This document shows, in pieces, positions 1 through 64,000 of a DNA stretch of 64,000 nucleotides; position 1 is the stretch's first letter; every line of letters starts with the position of its first letter. Origin of the DNA: Marinomonas sp. THO17 (GTDB lineage Bacteria > Pseudomonadota > Gammaproteobacteria > Pseudomonadales > Marinomonadaceae). The translations under genes and the position numbers were made by a program. The notes beneath the pieces were generated by a model. That model saw only the letters and a program-made list of their open reading frames with translations. It did not search any database and was not told the DNA's origin. The stretch covers positions 2,965,501-3,029,500 of the forward strand of contig NZ_AP031575.1 of the NCBI RefSeq assembly GCF_040436405.1, in the 5' to 3' direction.

Positions 1-2
1 AA

Positions 3-170
3 CAAAGTCGACATACTTTGTTGGTGGTGGATAAACACAAGTGGGGACGCAAGGCTTCTGCAAGAGTGCACAATTTTTCTTCGATTGATCAAATATACAC
101 AGATGAACTGACAGAAAAACAAAGTCAATTACTCAAGCTTCACGGGGTGAAGATAACACTTTGTCATTAG
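3..170 (+). CDS. DeoR-family transcriptional regulator, C-terminal end only
   Basis: This open frame enters from the left edge and stops at TAG 168-170, giving the last 55 residues of a protein. The visible part has the pattern LLVVDKHKWGRKASARV followed by a stretch ending in an acidic-hydrophobic tail. It resembles the sugar-phosphate-sensing C-terminal domain of DeoR-family repressors, where a DxSKFG-like loop precedes the last beta strands. The next gene begins 6 bases downstream behind an AGGAGG-like site that overlaps this stop, so the two are probably co-transcribed. DeoR regulators usually sense a phosphorylated sugar or polyol, which fits a neighbouring sugar-phosphate phosphatase. 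The N-terminal helix-turn-helix lies outside the window, so the family call rests only on the tail. Confidence 0.6.
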   Translation, partial: QSRHTLLVVDKHKWGRKASARVHNFSSIDQIYTDELTEKQSQLLKLHGVKITLCH

Positions 171-176
171 GAGGCC

Positions 177-980
177 ATGCCTATTTCTTCTCTTTCAGCG
201 CTGACAAAGCAGGATTGTCAGCAGATACGTTTTATTCTAACCGATTTTGATGACACACTGACGTGGCAAGGGCAATTGCCTGTTGCTACTTTACAAGCCT
301 TGTCTGAATTGTCTGAACAAGGCATAAAAGTCATACCCGTTACCGGTGGCTGTGCGGGTTGGTCTGACATGATTGCCCGCGCTTTGCCGGTGGAAGGCGT
401 GATTACCGAAGGTGGGGCTTGTTTTATTGGTCGTGATGAAAACCTTGGTTTGAACTATCAATTTTGGCGTGATGAAGCGCTAATGAAGACCAATAAAGAA
501 GAGATTTTACAACAGGTTGAAGAAGTGCTGACGGCGTTTCCAACATTACGTTTGGCGCGGGATCAGGCGTATCGCTTAACCGATGTGGCAATTGATTATG
601 CGCAAGATGTACAGCCCCCAGCGTTAGCAGAAAAAGAGCAATGTCTTAGTAAACTGCTTGAGCTTGGCTTAAACGCTCGGGCCAGTTCGATTCATATTAA
701 TGTGTGTTCACCCGGCTATGATAAGTTTTCGATGGCACAACGGGTTCTCAAAAACATCTATGGTTTGAGTCAATCAGAACAGCAACAACAAGTATTGTAT
801 GTGGGGGACGCACCAAATGATGAAAGCATGTTTGCGCGTTTTCCATTGAGCGTAGGAGTGGCAAATATTGCCCATCATCTTGCGCAAATGACACATCATC
901 CTAAGTTTCAAACGAGCCAACCTGGAGGCTTAGGTTTTGCTGAATTGGCGGCAAGGATTTTAGTTTCTCGGCGTGAGTAA
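177..980 (+). CDS. HAD-superfamily (IIB type) phosphatase
   Basis: This 267-residue protein is a haloacid dehalogenase-type hydrolase that probably removes phosphate from a sugar phosphate in the cytoplasm. Motif I is DFDDT at residues 23-27, with the nucleophile Asp23 and acid/base Asp25. A VTGG stretch near residue 56 takes the motif II position, and GDAPNDESMF near residue 217 is motif IV, which binds magnesium. The large insert between motifs II and III gives the IIB cap of Cof, sucrose-phosphatase and mannosyl-3-phosphoglycerate phosphatase proteins. The start has a strong AGGAGG site overlapping the stop of the upstream DeoR gene, so the pair is likely one operon. The substrate cannot be read from sequence. 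The convergent IclR gene ends only 4 bases after this stop. Confidence 0.8.
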   Translation: MPISSLSALTKQDCQQIRFILTDFDDTLTWQGQLPVATLQALSELSEQGIKVIPVTGGCAGWSDMIARALPVEGVITEGGACFIGRDENLGLNYQFWRDEALMKTNKEEILQQVEEVLTAFPTLRLARDQAYRLTDVAIDYAQDVQPPALAEKEQCLSKLLELGLNARASSIHINVCSPGYDKFSMAQRVLKNIYGLSQSEQQQQVLYVGDAPNDESMFARFPLSVGVANIAHHLAQMTHHPKFQTSQPGGLGFAELAARILVSRRE

Positions 981-984
981 CTAT

Positions 985-1758
985 TTAATCGCAAGCCCCT
1001 AGACGTTTTGAAATGTCATCGGCAGCACTTTTCACCAGCCCTTTCATCGTCTCATAGCTTGCATCGTCGGTACGAAAAGCCGGTGCGGTAACACTGATGG
1101 CGGCAACTACTTGGTGTCGAGCGTTGAATATGGGGGCAGCCACACATTTAATACCTATTTCATGCTCTTCAAGGTCCAGTGAAATGCCAGTGTCTTTTAT
1201 TTGCTGTAAATTGCCTTCCAGGGCCTGTGGTGTTGTCAGTGTGTGCTCGGTATGACGAATAAAATTTTGCTGATGAATAATATCTTGTTGTTTTGCTTCA
1301 GGCAGATAGGCCAAAATGGCTTTGCCGACACCAGTACAGTAGACGGGGCCTTTTTTACCTACGGCGGAATATAGGCGCAGACTCTTAGGGCTTTCTAGTT
1401 TGTCTATGTAGATGACTTCGGCATCGTCCAGAACCGCTAAATGTATGGTTTCTTGCGTACTGGACCAGAGGTCTCGCATAGGCGCTGCGGCGACATCACG
1501 AATGTCTAAGTTGGCCCAAGTACGATGAGCAAGCGCCAGTAAACCATAGCCCGGGTAATAGGCTTGCTTGTGTTCATCAAATCGCACTAGACCATGCTCA
1601 AGTAGGGTATTCAGCTGGCGATGAGCAGTGGCTTTAGGCAATTCAGATAAGTCGACAAGCTCAGCAAAGCGTAGTGGGACAGGAGAAGTGCAAACATGAT
1701 TCAACATGGTCAATGCCTTACTTAGGGAAGAGCCAGCTGGTTTTTTTTCCATCATCAT
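985..1758 (-). CDS. IclR-family transcriptional regulator
   Basis: This 257-residue regulator has an N-terminal winged helix-turn-helix (about residues 10-70, including KATAHRQLNTLLEHGLV). It is followed by the IclR effector domain (about 85-250), with the familiar GKAILAYLPE and VAAISVTAPA segments. IclR proteins usually control catabolic or central-metabolism genes in response to a small organic acid. Three ATG codons lie in tandem at the start. AGGA directly abuts the first one and sits 6 bases before the third (1752), so translation probably begins at the third. The gene is convergent with the phosphatase and divergent from the CofD-like gene, with about 120 bases of shared promoter DNA that contains an inverted repeat (1790-1809). 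The target pathway is unknown. Confidence 0.9.
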   Translation of the reverse strand: MMMEKKPAGSSLSKALTMLNHVCTSPVPLRFAELVDLSELPKATAHRQLNTLLEHGLVRFDEHKQAYYPGYGLLALAHRTWANLDIRDVAAAPMRDLWSSTQETIHLAVLDDAEVIYIDKLESPKSLRLYSAVGKKGPVYCTGVGKAILAYLPEAKQQDIIHQQNFIRHTEHTLTTPQALEGNLQQIKDTGISLDLEEHEIGIKCVAAPIFNARHQVVAAISVTAPAFRTDDASYETMKGLVKSAADDISKRLGACD

Positions 1759-1789
1759 TCCTGTCTGTAAACGTGTTATTGTAAGTATG

Positions 1790-1809
1790 GTGTTATCTTA
1801 ACTTAACAC
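1790..1809. promoter_or_regulatory. Inverted repeat between iclR-type gene and CofD-like gene
   Basis: GTGTTA (1790-1795) and TAACAC (1804-1809) form a 6-base inverted repeat with an 8-base spacer. It lies 32 bases upstream of the IclR gene within the divergent intergenic region. IclR-family proteins often autoregulate from such sites, so it is a possible operator for the neighbouring regulator. This is inference from position and symmetry only. Confidence 0.3.
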
Positions 1810-1877
1810 TGTCGGATGAGAGAAGGTATTTTAAAACCCTTGTGCGTTTCTTGGGGTAATTGAATGGAGTGGTTAAT

Positions 1878-3062
1878 ATGGCAGATGCTTTACGTGTCTG
1901 GCGACGCATGGTGATGCCAGACTTGGTGCGTGTGCATCGTTATAAAAGCTTGCCTGAGCAAGGTCCTAAAGTTCTGTTTTTTAGTGGTGGTTCGGCGCTC
2001 AATAAAATCAGTCGAGTGTTTAAAGAATACACCCACCATTCTATCCATTTGGTCACACCGTTTGATTCAGGCGGTAGCTCTGCTCGCCTTCGTGATGCGT
2101 TTGACATTCCTGCTGTTGGGGATTTGCGCAGTCGTTTGATGGCACTGGCGGATGAAACCGTAATGGGACAACCGGAAGTGTATGCCTTGTTTACACATCG
2201 TTTAAGCAGTGCGCAAAGTGCTGCGGAATTAAGGCTGCAATTAAACGCCTTAGTGGCAGGTGAACACGAGTTAATCGCTTGTATTCCCAATCCGATGAAG
2301 GCCTTGATTCAAACGCAACTGGCAGTGACACAGCAGAGCATTGACGATACTTTTGATTTGCGCGGTGCCAGTATAGGCAATTTGATTATGGCTGGTGGTT
2401 ATCTCAATAATCAATATCAGCTGGATCCAATTGTATTTTTATTTTCTAGGCTTATCAAAGCATTGGGTGAAGTAAAAACAACCATAGATGCAGACCTGCA
2501 TCTGGGAGTAGAATTAGAGAATGGCGATGTTGTCTTAGGGCAGCATAATATTACGGGTAAAGAGACTTCATTATTATCCAGTCCAATTAAACGCATGTGG
2601 TTGAATAAGGGGCTCAAAAAAGCCTCTCCTACTACTTGCCATATCGCTGATGATCGCATTGATGCAATTGCAAGTGCGGACTTGATTTGTTATCCACCGG
2701 GAAGTTTTTATAGCAGCTTGTTGGCGAACCTCATGCCACAAGGTGTGGGACGAGCTATTTGTCAAAATCCTAACCCGAAAGTGTATTTGCCAAATTTAGG
2801 AACAGACCCAGAGCAATTGGGTTTATCGTTAAACGAGCAAGTGGAGCGACTGATTGCGATTGTGTTAAACGATGTTCCTGAACTGGCCAGTTATGCTGCC
2901 TTGGATTACTTACTGCTGGATGATCGTTATGATTATGGTGATGTGGATTTTGATAAATTAGTTCGTTTGAATGTTGCGGTGATTAAAACGCCATTAATTA
3001 CTCATAAGCCTGAAAAATATGACGAGGGATTAGTTACAAAAGCTTTGTTGTCCTTGGTATGA
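1878..3062 (+). CDS. GAK-system CofD-like protein (orphan)
   Basis: This 394-residue protein belongs to the CofD/YvcK-like superfamily, more precisely the CofD-related branch named after the GAK system. The supporting blocks are KVLFFSGGSALNKISR near the N-terminus, HLVTPFDSGGSSARLRDAF, AVGDLRSRLMALAD, RGASIGNLIMAGGY and GQHNITGKE. CofD-type enzymes handle a 2-phospholactyl or nucleotide-linked substrate; the role of the GAK branch is not established. The members that usually accompany it in GAK loci, an ATP-grasp protein and small amphi-Trp or XXXCH proteins, are not seen here. I chose ATG 1878, which has GGAG 8 bases upstream, over an in-frame TTG at 1860. No adjacent gene on this strand is close enough to define an operon. 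Confidence 0.8.
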   Translation: MADALRVWRRMVMPDLVRVHRYKSLPEQGPKVLFFSGGSALNKISRVFKEYTHHSIHLVTPFDSGGSSARLRDAFDIPAVGDLRSRLMALADETVMGQPEVYALFTHRLSSAQSAAELRLQLNALVAGEHELIACIPNPMKALIQTQLAVTQQSIDDTFDLRGASIGNLIMAGGYLNNQYQLDPIVFLFSRLIKALGEVKTTIDADLHLGVELENGDVVLGQHNITGKETSLLSSPIKRMWLNKGLKKASPTTCHIADDRIDAIASADLICYPPGSFYSSLLANLMPQGVGRAICQNPNPKVYLPNLGTDPEQLGLSLNEQVERLIAIVLNDVPELASYAALDYLLLDDRYDYGDVDFDKLVRLNVAVIKTPLITHKPEKYDEGLVTKALLSLV

Positions 3063-3117
3063 AGCAGATGTTTTGAATAAGGTGTGCTACTTTTTTTAGT
3101 GAAAGGGATAAAAAAAA

Positions 3118-3143
3118 TTACGTGACGTAACACTTTTGTGTTA
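3118..3143. promoter_or_regulatory. Two overlapping palindromes upstream of response regulator
   Basis: TTACGTGACGTAA (3118-3130) is a 13-base palindrome around a central G. It overlaps TAACAC-TTTT-GTGTTA (3128-3143), a 6-base inverted repeat. Both lie 57-82 bases before the ATG of the response regulator and just after the CofD-like gene. They could be a protein-binding site. There is no downstream T tract to support a terminator. Confidence 0.3.
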
Positions 3144-3199
3144 TTCGAAACATCACTTTAGCTGTCATAGTAGTGATACTTGATTATAAGAGAGCTGTC

Positions 3200-4219
3200 A
3201 TGAGTACAAAAGTACTGATATGTGATGATTCAAGGATTGCAAGGAAGCAGCTGGCAAAGGTATTGCCAAATGACTGGAACGTCGAAATTGAATTTGCTGA
3301 AAATGGACAAGACGCGCTGCAGCAGATAGCAGCGGCGTCTTTTGATATATTGTTTTTAGATTTGAATATGCCGGTTAAAGACGGCTATGAAACCCTCGAA
3401 GCTTTGCAAGGTGTGGCTGGTGCGCCTGTGGTCATTGTAGTGTCTGGTGATGTTCAGCCAAAAGCCATTGAGCGAGTAAAAGCAATGGGGGCGGCGGCTT
3501 TTCATAAAAAGCCTGCATCGTCTGAGGATATTCGTGAGTTGCTTTTGGATCTGGATTTGCTAACGCAGCAAAACCAATTGACGCAACCCGTATCGCGACC
3601 GCATGAAACAGCAGCGGAAAGTTTCAGTCTGCAAGACACCCTACAAGAAGTGTCTAATATTGCTATGGGGCGCGCTGCCAGCGCTCTGGCAGAAATGCTT
3701 AATGTGTTTATTAAGTTGCCTGTGCCGCAAGTCAATATTTTAGAAGTGAGCGAGTTGCAAATGGCGCTGGAATACAGTGTTAAAGAAGACAGTTGCTCAG
3801 CGGTCGCTCAAGGTTTTGTCGGGTCTGGCATCGCCTTTGAAGCTTTGCTCATTTTTAATGACTCCAGTTTCCCTGATATGGCTCAGTTGCTCGGTATGTC
3901 TCAAGACTATTCGCGTGAGTCTGAGACAGAGTTGCTGATGGATGTTTCATCGGTTTTGGTCGGGCCATTTATGTCGGCGGTGGGTAAACAGCTTAATATT
4001 GATTTTAGTCATGGTCACCCCACCTTGCTGGGACAACATGTCAAAATTTCTGACCTAATTAATGTGAAAAAGACCACGTGGAAACGTACCTTAGCGGTGG
4101 AAATTGTTTATGAGGTGGAAAACTATCAAATTAATTGTGATTTGATGTTGCTGTTCACCGAAGATTCTGTGCCTACCCTAGAGCATTTGTTGTCATTTTT
4201 GGCTGAGGACGAAGAATGA
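3200..4219 (+). CDS. Response regulator with C-terminal CheC/CheX-like domain
   Basis: This 339-residue protein has a receiver domain (about residues 3-120) and a second domain (about 150-330). The receiver shows the acidic pair Asp9-Asp10, a phospho-acceptor in LFLDLNMP (Asp54), and a conserved lysine in FHKKPAS. The second part resembles the CheC/CheX/FliY phosphatase fold, with an EVSNIAMGRAASALAEML helix and a related SSVLVGPFMSAVGKQL repeat. CheC proteins dephosphorylate CheY-P, so this may be a self-contained or chemotaxis-linked switch, though the catalytic Glu-Asn pair was not verified. The ATG at 3200 follows AAGAGAG at a good distance and is preferred to an upstream GTG at 3173. The stop overlaps the PAS gene (ATGA), so the two are translationally coupled. 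Confidence 0.82.
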   Translation: MSTKVLICDDSRIARKQLAKVLPNDWNVEIEFAENGQDALQQIAAASFDILFLDLNMPVKDGYETLEALQGVAGAPVVIVVSGDVQPKAIERVKAMGAAAFHKKPASSEDIRELLLDLDLLTQQNQLTQPVSRPHETAAESFSLQDTLQEVSNIAMGRAASALAEMLNVFIKLPVPQVNILEVSELQMALEYSVKEDSCSAVAQGFVGSGIAFEALLIFNDSSFPDMAQLLGMSQDYSRESETELLMDVSSVLVGPFMSAVGKQLNIDFSHGHPTLLGQHVKISDLINVKKTTWKRTLAVEIVYEVENYQINCDLMLLFTEDSVPTLEHLLSFLAEDEE

Positions 4220-4674
4220 GTAATCAAGCCGATGGATTAGCCGATTTTCATTGGATGTTTGATCTTTTGCATCATATCGATGTGGGGTTGGTGGTGTTGG
4301 ACCAAGAATACAGGGTGCAGTTGTGGAACAGTTTTATGGAGAATCACAGTGGTGTGAGTTCTTCTATTGCTAAACAACAGTCCATCTTTAGTATTTTTTC
4401 TGATCTTGATGCAGATTGGCTAAAGCAAAAAATAGATAATGTATTTGGTTTAAAAACACCCATCTACATTTCTTGGGAGCAGCGACCCTATTTGTTTGAG
4501 TTTAAATGCTATCGTCCTTTGACGAGTATTGCTGACAACATGTATCAAAATGTGGCAATTCGCCCTATTTCTGGACCGGATGGTAGGATTAAGCAAGTGT
4601 GTTTGGTGGTGTACGATGTGACTGATGTGGCCACTAATAAAATGGCCTTTGATGCGGTGCGACAACAATCTTAA
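4216..4674 (+). CDS. PAS-domain protein
   Basis: A small 152-residue protein made of essentially one PAS domain (about residues 12-140). It begins MFDLLHHIDVGLVVLDQEYRVQLWN, the typical first helix and strands of a PAS fold, and ends in a strand-rich segment with VCLVVYDVTDVA. No kinase, GGDEF or methyl-accepting output domain follows, so it is a stand-alone sensor. Its ATG overlaps the stop of the response regulator by 4 bases, indicating that the two are made together. A plausible role is to sense redox or a ligand and act with the upstream receiver-CheC protein. The ligand is not predictable. The 247 bases after it contain no gene I can support. Confidence 0.8.
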   Translation: MSNQADGLADFHWMFDLLHHIDVGLVVLDQEYRVQLWNSFMENHSGVSSSIAKQQSIFSIFSDLDADWLKQKIDNVFGLKTPIYISWEQRPYLFEFKCYRPLTSIADNMYQNVAIRPISGPDGRIKQVCLVVYDVTDVATNKMAFDAVRQQS

Positions 4675-4921
4675 CTAGTATCTTTTATAAGCTTTTTATA
4701 AGACTGCTTCACTTTTAAGTGATTTTTTAGGAGCGGTTTTGGTCTAAAAGTCTTTGATATGGCTATGATTATTTTGTTGGTTTAGGTTTTCTGTGCTGAT
4801 CATATGTTTTCACTTTAACTATGAACTTTTTTCTCCGAATTTTCGACATAAGCACAAACTATTGTAATCGTCATTTGTGGGGTTACTATGTGCGTATGAG
4901 AAATAGCATCTGGAGTGATAA

Positions 4922-5842
4922 ATGAACGGCCAACTGATGAATGAGTTGGAAGAGTTAGGGGGAGAGATACGTCCCGCAAGCTTAAAAAAATGCGATGAAA
5001 TCATCGTAGATCAACCTGGCTTTACCGCCGTTATCGCCTTATGGGGTGGTCATCTGGTTAGCTTTATTCCCTCTGGGCAGCCCGACCTTTTGTTTCAATC
5101 AGACAATCAAGGTGGCGAAGGCCGTTTTGGACGTCGTCATTTTGGTGTGCCTGTTTGCTGGCCCTGGTTTGGTGCAAATGAAGACGAAGAAGATTATCCA
5201 GCCCACGGTTTGGCACGATACTTCCGCTGGCAGTTCATTGAAGCAGGGCGTTTCAAAAATGGCGATGTGAAAATTGTTATTCGTTTGGCGTCCGAAGATC
5301 ATCCTTTGATTGAAGAAATGTGGCCCCAAGCGTTTGAACTGCGTCAGGTATTTCGCTTTTCCAGTAAAGGCTTTCGCATTAACTTTACTGCTGCAAACCT
5401 ATCTGATAAGCCCATGCCAGTGAGTGAAGCCTTACACACTTATTTTCATGTAGGTAATAATAAAACAGCGCAAGTGCATGGCTTAGATCAAATCACTTAC
5501 GTGGATAAATTTAACAGTGGTCAAACAGTGGTGCAACAAGGGGAGGTTTCACCTTGTCATTATATGGATCGAGTCTATTTAGATGCTCCACAGGAATGTG
5601 AAATTCATGACCCTGATTTAGGGCGACGTTTGCAGATTCAAACCGAAGGCAGTGCCAGCACCATTTTATGGAATCCAGGTGATGAATTGGCAAAACAACG
5701 CATTGACATGGAAGATGCGGATTACCAGCGTTTTGTTTGTGTGGAAGCGGGTAATGCCTTGTCTAATGCTTATAAAATTGCACCAGGTGACATTCATCAG
5801 TTAAAACTTAAGGTAAAACACAAGCCGCTGAAAGAAGACTAA
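4922..5842 (+). CDS. D-hexose-6-phosphate mutarotase (YeaD-like)
   Basis: This 306-residue protein belongs to the aldose 1-epimerase fold, YeaD branch, which interconverts alpha and beta anomers of glucose-6-phosphate and related sugars in the cytoplasm. Diagnostic pieces are GGHLVSFIPSGQPDLLFQS near the N-terminus, RRHFGVPVCWPWFG and AHGLARYFRW in the active-site half, SEALHTYFHVG with the catalytic histidine, and FVCVEAGNA near the C-terminus with the catalytic glutamate. The length is normal for the family. The ATG has GGAG about 7 bases upstream. The gene stands alone, bounded downstream by a strong bidirectional terminator shared with the convergent crc-like gene. Confidence 0.9.
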   Translation: MNGQLMNELEELGGEIRPASLKKCDEIIVDQPGFTAVIALWGGHLVSFIPSGQPDLLFQSDNQGGEGRFGRRHFGVPVCWPWFGANEDEEDYPAHGLARYFRWQFIEAGRFKNGDVKIVIRLASEDHPLIEEMWPQAFELRQVFRFSSKGFRINFTAANLSDKPMPVSEALHTYFHVGNNKTAQVHGLDQITYVDKFNSGQTVVQQGEVSPCHYMDRVYLDAPQECEIHDPDLGRRLQIQTEGSASTILWNPGDELAKQRIDMEDADYQRFVCVEAGNALSNAYKIAPGDIHQLKLKVKHKPLKED

Positions 5843-5892
5843 ATTGTCAATTAAAGTGTTTTCTGTTTTATCCATAAGGCTTCACCTGCAAT

Positions 5893-5932
5893 AAAAAACC
5901 GCTGTCAGTATTAAGCTGACAGCGGTTTTTTT
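5893..5932. terminator. Bidirectional Rho-independent terminator
   Basis: A long perfect stem, AAAAAACCGCTGTCAG (5893-5908), pairs with its complement after a 7-base loop and ends in a T run. The A tract on one side and T tract on the other make it usable from both directions. It therefore ends the mutarotase gene and the convergent crc-like gene. Confidence 0.93.
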
Positions 5933-5949
5933 ACGCATCGATAAATTTC

Positions 5950-6726
5950 TTAGTCGATGTTGTATTCCATTATCAAAGGCGCGTGATCCGAGAAACGCTG
6001 ACCTTTGTAAATGGTGCCACCTTGGATCAGGTTCTTAAGACCAGGCGTGGCGATTTGGTAGTCCAAACGTCCGCCTTCGTCCAATTTCCAAGCTCGTTCG
6101 TAATCCGGCCACCAAGTGTATTGTTTATCTTGTTTGTTGACCTGACGGAAAGCGTCAATGTATTCCAATTCATTGAAAATTTCATTAATCCATTTACGCT
6201 CTTCTGGTAAAAAACCAGAATTACGCTGATTAACGAACCAGCTACTCACATCAATCGGTGAACGAGCCACATTGGCGGTGCCACAAAAGATGAATTCACG
6301 ACGTTTACGGCGCGTTTTTACTAAGTGATTTTTGAAGCCTTCCATGAAGCGATATTTATGCTCTTGCAATGCTTCTTCATGATTTGAGCCATGTGGCGTT
6401 AAAAAAGCACCTATACTGACTTTATCAAAATCAGCTTGGATAAAGCGGCCTTCAAAATCGCATTCAGGAAAGCCCATACCTGTCATTATGGCCTTTGGCA
6501 TGCTTTTACAGTAGATGGCTACGCCTGCTTGATCAGGTGTTTCCATTGAATCAAAAAAATAGGTGTTGTACTCGGGTGGAAAGAAAACACTGTCGTTTAG
6601 ACTGCGTTCATCCGCCTGTATATCTTGCAGACATACAACATCCGGGTTCTGACGAACCATCCATTCAAAAAAGCCGCGATCGGCTGCTTGCTTTATACCG
6701 TTTACATTAAGGCTGATGACCTTCAT
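5950..6726 (-). CDS. crc: Catabolite repression control protein Crc homologue (degenerate ExoIII-fold protein)
   Basis: This 258-residue protein has the exonuclease III/AP-endonuclease fold but matches pseudomonad Crc best. Shared blocks include LNVNGIKQAADRGFF, IQADFDKVSIGAFLTP, RRKRREFIFCG, GFLPEERKW, YTWWPD and DYQIATPGL. In Pseudomonas, Crc acts with Hfq to repress translation of catabolic mRNAs and has no nuclease activity. Two ExoIII active-site positions are altered: the metal-binding Glu is Asp35 (LQDIQ) and the GDxN aspartate is Thr150 (CGTAN). Asn152, Asp222 and the Asp247-His248 pair remain. The gene is divergent from pyrE, exactly as crc is in Pseudomonas, which supports the assignment strongly. 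If the remaining residues retain catalysis it could be a weak nuclease, but I consider this unlikely. Confidence 0.85.
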   Translation of the reverse strand: MKVISLNVNGIKQAADRGFFEWMVRQNPDVVCLQDIQADERSLNDSVFFPPEYNTYFFDSMETPDQAGVAIYCKSMPKAIMTGMGFPECDFEGRFIQADFDKVSIGAFLTPHGSNHEEALQEHKYRFMEGFKNHLVKTRRKRREFIFCGTANVARSPIDVSSWFVNQRNSGFLPEERKWINEIFNELEYIDAFRQVNKQDKQYTWWPDYERAWKLDEGGRLDYQIATPGLKNLIQGGTIYKGQRFSDHAPLIMEYNID

Positions 6727-6843
6727 TTCTGGTCCCTACAATTCCTAGCCGTGTGTTATATTAGCGCCTATCCTAAGTTAGCATGGCTTTTTAAACCACT
6801 TTGGTGAGGCTATGTTGTGAATTTTTATCTTTCTGGAGTCGGC

Positions 6844-7491
6844 ATGAAACCTTACCAAAGAGACTTTATTGAATTCGCCATCGAACAAAATGTATTGCGT
6901 TTTGGCGAATTCACACTTAAATCAGGCCGCGTAAGCCCATACTTTTTTAATGCTGGCTTATTCAATTCTGGCCAAGCATTGGCCAAGTTAGGCCGTTTTT
7001 ACGCTGCCTCTCTCATGGAAGCAAATGTTCCATTCGATGTTTTGTTCGGCCCTGCGTATAAGGGCATTCCATTGGCAACCACGACAGCTGTCGCCTTGTA
7101 TGATCACCATAATTTAGATACACCATACGTATTCAACCGCAAAGAAGCAAAAACTCACGGTGAAGGTGGTTCTCTTGTGGGTGCGGCATTGCAAGGTAAC
7201 GTCATGATAATTGACGACGTTATTACTGCCGGCACCGCCATTCGAGAAGTTATGGCCATTATCCAGCAGGCCAACGCGGCGCCTGCTGGTGTGCTGATTG
7301 CCCTGGATCGTCAAGAACGAGGCCAAGGAGACTTATCGGCCATCCAAGAAGTCGAACGTGACTTTGGAATGCCAGTCATCAGCATTGTTTCTTTAAATGA
7401 CATCATGACCTACTTGGCTGAACAGGATTCCCCCGAATTTGCTCAGCATTTGGACGCGGTGAAAGCCTATCGCGACCAGTACGGTATTTAA
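6844..7491 (+). CDS. pyrE: Orotate phosphoribosyltransferase
   Basis: PyrE (215 residues) transfers a phosphoribosyl group from PRPP to orotate, forming OMP in pyrimidine synthesis. It begins [29 protein letters not shown], typical of proteobacterial PyrE. The catalytic loop appears as [13 protein letters not shown], and the PRPP-binding motif as [14 protein letters not shown] chose ATG 6844, which has GGAG 8 bases upstream and the family-typical N-terminus, instead of an in-frame GTG at 6817. It is divergent from crc and convergent with slmA, only 32 bases apart. An inverted GCTAAGG/CCTTAGC pair spans that gap and the end of slmA. Confidence 0.97.
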
Positions 7492-7498
7492 TCACTTT

Positions 7499-7534
7499 GC
7501 TAAGGTTCGAAGTTGGTCGGGCCTTAGCGATTTT
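7499..7534. terminator. Possible terminator between pyrE and slmA
   Basis: GCTAAGG (7499-7505) and CCTTAGC (7522-7528) form a 7-base stem with a 16-base loop, followed on the plus strand by GATTTT. The right arm overlaps the slmA stop codon. The stem is short and the T tract is weak, so it may be only a partial terminator. Confidence 0.35.
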
Positions 7535-8117
7535 CCATCAAGTTATGTGCCAGTAATGGCCATTGTTCTTGCCAAGCTTCCATTGGCTTAGTTTTAAATT
7601 CACTGCGCACGTAATGACGAATTTTACCTTCAATCACGGCGATTAAAAAATCTGCGCTTGGTGCCACACCTATTTTACTGCGCAAGCCTTGTTTTAAATC
7701 TGCCTCGCGAATCACTTGTTTAAGTTGGGTTTCCACACGATCAAATAATTGAGCAATGCGCACGCGTAAGCGTTCGGTTTCGCCCGACAGTGCATCTGCC
7801 GTCAGCAAACGGCACATGCCAGGATTTTGCTGGGCAAAATGCAATATCAGCGTCATGATCATGTCAATGCGTACCACTACATCTGATTCATCTTGAACAA
7901 TGCGATTAATGCGGGAAAATAGGGTTTCCTCAATAAATTCGATCAAACCTTCAAACATTTTGGCTTTACTTGGGAAGTGACGATACAAAGCCGCTTCTGA
8001 AACGCCCACTTGTTTGGCCAGTGCCGCCGTTGTAATACGAGCACCTGGGCTGCTTTCCAGCATTAGCGCCAATGCTTGTAAAATTTGTGTGCGGCGATCG
8101 ATTTTTTTATTGCTCAT
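7524..8117 (-). CDS. slmA: Nucleoid occlusion factor SlmA (TetR family)
   Basis: SlmA (197 residues) binds palindromic sites across the chromosome and, when DNA-bound, blocks FtsZ ring assembly over the nucleoid. The N-terminal helix-turn-helix (about residues 8-58) contains RRTQILQALALML, ITTAALAKQVGVSEAALYRHFPSKAKMFEGLI, nearly identical to enterobacterial SlmA. The rest is the TetR-type dimer and FtsZ-interaction domain, ending in LAHNLMENR. The length is typical. Its position beside pyrE and argB is common in gammaproteobacteria. It is of interest here because the same window holds a second tubulin-superfamily gene at 34.2 kb. Confidence 0.95.
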   Translation of the reverse strand: MSNKKIDRRTQILQALALMLESSPGARITTAALAKQVGVSEAALYRHFPSKAKMFEGLIEFIEETLFSRINRIVQDESDVVVRIDMIMTLILHFAQQNPGMCRLLTADALSGETERLRVRIAQLFDRVETQLKQVIREADLKQGLRSKIGVAPSADFLIAVIEGKIRHYVRSEFKTKPMEAWQEQWPLLAHNLMENR

Positions 8118-8175
8118 GGTCTTTTACCCATTTATAAGCTGATATCTTTTTGTATCTTATAGACAGGGAGAGTGA

Positions 8176-9419
<1,244 letters not shown>

Positions 9420-9878
9420 TTATTTTGTGCCAGTGTGGCCGAAACCGCCAGCGCCTCGTTCGGTTTCTTCAAACTCCTTCACTATATCGAATTCTGCCTG
9501 CACTACTGGCAGCAATACCAGTTGTGCAACACGTTCCCCAGGTTCGATCACAAAACTGGAATTGCCACGGTTCCAGCAAGATACCATGAGCTCACCTTGG
9601 TAATCTGAATCGATCAGTCCAACCAGATTGCCTAATACAATGCCATGTTTATGACCAAGTCCTGAGCGCGGCAAAATGGTTGCTGCAAGATTTGGATCTT
9701 GAATGTATATCGCTAACCCAGTCGGTATTAGGGTGGTTTCACCTGGCGCTAGCTCAATGGCTTGATCAAGGCAAGCTCGCAAATCTAAACCGGCTGAGCC
9801 TTCTGTGGCATAAGTTGGCAGAGGAATGTCTTGGCCAATTTTGTCGTTAACGATTTTTAATTGAATAGCTTGTTTCAT
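9420..9878 (-). CDS. dut: dUTP diphosphatase
   Basis: Dut (152 residues) hydrolyses dUTP to dUMP and pyrophosphate, keeping uracil out of DNA and supplying dUMP for thymidylate synthesis. It is the homotrimeric type. The five motifs are visible: AGLDLRAC (motif 1), [11 protein letters not shown] (2), [11 protein letters not shown] (3), [11 protein letters not shown] (4) and [12 protein letters not shown] (5) at the extreme C-terminus. The length is standard. It follows coaBC by 18 bases on the same strand and is almost certainly co-transcribed with it, a widely conserved pair in proteobacteria. Confidence 0.97.
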
Positions 9879-9896
9879 GTGTGTCTCTTAATCTGC

Positions 9897-11117
9897 TTAC
9901 AAGGATTGAGTGTATTGATAAATATGTTCCACCAGTTGCACTGCCAATTGTTGCTTACTGGCTTTTTCGGGGAACCATGTCTGTTCTTTGCTAATAACAG
10001 TGACTTGGTTTTCATCTTGATTAAAACCTATGTCACTGCGTGATACGTCATTTGCAATGATGATGTCTAAACCTTTGCGTTCTAGTTTGCTCTTAGCGTA
10101 AGTGATGACGTCTTGTGTTTCGGCGGCAAAGCCCACCATGCATTTTGCGCCTTGTTGTTTAGCAATAGTGGCAATGATGTCTGGGTTTTTAACGAGAGTA
10201 AGCTGCAGCTCATCATTGTCAGTTTGTTTCTTCATTTTTTGACTGCTTTGGGACTTCATTTTGAAATCCGCTACCGCAGCAGCACCAATAAAGACATCCG
10301 CTTTTTGAATCGTAGCTTGTTGACAAGCTAACAGCATGTCATCTGCGCTCTTTACCTTAATTAAGGTTACACCTTGAGGTGTCTCGAGGGTGACAGGTCC
10401 AGAAATCAGGGTCACTTTAGCACCACCTTGTTGTGCTGCTTGTGCCAATGCATAGCCCATTTTGCCGGAGCTGTGGTTGCTGATATAACGAACGGGATCG
10501 ATCGCTTCCATAGTGGGGCCGGCTGTAATGACCCAATGCTGCCCGGTTAAATTCTGTGGTTTGGAATCTGCCGCCAAATAGTCATTTAAATAGACAAAGA
10601 TATCCGCAGCTTCGCTCATACGACCGGGACCAATGTCACCACAGGCTTGCGAGCCGTCTGCAGGGCCAATACTGAGTACGCCGCGTTCGGCAAGTAACTT
10701 GGCATTGGTTTGAGTAGCAGGGTGTCGCCACATGGCTTGGTTCATCGCTGGGGCCAGTATGATAGGGGCTTCAGTTGCCAAACAAAGTGTCGTTAATAAG
10801 TCGTTGGCCATGCCTTGTGCGTAGCGCGCCATAAAATCAGCTGACGCAGGTGCAATGACAATCAAATCCGCCCATTTGGCCAGCTCTATGTGTCCCATGC
10901 CAGCCTCTGCCGCTGGATCGAGCAAAGTACTTCTGACTGGATTGGTTGAGATGGCCTGCAATGTCATTTCTGTTACAAAGGCTTTAGCACCTTCTGTCAA
11001 AACAACCTGTACTTCTGCTCCGGCTTTGGTGAGCAAACGAATGAGCTCAATACTTTTATAGGCGGCTATGCCACCAGTAATGCCTAATAAAATACGTTTG
11101 CTCGTTAGGTTTGACAT
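9897..11117 (-). CDS. coaBC: Bifunctional phosphopantothenoylcysteine decarboxylase/synthetase
   Basis: CoaBC (406 residues) performs two successive steps of coenzyme A synthesis: it ligates cysteine to 4'-phosphopantothenate and decarboxylates the product. The N-terminal flavoprotein CoaC half (about residues 1-185) shows GITGGIAAYKSIELIRLL, the PAMNQAMW motif and ACGDIGPGRMSEA with the substrate-recognition cysteine. The CoaB half (about 195-400) contains ITAGPTMEAIDPVRYISNHSSGKMGYALA and AAAVADFK. Both halves are complete. It is divergent from radC, as in many gammaproteobacteria, and is followed by dut. Confidence 0.97.
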   Translation of the reverse strand: MSNLTSKRILLGITGGIAAYKSIELIRLLTKAGAEVQVVLTEGAKAFVTEMTLQAISTNPVRSTLLDPAAEAGMGHIELAKWADLIVIAPASADFMARYAQGMANDLLTTLCLATEAPIILAPAMNQAMWRHPATQTNAKLLAERGVLSIGPADGSQACGDIGPGRMSEAADIFVYLNDYLAADSKPQNLTGQHWVITAGPTMEAIDPVRYISNHSSGKMGYALAQAAQQGGAKVTLISGPVTLETPQGVTLIKVKSADDMLLACQQATIQKADVFIGAAAVADFKMKSQSSQKMKKQTDNDELQLTLVKNPDIIATIAKQQGAKCMVGFAAETQDVITYAKSKLERKGLDIIIANDVSRSDIGFNQDENQVTVISKEQTWFPEKASKQQLAVQLVEHIYQYTQSL

Positions 11118-11212
11118 AAATAACTTCTCAAGTCTTGCTCTGATCTATATTGTTAGTTGTATTGGCAGGAAGCCAATTTGAACTAAGGTTATCACGGATC
11201 AGGGAGTAGATC

Positions 11213-11887
11213 ATGAGTATTAAACATTGGCCAGAACAAGATAGGCCACGAGAAAAGTTGATTCAGTATGGTGCATCAACCTTATCGGATTCCGAGTTAC
11301 TGGCAATATTTTTGCGTACCGGAACACATGGCTTGAGTGCAGTAGAGTTGGCTCGACAATTATTACAACATTTTGGTGGTCTGCGAGCTTTGTTGTCTGC
11401 TAGTAAAGAAGAATTTTGCCAAGGCTTTGGTTTGGGGGATGCGAAATACTCCCAGCTACAGGCGGTATTGGAAATGTCTAAACGTCATCTGCAAGAGCAT
11501 TTAATGCATGAAGCCGTGTTTTCTAGTGCTGAACAGGTGCGTACTTATCTATCCTCTCAATTACGTCATGTGCAAAGGGAAGTGTTTGCCGTGTTATTTT
11601 TGGATTCCCAGCACAGATTGATTCGTTATCAAGAGCTGTTTCTAGGCACGATTGATGCGGCAGCAGTGTATCCACGTGAAGTGGTGAAAGCTGCTCTTCA
11701 GTTCAATGCCGCTGCGATAATCGTAGCTCATAATCATCCTAGTGGCGTTGCTGAGCCCAGTCAGGCGGATATATTTATTACTTCTCGTATTAAGTCGGCT
11801 TTAGATTTGATTGATGTGAGGTTACTTGATCACTTTGTGGTAGGAGATGGAATACCTGTGTCTCTGGCTGAGCGGGGTTTGATTTGA
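11213..11887 (+). CDS. radC: JAMM-motif protein RadC
   Basis: RadC (224 residues) is a conserved bacterial protein of uncertain role, originally linked to DNA repair and later to recombination or natural transformation. The N-terminal part begins [36 protein letters not shown] and has a helix-hairpin-helix region around [15 protein letters not shown]. The C-terminal part carries the JAMM metalloprotease-like motif, [14 protein letters not shown], with the expected two His and downstream Asp. The gene is divergent from coaBC. The usual arrangement radC-rpmB-rpmG is interrupted here by an alpha/beta hydrolase gene. Confidence 0.95.
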
Positions 11888-11995
11888 GTTTTTCCTTAAT
11901 CTAAATGAAGTAGGTCCTTGATCGTGAAAGAGGACGTATTTTTTCATAACTTTTCTAGAATCCCATCATCTTTAGATAGTGCTATAGGTGATGTA

Positions 11996-13069
11996 ATGAA
12001 AATTCATAAACTGGTGACTTTGTTTTGTGCAATATTAGTGGGTAGCTCAGGTGTTGTTTTAGCGAATGAATATCGTCTTGTTGGTCTGCAAAATGTTGAA
12101 GTGTATTCACCTTCCAGACAGGAAAAAGTCTCGATTAAAGTGTGGTATCCGTCTGCGAGCGTTGGCAAGCCGACTTTGCTTGAATCCAGTCGTATCTTCA
12201 AAGGAAGCTTAGTATTAAAAGAGGGAAGGGTTGCCCCTGGTCATTATCCTCTTGTGATTATGTCTCATGGATCAGGCGCCAATAACGACAGTATGGCTTG
12301 GTTGGCAATCGCATTGTCACGCTCAGGTTTTATTGTCGCGGCACCGAATCATCCGGGTTCAAGCACAGGGGATTCAACGCCAGTTGATACGCCTAAGTTA
12401 TGGCAGCGCACCGACGACCTTGCTTTGGTGATGACCTTCTTAACTGAAACATGGTCGGCACGACACAACCTCGATACTACCAAAATTGGCGTCCTAGGTT
12501 TTTCCTTAGGCGGCGCTGCCGCTATGTCATTGGTTGGGGCAAAGGTACATCTTGATAAATATGTTGATTATTGTGATAAGTATCCATCTATGGCGGATTG
12601 TCACTGGTTTGATTCGCTAATAGGGTATGTGGATGGAAAACAAGTTGCTATGGCACCGTTTGATCTTAGGTTAACTGATAAGCGCAAGTTCGAACAATCG
12701 AATTTAGATGATAGGGTTAGAGCCGCGGTGTTGGTGGATCCATCTATGGCATTAGCATTTGAGATGAATCAATTGCGGCATATTGATGTGCCTATGCATT
12801 TTATTAACCTTGGGCACCCGAATAAGGTGCCAGTATCTGTTGATGCTAGCTTACTAGCATCAAGCGTTTCTAATGGACAGTTAAATAATGTGTTAGAGGC
12901 AACACATTTTAGTTTTTTACCTGAATGTAAGAAAGGCGCAAAAGCCTTTCTAGAAGCAATTGGAGAGGAAGATCGACTTTGTGATGAAGTAGGCATCAGA
13001 TCGAGAGAGGATTTACATACTGAACTAATATACTTGATAAGACGTGCTTTCAAACGCTCTTTGCTTTAG
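11996..13069 (+). CDS. Secreted alpha/beta hydrolase (dienelactone hydrolase / PAF-acetylhydrolase-like)
   Basis: This 357-residue protein starts with a signal peptide (MKIHKLVTLFCAILVGSSG, cleavage probably after VVLA), so it is exported. The hydrolase core has the oxyanion stretch VIMSHGSGANND, the nucleophile elbow GFSLGG, and a likely catalytic histidine in EATHFSF. An acidic residue in VLVDPSMA may complete the triad. The layout is that of predicted dienelactone hydrolases and bacterial PAF-acetylhydrolase-like lipases; the substrate is unknown. I chose ATG 11996, which has AGGTGATG upstream and gives the signal peptide directly. An in-frame GTG at 11918 would add 26 residues before it. 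It lies between radC and rpmB, a place that usually holds no extra gene. Confidence 0.78.
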   Translation: MKIHKLVTLFCAILVGSSGVVLANEYRLVGLQNVEVYSPSRQEKVSIKVWYPSASVGKPTLLESSRIFKGSLVLKEGRVAPGHYPLVIMSHGSGANNDSMAWLAIALSRSGFIVAAPNHPGSSTGDSTPVDTPKLWQRTDDLALVMTFLTETWSARHNLDTTKIGVLGFSLGGAAAMSLVGAKVHLDKYVDYCDKYPSMADCHWFDSLIGYVDGKQVAMAPFDLRLTDKRKFEQSNLDDRVRAAVLVDPSMALAFEMNQLRHIDVPMHFINLGHPNKVPVSVDASLLASSVSNGQLNNVLEATHFSFLPECKKGAKAFLEAIGEEDRLCDEVGIRSREDLHTELIYLIRRAFKRSLL

Positions 13070-13127
13070 GGATAGTCAATGAAAAAAGATCGAACTGATC
13101 ATTTTTTAACAAAAGATTTGCTCTACA

Positions 13128-13258
13128 GGCTTGGTTATGGGAAAATGCGCGCCGCTATACCTTTGGTATGGGATTTTTTTGAATCATAGGGATTCATGCT
13201 CCGCCTGAGGAAGTGAAGCACACTTCCAATAATTTCTGGATAGCAAAAGGGTTTTAAT
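13128..13258 (+). promoter_or_regulatory. Likely promoter and leader of rpmB-rpmG
   Basis: A GCTATACC sequence around 13151-13159 resembles an extended -10 box, with TTGGTT upstream as a weak -35, although the 19-base spacing is long. The leader between it and ATG 13259 is about 100 bases. An AGGG-like ribosome site is followed by an A/T-rich gap. Strong promoters in this position are usual for ribosomal protein genes. The exact boxes are uncertain. Confidence 0.35.
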
Positions 13259-13495
13259 ATGTCTCGCGTATGTCAAGTTACAGGGAAGCGTCCTGTTACA
13301 GGTAACAACGTTTCTCACTCAAAGCGTCGCACTAAGCGCCGTTTTCTTCCTAACCTTCACTGGCACCGTTTTTGGGTAGACAGTGAAAACCGTTACGTTC
13401 GTATCCGTGTATCTTCTAAAGGTATGCGTATTATCGATAAAAAAGGCATTGATGCAGTTCTTGCTGAAATGCGTGCTAACGGCGAAAAAGTATAA
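13259..13495 (+). CDS. rpmB: 50S ribosomal protein L28
   Basis: L28 (78 residues) is a small basic protein of the large ribosomal subunit. The sequence begins [20 protein letters not shown] and continues [18 protein letters not shown], the canonical proteobacterial L28 pattern, and ends in a lysine-rich tail. It has the usual length. The next gene, rpmG, starts 11 bases after its stop, and the pair is conserved in nearly all gammaproteobacteria. Confidence 0.98.
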
Positions 13496-13506
13496 GGAAC
13501 TGAATT

Positions 13507-13677
13507 ATGGCTTCTAAAGGCGCTCGCGATTTAATTCGCATGGTATCTTCTGCTGGTACTGGTCATTTCTACACAACTGACAAGAACAAGCGAAATACTC
13601 CAGACAAACTTGAAATGAAAAAGTTTGATCCTGTTGTACGTAAGCACGTTATGTACAAAGAAGCGAAAATTAAATAA
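13507..13677 (+). CDS. rpmG: 50S ribosomal protein L33
   Basis: L33 (56 residues) is a component of the large ribosomal subunit. The translation begins [20 protein letters not shown], continues [19 protein letters not shown], and ends [13 protein letters not shown], matching proteobacterial L33 over its whole length. It contains no cysteines, so it is the zinc-independent form. The ATG lies 11 bases after rpmB with AAGGA upstream. A strong terminator follows 20 bases after the stop. Confidence 0.97.
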
Positions 13678-13696
13678 TTTTTGTTTCTTAAAAAGA

Positions 13697-13723
13697 GAAC
13701 CGACTCCATGAGTCGGTTTTTTT
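13697..13723 (+). terminator. Rho-independent terminator of rpmB-rpmG
   Basis: AACCGACT and AGTCGGTT form an 8-base stem with a five-base loop (CCATG), followed by a run of T. It lies 20 bases after the rpmG stop codon and clearly ends this operon before mutM. Confidence 0.93.
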
Positions 13724-13789
13724 GTATCTAGTAGATATACTTTGTTCATTTGGTCAACATTTTGTCTGTTCTAGTTTATGGGGTGATGC

Positions 13790-14608
13790 ATGCCTGAATT
13801 ACCAGAAGTGGAAACCACTATGCGTGGTATTGAGTCCCATTTGGTGAGTCATAAAATCGCGCAAATAGACATTCGTCAGCCACAATTACGTTGGCTGATT
13901 CCCTCCGAATTAAGCCAGCAAGTCGTGGGACAAGAGATTAGCCACTTATCACGTCGTGGCAAATATATAGGTGTTCATACAGATAAGGGCACCATGATTA
14001 TTCATTTAGGGATGTCGGGCAGTTTGTATTTTGTGCCTGCTAATACGCCACCTTTGTTTCATGATCATGTGGATTTTCGCATTGCAGATGCCGATCATTG
14101 GCTGCGATACACAGACCCTCGTCGTTTTGGTGCCATCTTATGGACAACTGAAGATTGGCAGCAGCATGATTTGTTGCGTCATCTAGGGCCTGAGCCTTTG
14201 TCCGATGAGTTTGACCTGGATTACTTTTACGCTAAAGCCAAAGGTCGTAAAGTGCCAATCAAAACCTTTGTGATGGACAGTAAAACAGTAGTGGGAGTAG
14301 GTAACATTTATGCGAATGAGGCGCTGTTTATGGCAGGCATTCGTCCAACGCGGATGGCAGGAAATATTTCCAAAGTTAGAATGCGTAAATTGCTAGAGTG
14401 CATTAAAATAGTGCTTGAGAATGCCATCAAGCAAGGCGGCACCACATTGAAAGATTTTGTGGGTGGTGACGGTAAACCAGGATATTTTAAACAGGAGTTA
14501 GCCGTATACGGACGTGCAGGTAAGCCTTGTGTCAGGTGTCAGAAGGTATTGATTGAAGTACGTCAAGCTCAACGCAGTACGGTTTACTGTACCCAATGCC
14601 AAACTTGA
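13790..14608 (+). CDS. mutM: Formamidopyrimidine-DNA glycosylase
   Basis: MutM/Fpg (272 residues) removes oxidised purines such as 8-oxoguanine from DNA and cuts the resulting abasic site. The catalytic N-terminus is PELPEVETTMRGIE, with Pro2 and Glu3 exposed after removal of the first Met. The H2TH region includes VVGVGNIYANEALF. The C-terminal zinc finger has two CxxC pairs, CVRC and CTQC, separated by 16 residues. All catalytic and zinc positions are present. The ATG lies just after a GGGG-like site. The gene is monocistronic here and follows rpmG, a common neighbourhood. Confidence 0.97.
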   Translation: MPELPEVETTMRGIESHLVSHKIAQIDIRQPQLRWLIPSELSQQVVGQEISHLSRRGKYIGVHTDKGTMIIHLGMSGSLYFVPANTPPLFHDHVDFRIADADHWLRYTDPRRFGAILWTTEDWQQHDLLRHLGPEPLSDEFDLDYFYAKAKGRKVPIKTFVMDSKTVVGVGNIYANEALFMAGIRPTRMAGNISKVRMRKLLECIKIVLENAIKQGGTTLKDFVGGDGKPGYFKQELAVYGRAGKPCVRCQKVLIEVRQAQRSTVYCTQCQT

Positions 14609-14816
14609 CCTCTTGTTCAATTTAGGCACAAGAATTGCTGTAAATTAGTTTGATTTAGTCAATCAAGTGGAAGTTTTTCGGGTGCCACTCGATGTTTGCG
14701 CAAAAACCATGGTTAAAATGTGCATATTTCGTTGCGGTATTGTTTGAATGGGTTTATTTTGACCAGTTAGGCAAGTTTGTATTGCCTAGATTAATTACAT
14801 AAAAAGAGGAATAGGA

Positions 14817-15806
14817 ATGAAAGGTGTCTTTATTGCGTCAGTTACGGCGTTGGCCATCTCTGCAAGCATGGCTCAAGCAGCTGATCCAGCTGTGGTATAT
14901 GACCAAGCGGGTAAATTCGATAAGTCTTTTAATGAAGGCGTATACAATGGCGTGAAAAAGTACACGTCTGAATCAGGTATACAAGTTCGTGAATTTGAGC
15001 CAAAGAACGAAGCGCAGGTTGAACAAGGTCTTCGTCGTTTAGCAAAACGTGGTTATTCTCCTATCGTTGCGGTTGGTTTTAACATGACATCTGCGGTAGA
15101 AAAAGTGGCTAAAGACTTCCCGAACATTCAATTCAGCATCATTGATAGTGTGATCGATTTGCCAAACGTTCAGTCTATTGTTTTCAAAGAACACGAAGGT
15201 TCATTCCTAGTGGGTGCTTTGGCGGCCATGGCGTCTAAAACTGATACCGTAGGCTTTGTCGGAGGTATGGATATTCCTCTTATCCGTAAATTTGGCTGTG
15301 GTTACGAGCAAGGTGTGAAATACGTTGCTGCTGACGCCACGGTTCTACAGAATATGACAGGTTCGACTGGTGCGGCGTTTAATGATCCAACAAAAGGGTC
15401 TGAACTTGCTAAGAGCCAGTTCTCTCAAGGTGTAGACGTTGTCTTTGCGGCGGCGGGCGGTACAGGTATCGGTGTTTACCAAGCGGCGAAAGACGAAGGT
15501 AAATTGGCGATCGGTGTAGACTCAAACCAAAATTACTTGCAACCAGGAACCATGCTAACTTCTATGGTTAAGCGTGTTGACCTAGCGGCATACAACACTT
15601 ACCAGAGCGCTGCTGACGGTTCTTGGAAGCCAGGCGTTGTAGTACTTGGTTTGGCAGAGGGTGGTGTTGACTGGGCGCTTGATGATAATAACGCTAGTTT
15701 AGTAACCGCCGATATGAAGTCTAAAATCCAAGATATTCGCAGTAAAATCATCAGCGGTGATATCAAGGTTCATGACTACATGTCAGACAATACTTGTAAC
15801 TATTAA
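14817..15806 (+). CDS. BMP-family ABC transporter substrate-binding protein (nucleoside uptake)
   Basis: This 329-residue periplasmic protein belongs to the BMP/PnrA/Med family that binds purine or pyrimidine nucleosides. It has a cleavable signal peptide (MKGVFIASVTALAISASMAQA, cleavage after AQA). The mature part starts with DPAVVYDQAGKFDKSFNEGVYNG, the family's usual first strand and loop, and has VGFVGGMDIPLIRKF and VFAAAGGTGIGVYQAA in the binding cleft. There is no lipobox cysteine, so it is a free periplasmic protein rather than a lipoprotein. It leads a transporter operon whose last gene is cytidine deaminase, supporting nucleosides as substrate. A hairpin after it may lower expression of downstream genes. 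Confidence 0.9.
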   Translation: MKGVFIASVTALAISASMAQAADPAVVYDQAGKFDKSFNEGVYNGVKKYTSESGIQVREFEPKNEAQVEQGLRRLAKRGYSPIVAVGFNMTSAVEKVAKDFPNIQFSIIDSVIDLPNVQSIVFKEHEGSFLVGALAAMASKTDTVGFVGGMDIPLIRKFGCGYEQGVKYVAADATVLQNMTGSTGAAFNDPTKGSELAKSQFSQGVDVVFAAAGGTGIGVYQAAKDEGKLAIGVDSNQNYLQPGTMLTSMVKRVDLAAYNTYQSAADGSWKPGVVVLGLAEGGVDWALDDNNASLVTADMKSKIQDIRSKIISGDIKVHDYMSDNTCNY

Positions 15807-15820
15807 GTTATAAGAGAAGG

Positions 15821-15853
15821 CAGTTGTTCGTTTTGGCGGACAACTGTTTTTTT
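15821..15853 (+). terminator. Terminator/attenuator after the binding-protein gene
   Basis: CAGTTGTTCG pairs with CGGACAACTG (one G-T pair) around a 6-base loop and ends in TTTTTTT. It lies 14 bases after the stop of the binding-protein gene and 170 bases before the ATPase gene. It probably sets a high ratio of binding protein to transporter subunits by partial termination. Confidence 0.88.
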
Positions 15854-16024
15854 ATGCAAAGGACGGCATTCATAATACCTTATTGATTGAGTGTGTAATT
15901 GGCAAAGCTTTGTACATAATGTTTTGTTGATGATAAGAGAGACAGGTAAAAGCACATATAGAGTGCTCTCGCTTTAGAGTCGTTCTCTAAGGGTTCCAAT
16001 TTAAGCAGATGAATAACTTTTGAT

Positions 16025-17581
16025 ATGACGAATAATACAGAGCCATTCGCAATTGAATTGCGAGATATCAGCAAACGTTTTGGTGCCGTGCAAGCTAATA
16101 AAGACATTAGTTTACAAGTTCCGGCTGGTACTGTTCATGGCATTATCGGTGAAAATGGTGCTGGTAAATCCACTTTGATGAGCATCATTTATGGCTTTTA
16201 TGAGGCGGATACTGGTTTTATCGAAGTGGGTGGTAAACGAGTTGATATTCGAAGTTCACAAGATGCGATTGACGCTGGCATTGGCATGGTGCATCAGCAC
16301 TTTATGCTGGTGGAAAACTTCAGTGTACTAGAAAATGTGGTATTGGGTGCAGAGGGCGGTGCTTTATTAAAAGGCGGTTTGGCTGCTGCCAGAGTTGAGT
16401 TGCAGCGTCTTGCCAAAGAGTACAGCTTAGACATTGATGTTGATGCCATTGTGGAAGACCTGCCAGTTGGTTTACAACAACGAGTCGAGATTCTAAAAGC
16501 ACTTTATCGTGGCGCACGCATTCTTATTTTGGATGAGCCTACTGGTGTATTAACACCGCAAGAAGCGGATCATCTGTTTCGTATCCTCAAATCCCTCAAA
16601 GAGCAGGGCGTAACTGTATTGCTTATTACTCACAAATTGCGTGAAATTATGGCGTCTACTGACAATGTGTCTGTGATGCGCCAGGGGGAAATGGTGGCTC
16701 ACCGTGAAACGGCACAGACGAATCCGGAAGAATTAGCTGAGCTGATGGTGGGTAAAAAAGTGCGTCTAAAAGTCAATAAAGATGACGCAAAATCTGGCAA
16801 TGTGTTCTTATCTGCAAAGAACTTAACTCAGTTTGATAACCAAGGCGTGAAACGTCTAAAAGAAGTGAGTTTAGAATTACGTGCAGGCGAGATTTTGGGT
16901 ATTGCTGGTGTGTCGGGTAACGGTCAAAGCGAGTTGCTAGACGTATTGTCTGGGATTATGCCAATGGATGAAGGCGAAATTCAGTTTGCTGGCCAAACCA
17001 TTACGGCAAAAGCCCCGAAAGATGCTGCACAAATGCGTGATTTAAAAATGGCTCACGTACCAGAAGACCGTCATAAAATGGGGTTGGTAACCGGTTTTGA
17101 GGCTTATGAAGCGGCGGTATTGGGGTACCACAACTCTTCTTCGTACAATGGCAAGATTTTAATGGATCGCAAAGCCATGTTGGATGAATGTCATGTTCGT
17201 ATGGCGGATTGGGATGTACGCCCACCTAATCCACATTTAAAAACCGCTAATTTCTCTGGCGGTAATCAGCAAAAAATCGTGATTGCTCGTGAAGTGGAGC
17301 AGAATCCGGACGTATTGTTGATTGGTCAACCAACTCGTGGTGTCGATATCGGTGCGATCGAAAACATACACGAACAAATTGTTAAACTAAGAGACTCAGG
17401 CAAAGCCATTTTGCTTGTGTCGGTAGAACTGGATGAAATTATGGCACTGAGTGATCGCATCATTGTGATGTTTGATGGGGCTGTGGTCGGTGAGCTTGAT
17501 GCAAAAGATGCTGACGAACGTACTTTGGGCTTGATGATGGCTAATGCTCATGACAAAGAACAAGAAGGAGCATCAGCATGA
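16025..17581 (+). CDS. Nucleoside ABC transporter ATP-binding protein (two ATPase domains)
   Basis: This 518-residue protein has two tandem ABC ATPase domains in one chain, as in the NupA/YufO and ribose RbsA type, and powers nucleoside uptake. Domain 1 (about residues 10-240) has Walker A GENGAGKST and Walker B LILDEPTGVL. Domain 2 (about 265-500) has a degenerate Walker A, GVSGNGQSE, signature SGGNQQK, and LLIGQPTRGVD in place of Walker B. The degenerate second site is typical of this branch. The stop overlaps the first permease gene (ATGA), so the two are coupled. The upstream ribosome site is weak. Confidence 0.93.
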   Translation: MTNNTEPFAIELRDISKRFGAVQANKDISLQVPAGTVHGIIGENGAGKSTLMSIIYGFYEADTGFIEVGGKRVDIRSSQDAIDAGIGMVHQHFMLVENFSVLENVVLGAEGGALLKGGLAAARVELQRLAKEYSLDIDVDAIVEDLPVGLQQRVEILKALYRGARILILDEPTGVLTPQEADHLFRILKSLKEQGVTVLLITHKLREIMASTDNVSVMRQGEMVAHRETAQTNPEELAELMVGKKVRLKVNKDDAKSGNVFLSAKNLTQFDNQGVKRLKEVSLELRAGEILGIAGVSGNGQSELLDVLSGIMPMDEGEIQFAGQTITAKAPKDAAQMRDLKMAHVPEDRHKMGLVTGFEAYEAAVLGYHNSSSYNGKILMDRKAMLDECHVRMADWDVRPPNPHLKTANFSGGNQQKIVIAREVEQNPDVLLIGQPTRGVDIGAIENIHEQIVKLRDSGKAILLVSVELDEIMALSDRIIVMFDGAVVGELDAKDADERTLGLMMANAHDKEQEGASA

Positions 17582-18699
17582 GTGAAGCAAAAGTGCCAGC
17601 TTGGGTCAATATTGCCCTGATTCCTTTTTTGAACATTTTTTTGGCCTTTATCGTATCGGGTTTAGTAATTTTAGCGATTGGAGAAAACCCACTCGAAGCC
17701 GCAGGATATTTGATTTACGGTGCTTTCGGTTATAACGAAGGTATAGGTTACACCCTTTATTATGCAACCAATTTAATTTTCACCGGTTTGGCTGTATCGG
17801 TCGCTTTTAAAGGTGGTTTGTTCAACATTGGTGGTGAAGGTCAAGCTTACATTGGTGGTGAAGGTCAAGCTTACATTGGTGGTTTAGGTGTTGGTTTAGT
17901 CTGTCTTGCATTGGATCACACCATGCCATTATACGTGATTGCACCTCTGGCGATTTTGGGAGCAGGAGCTTTTGGTGCGGCTTGGGCTTATATTCCAGCT
18001 TATCTGCAAGCACGTCGTGGTAGTCATATCGTGATTACGACCATCATGTTTAACTTTATTGCTTCTTCTTTGATGGTTTATTTGATTGTGAACTGGCTAA
18101 GAGAAGATGGCCGCATGGTGCCAAATAGTCGTACCTTTGAAGAGAGTGCTTGGTTGCCTTATCTGCATCAATTGCTATCGCCTTTAGGAATCGATATCGG
18201 TGATTCCCCTTTAAACTTGGCCTTTTTGCTTGCCTTGATTTGCTGTGTGTTTGTATGGGGTTTAATTTGGCACACTCGTTGGGGATACCAATTGCGTACT
18301 TTGGGAACTAATCCAACAGCGGCGCGCTATGCTGGTATTGATACCGCCAAGGTGACTATCTGGGCGATGTTAATCTCTGGTGGCTTAGCAGGTTTTGTTG
18401 GTGTTAATGAAATCATGGGGGTAAACCATAACCTATTGCTGAATTTCACAGCGGGTTATGGTTTTGCTGGTATAGCGGTTTCTTTGATGGGACGCAATCA
18501 CCCTATTGGTATTGTACTTGCCGCGGTTCTGTTTGGTGCTTTGTATCAAGGTGGAGCAGAACTGGCGTTCGAAATTCCAACCATCACACCGGAAATTGTG
18601 GTTGTGATTCAAGGTTTGGTCATTTTATTCTCTGGTGCGCTTGAGCATATGTTCAAAGACCGTATCGAAGGTTTCTTCATTCGCAGAGCGTTAGCCTAG
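17578..18699 (+). CDS. Nucleoside ABC transporter permease 1 with internal 8-residue duplication
   Basis: This 373-residue inner-membrane permease (YufP/NupB-like, BPD_transp_2 family) has roughly eight or nine hydrophobic segments. It forms the channel with the second permease. Recognisable parts are GLAVSVAFKGGLFNIGGEGQ and RTLGTNPTAARYAGI, the cytoplasmic loop contacting the ATPase. Around residues 84-101 the conserved NIGxEGQxYIG motif is repeated in tandem, giving GGEGQAYI twice. This comes from an exact 24-base direct repeat (17827-17874) and leaves the frame intact. The family has this motif once. Start overlaps the ATPase stop; the second permease follows after 12 bases. The effect on transport cannot be predicted. 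Confidence 0.92.
   Translation: MSEAKVPAWVNIALIPFLNIFLAFIVSGLVILAIGENPLEAAGYLIYGAFGYNEGIGYTLYYATNLIFTGLAVSVAFKGGLFNIGGEGQAYIGGEGQAYIGGLGVGLVCLALDHTMPLYVIAPLAILGAGAFGAAWAYIPAYLQARRGSHIVITTIMFNFIASSLMVYLIVNWLREDGRMVPNSRTFEESAWLPYLHQLLSPLGIDIGDSPLNLAFLLALICCVFVWGLIWHTRWGYQLRTLGTNPTAARYAGIDTAKVTIWAMLISGGLAGFVGVNEIMGVNHNLLLNFTAGYGFAGIAVSLMGRNHPIGIVLAAVLFGALYQGGAELAFEIPTITPEIVVVIQGLVILFSGALEHMFKDRIEGFFIRRALA
17827..17883 (+). repeat. Perfect 24-base tandem duplication within permease gene
   Basis: The unit ATTGGTGGTGAAGGTCAAGC plus TTAC occurs at 17827-17850 and again, without mismatch, at 17851-17874, followed by 9 bases of a third copy. The reading frame is kept. Because the copies are identical even at third codon positions, the duplication is either very recent or a sequencing/assembly artefact. 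Confidence 0.97.
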
Positions 18700-18711
18700 G
18701 GGACTCACAAT

Positions 18712-19680
18712 ATGTTTGAAACATTAATACTCATGTTAGACGCTACCATGCGAGTGTCTACACCGCTTATTTTTGCAGCTTTGGCTGGTTTGTATTCAGA
18801 GCGTGCTGGTATTGTTGACATCGGCCTAGAAGGAAAAATTTTAGGTAGCGCTTTTGCAGCGGCAGCCGGCGCGGCTATCTTTGGTTCCGCTTTGATTGGT
18901 CTGTGCTTCGGCATCATTGCGTCAGTGTCTTTGGCTATGATCCACGGTTTTGCTTGTATCACACACCGTGGTGATCATATCGTGTCGGGTGTGGCGATCA
19001 ACACCATAGTAGCCGGTTTAACCGTTACCTTATCAATGGACTGGTTCGGTATGGGTGGCCAAACGCCTACTCTGTCTGGTGACTCTCGCTTCATGTCGAT
19101 TACTTTGCCGTTTGCTGACAGCTTGGCGAATGTGCCTGTGATTGGTCTGATCTATTCAGAATTGCTCAGTGGTCACAATATTCTAGTGTATCTATCCTTC
19201 GTTATGGTGCCAGTGACCTTCTGGGTGGTTTATAAAACACGTTTTGGTTTGCGTTTACGTGCAGTGGGAGAAAACCCTCATGCGGTGGATGCTGCGGGTA
19301 TTTCTGTTGCCTTTCTTCGTTACCGAGCTCTGATTGTCTGTGGCATTTTGTGTGGTTTGGCGGGGGCTTACTTGTCGACAGCGCACAATGCTGGTTTCTT
19401 GAGGGATATGAGTGCAGGTAAAGGTTATATGGCACTTGCAGCCCTAATCTTTGGTAAATGGCGTCCAGTGCCAGTGTTGTTTGCTTGCCTGCTATTTGGT
19501 TTCTTAGATGCGGTTGCTGTGCGCATGCAAGGGGTGGTAGTACCTGGTATTGGTGAAGTACCAGTGCAGGCAATTGAAGTATTGCCTTATGTGTTGACCA
19601 TACTCTTGCTAGCAGGCTTTATCGGTAAAGCGGTCGGGCCAAAAGCCGTTGGTCAACCTTATGTGAAAGAGCGTGGTTAG
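18712..19680 (+). CDS. Nucleoside ABC transporter permease 2
   Basis: This 322-residue inner-membrane protein (YufQ/NupC-like) is the second channel subunit. The early segment TPLIFAALAGLYSERAGIVDIGLEGKILGSAFAA carries the family version of the NIGxEG motif that is duplicated in permease 1; here it occurs once. GLRLRAVGENPHAVDAAGI is the cytoplasmic loop that meets the ATPase. About eight hydrophobic segments are visible. GGGGACT-like ribosome site precedes the ATG. The stop TAG is followed immediately by the cytidine deaminase ATG, so uptake and salvage are co-expressed. Confidence 0.94.
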   Translation: MFETLILMLDATMRVSTPLIFAALAGLYSERAGIVDIGLEGKILGSAFAAAAGAAIFGSALIGLCFGIIASVSLAMIHGFACITHRGDHIVSGVAINTIVAGLTVTLSMDWFGMGGQTPTLSGDSRFMSITLPFADSLANVPVIGLIYSELLSGHNILVYLSFVMVPVTFWVVYKTRFGLRLRAVGENPHAVDAAGISVAFLRYRALIVCGILCGLAGAYLSTAHNAGFLRDMSAGKGYMALAALIFGKWRPVPVLFACLLFGFLDAVAVRMQGVVVPGIGEVPVQAIEVLPYVLTILLLAGFIGKAVGPKAVGQPYVKERG

Positions 19681-20085
19681 ATGTCAGATGCAAAGCAAAA
19701 TGAGCTAATAGCGCTAGCAAAAGAAGCGATGAGTAAGGCTTATGTGCCCTACTCTCATTTCACGGTAGGCGCCGCTATTCTTACTGCTTCAGGTGAGCAA
19801 TATTCGGGTTGTAACGTGGAAAATGCTTCTTATCCAGAAGGTACTTGTGCTGAAGCGGGAGCTATTGCCGCTATGGTGCGTGACGGTCAAACGCAGATTC
19901 GTGAAATCTATGTAATGGGAAAAGGGGAAGAATTGGTTACCCCATGTGGTGGTTGTCGTCAGCGTATTCGCGAGTTTTCTTCTACAGACACCATGATTCA
20001 TATCTGTGGCCCAGAGGGCATTCGTAAATCTTTGTCGATAAACGAATTATTACCTTTTTCGTTTGGTCCAGAAAATTTGGCCTAA
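19681..20085 (+). CDS. cdd: Cytidine deaminase
   Basis: Cdd (134 residues) deaminates cytidine and deoxycytidine to uridine forms in pyrimidine salvage. It is the short, homotetrameric type. The zinc site is complete: TCAEAGAI provides the first cysteine and the catalytic glutamate, and PCGGCRQ provides the other two cysteines. SGCNVENASYPEGT precedes the active site as expected. The start codon directly follows the stop of the transporter permease. Its presence as the last gene of the operon indicates that the transporter carries pyrimidine nucleosides, perhaps among others. Confidence 0.96.
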   Translation: MSDAKQNELIALAKEAMSKAYVPYSHFTVGAAILTASGEQYSGCNVENASYPEGTCAEAGAIAAMVRDGQTQIREIYVMGKGEELVTPCGGCRQRIREFSSTDTMIHICGPEGIRKSLSINELLPFSFGPENLA

Positions 20086-20112
20086 GTCACATACTAGTGT
20101 GAATCAGACAAT

Positions 20113-20144
20113 AAAAAACCAGTTCATTCAGAACTGGTTTTTTT
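20113..20144. terminator. Bidirectional terminator between cdd and ppk1
   Basis: AAAACCAGTTC and GAACTGGTTTT form an 11-base stem with loop ATTCA, flanked by A and T tracts. It sits between two convergent genes and can serve both the nucleoside operon and ppk1. Confidence 0.93.
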
Positions 20145-20164
20145 GTGTCAGTAGAAAACTAGGT

Positions 20165-22396
20165 TTAGCTTTCCCTTGTATTGTCTGCCAGTTCGCTTAG
20201 CAAGGCTCGCTGTGCGCTACGGTACTCGCCTTTGCGTGGTTTGGATAATTGGTAGGAACCATCACTTTGCAAAATCCAACTTTGGGTATTATCGGTAAGA
20301 TAATACTCCAGTTCCTTCTTCACACGACGAGTTTGCTTGTAATCTTGTAGTGGAAAAGCCACTTCAATTCGATTATTCAAGTTACGGTCCATGCCATCCG
20401 CACTGGACAAATAGACCTCTGGGTTGCGATCGTTGTAGAAGTAGTAAACTCGTGTGTGCTCAAGAAAGCGGCCAATGATACTGCGTACTCGGATATTGGA
20501 GGAGATACCTTTAATACCAGGTCTGAGTGTACAGATACCACGAACAATCAGGTCAATTTTTACGCCAGCCTGAGAAGCTTTGTACAAAGCCTGAACCAGC
20601 TTCTGTTCTGTTAGGGAGTTAACCTTGATGATGATGCGAGAAGGTTCGCCTGATTTCGCATTTTGTGCTTCTCTGTCGATCATTTCCAGTAAGCGATCTC
20701 GAAGCGTGAAGGGCGCGTGCAGTAATTTTTTTACTTTTAGTTCTTTACTCATGCCAGTCAATTGCTGGAAGACTCGATGGACATCGTCACCAATGTCTTT
20801 ACTGCAGGTCATATAACTGTAGTCTGTATATAGGCGCGCATTACCTGCGTGGTAGTTACCTGTACCTAAGTGAACATATCGGGTTAAATTATTGCCTTCT
20901 CGACGCACGATCAAGATCATCTTAGCGTGGGTTTTGTGGCGCACGACACCATAAACCACAATGGCGCCAGCGTCTTGTAAACGACTGGCTAACGCCAAGT
21001 TTTCGGCCTCATCAAAACGTGCTCTCAATTCGATAACTACCGTCACTTCTTTTCCGTTACGAGCCGCTTCTACTAAAGCGTTGGCGATAGGTGAACGCGC
21101 CCCGGTACGATATAAGGTTTGACGAATTGCCACCACGTTCGGGTCTTTGGCCGCTTCACTGAGTAGGTCAATGACGGGCGAAAAACTCTCAAACGGGTGC
21201 ATTAACAAGTAGTCGCGCTGACGAATTGCTTCAAATAGTCCACCTGCACTGGCCAGTTTCCTCGGTAGGCCTGGCGAGAATGGGGAGTACATCAGATCAG
21301 GGCGATCCACTAGCTCTAATACGGCCATCAGTCGACTTAGGTTCACAGGTCCATCAATACGGTATAAATCTTGTTGTTCTAAGTCGAATTGTTTCAGCAA
21401 TGAATCGACAACATGGTCAGGGCAGTTGTCGGCAATCTCAAGTCGTACAGAGCTTCCGTAATGGCGGCTTTGTAATTCGGTGCGCAATGCACCAGCAAGG
21501 TCGACACCTATGTCATCTGAATCGACTTCCAAGTCTGCGTTACGGGTCAGGCGGAATTGATAGCAGCCTTTGACCGTCATGCCTGGGAACAATTGGTCCG
21601 CATGGGCGTGAATAATAGAGGACAGAAATACCATGTTGTCGCCGCCTTCACAGACGTCGTCAGGTAATTTTACTAAGCGTGGTAGTGAGCTTGGTGCTGG
21701 TACGATAGCGAGACCATTTTCACGGCCAAAGGCATCACGCCCTTCTAATTCGACCACAAAGTTAAAGGTCTTATTGGCCAATCTAGGAAAAGGGTGAGCA
21801 GGGTCTAACCCAACTGGACTGATAATGGGTAATACGTTGTCACGGAAATAGCGACGTACCCAGTTAGATTGCTTGTCTGTCCATAGGGAACGGCGGATGA
21901 AGCGTACATTTTCGTCCGCAAGCTTGGGAAAAATAATGTCATTCAGAATACGGTATTGTCGGCGTACTAATTTGTGTGCGTGCTCACTGATTAGGCCAAG
22001 TACTTTTTTCGGGTGCATGCCATCTGGGCCGTTTTTTTCACGACTGTATTCCAGCTGGCTTTTTAAACCCGCAACACGAATTTCGAAAAATTCGTCCATA
22101 TTAGAGCTAAAAATGCATAAGAACATCAAGCGGTTAAGGATGGGGTGGTTTTCATCCATCGCCTGTTCAAGTACGCGTGCATTGAATTGCAAATGGCTCA
22201 ATTCTCGATTGAAGTAGAGTTCAGGGTCGGCCAAGTCAATTTCTTCGGGCAGGCGTTCTTCGATCGCTATTTTGGTTGGATCTTGTGGCTGCTCAGGGAT
22301 AGGCTCAAGCACCAGCTCAGCATCAATCTCAGTGTGCATTTCAGCTGGTGGCGCGATTTCTTTCTTTTCTACTTCAATAACAGGCTGCTCAGACAT
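20165..22396 (-). CDS. ppk1: Polyphosphate kinase 1
   Basis: Ppk1 (743 residues) reversibly makes inorganic polyphosphate from ATP and is membrane-associated. After an acidic, proline-rich N-terminal extension of about 55 residues the usual sequence starts at LYFNRELSHLQFNARVLEQA. The autophosphorylated histidine is in VVRHKTHAKMILIVRR, and the second HKD-like part includes HLGTGNYHAGNARLYTDY. The C-terminus has LSSADGMDRNLNNRIEVAFP. All domains are complete. The N-terminal extension is longer than in E. coli Ppk. hemB lies upstream on the same strand, a pairing also found in pseudomonads. The exopolyphosphatase gene ppx is separate, at 32 kb. Confidence 0.97.
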   Translation of the reverse strand: MSEQPVIEVEKKEIAPPAEMHTEIDAELVLEPIPEQPQDPTKIAIEERLPEEIDLADPELYFNRELSHLQFNARVLEQAMDENHPILNRLMFLCIFSSNMDEFFEIRVAGLKSQLEYSREKNGPDGMHPKKVLGLISEHAHKLVRRQYRILNDIIFPKLADENVRFIRRSLWTDKQSNWVRRYFRDNVLPIISPVGLDPAHPFPRLANKTFNFVVELEGRDAFGRENGLAIVPAPSSLPRLVKLPDDVCEGGDNMVFLSSIIHAHADQLFPGMTVKGCYQFRLTRNADLEVDSDDIGVDLAGALRTELQSRHYGSSVRLEIADNCPDHVVDSLLKQFDLEQQDLYRIDGPVNLSRLMAVLELVDRPDLMYSPFSPGLPRKLASAGGLFEAIRQRDYLLMHPFESFSPVIDLLSEAAKDPNVVAIRQTLYRTGARSPIANALVEAARNGKEVTVVIELRARFDEAENLALASRLQDAGAIVVYGVVRHKTHAKMILIVRREGNNLTRYVHLGTGNYHAGNARLYTDYSYMTCSKDIGDDVHRVFQQLTGMSKELKVKKLLHAPFTLRDRLLEMIDREAQNAKSGEPSRIIIKVNSLTEQKLVQALYKASQAGVKIDLIVRGICTLRPGIKGISSNIRVRSIIGRFLEHTRVYYFYNDRNPEVYLSSADGMDRNLNNRIEVAFPLQDYKQTRRVKKELEYYLTDNTQSWILQSDGSYQLSKPRKGEYRSAQRALLSELADNTRES

Positions 22397-22538
22397 TTGC
22401 TTCTATTCTCTCCAAATACCGTTCATCTATGGTTGGTATCTTTATTAATGCTACTTTTACGTAAATAAAAGCAACTCTTAACAAATTACACCAATGCAGC
22501 CTGCTGGTCACCAGATTATCTGGCTTTATTTCATTTAT

Positions 22539-23585
<1,047 letters not shown>

Positions 23586-23646
23586 TCAGACGCTTTAGAA
23601 AAGCCTTGTGATAAGGCAATTCTCAGCCCTTTGTCCCATTTATTAC

Positions 23647-25581
23647 TCAGTTAGCAGCTTCGTTTAGTACAGCTTCGGCTTCTTCCAGTGCTTCTTGCGC
23701 CAAAAACCAAGCTTCTTCACTTTCTTCTAGAGTCTTTTTCCATTTGGCTTCGTCACTGAGTAAGGCTTGCAATTGGGCTTTTTGCTCGGCTTCATAAAGG
23801 TTGGGGTCAGCCATTTTTTCGGCAATCTTATCCAACTCTGTTTGGGCTTTGCTGACGGCTTTTTCGTGTTGTTCAATTTGTTTTCGTAACGGGCGAAGCT
23901 TTTCACGCAATTCAGCAGCTTTGCGGCGCTCTTCTTTTCGATCCACTTTTACTGCATTGGCGTTTACCTGTGCTTTGTCTTTGCGATTGGCCTGTAGTTG
24001 GCGTTCTTGCAGCCAAGCATGGTAGGTTGTCAAATCGCCGTCAAAATCTGAAATTTGGTGGTCTGCTACTAAAAAAAATTCATCCACCGTACTATTGAGT
24101 AAGTGACGATCATGCGACACCAATAAAATAGCGCCGGGGAAGGCTTGTAAAGCTTCTGTTAGGGCTTGGCGCATTTCCAAATCCAAGTGGTTGGTCGGTT
24201 CGTCCAAGACCAAGAGGTTAGGTTTAGTCCAAGTAATGAGTGCCAAGGCCAAACGTGCTTTCTCACCTCCAGAAAACCCTTTTACCGGGCGCAAGGCATC
24301 GTCGTCAATAAAGCCAAAACCGCCAAGGTAACGTCGAACATCATTTTCTAATGCGGTAGGCGTCAAGCGTTGGATGTGAAGCACTGGAGAAGCGTCTAAA
24401 TCCAAAGCACTAAGCTGATGTTGGGAGAAGTAGCCAATGGCAAGGTTTTCACCACAGATTTTCTCTCCTTTTAATAATGGGATTTCACCAACGATGGATT
24501 TTATCAAAGTCGATTTACCCGCACCGTTCGGGCCTAATAAGCCAAGACGCTGACCATCGCGAATGGAGAAGTTAGTGTTGGCTAATTGTACCGAGGGGTC
24601 ATTGTTCTCTGTTTGATAACCCAAGTCGGCCTGAATTAAATTGACCAATTGAGCAGAGGTTTTGTCCGCCACAGGGATGCTGAACTCGAATTGTGAATCA
24701 ATGTGCGCAGGGCCAATCAATTCCATTTTTTCCAGCATTTTTAAGCGACTTTGTGCTTGCTTGGCTTTGTCGGCTTTATAACGAAAGCGATCAACGTATT
24801 GTTGTAAATGAGCACGCTTTTGTTGTTGTTTCTCGAAATTGGCTTGTTGTTGGGCTAAGTGTTCGGCACGTTGGCGTTCGTAATCCGAATAGTTGCCTTT
24901 GTAGAGGGTCAGCTTCTTCTGATACAAATGAACGATGTGAGTACAAATACCATCGATAAAGTCCCTATCATGGGAAATCAGCAATAGGGTTCCCGGGTAT
25001 TGTCGTAACCAGTTTTCTAGCCACAGAATGGCGTCTAAGTCTAAGTGGTTAGTTGGCTCGTCCAATAGCAAAACATCGGAAGGGCACATCAAGGCTTTGG
25101 CAAGATTGAGACGAATGCGCCACCCACCTGAAAAGTCGGCTACCGCTTTGTGCATGTCCGCCATTGTGAAGCCCAAGCCTTGTAGCAAGGTTTCAGCCCG
25201 CGATTGAGCACTGTAACCATGCGCATTATCGTATTCAACCAGCCAATTCGCGTGCTCATTATCATCGCCAGCGGCTTGTGCCGCGGCAATGTTGGCTTCT
25301 ATTTTTCGTAACTTATCATCGCCGTCCAAACAATAGTCCAAAGCCGAGCGTTGGCTTTCTTCTACCTCTTGCGCCATAAAGGCAATGCGACGTTGCCCTG
25401 GCAAGACAATTTCTCCCGTGTCGGCCTGTAGGTCTCCTCGAATCATGGCGAATAAAGAAGACTTACCAGCACCATTGGCACCAATAAGACCCACTTTTTG
25501 ACCTTCAAAAATGGTGAGATCGGCTTCTTCTAATAAAAACTGTGTGCCACGTTGTAAACTGACTTCGGTGAACTGGATCAT
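23647..25581 (-). CDS. yheS: ABC-F family ATPase, YheS type
   Basis: This 644-residue soluble protein has two ABC ATPase domains and no membrane segment; ABC-F proteins act on the ribosome as translation factors. It matches E. coli YheS closely over its whole length. Domain 1 has GLIGANGAGKSS, FSGGWRIRLNLAKAL and LLLDEPTNHLDLD. The P-site-tRNA-interacting linker is rich in Gln and Lys (about residues 235-285). Domain 2 has GLLGPNGAGKST, FSGGEKARLALAL and LVLDEPTNHLDLE. The C-terminal 110 residues are a charged coiled coil, as in YheS. Both ATP sites look intact. It is divergent from hslO. Confidence 0.93.
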   Translation of the reverse strand: MIQFTEVSLQRGTQFLLEEADLTIFEGQKVGLIGANGAGKSSLFAMIRGDLQADTGEIVLPGQRRIAFMAQEVEESQRSALDYCLDGDDKLRKIEANIAAAQAAGDDNEHANWLVEYDNAHGYSAQSRAETLLQGLGFTMADMHKAVADFSGGWRIRLNLAKALMCPSDVLLLDEPTNHLDLDAILWLENWLRQYPGTLLLISHDRDFIDGICTHIVHLYQKKLTLYKGNYSDYERQRAEHLAQQQANFEKQQQKRAHLQQYVDRFRYKADKAKQAQSRLKMLEKMELIGPAHIDSQFEFSIPVADKTSAQLVNLIQADLGYQTENNDPSVQLANTNFSIRDGQRLGLLGPNGAGKSTLIKSIVGEIPLLKGEKICGENLAIGYFSQHQLSALDLDASPVLHIQRLTPTALENDVRRYLGGFGFIDDDALRPVKGFSGGEKARLALALITWTKPNLLVLDEPTNHLDLEMRQALTEALQAFPGAILLVSHDRHLLNSTVDEFFLVADHQISDFDGDLTTYHAWLQERQLQANRKDKAQVNANAVKVDRKEERRKAAELREKLRPLRKQIEQHEKAVSKAQTELDKIAEKMADPNLYEAEQKAQLQALLSDEAKWKKTLEESEEAWFLAQEALEEAEAVLNEAAN

Positions 25582-25781
25582 AAAAGGGTTTTGTCTCTTA
25601 CCTCAAATTGAGGGTCGCATTGAATGTGGGACTATTTTAGAGCGACCTAATAAGAAACGAAATAGCAAAGCGTGCTCTTACTGGGTTTTACAGTGGATGA
25701 TTGTACAATGCGAGGGTAAAATGGCGCGCATCTGTATTAAGAATGTATTTACTCAGCTTAGGGTTGAGAAGGTGTTATTTA

Positions 25782-26657
25782 GTGAATAATTTATCGGTTA
25801 ATGAAATACAACGATTTTCTTTTGATCACACTAATGTTCGCGGTGAACGTGTTTTGTTGAGCAGCGCTTATCAAGAGATTATTCGTCGTAAAGATTACCC
25901 CTTAGGGTTAGAAAAACTATTAGGGGAGTTTGTCGCTGCCATTGCGTTATTGCGTGACATTATCAAAATCGATGGTGTGTTATCTATGCAGGCAAAAGGC
26001 AATGGCTTTTTGTCGACCTTGATGACGGAATGTGACGAGTTCCAAAACCTGCGTGGCATTATTCAATGGGATGAGTCTCAAACTGTGCCTGAAGAGCTGT
26101 CGTTAAAAGACGTATTAGCCGGCGGTTATTTGGTGATTACCATTCAGCCGCGAAATGGTCAGCGTTACCAAGGTATTGTTGAGCTTGTTGGTGACACCTT
26201 AGCTGAGTGTCTGGAACAATATTTTTTACAGTCTGAGCAATTGCCAAGCCGTGTTTGGTTGGCGGCTAATGGATCACAATGTGGCGGCTTATTCTTACAG
26301 CGTTTGCCACAAGAGCAAGCCAAAGCGGGTGATGAAGATGCTTGGGATCGTTTTACGCACCTTGCTTCTACCGTGACAGATGAAGAGTTGTTGGGGTTAG
26401 AAACGGAAACATTATTACACCGTCTTTACCATGAAGAAGCATTGCGCTTGTACGATTCTAAACAAATGCAATTTGCTTGTTCTTGTTCTCGTCAACGTAT
26501 GATGGATGCTGTGATGTCATTGGGTGCGGAGGAAATTCGCGAGCTGTTGATCGAGCAGGGCGCTATCAAAGTTGATTGTCAGTTCTGTGCTGAAAAGTAT
26601 GAGTTTAATGAAGCCGATCTTAACGATATGCTAGGCGACCAAGCGCAAACACACTAA
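25782..26657 (+). CDS. hslO: Redox-regulated chaperone Hsp33
   Basis: Hsp33 (291 residues) is a cytoplasmic holdase activated by oxidation and unfolding. The C-terminal zinc switch is complete: CSC in FACSCSRQRM and CQFC in VDCQFCAEKY supply four cysteines. The N-terminal chaperone part starts with VNNLSVNEIQRFSFDHTNVRGE and has LLGEFVAAIALL typical of the family. I chose GTG 25782, which has GAGAAGG 9 bases upstream. An in-frame ATG at 25701 would add 27 basic residues not found in the family. It is divergent from the ABC-F gene and stands alone. Confidence 0.96.
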   Translation: MNNLSVNEIQRFSFDHTNVRGERVLLSSAYQEIIRRKDYPLGLEKLLGEFVAAIALLRDIIKIDGVLSMQAKGNGFLSTLMTECDEFQNLRGIIQWDESQTVPEELSLKDVLAGGYLVITIQPRNGQRYQGIVELVGDTLAECLEQYFLQSEQLPSRVWLAANGSQCGGLFLQRLPQEQAKAGDEDAWDRFTHLASTVTDEELLGLETETLLHRLYHEEALRLYDSKQMQFACSCSRQRMMDAVMSLGAEEIRELLIEQGAIKVDCQFCAEKYEFNEADLNDMLGDQAQTH

Positions 26658-26700
26658 GCTTGTCTTGTTTCTAAGTGGCTAGTTTATTAAGTTAGGCTGC

Positions 26701-27105
26701 TTATGAAAACTTGGCGTGATGGATTAGGTCGCGCCAAGTGATGATGCCAATCACATAATCTTCGTCGTCTACTACAGGCAAGCAGGAAATATCTACCTTT
26801 CTCAACCATTCTAGAATGTCATTAATTGGTGTGTTAGCTTTCACTCGAATGGGTTGGCGCGTCATGACTTGATGAGCAGCACGATTCAAAGTGTCTAAAT
26901 CTCTTGCTTGTTCCGATACGCTGTCTATGAAAGGACTGACTAAACGTAAAATATCTCTATCTGAGATGATACCGACCAATTTATCTTGATCTGTTACCGG
27001 CAAATGATGAAATTTGTGCTGTTGGAGCAGTGCTATGATTTGCGGAACTCTTTCATCCATGTCGACACAAATGACATTTTTTACCATGATATCTTGTGCT
27101 TTCAT
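26701..27105 (-). CDS. CBS-domain pair protein
   Basis: This 134-residue protein consists of two CBS domains in tandem (about residues 1-60 and 75-134). It begins MKAQDIMVKNVICVDMDERV and includes the paired motifs LVGIISDRDILRLV and VIGIITWRDLIHHA. CBS pairs bind adenosyl nucleotides and often act as regulatory modules. With no attached catalytic domain this one may regulate another protein by binding. I chose ATG 27105, which has GGAG 9 bases upstream. An earlier in-frame ATG at 27120 overlaps that site. It is convergent with hslO. The partner is not visible. Confidence 0.88.
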   Translation of the reverse strand: MKAQDIMVKNVICVDMDERVPQIIALLQQHKFHHLPVTDQDKLVGIISDRDILRLVSPFIDSVSEQARDLDTLNRAAHQVMTRQPIRVKANTPINDILEWLRKVDISCLPVVDDEDYVIGIITWRDLIHHAKFS

Positions 27106-27527
27106 TATTTGAATCTCCATGCTCTTTGCGTTGCAATTTCGTCTGGTGATAGCGAATATTACGAATTAAATATAGAAGCAAAATCGAAGCAAGATTTTTG
27201 TTAATGTCTTAAACATCGTATTTCTTGCCGCTAAAGTCAATAATTTTGCAGGGAACTGGTTTTGCAAATTGTGAATATATCAACAAACTTATACTAAGGT
27301 CTCAAGACATTGCCAGCAAAATCCGTATAATTATCCTCAATCTACTTAGAATAAACGATAGCTTGTAGGTTATTTGATCAGTTTTCCTTAGTAAGAGCGT
27401 AAGTATTCTAAGAAACCGAGAAGAAAGTTATGCAGTACCTCCTCTAATAATAATTAACTGCTGGCCAAAAGCCCTCTTTCTAACATCAGTCTCAACTTTA
27501 CAATTGGGTATGACACGGCGAAATTTT
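27106..27527. other. Intergenic region before mqo
   Basis: This 420-base AT-rich stretch separates the CBS gene and mqo, which are divergent. I see no gene and no strong stem-loop. TATACT at 27292-27297, in the middle of the region, could be a -10 box, but I found no -35 element at the right distance. It probably holds the promoters of both genes. Confidence 0.5.
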
Positions 27528-29006
27528 ATGAACTCAAATTCTGTAGACGTTTTACTCGTCGGCGGCGGTGCCATGAGCACCACATTAGGCGTATTGTTAA
27601 AACAACTTGATCCACACATGTCCATTATGATGGTGGAACGATTAGATAGCGTCGCAAAAGAAAGTACGGATGGCTGGAATAATGCGGGCACGGGGCACGC
27701 AGCTTATTGTGAGCTTAATTACACATTAGAAAATGAAGACGGTACAGTCAATATAGACAAGGCTGTAAACATAAACGCCGCTTTTGAGGTGAGTCTACAG
27801 TTTTGGTCATATCTTGTTGAGCAAGGATTATTGCCTGCTCCTCAAGAATTTATTAATCGTGTACCGCACCAGAGTTTTGTGTGGGGTGAGCGTAATGTGA
27901 AAAGTTTGAAAGCACGTTATGAAGCCATGAGCGCACATCCAGCTTTTAAAGAGATGCAGTACACAGAAGATCGTGAGCAAATGGTGCAGTGGATGCCCTT
28001 GATCATGCAAAATCGCGGTACAGATGAGCCCTTGGCGGCAACTCGCATTGAGCATGGCTCGGACGTTAACTTTGGTGCCATCGCACGTAACATGAGTAAG
28101 CTTTTGGAAAGCACGGATAACTTTGAGCTAAGTCTGAAGAGTGAAGTAACCGATTTAGAAAAAAACTCTGAGGGTGGCTGGAAAGTGACCTTGGATGTAA
28201 ATGGTAAAGAGCGTGAAGTAGATGCTAAGTTTGTCTTCTTAGGCGCTGGCGGTGGTGCTTTGCCCTTGTTACAGAAGTCTGGCATTAAAGAGAGTGATGG
28301 TTACGGTGGTTTTCCTGTTAGCGGTCAATGGCTAGTATGTGAAAAACCGGAATTAGTCGAGCAACACTTTGCAAAAGTGTACGGTGCAGCGCCCATTGGT
28401 GCGCCACCTATGTCTGTACCGCATCTGGATACGCGTATTATTGATGGTAAAAAGGCTATTTTATTTGGCCCATTTGCGGGTTTCACGACCAAGTTCCTTA
28501 AAACGGGCTCTTTCTTGGATTTACCAAAAAGTGTTCGCTTTAATAACATCAAGCCTATGTTGAGTGTGGGTAAAAACAACATGGACTTGACGCGTTATTT
28601 GATCAGTGAAGTGATGCAATCACACAAAGATCGTTGTGACTCTTTACGTCAGTTTTTTCCTGATGCGAAAGATGAAGATTGGACTCTGGCATACGCGGGG
28701 CAGCGTGTTCAGATTATCAAGAAGGACGAAAATGGCGCAGGTAAGCTGGAGTTTGGTACCGAGGCGATTACTTCTGAGGATGGTTCTTTGGCTGCTTTGC
28801 TGGGGGCATCTCCGGGGGCGTCAACAACAGTAAATACTATGATAGATATTCTTGAGCGTTGTTTCCCTGAGCGCTTAAACGACGGTGATTGGCAGGCCAA
28901 AATGAAAGAGATGGTGCCATCTTATGGTGAGTCTTTGATTGAAAATACCGATTTGTTGTTGTCGATTCGTCAGCGTACTTTGGATACCTTAAAACTAAAA
29001 CCATAA
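27528..29006 (+). CDS. mqo: Malate:quinone oxidoreductase
   Basis: Mqo (492 residues) is a peripheral membrane flavoprotein that oxidises malate to oxaloacetate and passes electrons to quinone, serving both the citric acid cycle and respiration. The FAD-binding motif is VDVLLVGGGAMSTTLGVLL at the N-terminus. The family marker GWNNAGTGHAAYCELNYT follows. FVFLGAGGGALPLLQKSG and LLGASPGASTTVNTM are further conserved parts. The start is ambiguous: ATG 27528 gives the compact N-terminus, while ATG 27510 and TTG 27504 are also in frame; none has a strong ribosome site. A terminator follows the stop. The gene is monocistronic. Confidence 0.95.
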   Translation: MNSNSVDVLLVGGGAMSTTLGVLLKQLDPHMSIMMVERLDSVAKESTDGWNNAGTGHAAYCELNYTLENEDGTVNIDKAVNINAAFEVSLQFWSYLVEQGLLPAPQEFINRVPHQSFVWGERNVKSLKARYEAMSAHPAFKEMQYTEDREQMVQWMPLIMQNRGTDEPLAATRIEHGSDVNFGAIARNMSKLLESTDNFELSLKSEVTDLEKNSEGGWKVTLDVNGKEREVDAKFVFLGAGGGALPLLQKSGIKESDGYGGFPVSGQWLVCEKPELVEQHFAKVYGAAPIGAPPMSVPHLDTRIIDGKKAILFGPFAGFTTKFLKTGSFLDLPKSVRFNNIKPMLSVGKNNMDLTRYLISEVMQSHKDRCDSLRQFFPDAKDEDWTLAYAGQRVQIIKKDENGAGKLEFGTEAITSEDGSLAALLGASPGASTTVNTMIDILERCFPERLNDGDWQAKMKEMVPSYGESLIENTDLLLSIRQRTLDTLKLKP

Positions 29007-29024
29007 GGTGTAATTGTGTTGTTT

Positions 29025-29056
29025 TAAAAAGCTGGGCTTTGGCCCAGCTTTTTTAT
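29025..29056 (+). terminator. Rho-independent terminator of mqo
   Basis: AAAAAGCTGGG and CCCAGCTTTTT form an 11-base stem with loop CTTTGG, ending in a T run. It lies about 20 bases after the mqo stop and just before the small yfcL-like gene. Confidence 0.92.
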
Positions 29057-29080
29057 ACCAGTCAAATTAAGAGAAGAAAA

Positions 29081-29344
29081 ATGGCAATAACTTTTGCAGA
29101 ACGTGCAGATCAATTGTGTGATAAATTGCGCGACTTAGAACACCAAGCTCAGGAAGGTGATGAGCTTTTCTTTTGTGCTTACCTGCTTGGGTTGCTTGGT
29201 TTGCACAGCAATGCTGATGGAGAAGGCGCAGACGATTTCGACCATGCATTTCATGGAACTCTGCTTGATACCTTAGAGGCAGAAGGCATGACAGAGGAAG
29301 ATCAGCAACAGATTCTGTCCCTATGGCAATCCATTACCCAGTGA
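29081..29344 (+). CDS. YfcL-like small protein
   Basis: This 87-residue acidic protein is cytoplasmic by composition, with no signal peptide or membrane segment. Its pattern, a short helix, then a GDELFFCAYLLGLLGL segment, an acidic loop, and a C-terminal LEAEGMTEEDQQQILSLWQSI helix, resembles the YfcL family of unknown function. I judge this a moderate match by eye. I chose ATG 29081, which has AAGAGAAG just upstream; the longer frame to 29039 would start inside the mqo terminator. It is followed by its own hairpin at 29359-29394. Confidence 0.6.
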   Translation: MAITFAERADQLCDKLRDLEHQAQEGDELFFCAYLLGLLGLHSNADGEGADDFDHAFHGTLLDTLEAEGMTEEDQQQILSLWQSITQ

Positions 29345-29358
29345 TCTTTGTTCCCTAG

Positions 29359-29394
29359 CTAAAAAGAGAAGCGTTTTGCTGCTCTTTTTAGTTT
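29359..29394. terminator. Bidirectional terminator between yfcL-like gene and flavin reductase gene
   Basis: CTAAAAAGAG (29359-29368) pairs with CTCTTTTTAG (29382-29391), and AGC/GCT extends the stem inward after one unpaired position. The T-rich and A-rich arms allow use from both strands, so it ends the small gene and the convergent fre-like gene. Confidence 0.75.
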
Positions 29395-29420
29395 GGTATC
29401 TTGTCGGACTTAAGATAGAA

Positions 29421-30149
29421 CTATAGGTTTGGTTTTTCTGGTCTTGGTGCATAGGCAAACACATCGGAAAAACAGTGAGACTCTTTTAAACCTTGTTTCT
29501 CAAGTTGCTCAAGTGTGCCGTAAACCATGCCGACTGAGCCGCTGATGAAAGCGTATGCATTCGATAGGTCTGAATGATCAGCTAAAATGGCTTGATATAA
29601 CCAGCCAGTTCGCCCTTGCCATTGTTCAGAGGCTTCATTAACAACCACATCAAGCGTAAAGTTAGCCTTTTTTTGTGCTTCTTCGAGCCAAGCTTGTGCA
29701 AAAGTATCTTGAGCGGTGCGAACACCCCAATAGAAGGATACCTTACCTTTAAATTTACGCGCCACTAAATCGTTAAACAGACTTTTAACTTGGGCAAACC
29801 CCGTCCCGCCAGCTATGAGCAAAATATGTTCTGAAGACAGAGGCAGTTTGCCATTTTCTAAATGGCAATCACCACCAGGTGCTTTCAATGTCACGTTACT
29901 AGACTGACTTAGGTGTTGAATCACTTTGCCTGCTAAAGAATCAGGATCAGAAACTAAGATATATAAGATGAGTTCAGGCAGCTCATGAGGAGCACTACCA
30001 ATGGAGTAGGGTACTTGTTCGCCAGTAGGGAGTTTAATCATCACATACTGACCAGCGATAAAACGAAAGTTGTCGAGCTCTAAGTTAACTTGATAAACAT
30101 CTTTGTTAATAAGCTCTACGGCTTTCACTTTAGCGGTTACTTCATTCAT
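29421..30149 (-). CDS. fre: NAD(P)H-flavin reductase (Fre/LuxG-like)
   Basis: This 242-residue protein transfers electrons from NAD(P)H to free flavins; the products can reduce iron or supply other enzymes. The FAD/flavin-binding barrel (about residues 1-100) includes FIAGQYVMIKLP and PYSIGSAP, equivalent to the RxYS motif. The NAD-binding half (about 105-235) has ILLIAGGTGFAQVKSL and FYWGVRT. There is no iron-sulfur domain, and the length matches E. coli Fre and LuxG. It lies about 110 bases downstream of rho on the same strand, but a hairpin between them limits read-through. A related role as part of another reductase cannot be excluded. Confidence 0.85.
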   Translation of the reverse strand: MNEVTAKVKAVELINKDVYQVNLELDNFRFIAGQYVMIKLPTGEQVPYSIGSAPHELPELILYILVSDPDSLAGKVIQHLSQSSNVTLKAPGGDCHLENGKLPLSSEHILLIAGGTGFAQVKSLFNDLVARKFKGKVSFYWGVRTAQDTFAQAWLEEAQKKANFTLDVVVNEASEQWQGRTGWLYQAILADHSDLSNAYAFISGSVGMVYGTLEQLEKQGLKESHCFSDVFAYAPRPEKPNL

Positions 30150-30213
30150 CTTATATCTCCATAGCAGACTGGCATTATTCAGTCGCCAATGCTTTTTAGG
30201 CTGAGTTCAATGG

Positions 30214-30245
30214 AAAAAAAACCACTTGTAAAAAGTGGTTTTTAA
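30214..30245 (-). terminator. Terminator of rho
   Basis: AAACCACTT and AAGTGGTTT form a 9-base stem around GTAAA-like loop bases, with A/T tracts on both sides. It lies 15 bases beyond the rho stop codon on the minus strand and just upstream of the flavin reductase gene. Confidence 0.85.
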
Positions 30246-30259
30246 TTCAACTTATGGGC

Positions 30260-31525
30260 TTACTTATTCTTGCCCTTCATGGATTCAAAGAACTCATCAT
30301 TCGTTTTAGTCACACGCAGTCGATCAATGAGGAACTCCGTCGCCGCGATGTCTTCCATTGGGTTCAACAGCTTACGTAAGATCCACATGCGTTGTAGTTC
30401 ATCTTCTGAAGTCAGCAAATCTTCGCGACGAGTACCAGAACGACGAATGTTAATCGCAGGGAAGGTGCGCTTTTCAGCAATTTTACGATCAAGGTGAAGT
30501 TCTGAGTTACCAGTACCTTTAAACTCTTCGAAAATAACTTCGTCCATTTTCGAACCTGTGTCGACCAATGCTGTTGCAATAATGGTTAAGCTACCACCTT
30601 CTTCAACATTACGTGCCGCACCAAAGAAACGTTTTGGACGTTCAAGTGCGTTAGCATCCACACCACCTGTTAGTACTTTACCAGAGGAAGGAATGACAGT
30701 GTTGTAGGCTCGTGCAAGACGAGTGATAGAGTCTAACAAGATAACAACGTCTTTTTTGTGTTCAACCAAGCGTTTGGCTTTTTCAATGACCATTTCTGCG
30801 ACTTGAACGTGGCGTGCTGGTGGCTCGTCAAAGGTCGATGCGACAACTTCACCGCGCACGGTGCGCGACATTTCAGTTACTTCCTCAGGACGTTCATCAA
30901 TGAGCAATACAATCAAATGACATTCAGGGTTATTGCGAGTAATGGAATTAGCAATATTTTGCAACATGAAGGTTTTACCCGCTTTTGGTGGCGATACCAC
31001 CAAGGCGCGCTGACCTTTACCCATAGGAGCAACCAAATCAATGATGCGGGAAGTGACATCTTCTGTAGAGCCATTACCCGCTTCCATTATTAAGCGTTCG
31101 TCGGCAAATAATGGTGTTAAGTTCTCAAATAAGATCTTGTTACGAACACTGTCAGGCTTATCGAAGTTGATTTCATTGACTTTTAGCAGAGCAAAATAAC
31201 GCTCACCGTCTTTGGGCGGGCGAATTTTACCAGCAATAGTGTCACCAGTTCGCAGGTTAAAGCGACGGATTTGGCTAGGTGATACGTAAATATCATCAGG
31301 TCCTGCCAAATAAGAAGAATCTGGTGAACGTAAAAAGCCGAAGCCATCTTGTAATATTTCTAGAATACCATCGCCATAGATGTCTTCACCACTCTTAGCA
31401 TGGCGCTTAAGAATCGAGAAGATAACATCTTGTTTGCGAGAACGAGCCATATTATCTAGGCCCATTTCTGAAGCGATTTCTAAAAGTTCGTGTACTGATT
31501 TCTGTTTTAATTCGGTAAGGTTCAT
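30260..31525 (-). CDS. rho: Transcription termination factor Rho
   Basis: Rho (421 residues) is a hexameric RNA helicase that ends transcription at Rho-dependent sites. It starts [22 protein letters not shown], the N-terminal helical domain. The RNA-binding OSB fold follows, with [29 protein letters not shown]. The ATPase domain has Walker [25 protein letters not shown] and the Q-loop/R-loop regions up to [20 protein letters not shown]. It has the normal length and no inserts. The trxA gene, which often precedes rho in gammaproteobacteria, is not here; about 490 bases of non-coding DNA lie upstream, long enough for the autoregulatory leader that rho often has. Confidence 0.98.
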
Positions 31526-31733
31526 AAACGGGTTTGTATTAGCTCATTTGAGGAAAATTGACAGGATTAAGTGATTCCACCTTATTTGGAGCAGTTAATC
31601 TGTGTCTGGAAGTATCTAACAATGTATCAGCTACTCGGCACCGAAGAAATGAGCAAATAATGACACAGCTTGCTCTATTTGTAAGGGCCCAGAAAGGGCT
31701 AAGCCAATACAGCGCGAAACAATTTGATTGGAA

Positions 31734-31770
31734 TTTTAAAGTGAATCAACATCTAAGCTTCACTTTAAAA
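31734..31770. repeat. 12-base inverted repeat upstream of rho
   Basis: TTTTAAAGTGAA (31734-31745) and TTCACTTTAAAA (31759-31770) are perfect inverted copies with a 13-base spacer. They lie about 210 bases upstream of rho. In the rho transcript the sequence would fold into an AU-rich hairpin, or it may be a protein-binding site. There is no T tract beyond the arms. Confidence 0.8.
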
Positions 31771-31873
31771 CCATCCATACTATAGATCGACTTGGCGATG
31801 AGGTCTATAGAGAAAAACAGTAAAAAAGCAATTTTTGGTAATTTTTTGATCAAAATCTATTGTTTCGTCTGTT

Positions 31874-31895
31874 TGACGCAGAAAATAATGCGTCA
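31874..31895. promoter_or_regulatory. Operator-like palindrome upstream of ppx
   Basis: TGACGCA (31874-31880) and TGCGTCA (31889-31895) form a perfect 7-base inverted repeat with an 8-base AT-rich spacer. It lies about 75 bases upstream of the possible -10 box of ppx. The shape suggests a dimeric regulator site; the regulator is unknown. Confidence 0.4.
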
Positions 31896-32015
31896 GCTTT
31901 CTATCAACGACCAATTGAATAGAGATAATATGCTGATACTTGCTCGTACCTTTCTATTCAACTTAGGTGATATACTCTAGCGACTTTTTGATGTCAGCAG
32001 GATAAGGTTTTCTGA

Positions 32016-33533
32016 ATGCAGTCACTCTTTTTGCAACAAACTCATGATTTTCCGTTTGAAAAAATTGCTGCCATTGATCTTGGTTCTAACAGTTTTCATA
32101 TGGTGGTTGCGCAAGTGACTCATGGACAGTTGCGCATCACCAGTGAATTTGGAGAAAAAGTCCAGCTAGCAGCCGGTTTGGTAAAAGGTCACTTGGATGA
32201 GGCGTCACAACAGCGAGGATTGGAGTGTTTAGCACAATTTGCTCAAGTCATTGAGGATATGCCACCTGGTTCTGTGCGTGTGGTGGGTACTAATGCTTTA
32301 CGTGTCGCGAAAAATCGTTATGACTTTATCGGCAATGCCATGGATATTATCAGTCATCCGGTGGAAATTATTGCCGGGCGTGAAGAGGCACGACTCATTT
32401 ATGTGGGAGTGTCCAATACCATGGATCACGGTGAAGCCAAGCGGTTGGTTGTGGACATTGGAGGCGGTAGTACTGAGTTCATCATAGGTAAGCAATTGGA
32501 GCCCATTCTTACCGAAAGTCTGCATATGGGGTGTGTGAGTTTTGCTAAGCGTTTCTTTGACAATGGCATTATCACCAAGTCCAATTTTCAAAAAGCCGTT
32601 ACCGCAGCGCGACTCGAATTATTAAGCATCCAAGACGATTATCTTGATGAGGCGTGGGATATCTCGATTGGTTCATCTGGTACCATCAAAGCAGCTTTCA
32701 ATATTGTCAAAGAAAATAATTGGAGTAAGAAAGGCATTACTCCAAAAACCATCAAGCAAATTCAAAAGGCGTTGTTTCAAGCAGGGCATGCTGACCAAAT
32801 TGATTTGGTGGGGTTAAAGCCAGAACGTAAGCCGACTTTTGCTGCAGGTATGGCGATTTTGACGGCGGTCTTTGAGTGCTTTGATATCAAACAAATGGAC
32901 TTTTCAAACGGCGCCCTGAGAGAAGGTGTGTTATATGACATCATGGGACGTTATGCGGAAACGGATATTCGAGAGCGCACGGTTAACTATATGTTGAATC
33001 AATATCATATTGATACTGAGCAAGCCAAACTGGTGACTAAAACGGCTTTGTCTGCATTAGAGCAGGTCAAAGAGGCTTGGGGGTTAAGTAATATTTCCAG
33101 TGAAGACTTGCTGCGCTGGGCAGGCTTATTACATGAAGTGGGTGTCGGAATCTCCCATAGTCGTTATCACAAACACGGCGCTTACATTATCAGTGAATCG
33201 GATATGCCCGGTTTTTCTCAACAGGAACAACAGGCTTTAGCTAACCTAATTCTGCGTCATCGAAGAAAATTTAGTCAGTCATTGGGCTTTCGTTTCACCA
33301 AAAGTGATCAGCAAGATCTAGACCGTTTGTCCATTTTGCTACGACTATCCATTTTATTGCACCAGGATAGAAAGGAAGGGGATATGCCTATTTTTACGCT
33401 AAAAGCCGACGGTAAGAATTTGCATGCGGAATTTTTATCTGGATGGTTAGATAGTCGCCCTCTAACCTTGGCAAATCTACAAAGAGAAGCCGAAATGTTG
33501 GTCTCTAGTGGTTATGACTTTACTTTCGAGTAG
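32016..33533 (+). CDS. ppx: Exopolyphosphatase (Ppx/GppA family)
   Basis: Ppx (505 residues) removes terminal phosphates from polyphosphate, opposing Ppk1. The N-terminal ASKHA phosphatase domain has AAIDLGSNSFHMVVAQ, VVGTNALRVAKN, EIIAGREEARLIY and VVDIGGGSTEFIIG. The C-terminal half (about 310-500) is the HD-like domain, with LLHEVGVGISHSRYHKHGAYII. The length fits exopolyphosphatase more than the shorter GppA, but the two families overlap and pppGpp hydrolysis is possible. The gene stands alone, whereas in E. coli ppx follows ppk. It is divergent from rho. Confidence 0.93.
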   Translation: MQSLFLQQTHDFPFEKIAAIDLGSNSFHMVVAQVTHGQLRITSEFGEKVQLAAGLVKGHLDEASQQRGLECLAQFAQVIEDMPPGSVRVVGTNALRVAKNRYDFIGNAMDIISHPVEIIAGREEARLIYVGVSNTMDHGEAKRLVVDIGGGSTEFIIGKQLEPILTESLHMGCVSFAKRFFDNGIITKSNFQKAVTAARLELLSIQDDYLDEAWDISIGSSGTIKAAFNIVKENNWSKKGITPKTIKQIQKALFQAGHADQIDLVGLKPERKPTFAAGMAILTAVFECFDIKQMDFSNGALREGVLYDIMGRYAETDIRERTVNYMLNQYHIDTEQAKLVTKTALSALEQVKEAWGLSNISSEDLLRWAGLLHEVGVGISHSRYHKHGAYIISESDMPGFSQQEQQALANLILRHRRKFSQSLGFRFTKSDQQDLDRLSILLRLSILLHQDRKEGDMPIFTLKADGKNLHAEFLSGWLDSRPLTLANLQREAEMLVSSGYDFTFE

Positions 33534-33572
33534 CACTGACTTGATGTTAAAACTAGAGCACTAATTTCTTGT

Positions 33573-33881
33573 TTAGCTGAGTTTTTCAATGGTACGGTAA
33601 AGCTCAGCGACTTCGTCACGTTGTAATCCGCTTACCCTTTTTGTACGACCAATGCTTGAGGAGACCTGAATAGATTCGTTGCCTTCCTCTTCGTTGGCTT
33701 TTTTGTCTTCTTGAAGCTTGTTTAATTGAGATTGGGACGAAGAGAGCAATTGTTTAGCTTGTTCTGATAAATCGACACTTGGCTCACTGTTTTGTCTGGA
33801 TTGAGACTGCGAGCGGGTTTCTACCGTTGGCTGAATTGTCGGTATGGTTAATCGATTTAGCGGTATAGATGAAATAGACAT
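33573..33881 (-). CDS. Hypothetical protein, low-complexity Ser/Gln/Glu-rich
   Basis: A 102-residue polar protein that I do not recognise. It has no signal peptide or membrane segment. The N-terminal 35 residues are rich in Ser, Thr, Pro and Gln and look disordered. VDLSEQAKQLL (about 36-46) resembles a short motif found in some flagellar or secreted proteins, then comes a Gln/Lys/Glu stretch that could form a coiled coil. The C-terminal LQRDEVAELYRTIEKLS is a probable helix. It is convergent with ppx, and its start faces a 360-base gap. The reading frame is clean, and the ATG has a GAGGTA-like site a few bases upstream. No function can be assigned. Confidence 0.55.
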   Translation of the reverse strand: MSISSIPLNRLTIPTIQPTVETRSQSQSRQNSEPSVDLSEQAKQLLSSSQSQLNKLQEDKKANEEEGNESIQVSSSIGRTKRVSGLQRDEVAELYRTIEKLS

Positions 33882-34244
33882 AGCAGTACCTCGTAAGACA
33901 CAACTCTGCTATAAGAATAGTACAAAAGTTAACTTTCTGTCGAAAATGTTGTAACTTTTTGTTATTGGACTGTAATTGCTAATTTTCGTCAAGTCAAAAT
34001 TTAATCATGTGCTTTCTTGATTGGATAAGGCGGGTTTGAAGAAATATTGATGAAAACTAATAATTATTTTGCATTCTTACTCATCATATTAGTGCCTTTG
34101 TTATATAAGGATGATATTGTTTGAGTACAGATATTGAAAAAAACGTGCATTTAACAGAGCAAAACTTCTGCTTTCTTAATGCCTTGATTGCGATGAATAA
34201 GCAGATCGCCTGTTGTAAGTAAATTGCTTGAAAAAGGATGCCAC
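33882..34244. other. Intergenic region upstream of the tubulin-like gene
   Basis: This 363-base AT-rich region divides the small hypothetical gene and the tubulin-like gene, which are divergent. It contains one possible very short hydrophobic frame (34050-34124) described separately. I see no strong palindrome. It must hold the promoter of the tubulin-like gene, but I cannot point to clear boxes. Confidence 0.5.
34050..34124 (+). CDS. Possible 24-residue membrane peptide
   Basis: A short frame encoding MKTNNYFAFLLIILVPLLYK followed by DDIV. It has a basic N-terminus, one hydrophobic span of about 12-14 residues and an acidic end, the shape of small membrane peptides. A GAAGAAA stretch upstream is only a weak ribosome site. 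It precedes the tubulin-like gene by 120 bases on the same strand. Short AT-rich DNA produces such frames by chance, so this is a candidate only. Confidence 0.2.
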   Translation: MKTNNYFAFLLIILVPLLYKDDIV

Positions 34245-36275
34245 ATGAGTCAAGACAACCTACCAATTGAACACCTCTATTTTACAGAGTCGAATTTGGA
34301 GCAAATCCTAGAAAACTTGGATGTTGTACGAAATCACATTCATCCACAAGTAGTAACAGAAGGCGCGCCTAATGTTGAACAAATTTTTCCGTCTGTTTGT
34401 CTTATTGGTTTAGGTCGTTGTGGCTCTAACATTGCGTTAGATGTAGCATCATTAGTATACGATGCACGTGCCAATTATATGCGCGAAGTTGAAAATCAAG
34501 AGTTACTGGATTCAGAGCGAGAATTTCGTCCAATGCGTTGGATTCGAAAGCATCTGCCCATTGAAGGTAAAGACGGTTTTAAACCCGTATTTTTAATTGA
34601 GCCGATTGTGCTGCTAGGTGACTTGGATAAAGACATAGAGGGTCGTATACGTTTCTCTAATCAGGAAGGACGTGAGCAGTTTCTGGAAGAGTACAAAAAA
34701 CTGCAAATCATGGACTTGTCTGAAGTGCATGCTGGTGGTGCTGGTAATGCTCCAATTTTGGGGCAATATCTGGCGAAGATTATTCTTAACAAAGATACCT
34801 CAACTTTCCGCAATGAGAACTGGAAGCACATGCATTCCTATCTAGTGGATTCTTGTGGTATTAAAGCCAACCAATCGCGTCTGTACTTCTACATCTTTAG
34901 TGCTGGCGGTGGTACAGGGTCGGGTATGGCTTCTGAATTTGGTCTGGCGCAGCAATTTTCTTACTTAAGCAAAACTTTTGATTATCGCTCTGATCAATCG
35001 CAATTGGTCGATAAGCGTCACAGTTTTGTATTTGAGCCTATCTTTACTTCTGGTATCTGTATTCTGCCAAATATCTCAGGTAAGAATGTTGAAATCTCGG
35101 AAGCCTTGCACATTAACGCTGGTCGTTTGTTGACCAAATACATCTCTGAAGAGTGGAACTTCTCTTACAACGAGGAGCGTGAGGACGACGAAGTGCCTGC
35201 GGATGTCATGGAGCGTATTCGTCCTTGGAACTCTATGATGTTGATTTCTAACGATATCATGCGTTATGCAGAGGAAGAAGATGGTGGCGATGCGGATAGC
35301 ATTGATGTGAACACTATGGAGAAATATGCGAACCAATATATTTCTCAACAGATTTTCAACATATTGACTGCTCAGGCGGTGACAACTGATTACGATGAAG
35401 AGTATTTCCGTCGTGCGGGTATCGATATTTCTGAAACCATTCGTCTTGATGCAAATGATTTGTTTATGAGTCTGGCTGGTCCTGTTGCTGTCGCTTATGC
35501 AGAGAGTGTTGTAGGGCCAGGTGTACATCAAGATATGGTTGATATTGATGACTTGTTCTGCCGTTCTATTGAATTGCCTCACTTTAATGAAGATACCTCT
35601 GCAATTGAGGGGGTGAGTGTGTTGCCAGTAGAATCTGAGCGTTATCGTCAAGCAATAAAAGATTTTCGTAAGAGCGGTTACGATGTGAGTAAGTTGAGTG
35701 ACTTACACTTCTTCAAAAACTGTTCTTCTATTGTGTCTATTATTTCCTTACCACGTGACTTCAAGCTGTCTTTCACGGCCTTGAATCGCTTGAAAATGCA
35801 CCTTAATCGTTTGTGCCCTAATACCACATTGAAGCGTTATGCTTTGGTAATAGGAGCGTCGGCTAACTTGTCCTTAACCACCTTGATTGCCAAGAGTCCA
35901 TGTTTGAGCGATGACTTCTTGACCTTGATGGTTGCTTACATGAAGCGCTGTTTTGCCACAGACGATTATCGTTACACGGATGAAGTGGATCATGCCATCA
36001 TTGATATGATTCAAACGGAAGAGTTTGATGAAAGTTTGATTGAAAAGTACTTCATGACGCATGAAAACCCAGCGAAAATTTTGGATACTAACTGGTATGC
36101 GATCAAGCCAATGTATGAGAAGAAATACCGTGAGTTGATTGATGATACTCAACAGTTTGTTTCCATTAATGATATTCGTTTGGACATCAGTAATGTGAAA
36201 AACGCGATCAAGTATCTACGCGAAATTTACCGTCATCGTATCAGTAAGACTAACGTGCTTACACTTAACGGTTAA
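34245..36275 (+). CDS. Orphan tubulin/FtsZ-superfamily GTPase-like protein
   Basis: This 676-residue cytoplasmic protein has the tubulin/FtsZ glycine-rich signature SAGGGTGSG at residues 219-227. An upstream GLGRCGSN (55-62) sits where FtsZ has its first nucleotide loop, and VHAGGAGNAP (161-170) where FtsZ has the GAGANP loop. A later LDANDLFMSLAGP segment could match the catalytic T7 loop (NxDxxD), but this is less clear. The protein is about twice the length of FtsZ, with an N-terminal extension of 50 residues and a C-terminal part of 250 I do not recognise. It is not FtsZ, TubZ or BtubA. It might belong to the FtsZ-like or Tubulin_2 groups. I chose ATG 34245 after AAAAAGGA rather than TTG 34224. 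It has its own terminator and no operon partners. Confidence 0.72.
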   Translation: MSQDNLPIEHLYFTESNLEQILENLDVVRNHIHPQVVTEGAPNVEQIFPSVCLIGLGRCGSNIALDVASLVYDARANYMREVENQELLDSEREFRPMRWIRKHLPIEGKDGFKPVFLIEPIVLLGDLDKDIEGRIRFSNQEGREQFLEEYKKLQIMDLSEVHAGGAGNAPILGQYLAKIILNKDTSTFRNENWKHMHSYLVDSCGIKANQSRLYFYIFSAGGGTGSGMASEFGLAQQFSYLSKTFDYRSDQSQLVDKRHSFVFEPIFTSGICILPNISGKNVEISEALHINAGRLLTKYISEEWNFSYNEEREDDEVPADVMERIRPWNSMMLISNDIMRYAEEEDGGDADSIDVNTMEKYANQYISQQIFNILTAQAVTTDYDEEYFRRAGIDISETIRLDANDLFMSLAGPVAVAYAESVVGPGVHQDMVDIDDLFCRSIELPHFNEDTSAIEGVSVLPVESERYRQAIKDFRKSGYDVSKLSDLHFFKNCSSIVSIISLPRDFKLSFTALNRLKMHLNRLCPNTTLKRYALVIGASANLSLTTLIAKSPCLSDDFLTLMVAYMKRCFATDDYRYTDEVDHAIIDMIQTEEFDESLIEKYFMTHENPAKILDTNWYAIKPMYEKKYRELIDDTQQFVSINDIRLDISNVKNAIKYLREIYRHRISKTNVLTLNG

Positions 36276-36290
36276 ATTGAGCAGAAGACA

Positions 36291-36329
36291 AAAAAACGCC
36301 TGTGAGGTTTCTCCTCACAGGCGTTTTTT
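36291..36329 (+). terminator. Strong Rho-independent terminator after tubulin-like gene
   Basis: A 17-base perfect stem (AAAAAACGCCTGTGAGG with its complement) around loop TTTCT, ending in eight T. It begins 15 bases after the stop of the tubulin-like gene and isolates it from trpR. Confidence 0.95.
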
Positions 36330-36370
36330 TTGTTTGAAAATTATCGATATTTTGCAGTAGGACGACTTGA

Positions 36371-36404
36371 TTGTCATGACTTTTGTCTATATTGTACTAG
36401 TACA
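36371..36404 (+). promoter_or_regulatory. Promoter with TrpR-type operator upstream of trpR-trpE-trpG
   Basis: TGTACTAGTACA (36393-36404) is a perfect 12-base palindrome containing GTACTAGT, the known half-site of the E. coli trp operator. TTGTCA at 36371-36376 or TTGATT at 36367 may be the -35 box, and TATATT (36388) or TGTACT (36393) the -10, so the operator covers the -10 region. It lies 33 bases before trpR, consistent with repression of the whole operon by its first product and tryptophan. Confidence 0.65.
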
Positions 36405-36436
36405 TGAATACGTTTTCTGAGTGATAAGATTCGCCT

Positions 36437-36673
36437 ATGCAACAACTCATTGAATTTCTTAGCCAAGTAGATGATCAATCTTTGTTAGAGAAGCGTTTGC
36501 GAGCCTTGTTAACGCCGAATGAAATTAACGAGATGTTGCACCGTTTGCAGATCTTTTCCCTGTTAGAACAGGGGGTGCCACAACGAGATATAGCGAAACA
36601 GTTAGGGGTTGGTATTGCCACAGTGACGCGTGGTTCCCGAGCATTGAAGGAATTGAAAAAGAATGAGTCCTGA
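36437..36673 (+). CDS. trpR: Trp repressor
   Basis: This 78-residue protein is a short TrpR-family repressor. The conserved part LLTPNEINEMLHRLQIFSLLEQGVPQRDIAKQLGVGIATVTRGSRALK is split over the dimer core and the helix-turn-helix, and matches E. coli TrpR (QRELKNELGAGIATITRGS). The C-terminal helix of the E. coli protein is missing, so this form ends soon after the reading helix. Its last codons overlap the start of trpE by 11 bases, so the two are co-translated. The palindrome upstream suggests autoregulation and tryptophan-dependent control of trpE and trpG. Confidence 0.9.
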   Translation: MQQLIEFLSQVDDQSLLEKRLRALLTPNEINEMLHRLQIFSLLEQGVPQRDIAKQLGVGIATVTRGSRALKELKKNES

Positions 36674-38066
36674 ACAAAATAAACAACCGCCTCGCATCGA
36701 GCTACCACGTAAGCCGCAATACGTTACCATCAGTTCCGATTGCGATTTTTTTGGTTTATTTAAGAAGATAGAAAAGCGTTTTGAAAATTGCTTTATGCTG
36801 GAGTCTTTAGGGGAAGAGAGTTTTATTTCTCGTCATTCCATCATTGGCTTTGATCCAGAAAAGCTTTTATGGGCGGAGGGTAAACAGCTTTTCATTGAAG
36901 AGCGCGATGGGACGAATCAAGCCTATGAGTCGGACAATCCTTATTACTTATTGCGTAGTATCGTGCCACAAAATATTTTGTCACGAGGTTTTGCTGGTGG
37001 CTTGACGGGCTACATAGGCTACGACAGCATGAACTATTTTGAGCCGAGTTTGGATCTGCAAGCCAGTGACATGTTCGATGCATTTCGCTTTGGCTTATAT
37101 ACAGACGGATTGATTCTAGACAAGATGACGGGCGAGGTTTTCTACTTTTACTACGAAGACAATCGCCTGGATTTGGTTAATGACATGATGGCGGAAATCA
37201 CACCTGAAAACGGACCTTTGGTGGTTCGACCATTAGGTGAATCTATGACCAAAGTCGATCACGCCGAGGCGGTCGCTAAGGTAAAGCAAGACATCATTGA
37301 GGGTAAGATTTTTCAATGTGAAGTGGGCTTTAAGAAATGGTTTGAGCTGGAAGGAGACACCATCAATCTGTATGAAGAATTGCGTGAGGTTAATCCTTCG
37401 CCGCAGATGTATTACCTCAAATTTGCGCAACAGAAAGTCATAGGTGCCAGTCCTGAGTTATTGTTCCGTGTACGTCAGGGGGAAATGGAAACTTTCCCAT
37501 TAGCAGGAACGGCGAAGCGTGGTGCGGATGAAAAAGAAGACACGGCGCTGGCGCGCGCTTTGCTGAACGACCCGAAAGAAATTGCTGAACATAATATGAT
37601 AGTCGACTTGCATCGTAATGACATTGGGCGTGTGGCGCGTTTTGGTACGGTAAAAGTACGCTCGCTAATGGACATTAAACGCTTTAGTCATGTACAACAT
37701 ATTTCCAGTGAAATCGTCGGTATTATGGCGGAAGAGCATGATATGTTTTCTGCTTTAGCCAGTAACTTCCCTGCCGGTACCCTAACAGGTGCACCTAAAA
37801 TTGAGGCCATGAAAATCATCGATGATTTAGAAAGTGATGGTCGTGGTCCATACGGTGGTGCCGTTGGTCAGTTTTCTTTTAATGGAGACTGTATGTTTGC
37901 GATTCCAATTCGTACTGTGTTCGCAAAGGGGAATAAAGCCTACGTACAAACCTGCGGCGGTAATGTGTATGACTCGAATGCTGAAGACGAGTATGAAGAA
38001 ATACAACGTAAGTTTGCTGGAACTAAACGTGTATTGGACAATTTCAGTGAAGGAGCAAACAGATGA
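36663..38066 (+). CDS. trpE: Anthranilate synthase component I
   Basis: TrpE (467 residues) converts chorismate, with ammonia from TrpG, to anthranilate, the first step of tryptophan synthesis. The chorismate-binding half includes GASPELLFRV, FPLAGTAKRG, EHNMIVDLHRNDIGRV and FPAGTLTGAPKIEAMKIIDDLE, all family markers of active enzymes. The N-terminal tryptophan-sensing part has a LESLGEESFISRHSIIGFDPE stretch equivalent to the feedback site. The start overlaps trpR by 11 bases, and the stop overlaps trpG (ATGA). No trpD, trpC or other trp genes follow, so the rest of the pathway must lie elsewhere. A role in aminodeoxychorismate synthesis is less likely given trpR. Confidence 0.92.
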   Translation: MSPEQNKQPPRIELPRKPQYVTISSDCDFFGLFKKIEKRFENCFMLESLGEESFISRHSIIGFDPEKLLWAEGKQLFIEERDGTNQAYESDNPYYLLRSIVPQNILSRGFAGGLTGYIGYDSMNYFEPSLDLQASDMFDAFRFGLYTDGLILDKMTGEVFYFYYEDNRLDLVNDMMAEITPENGPLVVRPLGESMTKVDHAEAVAKVKQDIIEGKIFQCEVGFKKWFELEGDTINLYEELREVNPSPQMYYLKFAQQKVIGASPELLFRVRQGEMETFPLAGTAKRGADEKEDTALARALLNDPKEIAEHNMIVDLHRNDIGRVARFGTVKVRSLMDIKRFSHVQHISSEIVGIMAEEHDMFSALASNFPAGTLTGAPKIEAMKIIDDLESDGRGPYGGAVGQFSFNGDCMFAIPIRTVFAKGNKAYVQTCGGNVYDSNAEDEYEEIQRKFAGTKRVLDNFSEGANR

Positions 38067-38728
38067 AAATTTATATCATAGACAATTATGATTCCTTCAC
38101 TTATAACCTTTATCAATTTATCGGCGAAGTGCTGCAAACAGAACAAAGTCAGGGACGTATCGAACAGTTTGAGGTGATTGTTAAGCGTAACGATGAGGTG
38201 ACGCTAGATGATATTCGACAAGCTTCACCAGATCGTATTATTATCTCCCCAGGCCCAGGTTCACCTGACGACAAAGCCTATTTTGGTGTGTGTGCTGATG
38301 TGATTTTAGAGTTCGGTAGAAGCACACCTTTAATGGGCGTTTGTTTAGGCATGCAGGGGATTTGTCATGTATTTGGTGGTAAGGTGGTCAAAGCGTCATT
38401 GCCTATGCATGGTAAAACCAGTCCAATTCAGCACAATGGCCAAGGCATTTTTCATGATATTCCTGATCAGTTGGAAGTCATGCGTTATCACTCTCTCATC
38501 GCAGAGGCGGAAAGCTTTCCAGAGGTATTGGAGGTGACCGCTGCGGTAGGCAGTTTGCATGCCGAAAAGTTTGATGATCTCAATGGTATTCGTCAAGGTG
38601 GTGAGTTTGAGATCATGGGAGTGCGCCATAAGGATTATCCGATTCAAGGTATACAATTTCATCCTGAGTCGTTTGCAACGGAAGGAGGTAAGGATTTGAT
38701 TAAAAATTTCTTATTCAATGCTGTGTAA
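38063..38728 (+). CDS. trpG: Anthranilate synthase component II (glutamine amidotransferase)
   Basis: TrpG (221 residues) hydrolyses glutamine and supplies ammonia to TrpE. It begins MKIYIIDNYDSFTYNLYQFI, typical for the family. The class I amidotransferase triad is visible: the nucleophile cysteine in GVCLGMQ, and the His-Glu pair in FHPESF near the C-terminus. IISPGPGSPDD marks the oxyanion loop. Its start overlaps the trpE stop by 4 bases. In many bacteria such a subunit also serves PabB; the operon context points to tryptophan as its main role. Confidence 0.93.
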   Translation: MKIYIIDNYDSFTYNLYQFIGEVLQTEQSQGRIEQFEVIVKRNDEVTLDDIRQASPDRIIISPGPGSPDDKAYFGVCADVILEFGRSTPLMGVCLGMQGICHVFGGKVVKASLPMHGKTSPIQHNGQGIFHDIPDQLEVMRYHSLIAEAESFPEVLEVTAAVGSLHAEKFDDLNGIRQGGEFEIMGVRHKDYPIQGIQFHPESFATEGGKDLIKNFLFNAV

Positions 38729-39001
38729 AGAATAGCCCTATGTTGATCTCAGAAAGATCAGCACGAGACCTACATGGATGTAGCGAATTAGTTAGGGAAA
38801 CGCAGGAGCAAATTGCTCTTGTCATTAGATATGTTCGTATCATCCCATAATGAAGTCACTTCATTTTTTTAATTAGTATTTAGCTTAGACCTAAATAAAA
38901 TAAGGAAAAAACTTTCAAATTCCTTGCATATTATCTATAAAGTACTGATTAGAAATAAAAAAGACCGCTTAGAAATAGAAAAGACCGAGAGATAAAGTGT
39001 G
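38729..39001. other. AT-rich gap before chemoreceptor with 20-base near-tandem repeat
   Basis: This 270-base gap separates trpG from the chemoreceptor gene. It carries a duplicated 19-base stretch at 38949-38967 and 38969-38987 (TTAGAAATAAAAAAGACCG and one-mismatch copy), spaced with a 20-base period just upstream of the ATG. I see no clear terminator after trpG and no gene. Confidence 0.6.
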
Positions 39002-40519
39002 ATGAAGGATCTACCACTTAAGAAAAAACTGGTTATTGTTATTATTGCTACTGCCGTTGCTTTGTTCATAGCAATGTATGGAATCAGATTGATGGGAAAG
39101 GTAATCGATTTTGCTTACCTTGAACGTGAGCATATCCTAGCAGTTACTGGTGCTGAACATGATTTAGCACAGCCGAATCCTAAGATTGACCCCTTAGTAA
39201 GTCATCTTCAATACGCTAAAGAACAAGCGATAGCGGTTGGTGAGTCGATTTTTTTAGTCGAAAAGCTCTTATTTCGCCTGTTAGGTCAGGGAATGTTGCT
39301 GGATCTCGCCATTGAAGACATTAAGCGCATTGATCTGATTTTAGCGGAATTGGACAGCATAAACTCTGACACTTTGTCAGCAGAACAGGTTAAAAAAGTA
39401 ACCGAACTAATGGAGTGGTCGGTTACCAATTCAGCTGTATTTGGTTCAGGCTTACGGGATGCAGGAAAGTTTGTTACCTTGCTTGTATACGTTTTAGTCA
39501 TTTTGGTGATTGGTTTTATTATTGCTCTGTTACGTTTCATCATAGTGACTTCTATTCCTCCACTGGAGAAAACAACGGAAGTTACCAAAGAAATTGCTAA
39601 AGGCAATCTGAATATTAATTTAAACGCTAATCATATTGAAACCTCTACAGCTGAAATGGTTGGCGGCCTACGCGATATGATTCTCGCGATAAAAGCCGTT
39701 ATGTTGGAGTTATCGGATGCGGCCACCTCTAATGGTGTCATTTCAGAGCAAACCTTAAAAGGTGTTAACCGGCAACACGATGAAGTCCGTCGCTTGGTTG
39801 AGTCAATGCAAGAAATGAATTTAACGATTCAAGCGGTTGCTGACTCTGCTCAGCATGCGAGTGAAGCGACCAAAGAAGGACATCAAGATTCGTCAGAGAG
39901 TGTAAGCGTTGTTAATGGGGCGGTTTCTTCTATTATCCAACTTGCGGATGAAGTTCGTAATTCCACGACTGCAATTAAGAAAATCGAGTCAGATAGTCAG
40001 AATATACTTTCCATTGTCGGCATGATAAATGAGTTAACAGAGCAAACCAATTTACTTGCATTGAACGCAGCAATTGAAGCAGCTCGTGCTGGTGAAGCTG
40101 GAAGAGGTTTTGCTGTGGTGGCTGACGAAGTACGTTCTTTAGCACAAAAAACACAAGACTCAACGGGCCAAATTCAAGGCACAATTGACCAGTTAAAGAG
40201 TAGCACACTAGGGGCAGTTGATATTATGGATAAATGCTGTGATATCGCTGAAGAGTCCGTTAATAAAGCGAATGCTGCTGGGGAAGTTATACAAAATATA
40301 GCGGAAAAAATGTCGCATATATTGACTTTAAACCAGCAAATATCCAGTAAGACAAAAGAACAAGAGTCCGTCACTCAAAAAATTACCAGTAGTTCAGGAG
40401 CCATTAATTCTGTTGCTGATGAGGCTGCCAGTGGTGCTAAGCAGACATCTAAGTCGAGTTCTCATTTGTTAGAGTTAGTGAATCAGATGGATAAGGTGGT
40501 CAGTAAATTTAGTGTGTAA
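39002..40519 (+). CDS. Methyl-accepting chemotaxis protein
   Basis: This 505-residue receptor has a first membrane segment (about residues 9-31), a periplasmic sensor region of some 120 residues, and a second membrane segment (about 155-180, [21 protein letters not shown]). A HAMP-like linker follows and then a long helical signalling domain. The hairpin tip, [35 protein letters not shown], is the standard CheA/CheW contact region. The sensor region has no motif I recognise, so the ligand is unknown. The lipoxygenase gene starts 45 bases downstream on the same strand and the cytochrome gene follows, suggesting that the receptor may sense something linked to fatty-acid oxidation. Start ATG 39002 follows GAGAGA. 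Confidence 0.93.
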
Positions 40520-40564
40520 ACTATTTATTCTTGAATGGTGAAGTTCATTGCCAGGGAGAGGAGT

Positions 40565-42238
40565 ATGAAACAAGTTTTAGCGTTGCCGCAAGTTGACGTT
40601 CAAAATTCGCAATCTAGGAAAGACTATTTACAGAAAATGCAAAAGCTCTATGCTTTTACTTTGACGTATGATGGGCAAATTGCAACCATTAACAGTTTGC
40701 CAGATCGAGAAAAGACGACTTTCTATTATAAGTTGAAATCCATACTCAATTTAGCTGGTTTGCTGCCGAGCCTTCCCTCGTTTTTAATAAACCGTATTAA
40801 GTTTAAATATCTTAAACGTCCTTTCACGCGTTTTGATGATTACTTTTTTTATTCCAAATCTCCTTTCCCTAACCCTGAGATGCGTGAAAATTTTTTAGAT
40901 AATAAGTATTTAGGTTATCAAAGAGTAGCGGGAATGAACCCTGTTGTTTTAGAAGGGGTTAATAAAGAAAATCCGCTACCTGAGTGCTTTAAAGTAAAGC
41001 CTAAACACTTGGGTATGACACAGCAAGCATTTGATGATGTCTTTGAGGATGGGCGCTTCTACATGACAAATTATGCCATGTTGGAGCCCTTGTTTGAAAA
41101 TCCAGGTTATGTGGACAATGTACGAAAATACATAATGCCTGCGATTGCTTTATATTCACTGAATCAAGACGGCACGTTAAAAATTGAAGCCATTCAATTG
41201 GATGCAACTAAAGATACGGATGAAGAGTTCAATCCTATCATTACACCTGAAGACGATCGCTGGAATATGGCGCGCACTTATATTCAAGCAGCTGATGGAA
41301 CGCATCAAGAGCTGTGGACTCATGCCACAAGAATTCATTATGTACTTGAGTCTGTCATCATGGTCAGTTGGCGACAATTAGCGGAAAATCATCCTTTACT
41401 TGCTTTGTTAAGACCTCACCTTAAATTCACGTTAAGTGTCAATGTAAATCCCCTATTTCAGAAAGAGCCTGATGGAACCCTTCCTTCGTTTGGAAAGATG
41501 TTTGGTTGTGATAATGACACTCTAGTGGCTTTCATGGGAGAGGGGATGAACCACTATAGTTTTAAAGAGTTTTTGCTGCCAAATGACTTAGCAAGACGAC
41601 ATGTTAATGATCCTAGATTGCTTTACCCCTATCGTGACGACGGAATATTGCTTTGGGATGAAACGCTTCGCTATGTTACTGAGTATCTCGATGCTTGGTA
41701 TGAAAATGATCAGATGGTGGCGGACGATTTTGAATTGCAAAATTGGGCGCAAGAGCTTGGTGGTGACAAAAAACAAAATAATTGTGGCCTAACGGATTTC
41801 CCCACGTCTTTTGCTGATAAAGAGTCACTTATTAAGATAGTGGCGCACATTATTTTTATAGCTACAGCGCATCATTCGTCCGTGCATTATCCTCAATATG
41901 AGTGTGCAGGTTATGCTCCTAACTTGCCTTTTTCTGCCTATCAACCGCCATTAACACCGGCTGATGACTATCAGTCCGAGCAAGGTTTGGTGTCGTTTTT
42001 TCCACCTTATGATCAGGCCTTAGAGCAAAGTTTTATTTTTTATCTGACGAATTTCAAAGTAAATCGTATGGGTCAATTTGATGATAGTTTTATTGATTCT
42101 AAGATTCGCCCCATTATTCGTAAACATCAATCGAATTTAGAGAAAATTCATCAAGAGATCGAAGCGCGCAATGCGACTCGAATTTATCCATATAAGTATA
42201 TGGATCCAAAAAACATTCCTAATAGCGTGACAGTGTAA
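40565..42238 (+). CDS. Lipoxygenase
   Basis: This 557-residue protein is a bacterial lipoxygenase, a non-haem iron enzyme that adds oxygen to polyunsaturated fatty acids to give hydroperoxides. The iron site is recognisable: THATRIHYVLE gives His253 and His258 (HxxxxH), and HHSSVHYPQYECAGYAPN gives the third histidine, His437, with His441 at the position often held by Asn. The chain ends PNSVTV, so the C-terminal carboxylate ligand is valine rather than the usual isoleucine. QLAENHPLLALLRPHLKFTL is another family marker. No signal peptide is seen. The ATG 40565 has GGAGAGGAG upstream. The di-haem cytochrome gene follows by 64 bases. Confidence 0.9.
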   Translation: MKQVLALPQVDVQNSQSRKDYLQKMQKLYAFTLTYDGQIATINSLPDREKTTFYYKLKSILNLAGLLPSLPSFLINRIKFKYLKRPFTRFDDYFFYSKSPFPNPEMRENFLDNKYLGYQRVAGMNPVVLEGVNKENPLPECFKVKPKHLGMTQQAFDDVFEDGRFYMTNYAMLEPLFENPGYVDNVRKYIMPAIALYSLNQDGTLKIEAIQLDATKDTDEEFNPIITPEDDRWNMARTYIQAADGTHQELWTHATRIHYVLESVIMVSWRQLAENHPLLALLRPHLKFTLSVNVNPLFQKEPDGTLPSFGKMFGCDNDTLVAFMGEGMNHYSFKEFLLPNDLARRHVNDPRLLYPYRDDGILLWDETLRYVTEYLDAWYENDQMVADDFELQNWAQELGGDKKQNNCGLTDFPTSFADKESLIKIVAHIIFIATAHHSSVHYPQYECAGYAPNLPFSAYQPPLTPADDYQSEQGLVSFFPPYDQALEQSFIFYLTNFKVNRMGQFDDSFIDSKIRPIIRKHQSNLEKIHQEIEARNATRIYPYKYMDPKNIPNSVTV

Positions 42239-42302
42239 GGAAGTAAATGTCTGCTGTTGTATAGGCGCTTTAAAGTAGATATCAGTAAAGCAGGAGAGGC
42301 TT

Positions 42303-44444
42303 ATGCTGTATTTTAGATATTTTCGCCAGCACAAAAAGAAAGTAATTGCTGTTCTATTATTACTTATCCTAATTGTTGTTGTCATTCGAAGTGATAAGGT
42401 TCAAGCGATTATTGGACAGTTAACACCGCAACCTATGCCAGAATTAATCGTTAAGCAAAATGGCAAATGGATTGATCAAGTTTGGTTAGATCAAAATTGG
42501 GGTGATAAGCTTAATAATCCGAGTGCAAATACTAGGAAGTATCATCATATTAGTCAGGGTACCAGAACCATTCCGTTACCTTACGAGTGGTTTGTTAATA
42601 TTGAACAGCCGAGTTCGTCATTATGGCTGATGCCTTTCAGTTCAAAGAAAAAATTTGTTGATAATGACTATTTATTGCGTATTGGTTTTATTCGCAGTAA
42701 GGAAGATCTGGTATCAAACCCTGATGGCTTACCGATTGGCTTTGCTCGTACCTTTTCTCAAAATATGACAGGTATTAATGGTCAAACTGCAACGGTCGGT
42801 TTTACTTGTGCAGCCTGTCATACCAGCCATTTTGTCTATGATAATGGGTTGACAGGGCCGCGTGAATACATAGTAGAGGGAGGCCCTGCAACCACGGATT
42901 TCGGTTTATTACAAAGTAATTTAACTGCAGCAATTGGGCAGTTAGTTATTTCTGCAAAGGTACCTTTTCTAGGAGGGCGTTTTGATCGTTTTGCCCATAA
43001 TGTATTGGGCAATGAATATAGCCCCAGTACTAAGGAAGCCTTGTCGAACGACCTAGTGGCTTTTGCAAAAGCCCAGCTAGGTGGGGGAGACCAAATACGA
43101 GTGACAGAAGGCTTTACGCGTTTGGATGCGCTTAATCGCATTGGGAATGCGGTTTTTTCCGAAAATATTGGTCGTCCGGAAAACAAAACGGCTATCGATG
43201 CACCAGTCAATTATCCACATATTTGGACAACCTCTTGGTTCGATTGGGTACAGTATGATGCATCCGTAATGGGGCCACTGATTCGAAATGTTGGAGAAGC
43301 TTTGGGTGTAAAAGCTTTTCAAGATGTCGTGTCACCTATGGAGGATAATCGATTTAGCTCTTCTATTCCGATTGGTAATCTGGTCTGGATAGAACGCTTT
43401 TTGGCAGGGCCCCAACCAACAGAAGAACAAGGATTTCAAGGTCTACAGGCTCCCAAGTGGAGTATGACAGACATTGATCAACAACTTGTGGATAAAGGTC
43501 GTGTTTTATATCAAATGAATTGTCAGGGATGTCACTTACCCCCTATAGACAGCAAAGAAATTTGGGATAAGGATAAGGGGTATATAGGTCCTATTGTTTG
43601 GTACGCAAACGGTGTAAAACAGGAAACCAAGGATGTTTTAAAACTAAAAATCTTACCATTAGAACGTATTGGTACCGATCGCAGTCAGGCTAAAGTCATG
43701 GTCAATCGCACTATGAATACCAGTGGTAACGCAAATGGCACCATTCTTGATAAAGAATCAGGTATGCAGATTGATAGTAATATTTGCGCGCGTGACTTTA
43801 ATGCGGCTACCGCCGCACAAATTGCCTATATGGATTCAACCCTAGGAGATCAATCTAGCTTGTTTGAGGCCGATGATTTCGTGCCTTTGACTGAGCGTTG
43901 GGTGACGGATGGGGCGAATGTCAGCTTTGGTTATGCTTTGGCGGCGACAGTCGAGCAAACAATCAATGCATGGTTCAATGATAACGGTTTGAGTAACCCG
44001 AGATTGCAAGAAGAATTGAAAGAAGGGCGCCCGAATTGTATTCAAGCCGGAATGGGTTATAAAGCGAGACCATTGAATGGGGTTTGGGCAACGCCACCAT
44101 TCTTGCATAATGGGTCAGTGGCTACCATTCGAGATTTATTATGTCCTGTAGATGGTAAACGTCTTGAGTATATTCAGTTAGGAAATATTCGCTACGACAC
44201 GGATAACCTAGGCGTTCTGCAGCCTGATGGTTATGTGGCAGAAGCGAAAAAGCTAATCGGAAAAGGAAAGAACTATGATTCGGATGGCTTTTTTATTCTT
44301 GATACCAATATAGAAGGGAATCGTAATACGGGACACCATTTTAGCGATAGTTATGATGCACAAAACCCCGTACCTGGTGTCATTGGGCCAAAATTATCAC
44401 CAGCCCAGTGTGATGCTTTGCTAGAATATTTGAAAGTGCTTTAA
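42303..44444 (+). CDS. Membrane-anchored di-haem cytochrome c (peroxidase/RoxA-like)
   Basis: This 713-residue protein carries two c-type haem motifs, CAACH at residues 169-173 and CQGCH at 407-411. An N-terminal KKKVIAVLLLLILIVVV segment (about 11-27) anchors or exports it to the periplasm. RPLNGVWATPPFLHNGSVATIRDLL near the C-terminus is typical of di-haem cytochrome c peroxidase-like proteins. The large size, the N-terminal block with GLPIGFART before the first haem, and the wide haem spacing recall the RoxA/latex-clearing type of di-haem oxygenases, but I cannot separate these by eye. It follows the lipoxygenase gene by 64 bases and probably shares its transcript, which suggests processing of hydroperoxides or electron transfer. 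Confidence 0.82.
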   Translation: MLYFRYFRQHKKKVIAVLLLLILIVVVIRSDKVQAIIGQLTPQPMPELIVKQNGKWIDQVWLDQNWGDKLNNPSANTRKYHHISQGTRTIPLPYEWFVNIEQPSSSLWLMPFSSKKKFVDNDYLLRIGFIRSKEDLVSNPDGLPIGFARTFSQNMTGINGQTATVGFTCAACHTSHFVYDNGLTGPREYIVEGGPATTDFGLLQSNLTAAIGQLVISAKVPFLGGRFDRFAHNVLGNEYSPSTKEALSNDLVAFAKAQLGGGDQIRVTEGFTRLDALNRIGNAVFSENIGRPENKTAIDAPVNYPHIWTTSWFDWVQYDASVMGPLIRNVGEALGVKAFQDVVSPMEDNRFSSSIPIGNLVWIERFLAGPQPTEEQGFQGLQAPKWSMTDIDQQLVDKGRVLYQMNCQGCHLPPIDSKEIWDKDKGYIGPIVWYANGVKQETKDVLKLKILPLERIGTDRSQAKVMVNRTMNTSGNANGTILDKESGMQIDSNICARDFNAATAAQIAYMDSTLGDQSSLFEADDFVPLTERWVTDGANVSFGYALAATVEQTINAWFNDNGLSNPRLQEELKEGRPNCIQAGMGYKARPLNGVWATPPFLHNGSVATIRDLLCPVDGKRLEYIQLGNIRYDTDNLGVLQPDGYVAEAKKLIGKGKNYDSDGFFILDTNIEGNRNTGHHFSDSYDAQNPVPGVIGPKLSPAQCDALLEYLKVL

Positions 44445-44518
44445 GTTTGAAAGCATTTTAAGAAAGCTAAAAGAAATTTTTAGTGGAAAGGGTATGTTAA
44501 GTATTATTGAGGCTGTAC

Positions 44519-45367
44519 GTGAAATTCCGCAAGTATCATGCGTTAGGGAATGTGTATTTGGTGATTCCGGCTGAGGCGTTTCCCAATGAACCTGCGACAC
44601 TGAAGATTAAGAATATTTGTCATCCTCATTATGGTGTTGCTTCAGATGGGGTATTGATCGGCCCTTCTAAGTCTCAAGTGGCGGATTTTGGACTGCGCAT
44701 CTTTAACCCGGACGCTAGTGAAGCAGAAAAAAGCGGTAATGGCTTACGGATATTTTGTCGTGCTTTGTGGGACATGGGCTTGGTTAAAGACAAACCCTTT
44801 ACGATAGAAACCTTAGGCGGTGTGGTTACAGCGCAAGTTCAGGATGCTGGGGCTCGTGTGGACGTAGACATGGGACAGGTGTCTTTTAATAGTCAGGACA
44901 TTCCTATTTGGGGGGAACCAAGGGAAGTCTTACTAGAAGAAATTAATGTTATGGGTATGCAGCATTTCTATAGCGGCGTTACCATCGGCAATCCCCATTG
45001 TGTGATATTGACCGAAGACGCCACGGAAACACGAGCCAGAGAATTTGGTCCATTAATTGAGCGTCACCCGAATTTTCCCAATCGCACCAATGTACAGTTT
45101 TTGCAGGTGATTGATCGTGGTCGTATTGCGATTCAAATCTGGGAGCGAGGTGCGGGTTTTACCTTGGCATCTGGAAGTAGCAGCTGTGCCGCCGCCGCAG
45201 TGGCCCATAAGTTGGGTTTATGTGATGCCAATATAGAAGTCATGATGCCGGGTGGACAGATCAATATTTACATCAGCGAGGATTACCGGGTGAGCATGAG
45301 TGGCCCGGTAACCTTTGTATGTCAAGGTGAGATAGCGCAAGAGTGTTTGTCTCAAGTATTTCATTAA
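44519..45367 (+). CDS. DapF-fold protein with both catalytic cysteines replaced by serine
   Basis: This 282-residue protein aligns with diaminopimelate epimerase over its whole length, from KFRKYHALGN to the C-terminus, including GNPHCVI and ERGAG. DapF works by two cysteines acting as general base and acid. Here they are serines: NPDASEAEKSGNG has Ser72 in place of the first, and GFTLASGSSSCAAA has Ser218 in place of the second. The HGLGND motif reads HALGNV. It is therefore unlikely to be the pathway epimerase and may be another racemase, an isomerase or a dehydratase. I chose GTG 44519 (GAGG 6 bases upstream) rather than TTG 44507. It follows the cytochrome gene by 74 bases; an AraC gene follows. 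Confidence 0.85.
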   Translation: MKFRKYHALGNVYLVIPAEAFPNEPATLKIKNICHPHYGVASDGVLIGPSKSQVADFGLRIFNPDASEAEKSGNGLRIFCRALWDMGLVKDKPFTIETLGGVVTAQVQDAGARVDVDMGQVSFNSQDIPIWGEPREVLLEEINVMGMQHFYSGVTIGNPHCVILTEDATETRAREFGPLIERHPNFPNRTNVQFLQVIDRGRIAIQIWERGAGFTLASGSSSCAAAAVAHKLGLCDANIEVMMPGGQINIYISEDYRVSMSGPVTFVCQGEIAQECLSQVFH

Positions 45368-45397
45368 ACTGATAGGGTATTTGCTAGGAGTCTTGAT

Positions 45398-46261
45398 ATG
45401 AAACCAACGACACATCCTTTGTTCTGGCGTGATGAGGGTTTACCCTTTGTAGAATTGCGTCAGGTGTTGGATGGTCGCCTCGTCAGTTACGCACCACATT
45501 CCCATGAAACTTGGTCGATCGGTGCGATTTTAAATGGACAGAGTGAATTTGTTTGCGCTGATAGATTGCATGCAGTTGAACAAGGCCATTTGGTGGTGAT
45601 GAATCCTCAGGTGGTTCATGCTTGCAACCCTAAACAAGATTCACCTTGGGCTTACTATATGATGCACCTTGATAAGGATTGGCTTGCGGCTCAATTGTTT
45701 GCTGAAGGTCACATCCCCAGTCCTGAGTGGCATGACAGCCAAGCAGATACCTTGCTTGCCCCTGAGTATTTTTCAAGCTTTGTCGAGCTTTGTCAGCAGC
45801 TGATGTCAAATAGGCTTAGTGTGACAGAGAAAGTTGATCTTACCCGTTTAACCTTATTAAGGATTTGGTCAGAATTGCAGTCGACAAAAATGGCGAGCTG
45901 CCCAACGCAACTGCAAGCAAATCCACTATATGACGTTGCTGATTACCTTAATCTTAATTGTTTCGATGACACGCCAATTGCTCAGATCAGTGCACAATTT
46001 GGCTATAGTACTGGGTATTTAATGCGGGCTTTTAGGCGCCATTTTAATCTGACGCCTCACGCTTATCGGCTGAATCGTCGTATTCAGCTAGGGCAAACTG
46101 CGTTAAAGCAAGGCCGAAGTATCGTGGACGTGGCCCATGAAGTGGGTTTTAATGATCAGGCGCATTTTCAACGTACTTTTAAGCAAAGAGTGGCGGCCAC
46201 GCCAGATCAATACCGTCGTGCTGTGTTAAAACCATATAGCCAGACTGCTGGCAGCCAATAA
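45398..46261 (+). CDS. AraC-family transcriptional regulator
   Basis: This 287-residue regulator has an N-terminal cupin-like sensing domain (about residues 20-105, including HSHETWSIGAILNGQSEF and GHLVVMNPQVVHACNP) and a C-terminal pair of helix-turn-helix motifs (about 175-275). The latter shows ISAQFGYSTGYLMRAFRRHFNLTPHAYRLNRRI and VAHEVGFNDQAHFQRTFKQ. The cupin type is common in regulators of amino-acid exporters. Its last 36 bases overlap the end of a convergent LysE-family gene, and such AraC-LysE pairs are frequent, so that exporter is a likely target. The DapF-like gene ends 30 bases upstream. Confidence 0.92.
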   Translation: MKPTTHPLFWRDEGLPFVELRQVLDGRLVSYAPHSHETWSIGAILNGQSEFVCADRLHAVEQGHLVVMNPQVVHACNPKQDSPWAYYMMHLDKDWLAAQLFAEGHIPSPEWHDSQADTLLAPEYFSSFVELCQQLMSNRLSVTEKVDLTRLTLLRIWSELQSTKMASCPTQLQANPLYDVADYLNLNCFDDTPIAQISAQFGYSTGYLMRAFRRHFNLTPHAYRLNRRIQLGQTALKQGRSIVDVAHEVGFNDQAHFQRTFKQRVAATPDQYRRAVLKPYSQTAGSQ

Positions 46262-46816
46262 ACCGCCAAGTGTACGATTAAGTAAACGCATTTTGGCTGG
46301 GCTTTGAAAATACTGGCCAAGTAAGATGCCTATAACCACCCACACCCCTAAAGACAGCCAGCAAATTGGTAAGTATAAGCTTGCGAAGATCAGTACTTGT
46401 TCAAACTCTGCTGAGGGAATGTAAACAGCGATGCCTGAAACCGAGGCTAGCCAAGCTTTGGGGTTTAGCCATTGAATAACTGCGCCCATCATAAAATTAG
46501 GCGTAGAATCATCACCCTCTACCTTTAATTCTCCCTTGTCGTGCCACAGTTGCCAGCTCAAATAGAGTAAAAATAGGGTGCCTAATCCTCTTAGTAGTAA
46601 GGTTAAATGTGGTAATAAAGAGAGAATTTGTTGTAGTGCCAAGCCGATAAGCAAAAACAACAGAATGAATCCCAATGTGGCACCGGTAATGTAGTTGATT
46701 CCCGCTTTAGCGCCAAAACGAGCGCTGCAGCTGAGTGATACTAAATTAACTGGGCCTGGTGAAAGTGAGGCCACTAAGGCAAACAGTGACATGGATACAA
46801 GTAAAGAGAGAGTCAT
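46226..46816 (-). CDS. LysE-family exporter
   Basis: This 196-residue inner-membrane protein belongs to the LysE/RhtB translocator family, which exports amino acids or related small molecules. It has about six hydrophobic segments. The N-terminal MSLFALVASLSPGPVNLVSLSCS holds the conserved SPGP motif, and GAVIQWLNPKAWLASVSGIAVY holds the NPK motif typical of the family. The C-terminal end overlaps the AraC gene by 36 bases on the opposite strand. The substrate is unknown; the neighbouring AraC protein is a likely regulator. Confidence 0.92.
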   Translation of the reverse strand: MTLSLLVSMSLFALVASLSPGPVNLVSLSCSARFGAKAGINYITGATLGFILLFLLIGLALQQILSLLPHLTLLLRGLGTLFLLYLSWQLWHDKGELKVEGDDSTPNFMMGAVIQWLNPKAWLASVSGIAVYIPSAEFEQVLIFASLYLPICWLSLGVWVVIGILLGQYFQSPAKMRLLNRTLGGLLAASSLAIWF

Positions 46817-46989
46817 GAGAAAATTCCGTTATTGAACCAATGGAATCCCTATTATTGAAATTGTTTTGCATGACGTATTGCACAAAATTCACCTCTTGGT
46901 TTTCAAGATAAAGAGAGGAGAGTATGCTCAGAGTGAGTGATGCAATTTATGCATCATGACGATGGAGTGAAAAAAGTCTGGAACAAAAG

Positions 46990-47310
46990 ATGTTGAAACA
47001 AATGATGGTAATCTTGTTGGTGGCTTTCTCAGGAAAGGTAATGGCGCAAGCCATTCTTTCAGAGCAAGAAGTATCAGTAGAACCAAAGGAAATGAAAGAG
47101 TTCAAACAAGATATTTTTGAGTTAGAACGTAGTTTGGCTATTTTACAACTGGCAAAGGCGTCAACGGAAGAAGTGGCTGAGTTACGCCAAACCCTTCTTA
47201 CACAACAAGAACGACTAGATATTCTAATGAATGTGATGTTTTTATTGTTGGTGAGTCTCATCTTGATGGCGTGGAAGCTCGGTGCCCTAAAGAAACGGCA
47301 ACTTCCTTAA
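46990..47310 (+). CDS. Small exported membrane protein with coiled coil
   Basis: This 106-residue protein is unknown to me. The first 19 residues (MLKQMMVILLVAFSGKVMA) form a signal peptide with cleavage after VMA. The middle (about 25-78) is highly charged with a heptad-like pattern, a likely coiled coil. LMNVMFLLLVSLILMAWKLGAL near the C-terminus is a membrane segment, followed by a short basic end. It would thus sit in the inner membrane with a periplasmic coiled coil. The isochorismatase-fold gene starts 16 bases later, so the two are probably co-transcribed. Confidence 0.7.
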   Translation: MLKQMMVILLVAFSGKVMAQAILSEQEVSVEPKEMKEFKQDIFELERSLAILQLAKASTEEVAELRQTLLTQQERLDILMNVMFLLLVSLILMAWKLGALKKRQLP

Positions 47311-47326
47311 GCAAAGAGGTTAGAGC

Positions 47327-47902
47327 ATGAATCACATTGCTTTAATGATTATTGATATGCAGCAGGGAATGTCTTGGCCGCAAGCAGGAGAGCGCAATAA
47401 TCCACAGGCGGAACATAATATCGCTGAACTTTTAGCCCATTGGCGTGCTTGCCAGGCGCCTGTTATTCATGTTCGTCATCTGTCGACAGAGCCGGAATCT
47501 TTGTTTTGGCCCGAGCAAGATGGTGTCTTATTTCAAGAAGCTTTCGAACCTTGGAACGATGAAAAAGTGATTGAGAAAAGTGTGCCAGATGCGTTTGTTC
47601 ATAATGATCTGATCGATTGGTTGGCTGAGCAGGGTATAAATTCTTTAGTGATAGTGGGTGTCAGTACCAATAATTCGGTGGAATCCAGTGTGCGCTCAGC
47701 AGGCAACTTGGGCTTAAGAGTGTATGTGGTGGAAAGTGCTTGTTTTGCGTTTGAAAAAGAAGATTTCTATGGCTTGTTACGCAGTGCTGATGAAGTGCAT
47801 GCCATGTCATTGGCAAACCTGCATGGTGAGTACGCCACTGTGATTAGTCAAGATGAAGCGTTCGCTTTATTGTCAAAAGACAAAGCAGAACTAGGCGGTT
47901 GA
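47327..47902 (+). CDS. Isochorismatase-fold hydrolase with serine at the cysteine position
   Basis: This 191-residue protein has the cysteine-hydrolase/isochorismatase fold. LMIIDMQQGM provides Asp10, and VIEKSVPDAF provides Lys84 of the usual Asp-Lys-Cys triad. In the family motif GxxTxxCV the cysteine is replaced: here GVSTNNSVES, with Ser117. Many members with Cys hydrolyse amides such as nicotinamide or N-carbamoyl compounds, while true isochorismatases lack that cysteine. The replaced residue therefore leaves the activity open. It is preceded by AGAGG-like sequence and by the small membrane protein gene 16 bases upstream, and followed by a large hairpin. Confidence 0.85.
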   Translation: MNHIALMIIDMQQGMSWPQAGERNNPQAEHNIAELLAHWRACQAPVIHVRHLSTEPESLFWPEQDGVLFQEAFEPWNDEKVIEKSVPDAFVHNDLIDWLAEQGINSLVIVGVSTNNSVESSVRSAGNLGLRVYVVESACFAFEKEDFYGLLRSADEVHAMSLANLHGEYATVISQDEAFALLSKDKAELGG

Positions 47903-47908
47903 TCATAC

Positions 47909-47954
47909 GACCCCGTTATTCCACAACACACATTGGTGTTGTGGCGATGGGGTC
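47909..47954. repeat. Two-stage hairpin without T tract after isochorismatase-like gene
   Basis: CCACAACAC (47921-47929) and GTGTTGTGG (47936-47944) form a perfect 9-base inner stem with a 6-base loop. GACCCC (47909-47914) and GGGGTC (47949-47954) form an outer 6-base stem. No T run follows, so it is not a standard terminator. It begins 6 bases after the stop of the isochorismatase-like gene. The 280-base gap otherwise shows no gene. Confidence 0.8.
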
Positions 47955-48183
47955 TTGATGGCTTGGCGTTCGCAAAGAAAAAGCGTGATCACAAAGGAAA
48001 AGAAACGTTTCATGGTAAAGCCTTAGAGGAAGGACAAAACATGGTAACAATAACACTTCTCAATAATACTTAACGTGGTTGTTATGTCTGTTTAGACATT
48101 GGTCTAAACAGAGTGTCCCTTTGCTGAGGAAAAGCGCACAATAAAATGAAGCAATAAAGTCGCATAATAAGAAGACAAAGATT

Positions 48184-50049
48184 ATGGCTGCTATTGATAT
48201 CCCTGAAGTGCATAAATTCATTGATGTAACACCGCCTTTCGCCAATTTATCTACTGCTGAACGAAAGCAAATATTGGTGGGTGTGGCTATGGTGTATGTT
48301 CGTCAAGGGCAAACTATGTTACTTGAGGGGGACAGTGCAACCGTGCATTTGATTCGCCGCGGCGCCTGTGAGATTCGTACTCCAAAAGGCGGCTTAGTTG
48401 ATCAAATCGCTGACGGGGAATGTTTTGGTGTGTCCAGCGTCATGGCACAAAATCCAGATGGTTTACAGGTTGTGGCGATGGAAGACAGCCTAGTATATCG
48501 TTTCGATAAAGCCTGTTTTAAGGAGATGCTTACTCAAAATGAAGCCTTTGGGCTTTTCTTTGAGCACACTCAGCATCATAGAAGACGTAAATTATCTCGT
48601 AGTCAGGACAAAGAGTTAGCATCACCGGCGTTGCAATTATCTACTTCGGTTGAACATATCATGACGCGCCAACTGATCACCGCCCAAGCTAGTGAGACAG
48701 TGCAAACCATTGCGATGCGCATGACTGAAGCACGAGTCAGTTCCATTCTTGTGGTCGAGCAAGAAAAACTCATTGGTATCGTTACCGATCGTGATTTGCG
48801 TTCGCGTATTTTGGCCTTAGGTGGTTCTGCTCAAAGTCTTGTTGCGGAGGTGATGACGACCACTCCGATCACTTTGACTCCGTCAGCATTAGTGATGCAA
48901 GCACAGACCTTGATGAGTGAAAGCAATATTCATCATTTGCCCATTGTGGAAGCGGATAACAAGGTAATTGGCATGTTAACTGCGGCCGATTTGCTGCGTC
49001 ATCAAGAGTTAAGTCCACTGTTATTCATCAATCAAATTCATCGTCAAAACTCCGTTGAAAGTCTGGCCAGAATTTGTCAGCAATGGCCAACATTGATCAT
49101 TAACCTGATTGTGACAGACATGAAACCAGCGGATATTGGCAAGGTGTTAGCGACAGTCAGTGATAATTTGACCAAACGCTTGATTGAATTAGCTTTGCTT
49201 GAGCTAGGAGAAGCGCCTATGGCGTTTCAGTTCTTAGTATTTGGTTCACAAGCGCGACGAGATCAGTCTCTTGGCAGTGATCAGGATAATGGCCTGATGT
49301 TGGCGAGAGAGCCCAATGCTGAGGAAGCGGAATACTTTGCACATCTGGCTGATTTTGTCTGTCAAGGCTTAGCGCAATGTGGTATTCGCTTATGTCCTGG
49401 CAATATTATGGCGAGTAATGCGCAGTGGCGTAAAACACGGCAAGGTTGGCAACAAGTATTTGAAAAGTGGATTAAAAGTGCGGCCCCTAGTGCGTTACTG
49501 AATGCCAGCATATTTTTTGATTTGCGTTGTGTGTATGGCGATGATCAGCCGCTGCAAATCTTGATTGAAAATATGCAAAAAGAAGTGGCGAAAAACAGCA
49601 TGTTTTTGGCAACGTTGACACGCACTGCTATTGCTAACAAACCACCTTTGGGTTTTTTCCGCTCTTTTTTGTTGGAATCGTCCGGTGAACATAAACATCA
49701 ACTGGATTTGAAACATCAGGGATTGGCATTGATTAATGATTTGGCACGTCTATATGGTTTGTCTTGCAAAGAGTACCGAGAAGGCACGGTAGAACGCTTG
49801 GAGCAAGCCATTCGTGAACGCCTGATCAGCGTAGATACTGCTCGAAATCTGATGGACGCTTGGGATCATTTGAATGGTCTGCGTTTAGAAGCACAAAGCC
49901 TTCATTGGCAAGCGACAGGAACGGCCAGTGCGTATCTTGATCCGAAAAAGCTCAGTTCATTGGAAAGAAAGCATTTAAAAACCACCTTTAGCATCATTAA
50001 TGATGTTCAAGAAGTGGCTCAGCAAAGGTTTATGCGAGGCTACAGTTAA
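48184..50049 (+). CDS. cNMP-binding, CBS and DUF294 nucleotidyltransferase-like signalling protein
   Basis: This 621-residue cytoplasmic protein has four parts in order: a cyclic-nucleotide-binding domain (about residues 15-130), a pair of CBS domains (about 155-275), a DUF294 nucleotidyltransferase-like domain (about 300-440), and a helical DUF294 C-terminal domain (about 475-615). The nucleotidyltransferase signature FGSQARRDQSLGSDQDNGL is intact, as in GlnD-type enzymes. The substrate protein or nucleotide is unknown. Such proteins are often next to an exonuclease-like gene, as here: the next ATG overlaps the TAA stop by one base. In related bacteria the pair is associated with acetate metabolism genes, which are not seen here. 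Confidence 0.9.
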   Translation: MAAIDIPEVHKFIDVTPPFANLSTAERKQILVGVAMVYVRQGQTMLLEGDSATVHLIRRGACEIRTPKGGLVDQIADGECFGVSSVMAQNPDGLQVVAMEDSLVYRFDKACFKEMLTQNEAFGLFFEHTQHHRRRKLSRSQDKELASPALQLSTSVEHIMTRQLITAQASETVQTIAMRMTEARVSSILVVEQEKLIGIVTDRDLRSRILALGGSAQSLVAEVMTTTPITLTPSALVMQAQTLMSESNIHHLPIVEADNKVIGMLTAADLLRHQELSPLLFINQIHRQNSVESLARICQQWPTLIINLIVTDMKPADIGKVLATVSDNLTKRLIELALLELGEAPMAFQFLVFGSQARRDQSLGSDQDNGLMLAREPNAEEAEYFAHLADFVCQGLAQCGIRLCPGNIMASNAQWRKTRQGWQQVFEKWIKSAAPSALLNASIFFDLRCVYGDDQPLQILIENMQKEVAKNSMFLATLTRTAIANKPPLGFFRSFLLESSGEHKHQLDLKHQGLALINDLARLYGLSCKEYREGTVERLEQAIRERLISVDTARNLMDAWDHLNGLRLEAQSLHWQATGTASAYLDPKKLSSLERKHLKTTFSIINDVQEVAQQRFMRGYS

Positions 50050-50711
50050 TGTGGTGCCGCATACTAGAAGTGTTCAAACATTGGCGACAACAACGATACT
50101 CCATTCGCCGAACTTGGTCTGATTGGGAGTATTTGGTATTGGATATCGAGACTTCTGGCCTAGATCCTAAGCAAGATCATATTGTGAGTATCGGATGGGT
50201 GTGCATAAAACAAGGTGCAATAGATCTAGACAGTGCGCGCCATCTTATTCTGGAAGAAGCACAAGCTGGAGAAAATGTAGGCATTCACATGATCACGGAT
50301 TCAGACATTCAGCAATACGGTAAAAAACAAGAAAGTGCGTTACGTTATTTGCGGCACTTTTTACGAGGGCGGGTGTTGGTCATGCATCATGCGCCATTGG
50401 AAATCGGTTTTTTGAAAGCCGCTTGGAAACAACATGTATTACCCAACTTTGGCCTCATTTGGTTGGATACTTTAATGTTGGAAAAAGCCAAGGCGGAGCG
50501 TGCCCAACAACCGATTCAGGAAGGCGGTTTTCGGTTGAATCAGTGCCGAGAACGTTATCATCTTCCTGATTATCAAGGACATGATGCCCTTACCGATGCG
50601 CTCGCTACTGCTGAATTGTTGTTGGCGCAAATTGCCTATCAGGGGAAAGGTTGTCGCTTATACGATTTGAGTGTCATGGCGGGTGGTAAGAGCCGGCTGG
50701 CACCACGTTGA
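50049..50711 (+). CDS. DnaQ-like 3'-5' exonuclease
   Basis: This 220-residue protein has the DEDDh exonuclease fold related to the proofreading subunit of DNA polymerase III. Exo I is VLDIETSGLDP with the Asp-x-Glu pair. Exo II is in VMHHAPLEIGFL, and Exo III in YQGHDALTDALATAELL with the His and Asp. All metal-binding positions appear to be present. There is no polymerase-binding tail, so it is not DnaQ itself. It overlaps the stop of the cNMP-CBS-DUF294 gene by one base, so the two are translated together, and may act on a nucleotide or RNA signal rather than DNA. Confidence 0.9.
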   Translation: MWCRILEVFKHWRQQRYSIRRTWSDWEYLVLDIETSGLDPKQDHIVSIGWVCIKQGAIDLDSARHLILEEAQAGENVGIHMITDSDIQQYGKKQESALRYLRHFLRGRVLVMHHAPLEIGFLKAAWKQHVLPNFGLIWLDTLMLEKAKAERAQQPIQEGGFRLNQCRERYHLPDYQGHDALTDALATAELLLAQIAYQGKGCRLYDLSVMAGGKSRLAPR

Positions 50712-50758
50712 TACCAGCCGCTGCTGTTTTGTCTTGCTGTACCATTCTTTAGTGCGAA

Positions 50759-51559
50759 TTAACGCGAATAGTTTGGTACTAATTCCCATTCTTCCGGTTT
50801 GGGTTCTGTGGCCAGTATTTTTGGGTTTTCTGACCAATGCAATAAGCTCAATTCGCCGCTTGCCGATTCCGTTAGGGCAGTGCAATGTTCTACCCAATCA
50901 CCATCGTTACAATAGAGTGTTTGCTCTTTGAGTTGAAAAGAAGCGAAGTGAATATGGCCGCAAATATAGCCATCTAGCTTGTGGCTTTTGGCCGATTTTA
51001 ATGCTGCTGTTTCAAAGCGCGCAATAAAGTCTTTGGCTTTACCAATATGGCTTTTTACATAGCCAGCCAGTGACCAATAAGGTAAGCCTAAAAAGCGTCT
51101 TGCACCATTAATCCACTGATTGAGTGATAGCATCAAGCCATGTGCTTTATCGCCAATGGCCAGCATTAAAGGGCTAATTTTCACCATCTGATCAAACTCG
51201 TCACCATGGCTGACGTAAAAGTGGCGGCCATCAGCGGTTTGATGTCGCGCATGCAGTTCAATCTTTACACCTGATAAAGTTTGTCCCGCAAATTGACGAA
51301 AAAAAGCGTCGTGATTGCCCGGAATGTAAGTTACCTCAGTGCCGGATTTCGCCATGGCTAAAACTTGTTCTACAACGGCATGGTGCGTGTCAATAAAGTA
51401 AGCTTTATTACGCATGGCTTGCAGATCAATGATATCTCCCACTAAATACAAATGCTCCGTTTCAATATGCTGTAAAAAGTCGAGCAAATGTTTGGCCTGA
51501 CAAGCTTTGGTGCCTAAGTGCACATCGGAAATGAATACGGATCGGTATCTGCTTTGCAT
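50759..51559 (-). CDS. LpxH-like metallophosphoesterase (UDP-2,3-diacylglucosamine diphosphatase family)
   Basis: This 266-residue protein is a calcineurin-type phosphoesterase related to LpxH, which cleaves UDP-2,3-diacylglucosamine in lipid A synthesis. The metal-binding motifs are all present: ISDVHLG near residue 10, LVGDIIDL, YIPGNHDAFF, VSHGDEFD and CGHIHFAS. The total length and C-terminal end are longer than E. coli LpxH and fit the LpxH2-type branch, which may act on other substrates. It stands alone on the minus strand, convergent with the exonuclease gene. Whether it or another gene is the cell's lipid A enzyme is unknown. Confidence 0.85.
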   Translation of the reverse strand: MQSRYRSVFISDVHLGTKACQAKHLLDFLQHIETEHLYLVGDIIDLQAMRNKAYFIDTHHAVVEQVLAMAKSGTEVTYIPGNHDAFFRQFAGQTLSGVKIELHARHQTADGRHFYVSHGDEFDQMVKISPLMLAIGDKAHGLMLSLNQWINGARRFLGLPYWSLAGYVKSHIGKAKDFIARFETAALKSAKSHKLDGYICGHIHFASFQLKEQTLYCNDGDWVEHCTALTESASGELSLLHWSENPKILATEPKPEEWELVPNYSR

Positions 51560-51649
51560 AGTGCCTCCTTAAGTGGGAATAGCCTCTTTATTAAGTATCA
51601 GAGTAAAGAGGCTATGTGACAGACTTGTGAGGACTTTATGACAGTTAGA

Positions 51650-53419
51650 TCACAATTCACCTATCATTTCTTTGCGTTCTTCCTTCGGGATTGGTTGCAA
51701 ATAGATATGATTGCCACCGGTTTCTTTGGCGTGTTTTTTGGCTTGCGCTGCCCGTTCAGCCACTTGATGGTGATTACGGCACTGATAAGGATGAACCACG
51801 CCAATGGCCAGGCTTAAGATAGGATGAAATTGATGCTCACCATGACGGTTTTTGGTCCAGACGCCGCCTTCTGCTAGGGTATCAGCAGGGTAAAAGTCAC
51901 GTACTTTGATGGCAAATTCATCGAGTATGTTCTGACATTGTTGCCGCCAGTCTTGATCACCAAAAATGACCACAAAATCATCACCACCAATGTGACCAAT
52001 AAAATTGTTATGACCTATTAAATCTTTGATGAGAGAACCGACCAATTGTATTACCGCGTCGCCCTTGGAATAACCGAAAAAGTCATTAAAGGGTTTGAAA
52101 TCGTTTAAATCAAAATAGGCAACATGGAAATCTTCACCAGATTCTAAACGCCGGCTGACTTCACGATGAATGGGAACATTACCTGGTAACATGGTCAGTG
52201 GGTTGGAATAGGTGGCGTTTTGAATTTTTAGCTCAGTAATACGTTTTAGAAGATCTCGCAGATGCCCCGTTCCTATGTACTTTCCTTCTCGAGTGACGAT
52301 GATTTCATTGTTAAGTGTGTCCGCTTCTTGATTGGTCATCATATTGGAAACACGTGACAAACTGACGTTACTTTCCACCATCAAGACATCTTCAGACAAT
52401 AGATTTGTGACTGGTTTGTGCTCGTATAAAGCGCGTCCATAGGGGGTAGAGAAGAGTTCATGCAACTGATGTCTACGGATAATGCCAAGCGGAGTGCCTA
52501 GTTCATCTAATATGGGTAAGGCAATCAAATCTGTGTGCTTTTTAAAGATCAAAGAGGCTTCGTCCAATAAGCAACTTGCTTCTAAACTGGGTGTTGGACG
52601 ACATAAGGTTTGAACTGTTTCAGCGTGGTCAATTCTAAATTGAGAGCGGCGTTGCGCTTGCTTAACCAAATAGGGGTGTGCACTAAAAGCAGGTGTTTCA
52701 GTTGGGCGGCCTAGAAAGTAGCCTTGTCCATAATCAAGGCCTATTTCAATCAGCTGATCAAGTTCTTGTTGTGTTTCAATGCCTTCAGCAATCAGAATAC
52801 AATTAAGTCGTTGCGCTATGGTTAAAATAGAGCGCACAAACTCTCGTTTTATTTCGTCTTTATCTATACCTTGAATAAAGTGTTTATCCACTTTGACAAT
52901 GTCGGGTTGCAATTCTGACCAAAGGCGCAATCCCGAATAGCCAACACCCAAATCATCAATGGCTACTTGAAAGCCCATTTTACGGTAATGGTCAACACTG
53001 CTTCTGGGCAAACCATTGTGGTCGTATGGATGTTGTTCCGACAGTTCTATGACAATATCTTGTTGATCAAGTCCGAGTTCTTTCAAAATGGCTAATGTCA
53101 TGCCAGATTGATGTTCGGGAGATCCTAACAGAGATGCACTAACATTGAGAAATAAGCGCCCTGATAAATCAAGTTTGGCAAATTTTGAAATCGCCTTTTC
53201 ACGACATAGTAACTCCAGTTTGTGAAGTAGCCCTTTGTTTTGCGCTAAGGTAAAAAGCGCATCGGGAGAAAACAGACTGGAGTTTTTCGGCCCCCGAGAT
53301 AAAGCTTCATGCCCGTAAATTTCACCACTGTTTAAATCATAGATAGGCTGAAAGTAAGGTGTGACCAAACCTTTGTTGAGTATCTTATGGAAGAGCGTGG
53401 TGTCATCAAGCTGAATCAT
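51650..53419 (-). CDS. EAL-CBS-GGDEF cyclic-di-GMP protein
   Basis: This 589-residue protein has an N-terminal EAL phosphodiesterase domain (about residues 10-245), a pair of CBS-like domains (about 270-395), and a C-terminal GGDEF domain (about 415-575). The EAL motifs EALSR, NVSASLL, DDLGVGYS, KVDKHF, AEGIET and QGYFLG keep the metal-binding residues, so hydrolysis of c-di-GMP is likely. The GGDEF signature is GGDDF, which may still work or may bind GTP as a regulator. The CBS pair would sense adenosine nucleotides. No membrane segments are seen. The order EAL before GGDEF is opposite to the usual GGDEF-EAL arrangement. It is monocistronic. Confidence 0.9.
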   Translation of the reverse strand: MIQLDDTTLFHKILNKGLVTPYFQPIYDLNSGEIYGHEALSRGPKNSSLFSPDALFTLAQNKGLLHKLELLCREKAISKFAKLDLSGRLFLNVSASLLGSPEHQSGMTLAILKELGLDQQDIVIELSEQHPYDHNGLPRSSVDHYRKMGFQVAIDDLGVGYSGLRLWSELQPDIVKVDKHFIQGIDKDEIKREFVRSILTIAQRLNCILIAEGIETQQELDQLIEIGLDYGQGYFLGRPTETPAFSAHPYLVKQAQRRSQFRIDHAETVQTLCRPTPSLEASCLLDEASLIFKKHTDLIALPILDELGTPLGIIRRHQLHELFSTPYGRALYEHKPVTNLLSEDVLMVESNVSLSRVSNMMTNQEADTLNNEIIVTREGKYIGTGHLRDLLKRITELKIQNATYSNPLTMLPGNVPIHREVSRRLESGEDFHVAYFDLNDFKPFNDFFGYSKGDAVIQLVGSLIKDLIGHNNFIGHIGGDDFVVIFGDQDWRQQCQNILDEFAIKVRDFYPADTLAEGGVWTKNRHGEHQFHPILSLAIGVVHPYQCRNHHQVAERAAQAKKHAKETGGNHIYLQPIPKEERKEMIGEL

Positions 53420-53692
53420 AATCTCAAATACATCTTAGTTAAGAAGACGATCAAGATTTTATGTCATATTTGTGACGCTTTAATGACTGCTAATTAGGGG
53501 TAAATGGGCGTTTTATCTTACATAAAAGGGCAGTAACTGAGAAAGTTAACGCTAGAATAGATCAAGGGAAAGGTAAGCAAATGATATGAAAACTGCCTGT
53601 TGCCGGATCGATTTGTTATTTTAGCCTTTCGATCATCGGAAACATCAGGTCTAACGTTACTCAATAAATAACTATTTAGTATTAAATACCTA

Positions 53693-53875
53693 TTAGTGTT
53701 GAGAGGCAGACTTCATTGAATGATTGTGCATTAGGTTGGTAAAAAAAGCTTTAATGCGTGTTTTGGCACTATTAATAGCTTGAGCATAGTAAGCACGACG
53801 TAATTCATATGCTTTTTCAACGTAGAAATCTGTGTCTAAGTTGCCAAAATGATCGTATCGATAATCGTTTTTCAT
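53693..53875 (-). CDS. Small basic hypothetical protein
   Basis: A 60-residue protein beginning MKNDYRYDHFGNLDTDFYV, rich in Tyr, Arg and Lys, ending in a short His/Ser-rich tail. It has no membrane segment or signal peptide. The middle AYELRRAYYAQAINSAKTRIKAFF is a probable amphipathic helix. Its layout, an Asp-rich turn before a helix with an RRAYY-like stretch, slightly resembles the small proteins found beside DUF1127 genes, but I cannot name the family. AGGAG lies 7 bases before ATG 53875 (an alternative ATG at 53878 is too close). The strong ribosome site supports expression. Confidence 0.6.
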   Translation of the reverse strand: MKNDYRYDHFGNLDTDFYVEKAYELRRAYYAQAINSAKTRIKAFFTNLMHNHSMKSASQH

Positions 53876-53980
53876 CATGTATCTCCTTAAAAAGTGCAAT
53901 CGTTTCACATTATGAATAATAAAATTTGTTCAATTATTCGACAAACGATCAATTTTCAGCAGATAGATTAGAAAAACTCA

Positions 53981-54919
53981 TCAAATAAAACTTTGATTAC
54001 TCAGCAAGCGAAATTTGCCTGGTGGCATACCGGTAGAGCGTTTGAAAAAACGTGAAAAATAGCCTGGATCTTTGAAGCCAAGATCATAGCTGATTTCATC
54101 TACCGAGCGCGCTGTGTAGATTAAGCTGCGTTTGGCCTCAATGAGCAGTCTATCGTGTACCAATTCCAATACGCTTTTATTAAAGGCAGCCTTGCTTAGA
54201 CGATTCAAGCGACTAGTAGAAACACTCAATGCGGTGGCATATTGCTGAGTTGTCCAATGTTCTCGGTAATGTTTTTCGATGAGTTCTTTGAGTAATTGAA
54301 GGCGGCTACTTTCGGTGATGTCATTGCTGTCTGCAACGCCGTTTAACTGTTGCTGGCGATGTAAAATTAACAGCACAGCTTTGATTAAGTATTCGCTCAT
54401 TAAGCCTCTGTCCTCACGAATGTAGGATGACTCACTTTCTAATTGTTGCAGTAACGGCCATAGCTCAGAAAAATGATTACGGTGACCATTGAAATTAATT
54501 TGGCTGGCTTGGCTGAGGAGTGGCTTGATAAATTTAGCCGCTTTTTCTTGATAAGCATCTTCTAGCAAAGGCTCGGCAATGCTAATAACGCGTCCATCTG
54601 TATCGGGTGCGAAATGAAAGCTGTGGACGACACCAGCAGGTACTATGATGGCCCAAGCCCCTAGTAGATTTTGTTGTTGCTCATCCAATTGCACTTTTGC
54701 TTGACCTGATTTTAATATGAGAATTTGAAAGAGCTGGGCATGTCGATGAGGGCTGATTTTCCAACCTAAATTGCTGCTACGATCTTCAATGTCCTCAATA
54801 TGAAAAAATTCCGGGTCATTGATCCAGCTGGATTCACCATAAAGGCCAAAATGTGGTATTTGATCTGCTTTCATAAGATGATTTTTTACATTTTTAATTG
54901 TTGTTTTTATTAGGCTCAA
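53981..54919 (-). CDS. pobR: AraC-family regulator of 4-hydroxybenzoate catabolism
   Basis: This 312-residue regulator has an N-terminal cupin sensing domain (about residues 20-140) and a C-terminal AraC DNA-binding domain (about 215-305). The latter includes YATALSVSTSRLNRLSKAAFNKSVLELVHDRLLIEAKRSL and DEISYDLGFKDPGYFSRFFKRSTGMPP. It is divergent from pobA, 329 bases away. In pseudomonads an AraC-type activator of pobA (PobC/PobR) has the same size and position and responds to 4-hydroxybenzoate. The gene name is therefore given from context. An 11-base inverted repeat in the shared promoter region is a likely regulatory site. Confidence 0.82.
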   Translation of the reverse strand: MSLIKTTIKNVKNHLMKADQIPHFGLYGESSWINDPEFFHIEDIEDRSSNLGWKISPHRHAQLFQILILKSGQAKVQLDEQQQNLLGAWAIIVPAGVVHSFHFAPDTDGRVISIAEPLLEDAYQEKAAKFIKPLLSQASQINFNGHRNHFSELWPLLQQLESESSYIREDRGLMSEYLIKAVLLILHRQQQLNGVADSNDITESSRLQLLKELIEKHYREHWTTQQYATALSVSTSRLNRLSKAAFNKSVLELVHDRLLIEAKRSLIYTARSVDEISYDLGFKDPGYFSRFFKRSTGMPPGKFRLLSNQSFI

Positions 54920-56445
<1,526 letters not shown>

Positions 56446-56459
56446 TCTATAAAAAAAAC

Positions 56460-56503
56460 GACCTCAGAATATCTCTATGAAGACTATTCTGAGGTCTTTT
56501 TTT
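56460..56503. terminator. Terminator between pobA and LPP20 gene
   Basis: GACCTCAGAATA (56460-56471) and TATTCTGAGGTC (56485-56496) form a 12-base stem with a 13-base loop, ending in seven T. An A tract before the left arm allows use from both sides, so it ends pobA and the convergent lipoprotein operon. Confidence 0.93.
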
Positions 56504-56517
56504 ATGACTGAGCTGTA

Positions 56518-57537
56518 TTATTCGATACGCGTTAGCCAGGTAAACATAGCGTTGATTGCTTGTTTTGACCAATTATTAGTGGCCATTTCTGTGGCTCTTT
56601 TCTGGTCTTTAGCAATGCCGCGGGCACTGACTGTCCAAGACGCCAAAGGAGTATTGTCTGGGCCATATAAGGCAAGCGTGCCTTCCTCAAATACGTAAGA
56701 TCGCCCAGACTGAATTTCACTGTGTTGAGAGGTTTGGCTACTAAGGCGAAACACCGCAGGGGATTTGGCAGTAAAACCATACTCAGATAAGGCGCTGGCC
56801 AGTGCATTGGCCTGATTGGTTTGAGATGCGTCCATACCGTAATACTGTAATGCCTGACTCAATTGTATTTCAATTTGCTCAACCTGATCACTGGCACGAC
56901 CCGCAAGCTGGCGCTCGGTCGAGTAGAGTTGCAATTCTTCTACATAGGATTGACGTTGTGCAAAAGCTGGAATCAAGCGCATATAGATAGGCCAATCTTG
57001 AGTTGCAGCTGTTTGACTGGCATCTGTGGTCAGCCCTGCGGCCAGTTTTTTTATCGAACTGTCTTGTGCTGCAATAGCTTGCTTTAAGCGAGTGACAATA
57101 CGCGCTCTATCAATGGACTGTAAGGCGTAAACATATTTTTCACCAGCGAAGCGTTGTTCGTTAACTGCTTGTTCCAACTCAATTGGCGCTGTGGCGATTT
57201 GAGTGTAAGCGGTTTGAATTTTAGCAACTTGCTCATTGCCATTGTTCGAGGTGACTTGTGTATTTTGTGTACTCACCTGACTGACTTGGGTCTTCAGCTG
57301 TTGGGCTATTTGTGCATTACCATTTTGCTCAGCTTGAGCAAAAGCTAGGGCCAGATTGTCTATTTTAGGAGCACTACCAACTCCATAGATATGAGTTGAG
57401 CTTTTAGGTGGTGAGCTTACCCAATCTGGCAACACCTTAGTGGCTTTACTAGTTTGGCTAAAACTGCCAAAACACCCACTCAGGCTGGCAGCAATACCAG
57501 CCCATAATAAACACTGAGTTGTGCGCGATACAGTCAT
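56518..57537 (-). CDS. LPP20-family lipoprotein
   Basis: This 339-residue protein has a lipoprotein signal with lipobox LSGC at residues 19-22, so it is anchored in the outer membrane or inner membrane as a lipoprotein. The mature part starts with a Ser/Thr-rich linker, then DWVSSPPKSSTHIYGVGSAP, typical of the LPP20 domain (about 37-160), with a long helical and Gln-rich middle. The C-terminal part (about 250-335) is strand-rich, resembling an FlgT or LPP20-like end. The gene overlaps the lpoB stop by one base. It is the last gene of an envelope lipoprotein group; function is unknown. Confidence 0.8.
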   Translation of the reverse strand: MTVSRTTQCLLWAGIAASLSGCFGSFSQTSKATKVLPDWVSSPPKSSTHIYGVGSAPKIDNLALAFAQAEQNGNAQIAQQLKTQVSQVSTQNTQVTSNNGNEQVAKIQTAYTQIATAPIELEQAVNEQRFAGEKYVYALQSIDRARIVTRLKQAIAAQDSSIKKLAAGLTTDASQTAATQDWPIYMRLIPAFAQRQSYVEELQLYSTERQLAGRASDQVEQIEIQLSQALQYYGMDASQTNQANALASALSEYGFTAKSPAVFRLSSQTSQHSEIQSGRSYVFEEGTLALYGPDNTPLASWTVSARGIAKDQKRATEMATNNWSKQAINAMFTWLTRIE

Positions 57538-58163
57538 TAGAAGAAGCCTTTATCGGCTAACTTTTTGATTTTCTTTTGACCATTCCAGACTTCGCGATTG
57601 GTGGTCATGTCAATCAATTTTAGATCCACCTGGTAGAAGCTGACACGCTGATCGCCATTGGAATCAACAATGGAATTAATGGTACCTGATAAAGCAAATC
57701 CGGCGCCTTGTTCCAAACCAAATTGAGCAGCTGTACCCGGCGCCGCATTCAATTCTTGGTCTTCGCGTTCGCTGCGAATGTCATCACGTTCTGCCCCTGA
57801 CACGACGAAGTCCACTTTTCCGGCACGCAATAAACTACGCTTAATATCATTGATGAAGGTATCTACCGGAATGTGTTCAGAAGATTTATTACGAATCGTT
57901 TGAATGATGACAGTAGGTTTACCTTTTTGTGTGAAATTGAAGTCACGGAACCAAGGAAACGTTAGCATATCATTCATCATCTCCTCGGCCACGAGACGTG
58001 AGTCGGTATCGTTCCAACGATCAGATAAAGCCACTTCTTCATTGTCTCCGAGGCGTTTTACACTGCCGCTGCAAGCTGTCAGCATCAATGCCAACATCAG
58101 GGTCAGTAGTTTATGCCATGAAAAAGCTTGCCAATGTACTGTGGATGTCAGTTGGTTTTTCAT
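57537..58163 (-). CDS. lpoB: Penicillin-binding protein activator LpoB
   Basis: This 208-residue outer-membrane lipoprotein matches LpoB, which activates the peptidoglycan synthase PBP1B in E. coli. The lipobox is LTAC near residue 31, after a long N-terminal stretch. VALSDRWNDTDSRLVAEEMM starts the mature domain, and VIIQTIRNKSSEHIPVDTFINDI, FALSGTINSIVDSNGDQRV, VSFYQVDLKLIDMTTNREVWNGQKKI are the family's core. The start may be internal, closer to the lipobox, since the first 15 residues are polar. It is followed by the LPP20 gene with a one-base overlap and preceded by the COG3014 gene by 71 bases. Confidence 0.85.
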   Translation of the reverse strand: MKNQLTSTVHWQAFSWHKLLTLMLALMLTACSGSVKRLGDNEEVALSDRWNDTDSRLVAEEMMNDMLTFPWFRDFNFTQKGKPTVIIQTIRNKSSEHIPVDTFINDIKRSLLRAGKVDFVVSGAERDDIRSEREDQELNAAPGTAAQFGLEQGAGFALSGTINSIVDSNGDQRVSFYQVDLKLIDMTTNREVWNGQKKIKKLADKGFF

Positions 58164-58234
58164 CGTCTTTTCCTTATGTCACCTTGTGAACAGTGCGTCA
58201 ACAACCCTAAATAATCTGGGTTAGTGTAATCAAT

Positions 58235-59914
58235 TTAGTATGGGTTACGTAAGTTCCATACTTTAATTTCATTATTCTTGAGCTGTGTTTTGCCCAATGT
58301 AAAGCTTTTGCCATTGGTTTCATACTCAGGGCTATACTCTCCGGCGCTCAGAGCTTGGCGCGTTAATCTTACTTGTGCGGGTAAGGTTAGCCAATTGCGA
58401 GTATCCGCAGCAGAAGAGGCCACGACTGTGACTTGGCCGATCAAATTGAGCAGTAAGGATGCGCTGTCGTCTTGAATTTCTGACGAGACTCGGTAAGCCA
58501 GCCAAGTACGAATGAATTCACGTATCATGCTTTCATAAATATCTCGTTGCGCATTGGCAAGTTGATCTTGGAAAGCAATGTCGGCTAACGACGTCATACG
58601 CAAACTGTCGAAGCTTTGCAAAGAAGAGTGCTGAGGGAAAACGAGCTTGGTCGGGTGAGAATCTAAGGTGAAGCGACGATAGTAGGGCACGGTAACTCGG
58701 ATGGCTTGTGAGGTCAGCATTTCATCGATCTTCGCTTGTTTGAGTTGCCCCCAAACACCTGATCCTAAGATGACGCGTTTAGTAAACACACCAGAAAATG
58801 CGTTCCAAGCACCGCCCACTTTATAATTGGCAATCATATTAAGTGGATTGATGTCAGCATACACCATAGTAAACCAACGAAACGCATCGTTGTCTTCCAT
58901 GCGGCCACCACCATGAAGCGGTTCAAGTACCAAGCTGGTTGATAAAGGGTCTGCATAGAGTGATAAAGAAAGCTCACTTTTATCTGGCATAAAGCCCTGA
59001 TGTTCCAAAATAACCAATTCAGCGTCTTTGTCTTGATAGGTTTTCAGTACCTTTTGCATGGATGCAGAAAGATGTTGCTGAATGGCTGAATCGATTTCGG
59101 CACTGCTGAAACCGCCTTTTTGCATCATACGAATGGTGTCTAACCAAGCTCGTTCCGCCGTCATTGGGCTGAGTTCGTATTGTTTGGCGTAACCCGCTTC
59201 ATAAAGTTCTGCCGATTTCTGATAGCTAATGCGGGCATCATCGTATTCGCCACTGATTTCGTATTGCAGCCCCGTCATGTAGCGCGCCCAGGCGTCATCA
59301 CGATATAGGAAGTTATCACGGTTTAAACGGCCTGTGTAAAAGCTGCTTAACCAGCGCATGGCCTTTTCATAAAATGCGCTGTTTTTTTGAGCATCTAACT
59401 CTTGATAGCTAGGTGTTTGAGCTGCAATTTCGTTGAGTTTTATATCAATTCGGCGTACTTCAACGAGAGCAGCATCTAATAATTGTTGTCTGGCTTGGCG
59501 AGAGGTGGCTTTTTCTGATAAGGCCAGATAATTGAGAGATTTTAAATAACTGATGTAGACTCTTTCGATACCATTACCGCGGTAATTGCTTTGTCTTGGG
59601 TTGCTTAATAAGGCCCAAGAGCGGTTTGTTAAACTTTCTTGTAGAAAAGTATCGCTGAGCCTTTCCGCCTGTTCTAAGAGCTGGTTGCTGCGCTGGTAGT
59701 CCCCCTGATTTTGCGCCAGAGTACCTATCTCCAGGTAATACAAGAGTTTGTCTTGGCTATTATCCAGAGCGTCACGAAGAGGCGCTTCAGCGGCTTGCCA
59801 TTCTCCTTGTTTGGCCAAGATTAAACCATCGTCTATGTCTTCTCGGTAGGTTGCACAGCCTGATAATAGGATGATGTGTAGGCCAAGCAATAGCCAGTAG
59901 TTTATCTTGCTCAC
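58235..59914 (-). CDS. COG3014-type lipoprotein
   Basis: This 559-residue protein is a lipoprotein with lipobox LSGC (LLLGLHIILLSGCATY). The N-terminal half (about 25-260) is made of TPR-like helical repeats (GLILAKQGEWQAAEAPLRDAL, GDYQRSNQLLEQAERL). The second half is mixed and contains ARQQ- and GSGVWGQLKQAKIDEM-like stretches with no motif I recognise. This domain order is the COG3014 family, which is often found beside LpoB and LPP20 genes, as here. It starts with GTG 59914, and its ribosome site AGGA lies inside the end of the small upstream gene. Function is unknown. Confidence 0.82.
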   Translation of the reverse strand: MSKINYWLLLGLHIILLSGCATYREDIDDGLILAKQGEWQAAEAPLRDALDNSQDKLLYYLEIGTLAQNQGDYQRSNQLLEQAERLSDTFLQESLTNRSWALLSNPRQSNYRGNGIERVYISYLKSLNYLALSEKATSRQARQQLLDAALVEVRRIDIKLNEIAAQTPSYQELDAQKNSAFYEKAMRWLSSFYTGRLNRDNFLYRDDAWARYMTGLQYEISGEYDDARISYQKSAELYEAGYAKQYELSPMTAERAWLDTIRMMQKGGFSSAEIDSAIQQHLSASMQKVLKTYQDKDAELVILEHQGFMPDKSELSLSLYADPLSTSLVLEPLHGGGRMEDNDAFRWFTMVYADINPLNMIANYKVGGAWNAFSGVFTKRVILGSGVWGQLKQAKIDEMLTSQAIRVTVPYYRRFTLDSHPTKLVFPQHSSLQSFDSLRMTSLADIAFQDQLANAQRDIYESMIREFIRTWLAYRVSSEIQDDSASLLLNLIGQVTVVASSAADTRNWLTLPAQVRLTRQALSAGEYSPEYETNGKSFTLGKTQLKNNEIKVWNLRNPY

Positions 59915-59915
59915 T

Positions 59916-60038
59916 CTAGTATCCTTTTGCTAGAAATTGATTCACTATCAGTAGGCCAAATAAGGCAAAACAACAGAGATACAAAAGTAGCCAGCGGGCT
60001 TTGAGACAATTAGGGCAAGGTTTTTTCTTTTTTCTCAT
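59916..60038 (-). CDS. 40-residue membrane protein with CxxC motif
   Basis: This small frame, encoding a 40-residue protein, starts MRKKKKPCPNCLKARW, then a single hydrophobic segment (about 17-34), and ends in FLAKGY. The basic N-terminus with CPNC suggests a tiny zinc-ribbon-like end facing the cytoplasm. The stop (TAG) is one base from the GTG of the COG3014 gene, and its last codons hold the ribosome site of that gene, so the two are coupled. An upstream in-frame ATG at 60050 would add MDAV. The tight coupling supports its being real. Confidence 0.65.
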   Translation of the reverse strand: MRKKKKPCPNCLKARWLLLYLCCFALFGLLIVNQFLAKGY

Positions 60039-60097
60039 CACAGCATCCATTTGAGATACACATCACACCTTGTTAGTGTGAACTCTTCTTATGCTAT

Positions 60098-60128
60098 AAA
60101 AAAAGGAGGCCGAAGGCCTCCTTTTTTT
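60098..60128. terminator. Bidirectional terminator downstream of secB
   Basis: AAAAAAAGGAGGCC and GGCCTCCTTTTTTT form a 14-base stem around loop GAA. It lies just beyond the secB stop on the minus strand and upstream of the small membrane protein gene, separating the two operons. Confidence 0.95.
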
Positions 60129-60148
60129 ACACAAATTTGTTTCAATTC

Positions 60149-60613
60149 TTACTGTGCTGTTTCAGTCTTCTGTTTTTGCAAGCTTTCAACATATAAAGCG
60201 TCAAAGTTGATTGGAGCAAGCATGATGGCTGGGAAGCTGCCTTTTACAACAATCGCATCGATGTTTTCTCGTGCGTATGGGAACAGAGTGGCAGGACAAA
60301 AAGCGCCTAGTGCATGATGTAATTGTTGGTCGTCCAAGCCAGAAATAACGAATAAACCACCTTGTTGAATCTGCACTAAATAACCTGTTTCACCGCCATT
60401 TTTTACTGTCACCGTGATTTCTAGTACGACTTCGTACACGTTCTCACCAACCTGGCGGCTTTTGGTATTAAGTTCAAGACCAACTTCTGGTTTCCATTCT
60501 TCTTGGAAAATCATAGGGGCACGTGGTGACTCGAAAGAAATGTCTTTCAAAAAGACACGTTGAAGAGACAATTGTGGTGTTGGAGCTTCTTGAGTTGCAG
60601 CGCTATCAGACAT
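60149..60613 (-). CDS. secB: Protein-export chaperone SecB
   Basis: SecB (154 residues) is a tetrameric cytoplasmic chaperone that keeps precursors unfolded and hands them to SecA for export. The core VFLKDISFESPRAPMIFQEEWKPEVGLELN is the standard N-terminal block. The C-terminal half includes GGLFVISGLDDQQLHHALGAFCPATLFPYARE and PINFDALY. All match proteobacterial SecB and the length is normal. It is the last gene of yibN-grxC-secB, the same order as in E. coli. Confidence 0.97.
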   Translation of the reverse strand: MSDSAATQEAPTPQLSLQRVFLKDISFESPRAPMIFQEEWKPEVGLELNTKSRQVGENVYEVVLEITVTVKNGGETGYLVQIQQGGLFVISGLDDQQLHHALGAFCPATLFPYARENIDAIVVKGSFPAIMLAPINFDALYVESLQKQKTETAQ

Positions 60614-60680
60614 GCTAGTTCCTTGTTTGAATCGTTAAATGTGTTATTTCTATTGTTTATTGTGCGATAGGGAGAAGGCT

Positions 60681-60935
60681 TTACTGAGTCAGTAAAGTGT
60701 CTAACTTTTGTTCACGCTCCAGCGCGTAAAGATCATCGCATCCACCAATGTGTTGTTCGCCAATCCAGATTTGTGGAACGGTATGACGGCCACTTTTTTC
60801 CATCATTTCCTGACGAAGTTCCCGTTGACCATCCACACGAATTTCATTAAAGGCCACATTTTTTGCACTTAACAGTTGTTTCGCTCTGACGCAAAATGGG
60901 CAGTAGTCGCTTGAATAGATAGTTACCGTGGCCAT
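60681..60935 (-). CDS. grxC: Glutaredoxin 3
   Basis: GrxC (84 residues) is a small dithiol glutaredoxin that reduces disulfides and glutathione mixed disulfides with electrons from glutathione. The active site is YCPFC at about residues 11-15. HTVPQIWIGEQHIGGCDDLYAL holds the cis-proline and the glutathione-binding GG-x-DD motif. The length is standard. It lies between yibN (8 bases upstream) and secB (67 bases downstream), an order conserved with E. coli. Confidence 0.96.
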   Translation of the reverse strand: MATVTIYSSDYCPFCVRAKQLLSAKNVAFNEIRVDGQRELRQEMMEKSGRHTVPQIWIGEQHIGGCDDLYALEREQKLDTLLTQ

Positions 60936-60943
60936 AATTCACA

Positions 60944-61363
60944 TTAACCTTTCACTAATGGGAGGTTTGACGATTGCCATTCGGCAATGCCGCCTTGCAT
61001 CTTGTATACCTTGCCAAAGCCCTCTTTTTTTAGATCTTTAGCACTTGGGCCGGCAGTGATGCCAGACTTACAAACCAAAATGATGGGGGTATCTTTGTAT
61101 TTCTCAAGACGATGTAAACTTTCTTTCATTTTGGTGGCTGGGATGTTTAAGGCACCAGTGATATGGCCAGCGTTGAATTCTTTTTCCGTACGGATATCCA
61201 CCACAAGGGCATCTTGTGTGTTCATCATATTGGTTGCTGTGGAAGGCGTCACGCCCTGAGCGCCACCTTTTCGTTCGACGAAAATTAAGGTGATCAGAAT
61301 AGCGAAGAAGACAGCCACCATCTCCCAGTGGTTGATCGAAAATTCAATAAGTTGATTCATCAT
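60944..61363 (-). CDS. yibN: Rhodanese-like membrane protein YibN
   Basis: This 139-residue protein has one N-terminal membrane segment (about 12-27, WEMVAVFFAILITLIF) and a rhodanese domain (about 43-135). The active-site loop is VCKSGITAG with a cysteine at the nucleophile position (LVCKSG), and TKMKESL precedes it. Rhodaneses transfer sulfur or act as cysteine-based sensors. YibN has the same layout in E. coli and the same neighbours grxC and secB. I chose the start MMNQLIEFSIN (61363), with AGG upstream, over an earlier frame start at 61402. Its job is not established. Confidence 0.88.
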   Translation of the reverse strand: MMNQLIEFSINHWEMVAVFFAILITLIFVERKGGAQGVTPSTATNMMNTQDALVVDIRTEKEFNAGHITGALNIPATKMKESLHRLEKYKDTPIILVCKSGITAGPSAKDLKKEGFGKVYKMQGGIAEWQSSNLPLVKG

Positions 61364-61495
61364 AATTGTATAGCCTATTTTTAAACTGGGTGCATTATAC
61401 ACGGCAAGATGAATCGGTACATACTCAGACTAGGTGGTAGGCTAAAAATTCAGTCACAGCTTTTCATACTGTGACTGAATGAAGTTAAAACTAAT

Positions 61496-62296
61496 CTATG
61501 AGTTGGTAGAGTCAAAAATTTTATCGGCATTACCTTCAATAAAACTGTCGAACAAGTTACCGTCTGGCATGGCATGACGATGTGCAAATTCGTAGAAACA
61601 GCTGGGTATACTGACTTTTTGGTTATCACAAAAATGGTACTGAATCTTATCTGCCATGGTGGAAGATTGCTCTAAAAAGAGGTCAGCGGAGCCTTTTACT
61701 AAACCGCCTACTTGGTTCAAGGAATAGCCTTGTTCCAATAACAGTTGATTAACAGATTCTATGTTATTGAGTTTGTTTAGATGGTTAATACTGACCGTGA
61801 AATGATTGGCTTGTAATCCCATGCTGGTTAACCAAGCTGCGTATTCGCTGTGTTTGGCAAGGGTCTGATAATCTGCGTGACTAGGTGTTGACCACAGAAG
61901 ACCCGCGTAAAAAATGCTTGGATCCTGTACTGCGTCAGCAGGAATTTGAGCGATGTACTTGTGTAATATCTCCTGACAAGAAGTCGGTAATTCTTCTATT
62001 AATAATTCTGAGAGAAATATTTTAGGTGCGTCTTGATCTTTTGTATGACGATAGCAACGCGCTTTTAAATGTTTGTTTTCAAAACGAAAAGCCCCGTACG
62101 CTTGGTAGCCTAGAGCGAGCAGTTGTGGCTCTAGTTTGTCTAAAGAAATAGGAGAGTTATTAAAGGTGCGAAATGCCACATGGTCATTCACAACTTTTTC
62201 TCCCATATTGAGGAATAAGTTTTGAATGCTCAAGGCCTGTGGGGTGACCTTGATGTATTGTTGCCACAAAGCGTTGAAAAAATCCTGATACGCCAT
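61496..62296 (-). CDS. DUF1338 protein (2-oxoadipate dioxygenase/decarboxylase-like, short form)
   Basis: This 266-residue protein belongs to the DUF1338 family, which includes HglS, the iron enzyme that turns 2-oxoadipate into D-2-hydroxyglutarate in lysine catabolism. The proposed metal ligands appear as His39 (NDHVAFRTF), His165 (ANHFTVSINHL) and Glu236 (SCFYEFAHR). It is much shorter than the pseudomonad HglS, about 460 residues, so it may be a compact relative with a different substrate. The order DUF1338-LysR-AmaB type dehydrogenase matches that around the P. putida lysine genes. It is transcribed on the same strand as the LysR gene, which lies upstream. Confidence 0.82.
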   Translation of the reverse strand: MAYQDFFNALWQQYIKVTPQALSIQNLFLNMGEKVVNDHVAFRTFNNSPISLDKLEPQLLALGYQAYGAFRFENKHLKARCYRHTKDQDAPKIFLSELLIEELPTSCQEILHKYIAQIPADAVQDPSIFYAGLLWSTPSHADYQTLAKHSEYAAWLTSMGLQANHFTVSINHLNKLNNIESVNQLLLEQGYSLNQVGGLVKGSADLFLEQSSTMADKIQYHFCDNQKVSIPSCFYEFAHRHAMPDGNLFDSFIEGNADKIFDSTNS

Positions 62297-62488
62297 GCAA
62301 AGACTCCAAATAAGGTGATGTTAATAAATAAGAATTATCTCACTCTACTGTAAAAGCCAACACAATCACAAAAGCAAAAAAGGCATTTGATGATGCAAAA
62401 ATGTTTTATGAAAGCATATGTGAAAAGTCTTCATGGGGCTAACAGTGTTGAGAAAATTCGCAACTCTAATAGCCGTTTTTTTTGTACT

Positions 62489-63358
62489 TTAGCTGACAGT
62501 GTCTCTTTTTGCTCTTTGAGGAGTAAATAGCTGCTGTTTGGCTGCCAATATGGTGTTGATTAAGTGAGCAGGAAAACTGCGATTTTTAGGGTGAGCCAAA
62601 CCAACGACACGTTTTAGCTTTACGTCATTTAAAGGGCGCAAACACAAGTCGGCGCGTCCTCTTGAAGAATGTTCAGGAATCAGCGAGATACCTAAACCTG
62701 CAGCCACCAAGTCCAATGCGTATTCTTCGGTTTTGACCTGCGCGCGAACATCCGTTGTCAATTCTTGCTTTTGCATTAAATAGTTCCAAGATTCAAGAAT
62801 GTCGCAGGGTGTTCTTGAAATGAAAGGTTGTTTATCAATTTGCTTAAGTGACACGGAAGGAAAGTCCGCCAACCAATGATCTAAAGGCATGGCGATCACA
62901 TAATCGTCCTCCCACAAGGGATAAAATACATCCTCCTCAGTGGTGTATCTGTGGCAGGTAAAGCGTAAGTCTGCGGTTTCCGACTCGTCTACCAATTTCA
63001 ACGTTAATCCTGTTACCTCATCCAACATGGTTTTAATAACTTGACTGATGAGAGCCCCAGAGAGAAAAGGTGCCAATGAAATAGACAAAGAGAGGGGGGT
63101 GGGCGACTGACTGAATAACTGCTTCATGGTGCTCATGTCACTGACCATTTTGCATGCATGAGGGTACAACTGGCTGCCGCTGTCGGTTGCCGAAACGCCT
63201 TTGGAATGTCGTACGAAGAGCTTGGTGCCCAAGTCCTCTTCCAATTGCACCAAGGTATTGGATATAGAGGGTTGCGCAACAAAGCAGCGCTTGGCGGCGG
63301 CGCTTAGACTGCCTTCTTCGTACACGGCGATGAAATAACGTAGCGATCGAATGTCCAT
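62489..63358 (-). CDS. LysR-family transcriptional regulator
   Basis: This 289-residue regulator has a helix-turn-helix (about residues 3-60, SLRYFIAVYEEGSLSAAAKRCFVAQPSISNTLVQLEEDLGTKLF) and a LysR effector-binding domain (about 90-280). It is divergent from the aldehyde dehydrogenase gene at 63535, 176 bases away, the usual place for a LysR target. In P. putida a LysR regulator lies between the corresponding hglS and amaB genes. The ligand is probably a lysine-pathway intermediate, by inference from neighbours only. Confidence 0.92.
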   Translation of the reverse strand: MDIRSLRYFIAVYEEGSLSAAAKRCFVAQPSISNTLVQLEEDLGTKLFVRHSKGVSATDSGSQLYPHACKMVSDMSTMKQLFSQSPTPLSLSISLAPFLSGALISQVIKTMLDEVTGLTLKLVDESETADLRFTCHRYTTEEDVFYPLWEDDYVIAMPLDHWLADFPSVSLKQIDKQPFISRTPCDILESWNYLMQKQELTTDVRAQVKTEEYALDLVAAGLGISLIPEHSSRGRADLCLRPLNDVKLKRVVGLAHPKNRSFPAHLINTILAAKQQLFTPQRAKRDTVS

Positions 63359-63534
63359 GTTAGCCCCTGCTGATCAAGTCCTTTAAATATACCTATAGCC
63401 ATCTATGTTTGCTATAGGAGAAAACTAGACCCTTACCAGTAAAAGCATATTTCTCATTATTGGCGTGAGTGCGATAAGGTGATGACAACGTATTTTTAAA
63501 CCTTACCGATCAAATTATTATTTAGGGGTTAATC

Positions 63535-64000
63535 ATGTCACTGTCTTGCTTGGAAACCTTGGGCGTTACTTCTCTTGTCTCTGGTGATACTTACTTTAGT
63601 GTCTTAACGGGAAACCAAAAGGTGTTAGGGGAAGGGGACAAGTTTTCAGTTCGAAGTCCAATCGATGGCAGCACTTTATCTAGCTTTGCCAATGCCACTC
63701 CACAACAATTACAAAGCGTAAATCAAGATCTGCAAGAGGCTTTTAAAGCCTTGCGTGTTATACCGGCACCACGTCGCGGTGAATTAGTACGTCGTATTGG
63801 TGAAGAAGCGCGTAAGTATAAACAGGAATTGGCGCAAGTCATCTCGCTGGAAGCGGGTAAAATCATGCCGGAAGCTCTTGGTGAAGTGCAAGAATGGATC
63901 GATGTATGTGACTTTGCTGTAGGTCAGTCGCGCATGCTACACGGTTTGTCGATTGTTTCCGAGCGTCCAGGCCATCGCATGATGGAACAGTGGCAACCAC
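63535..64000 (+). CDS. amaB: L-piperidine-6-carboxylate (aminoadipate semialdehyde) dehydrogenase, N-terminal part
   Basis: This frame runs off the right edge; 155 codons are visible. The protein is an aldehyde dehydrogenase of the ALDH7 (antiquitin/AmaB) group, which oxidises aminoadipate semialdehyde or its cyclic form to 2-aminoadipate in lysine breakdown. Recognisable parts are SPIDGSTLSSFANA, PAPRRGELVRRIGEEARKY, VISLEAGKIMPEALGEVQE and WIDVCDFAVGQSRMLHGLSI. ERPGHRMMEQWQP ends the window. The catalytic Cys and Glu lie beyond the edge. ATG 63535 has AGGGG upstream. Together with the DUF1338 and LysR genes it forms a lysine catabolic cluster. Confidence 0.85.
   Translation, partial: MSLSCLETLGVTSLVSGDTYFSVLTGNQKVLGEGDKFSVRSPIDGSTLSSFANATPQQLQSVNQDLQEAFKALRVIPAPRRGELVRRIGEEARKYKQELAQVISLEAGKIMPEALGEVQEWIDVCDFAVGQSRMLHGLSIVSERPGHRMMEQWQP

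Follow-up and report, generated by a model that had tools for sequence, protein, structure and literature searches.

A patchily distributed FtsZl2-family tubulin-like protein of Marinomonas and its candidate link to diguanylate cyclases

The 64,000-nucleotide stretch of Marinomonas sp. THO17 DNA analyzed here (the window) encodes a protein that, judged from its sequence, fits the FtsZl2 family on all testable points, the reference protein PFL_1302 having been compared by description. Our preferred reading, held with somewhat better than even confidence, is that FtsZl2 is an accessory tubulin-like GTPase that probably polymerizes, is not the division tubulin, and is perhaps linked to c-di-GMP. 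FtsZl2 was described in 2010 by Makarova and Koonin from Pseudomonas PFL_1302; the family has a C-terminal region of about 300 residues of unknown kind, conserved T1, T4, T6, T7, and H7, an HHpred E value of 0.0033 to PF00091, and a Marinomonas row in the alignment of Figure 1, and it coexists with FtsZ; its lack of associated genes left no clue to its function (PMC2875224). The initial annotation of the window had named the protein the best candidate for an undescribed system here, a proposal that fails on this earlier publication, which includes the C-terminal region. The open-access literature searched for the years after 2010 yielded no further FtsZl2 study; a match to the family name in PMC7327170 is the mutant label FtsZL272E, and a 2023 superfamily study left Tubulin_2 proteins aside (PMC9871819). 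A conserved tubulin-like protein that is absent from many relatives has been without an assigned task since 2010.

The gene is a 676-codon frame from ATG 34245 to TAA 36273-36275. The open reading frame listing begins seven codons upstream, at TTG 34224; ATG 34245 is conserved in 10/10 aligned Marinomonas loci. The gene and its surroundings comprise the following features:

32016-33533, plus strand: Ppx/GppA-type phosphatase (named by eye)
33573-33881, minus strand: small open reading frame between the phosphatase gene and FtsZl2
34086-34124, plus strand: possible promoter, a block around TGATATTG that is conserved upstream of the gene (10 aligned Marinomonas loci)
34245-36275, plus strand: FtsZl2-family tubulin-like protein, 676 aa (open reading frame, three loops, homologue alignment, Pfam)
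36297-36331, plus strand: intrinsic terminator, hairpin and T run (folding energy compared with shuffles)
36663-38066, plus strand: trpE (named by eye)

The gene is probably transcribed alone because a gap of about 710 bases, which contains a small opposite-strand gene, separates it from the closest same-strand upstream gene, and a very stable terminator follows. The folding energy of segment 36280-36335 is -31.1 kcal/mol (z -8.0), and 0/200 shuffles were equally stable; a simple terminator pattern scan did not return this hairpin. The TGATATTG block stands out from the otherwise variable intergenic region in the 10 Marinomonas loci and could possibly be the promoter; a promoter pattern scan gave 8 sites versus 7.2 expected, no excess. 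The short frame at 36437-36660, directly before trpE, is presumably TrpR-like (trp repressor), as judged by eye. The initial annotation is upheld here on the 676-residue length, on the gene's own strong terminator, and, by eye, on the lack of cytoskeletal neighbors, the flanks being the phosphatase gene, the small minus-strand frame, and trpE.

Conservation was analyzed in an alignment of 52 non-redundant homologues, in which 258 of the 676 positions are invariant. The segments putatively concerned with nucleotide binding and hydrolysis are, on the plus strand:

34407-34430, plus strand: T1 loop GLGRCGSN, residues 55-62 (G[LFV]GRCGSN in 52/52)
34728-34748, plus strand: T3-like HAGGAGN, residues 162-168 (HAGGxGN in 52/52)
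34899-34925, plus strand: T4 loop SAGGGTGSG, residues 219-227 (52/52; hhalign)
35250-35333, plus strand: ISND (N336-D337) to N363, matched by eye to the FtsZ S6/T6 and H7 asparagines
35448-35459, plus strand: D402-x-x-D405, putative catalytic T7 loop (the sole invariant pair among 23 [DE]xx[DE])

The three loop motifs lie at the residues first reported for them and are not chance resemblances because each is kept in 52/52 homologues; this includes GGGTGSG, whose variability among homologues would, by the initial annotation, have spoken against a tubulin-like protein. The program hhalign sets GAGNAPILG over GAGANPEVG of FtsZ, a region that we take to be loop T3. Further downstream, N336, D337, N363, D402, and D405 are invariant in FtsZl2; their correspondence to FtsZ T6, H7, and T7 was drawn by eye, and hhalign aligned none of them. 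D402 and D405 lie within RLDANDLFMSL, preceded by LISND and KYANQYISQQIF. By eye, we take RLDANDLFMSL to resemble the T7 stretch NVDFADVRTVM of Escherichia coli FtsZ, and LISND and KYANQYISQQIF to resemble its IPND and GAANDVLKGAV, respectively. That D402/D405 is the only one of the 23 [DE]xx[DE] pairs to be fully conserved across the 52 homologues, and stands where the catalytic T7 loop is expected, is a new observation. A loose ND, N, DxxD pattern, composed only after the match had been noticed, occurs in 52/52 members and in 0/646 neighbor proteins of at least 300 aa; when the window segment was shuffled, it arose in 44/20000 cases. Its strict form is missing from the FtsZ sequences (0/11) because these carry NE; with NE allowed, the pattern is found in 10/11 and also in 100/20000 shuffles. 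About 265 residues follow the putative T7 in the window protein, and Pfam and PDB sequence searches gave no credible relative for them, in line with the unfamiliar C-terminal region noted at first.

Profile comparisons give weak matches to the tubulin/FtsZ superfamily. With an E limit of 1, the Pfam families Tubulin and Tubulin_2 each match 52/52 homologues, the lowest E values being 1.9e-4 and 4.4e-4, respectively, and the window protein scores 12.6 bits against Tubulin (curated cut-off, 33) and 11.7 bits against Tubulin_2 (27), reaching neither cut-off. In hhalign comparisons with FtsZ, for which the input alignments were narrow (Neff ~2), the probability was 2-6% and the aligned span scarcely extended beyond the T3-T4 part; the full-length score was lower than that of the reversed control (26.9 versus 29.3), whereas the local scores of the full length, the N region, and the T4-T7 region exceeded all 39 shuffles. 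Residues 410-552 had appeared by eye to resemble the FtsZ C-terminal domain, a resemblance that we do not claim (hhalign score 11.7 versus a shuffle mean of 11.9). PDB sequence searches gave no match better than E 0.3. The AlphaFold2 models are unusable (pLDDT 39.4 with 15 homologues and 43.9 with 52) and do not confirm a tubulin fold; a Foldseek search with the latter model, which we disregard, returned 68 matches at E<=10 and 0 at E<=0.001. A Pfam Tubulin search of the window genome at E<=0.001 found one protein, the normal FtsZ at G000:C1:832827, with the FtsZl2 protein falling short of this limit, and FtsZ is present in 19/19 genomes searched, the window genome included. Together with the Pfam matches in all homologues, this supports the original assignment of a separate tubulin/FtsZ-superfamily protein.

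The window gene is a single-copy chromosomal member of FtsZl2, and its distribution is patchy. Matches were found in 22/56 relatives (own genome included), of which Marinomonas accounts for 21/35, and in 13/244 genomes of the order, 2/274 of the class, and 9/398 of the phylum. A second gammaproteobacterial order yielded 17/148, a larger draw with the same hits yielded 31/394, two of these 31 being decayed, and one further genome set yielded 1/3. In a search for betaproteobacterial members, 2/40 genomes had the 23S signature, and 0/33 genomes matched in the order to which one of the two belongs. The named genome collection has at least 292 places encoding a relative; the best 80 of these include Marinomonas, Pseudomonas, Rheinheimera, Alkalimonas, Alishewanella, Marinobacter, Colwellia, Paraglaciecola, Agarivorans, Cellvibrio, and Aeromonas, among other genera. 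In a tree of 44 rows, Paraglaciecola marina and genus g564, from another order, group among Marinomonas with starred support, and genome G307 falls among Pseudomonas, which argues for horizontal transfer; three loci (L028, L133, and L090) are on long branches and of uncertain placement. Decayed copies with stops and missing parts (G888:C1:2486910-2489729, locus L177; G1045:C55:32636-33110, locus L230) are a sign that the gene can be lost. Being patchy, transferred, and in places decayed, FtsZl2 is dispensable, yet it is strongly conserved where retained: identity between Marinomonas and Pseudomonas is about 68-70%, a figure that gene transfer may raise, compared with 56-63% for FtsZ between families of the order.

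By eye, most FtsZl2 neighbors are lineage-specific metabolic genes: Rheinheimera and Alkalimonas have electron-transfer flavoprotein genes there, Marinomonas has Mrp antiporter genes, Pseudomonas has an amino-acid ABC transporter, and Agarivorans and its relatives have sucCD and pfkA. In locus L034, a gene that by eye is histidine-ammonia-lyase-like adjoins FtsZl2. In family f233 (Agarivorans and relatives; L164-L169, L217, L218, and L221), a pfkA-like gene follows FtsZl2, and two upstream settings, sucCD-like and topA-like, were seen by eye.

The neighbor class seen to recur is GGDEF proteins, the only class tested by profile, which was made from 11 neighbor proteins. Gene calling at the loci relied on a simple script, and loci from a single genus are not independent. 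Among 100 loci, GGDEF proteins occupy 21/197 slots at rank 1, 9/191 at rank 2, and 8/1117 at ranks 3-10; among 79 loci with cruder gene calling, the counts are 16/156, 10/153, and (ranks 3-9) 5/811. Adding 14 of 28 later loci to the first 100 (another 13 of the 28 duplicated loci of the first set, and the decayed L230 was left out) gave 114 loci, with 33/441 slots at ranks 1-2 versus 10/1173 at ranks 3-9. Collapsed to protein families, the contrast is 6/151 near versus 4/469 far (p 0.017) for 100 loci and 6/179 versus 5/540 (p 0.033) for 114; limiting the latter to proteins no shorter than 200 aa gives p 0.052. Single-linkage clustering merged the Colwellia protein at rank 4 with the near MHYT cluster of Pseudomonas, and the G307 protein at rank 2 with the Amt cluster of Marinomonas, so that the family-level figures do not show one far case and one near case separately.

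According to Pfam, the architectures are Amt-PAS-GGDEF-EAL in Marinomonas, MHYT-GGDEF-EAL and NMT1-GGDEF in Pseudomonas, propeller-GGDEF in Alkalimonas (L050), and PAS-GGDEF in Paraglaciecola (L066, rank 2). Three of the cyclase clusters occur on either side of FtsZl2: Amt (after it in L030-L033 and L040, before it in L036 and L037), MHYT (before it in L084, L092, and others, after it in L087, L095, L096, and L099), and NMT1 (after it in L062 and L082, before it, by cluster assignment only, in L045). In Pseudomonas loci where the same MFS-like neighbor (cluster 138) precedes FtsZl2, a cyclase lies before or after FtsZl2 in some and is lacking in others (L077, L083, L089, L091, and L183). The cyclase neighborhood, which is not obligate, is suggestive and, on this gene-order evidence, would run counter to the remark of 2010 on associated genes; if confirmed, it would provide the first specific hypothesis on the role of FtsZl2.

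It is an evenly balanced question whether the cyclases lie there by coincidence, the intergenic sites being prone to insertion, without any functional connection to FtsZl2. The Amt-PAS-GGDEF-EAL fusion (for example, G000:C1:2129726-2132761 and L030:12251-15337) is present in 29/35 Marinomonas genomes, often beside Mrp antiporter genes, and these 35 genomes show no presence/absence dependence between it and FtsZl2, the cyclase being found in 18/21 genomes with FtsZl2 and 11/14 without, which favors coincidence. The Amt cyclase adjoins mnhG in 7/10 examined Marinomonas genomes without FtsZl2, two of which (G034 and G019) also have it beside ppx; therefore, FtsZl2 joined an existing site. Other insertions also exist, such as the gene in L034, and the p value is borderline. 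Against coincidence stand the three cyclase clusters found before FtsZl2 in some loci and after it in others, the several architectures, and the lack, by eye, of any other recurrent neighbor class. At the window locus, no cyclase adjoins FtsZl2; the Amt cyclase of that genome is about 870 kb away, beside mnhG, and the nearest GGDEF open frame within the window (51653-53434, minus strand) is 15 kb from FtsZl2. Among 11 later loci outside Marinomonas and Pseudomonas, a GGDEF gene lies at rank 1-2 only in that of G307 and at rank 3 in one other. The cyclase link is a lead, not a result.

Three other functions were weighed against an accessory, probably polymerizing GTPase. It appears unlikely that FtsZl2 is a GTP-dependent membrane-remodeling or vesicle protein, as Makarova and Koonin proposed for FtsZl1, a sister family in the same superfamily: that proposal rests on FtsZl1 neighbors (vWA, OmpA, kinases, and GTPase), a context that FtsZl2 lacks (PMC2875224). 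Likewise, no such recurrent neighbors were seen by eye at the FtsZl2 loci examined, although Amt, MHYT, and other membrane-sensor proteins do adjoin FtsZl2 in some lineages.

In tubulins, the T7 acidic residues act through subunit contact. Without such contact, D402/D405, invariant and located where T7 is expected, would lack a clear role, which makes it similarly improbable that FtsZl2 is a non-polymerizing GTP-binding scaffold or signaling switch with a tubulin-like nucleotide domain, as might be suggested by the family-specific inserts between the loops reported in the 2010 paper (PMC2875224). Also in favor of such a scaffold or switch, polymerization of FtsZl2 is a deduction only, and no relative of the C-terminal part is known.

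TubZ and PhuZ, which plasmids and phages encode, are accessory tubulins beside FtsZ. It is a very remote prospect that FtsZl2 is a tubulin of this type that positions DNA or phages, or a phage-defense protein: it shares the accessory, horizontally transferred character but gave, at the sensitivity used, 0 matches in 72,556 plasmid records, 50,697 phage records, and the viral contigs scanned, reached at best E 0.02 in PHROGs and E 0.17 in PADLOC, and sits at fixed chromosomal places within genera.

As an accessory polymerizing GTPase, FtsZl2 would, from its residues and known tubulin chemistry, bind GTP and form a head-to-tail polymer in which T7 of one subunit completes the active site of its neighbor, so that GTP would be hydrolyzed in the filament. 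The roughly 265 residues after T7 could then serve as a coupling module joining the filament to a partner. That the partner would be c-di-GMP signaling enzymes is the weakest step, a guess made because different diguanylate cyclases adjoin FtsZl2 in several lineages. We regard as doubtful the full scheme in which FtsZl2 is cytomotive, its filaments serving to position membrane-bound c-di-GMP enzymes or to regulate them, with the gene an accessory, transferable trait and cyclases recruited lineage by lineage; if true, FtsZl2 would be a tubulin dedicated to second-messenger signaling. If filaments form, many Pseudomonas and marine bacteria would have a second, unstudied tubulin cytoskeleton.

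Compared with known systems, the window protein is like FtsZ in loop order and, by eye, in the ND, N, and DxxD positions, and unlike it in length (676 versus about 380-420 residues), in the inserts between loops, and in being encoded by a dispensable gene outside the division cluster, with one FtsZ present besides. Unlike TubZ and PhuZ, FtsZl2 has no plasmid or phage copy in the collections searched. It resembles FtsZl1 and the Tubulin_2 proteins in the weak Tubulin_2 match of 52/52 homologues; it differs from FtsZl1, for which a coiled coil and vWA, OmpA, and kinase neighbors are described (PMC2875224). With the FtsZl2 family, it shares the GGGTG(S/T)G loop (here GGGTGSG), the conserved T1, a long C-terminal region without known relatives, occurrence in both Pseudomonas and Marinomonas alongside FtsZ, and the lack of a fixed operon, and no sequence difference from the family description was found. 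To that description, the present analysis adds the invariant D402/D405, decay, transfer, and, suggestively, the cyclase neighborhood.
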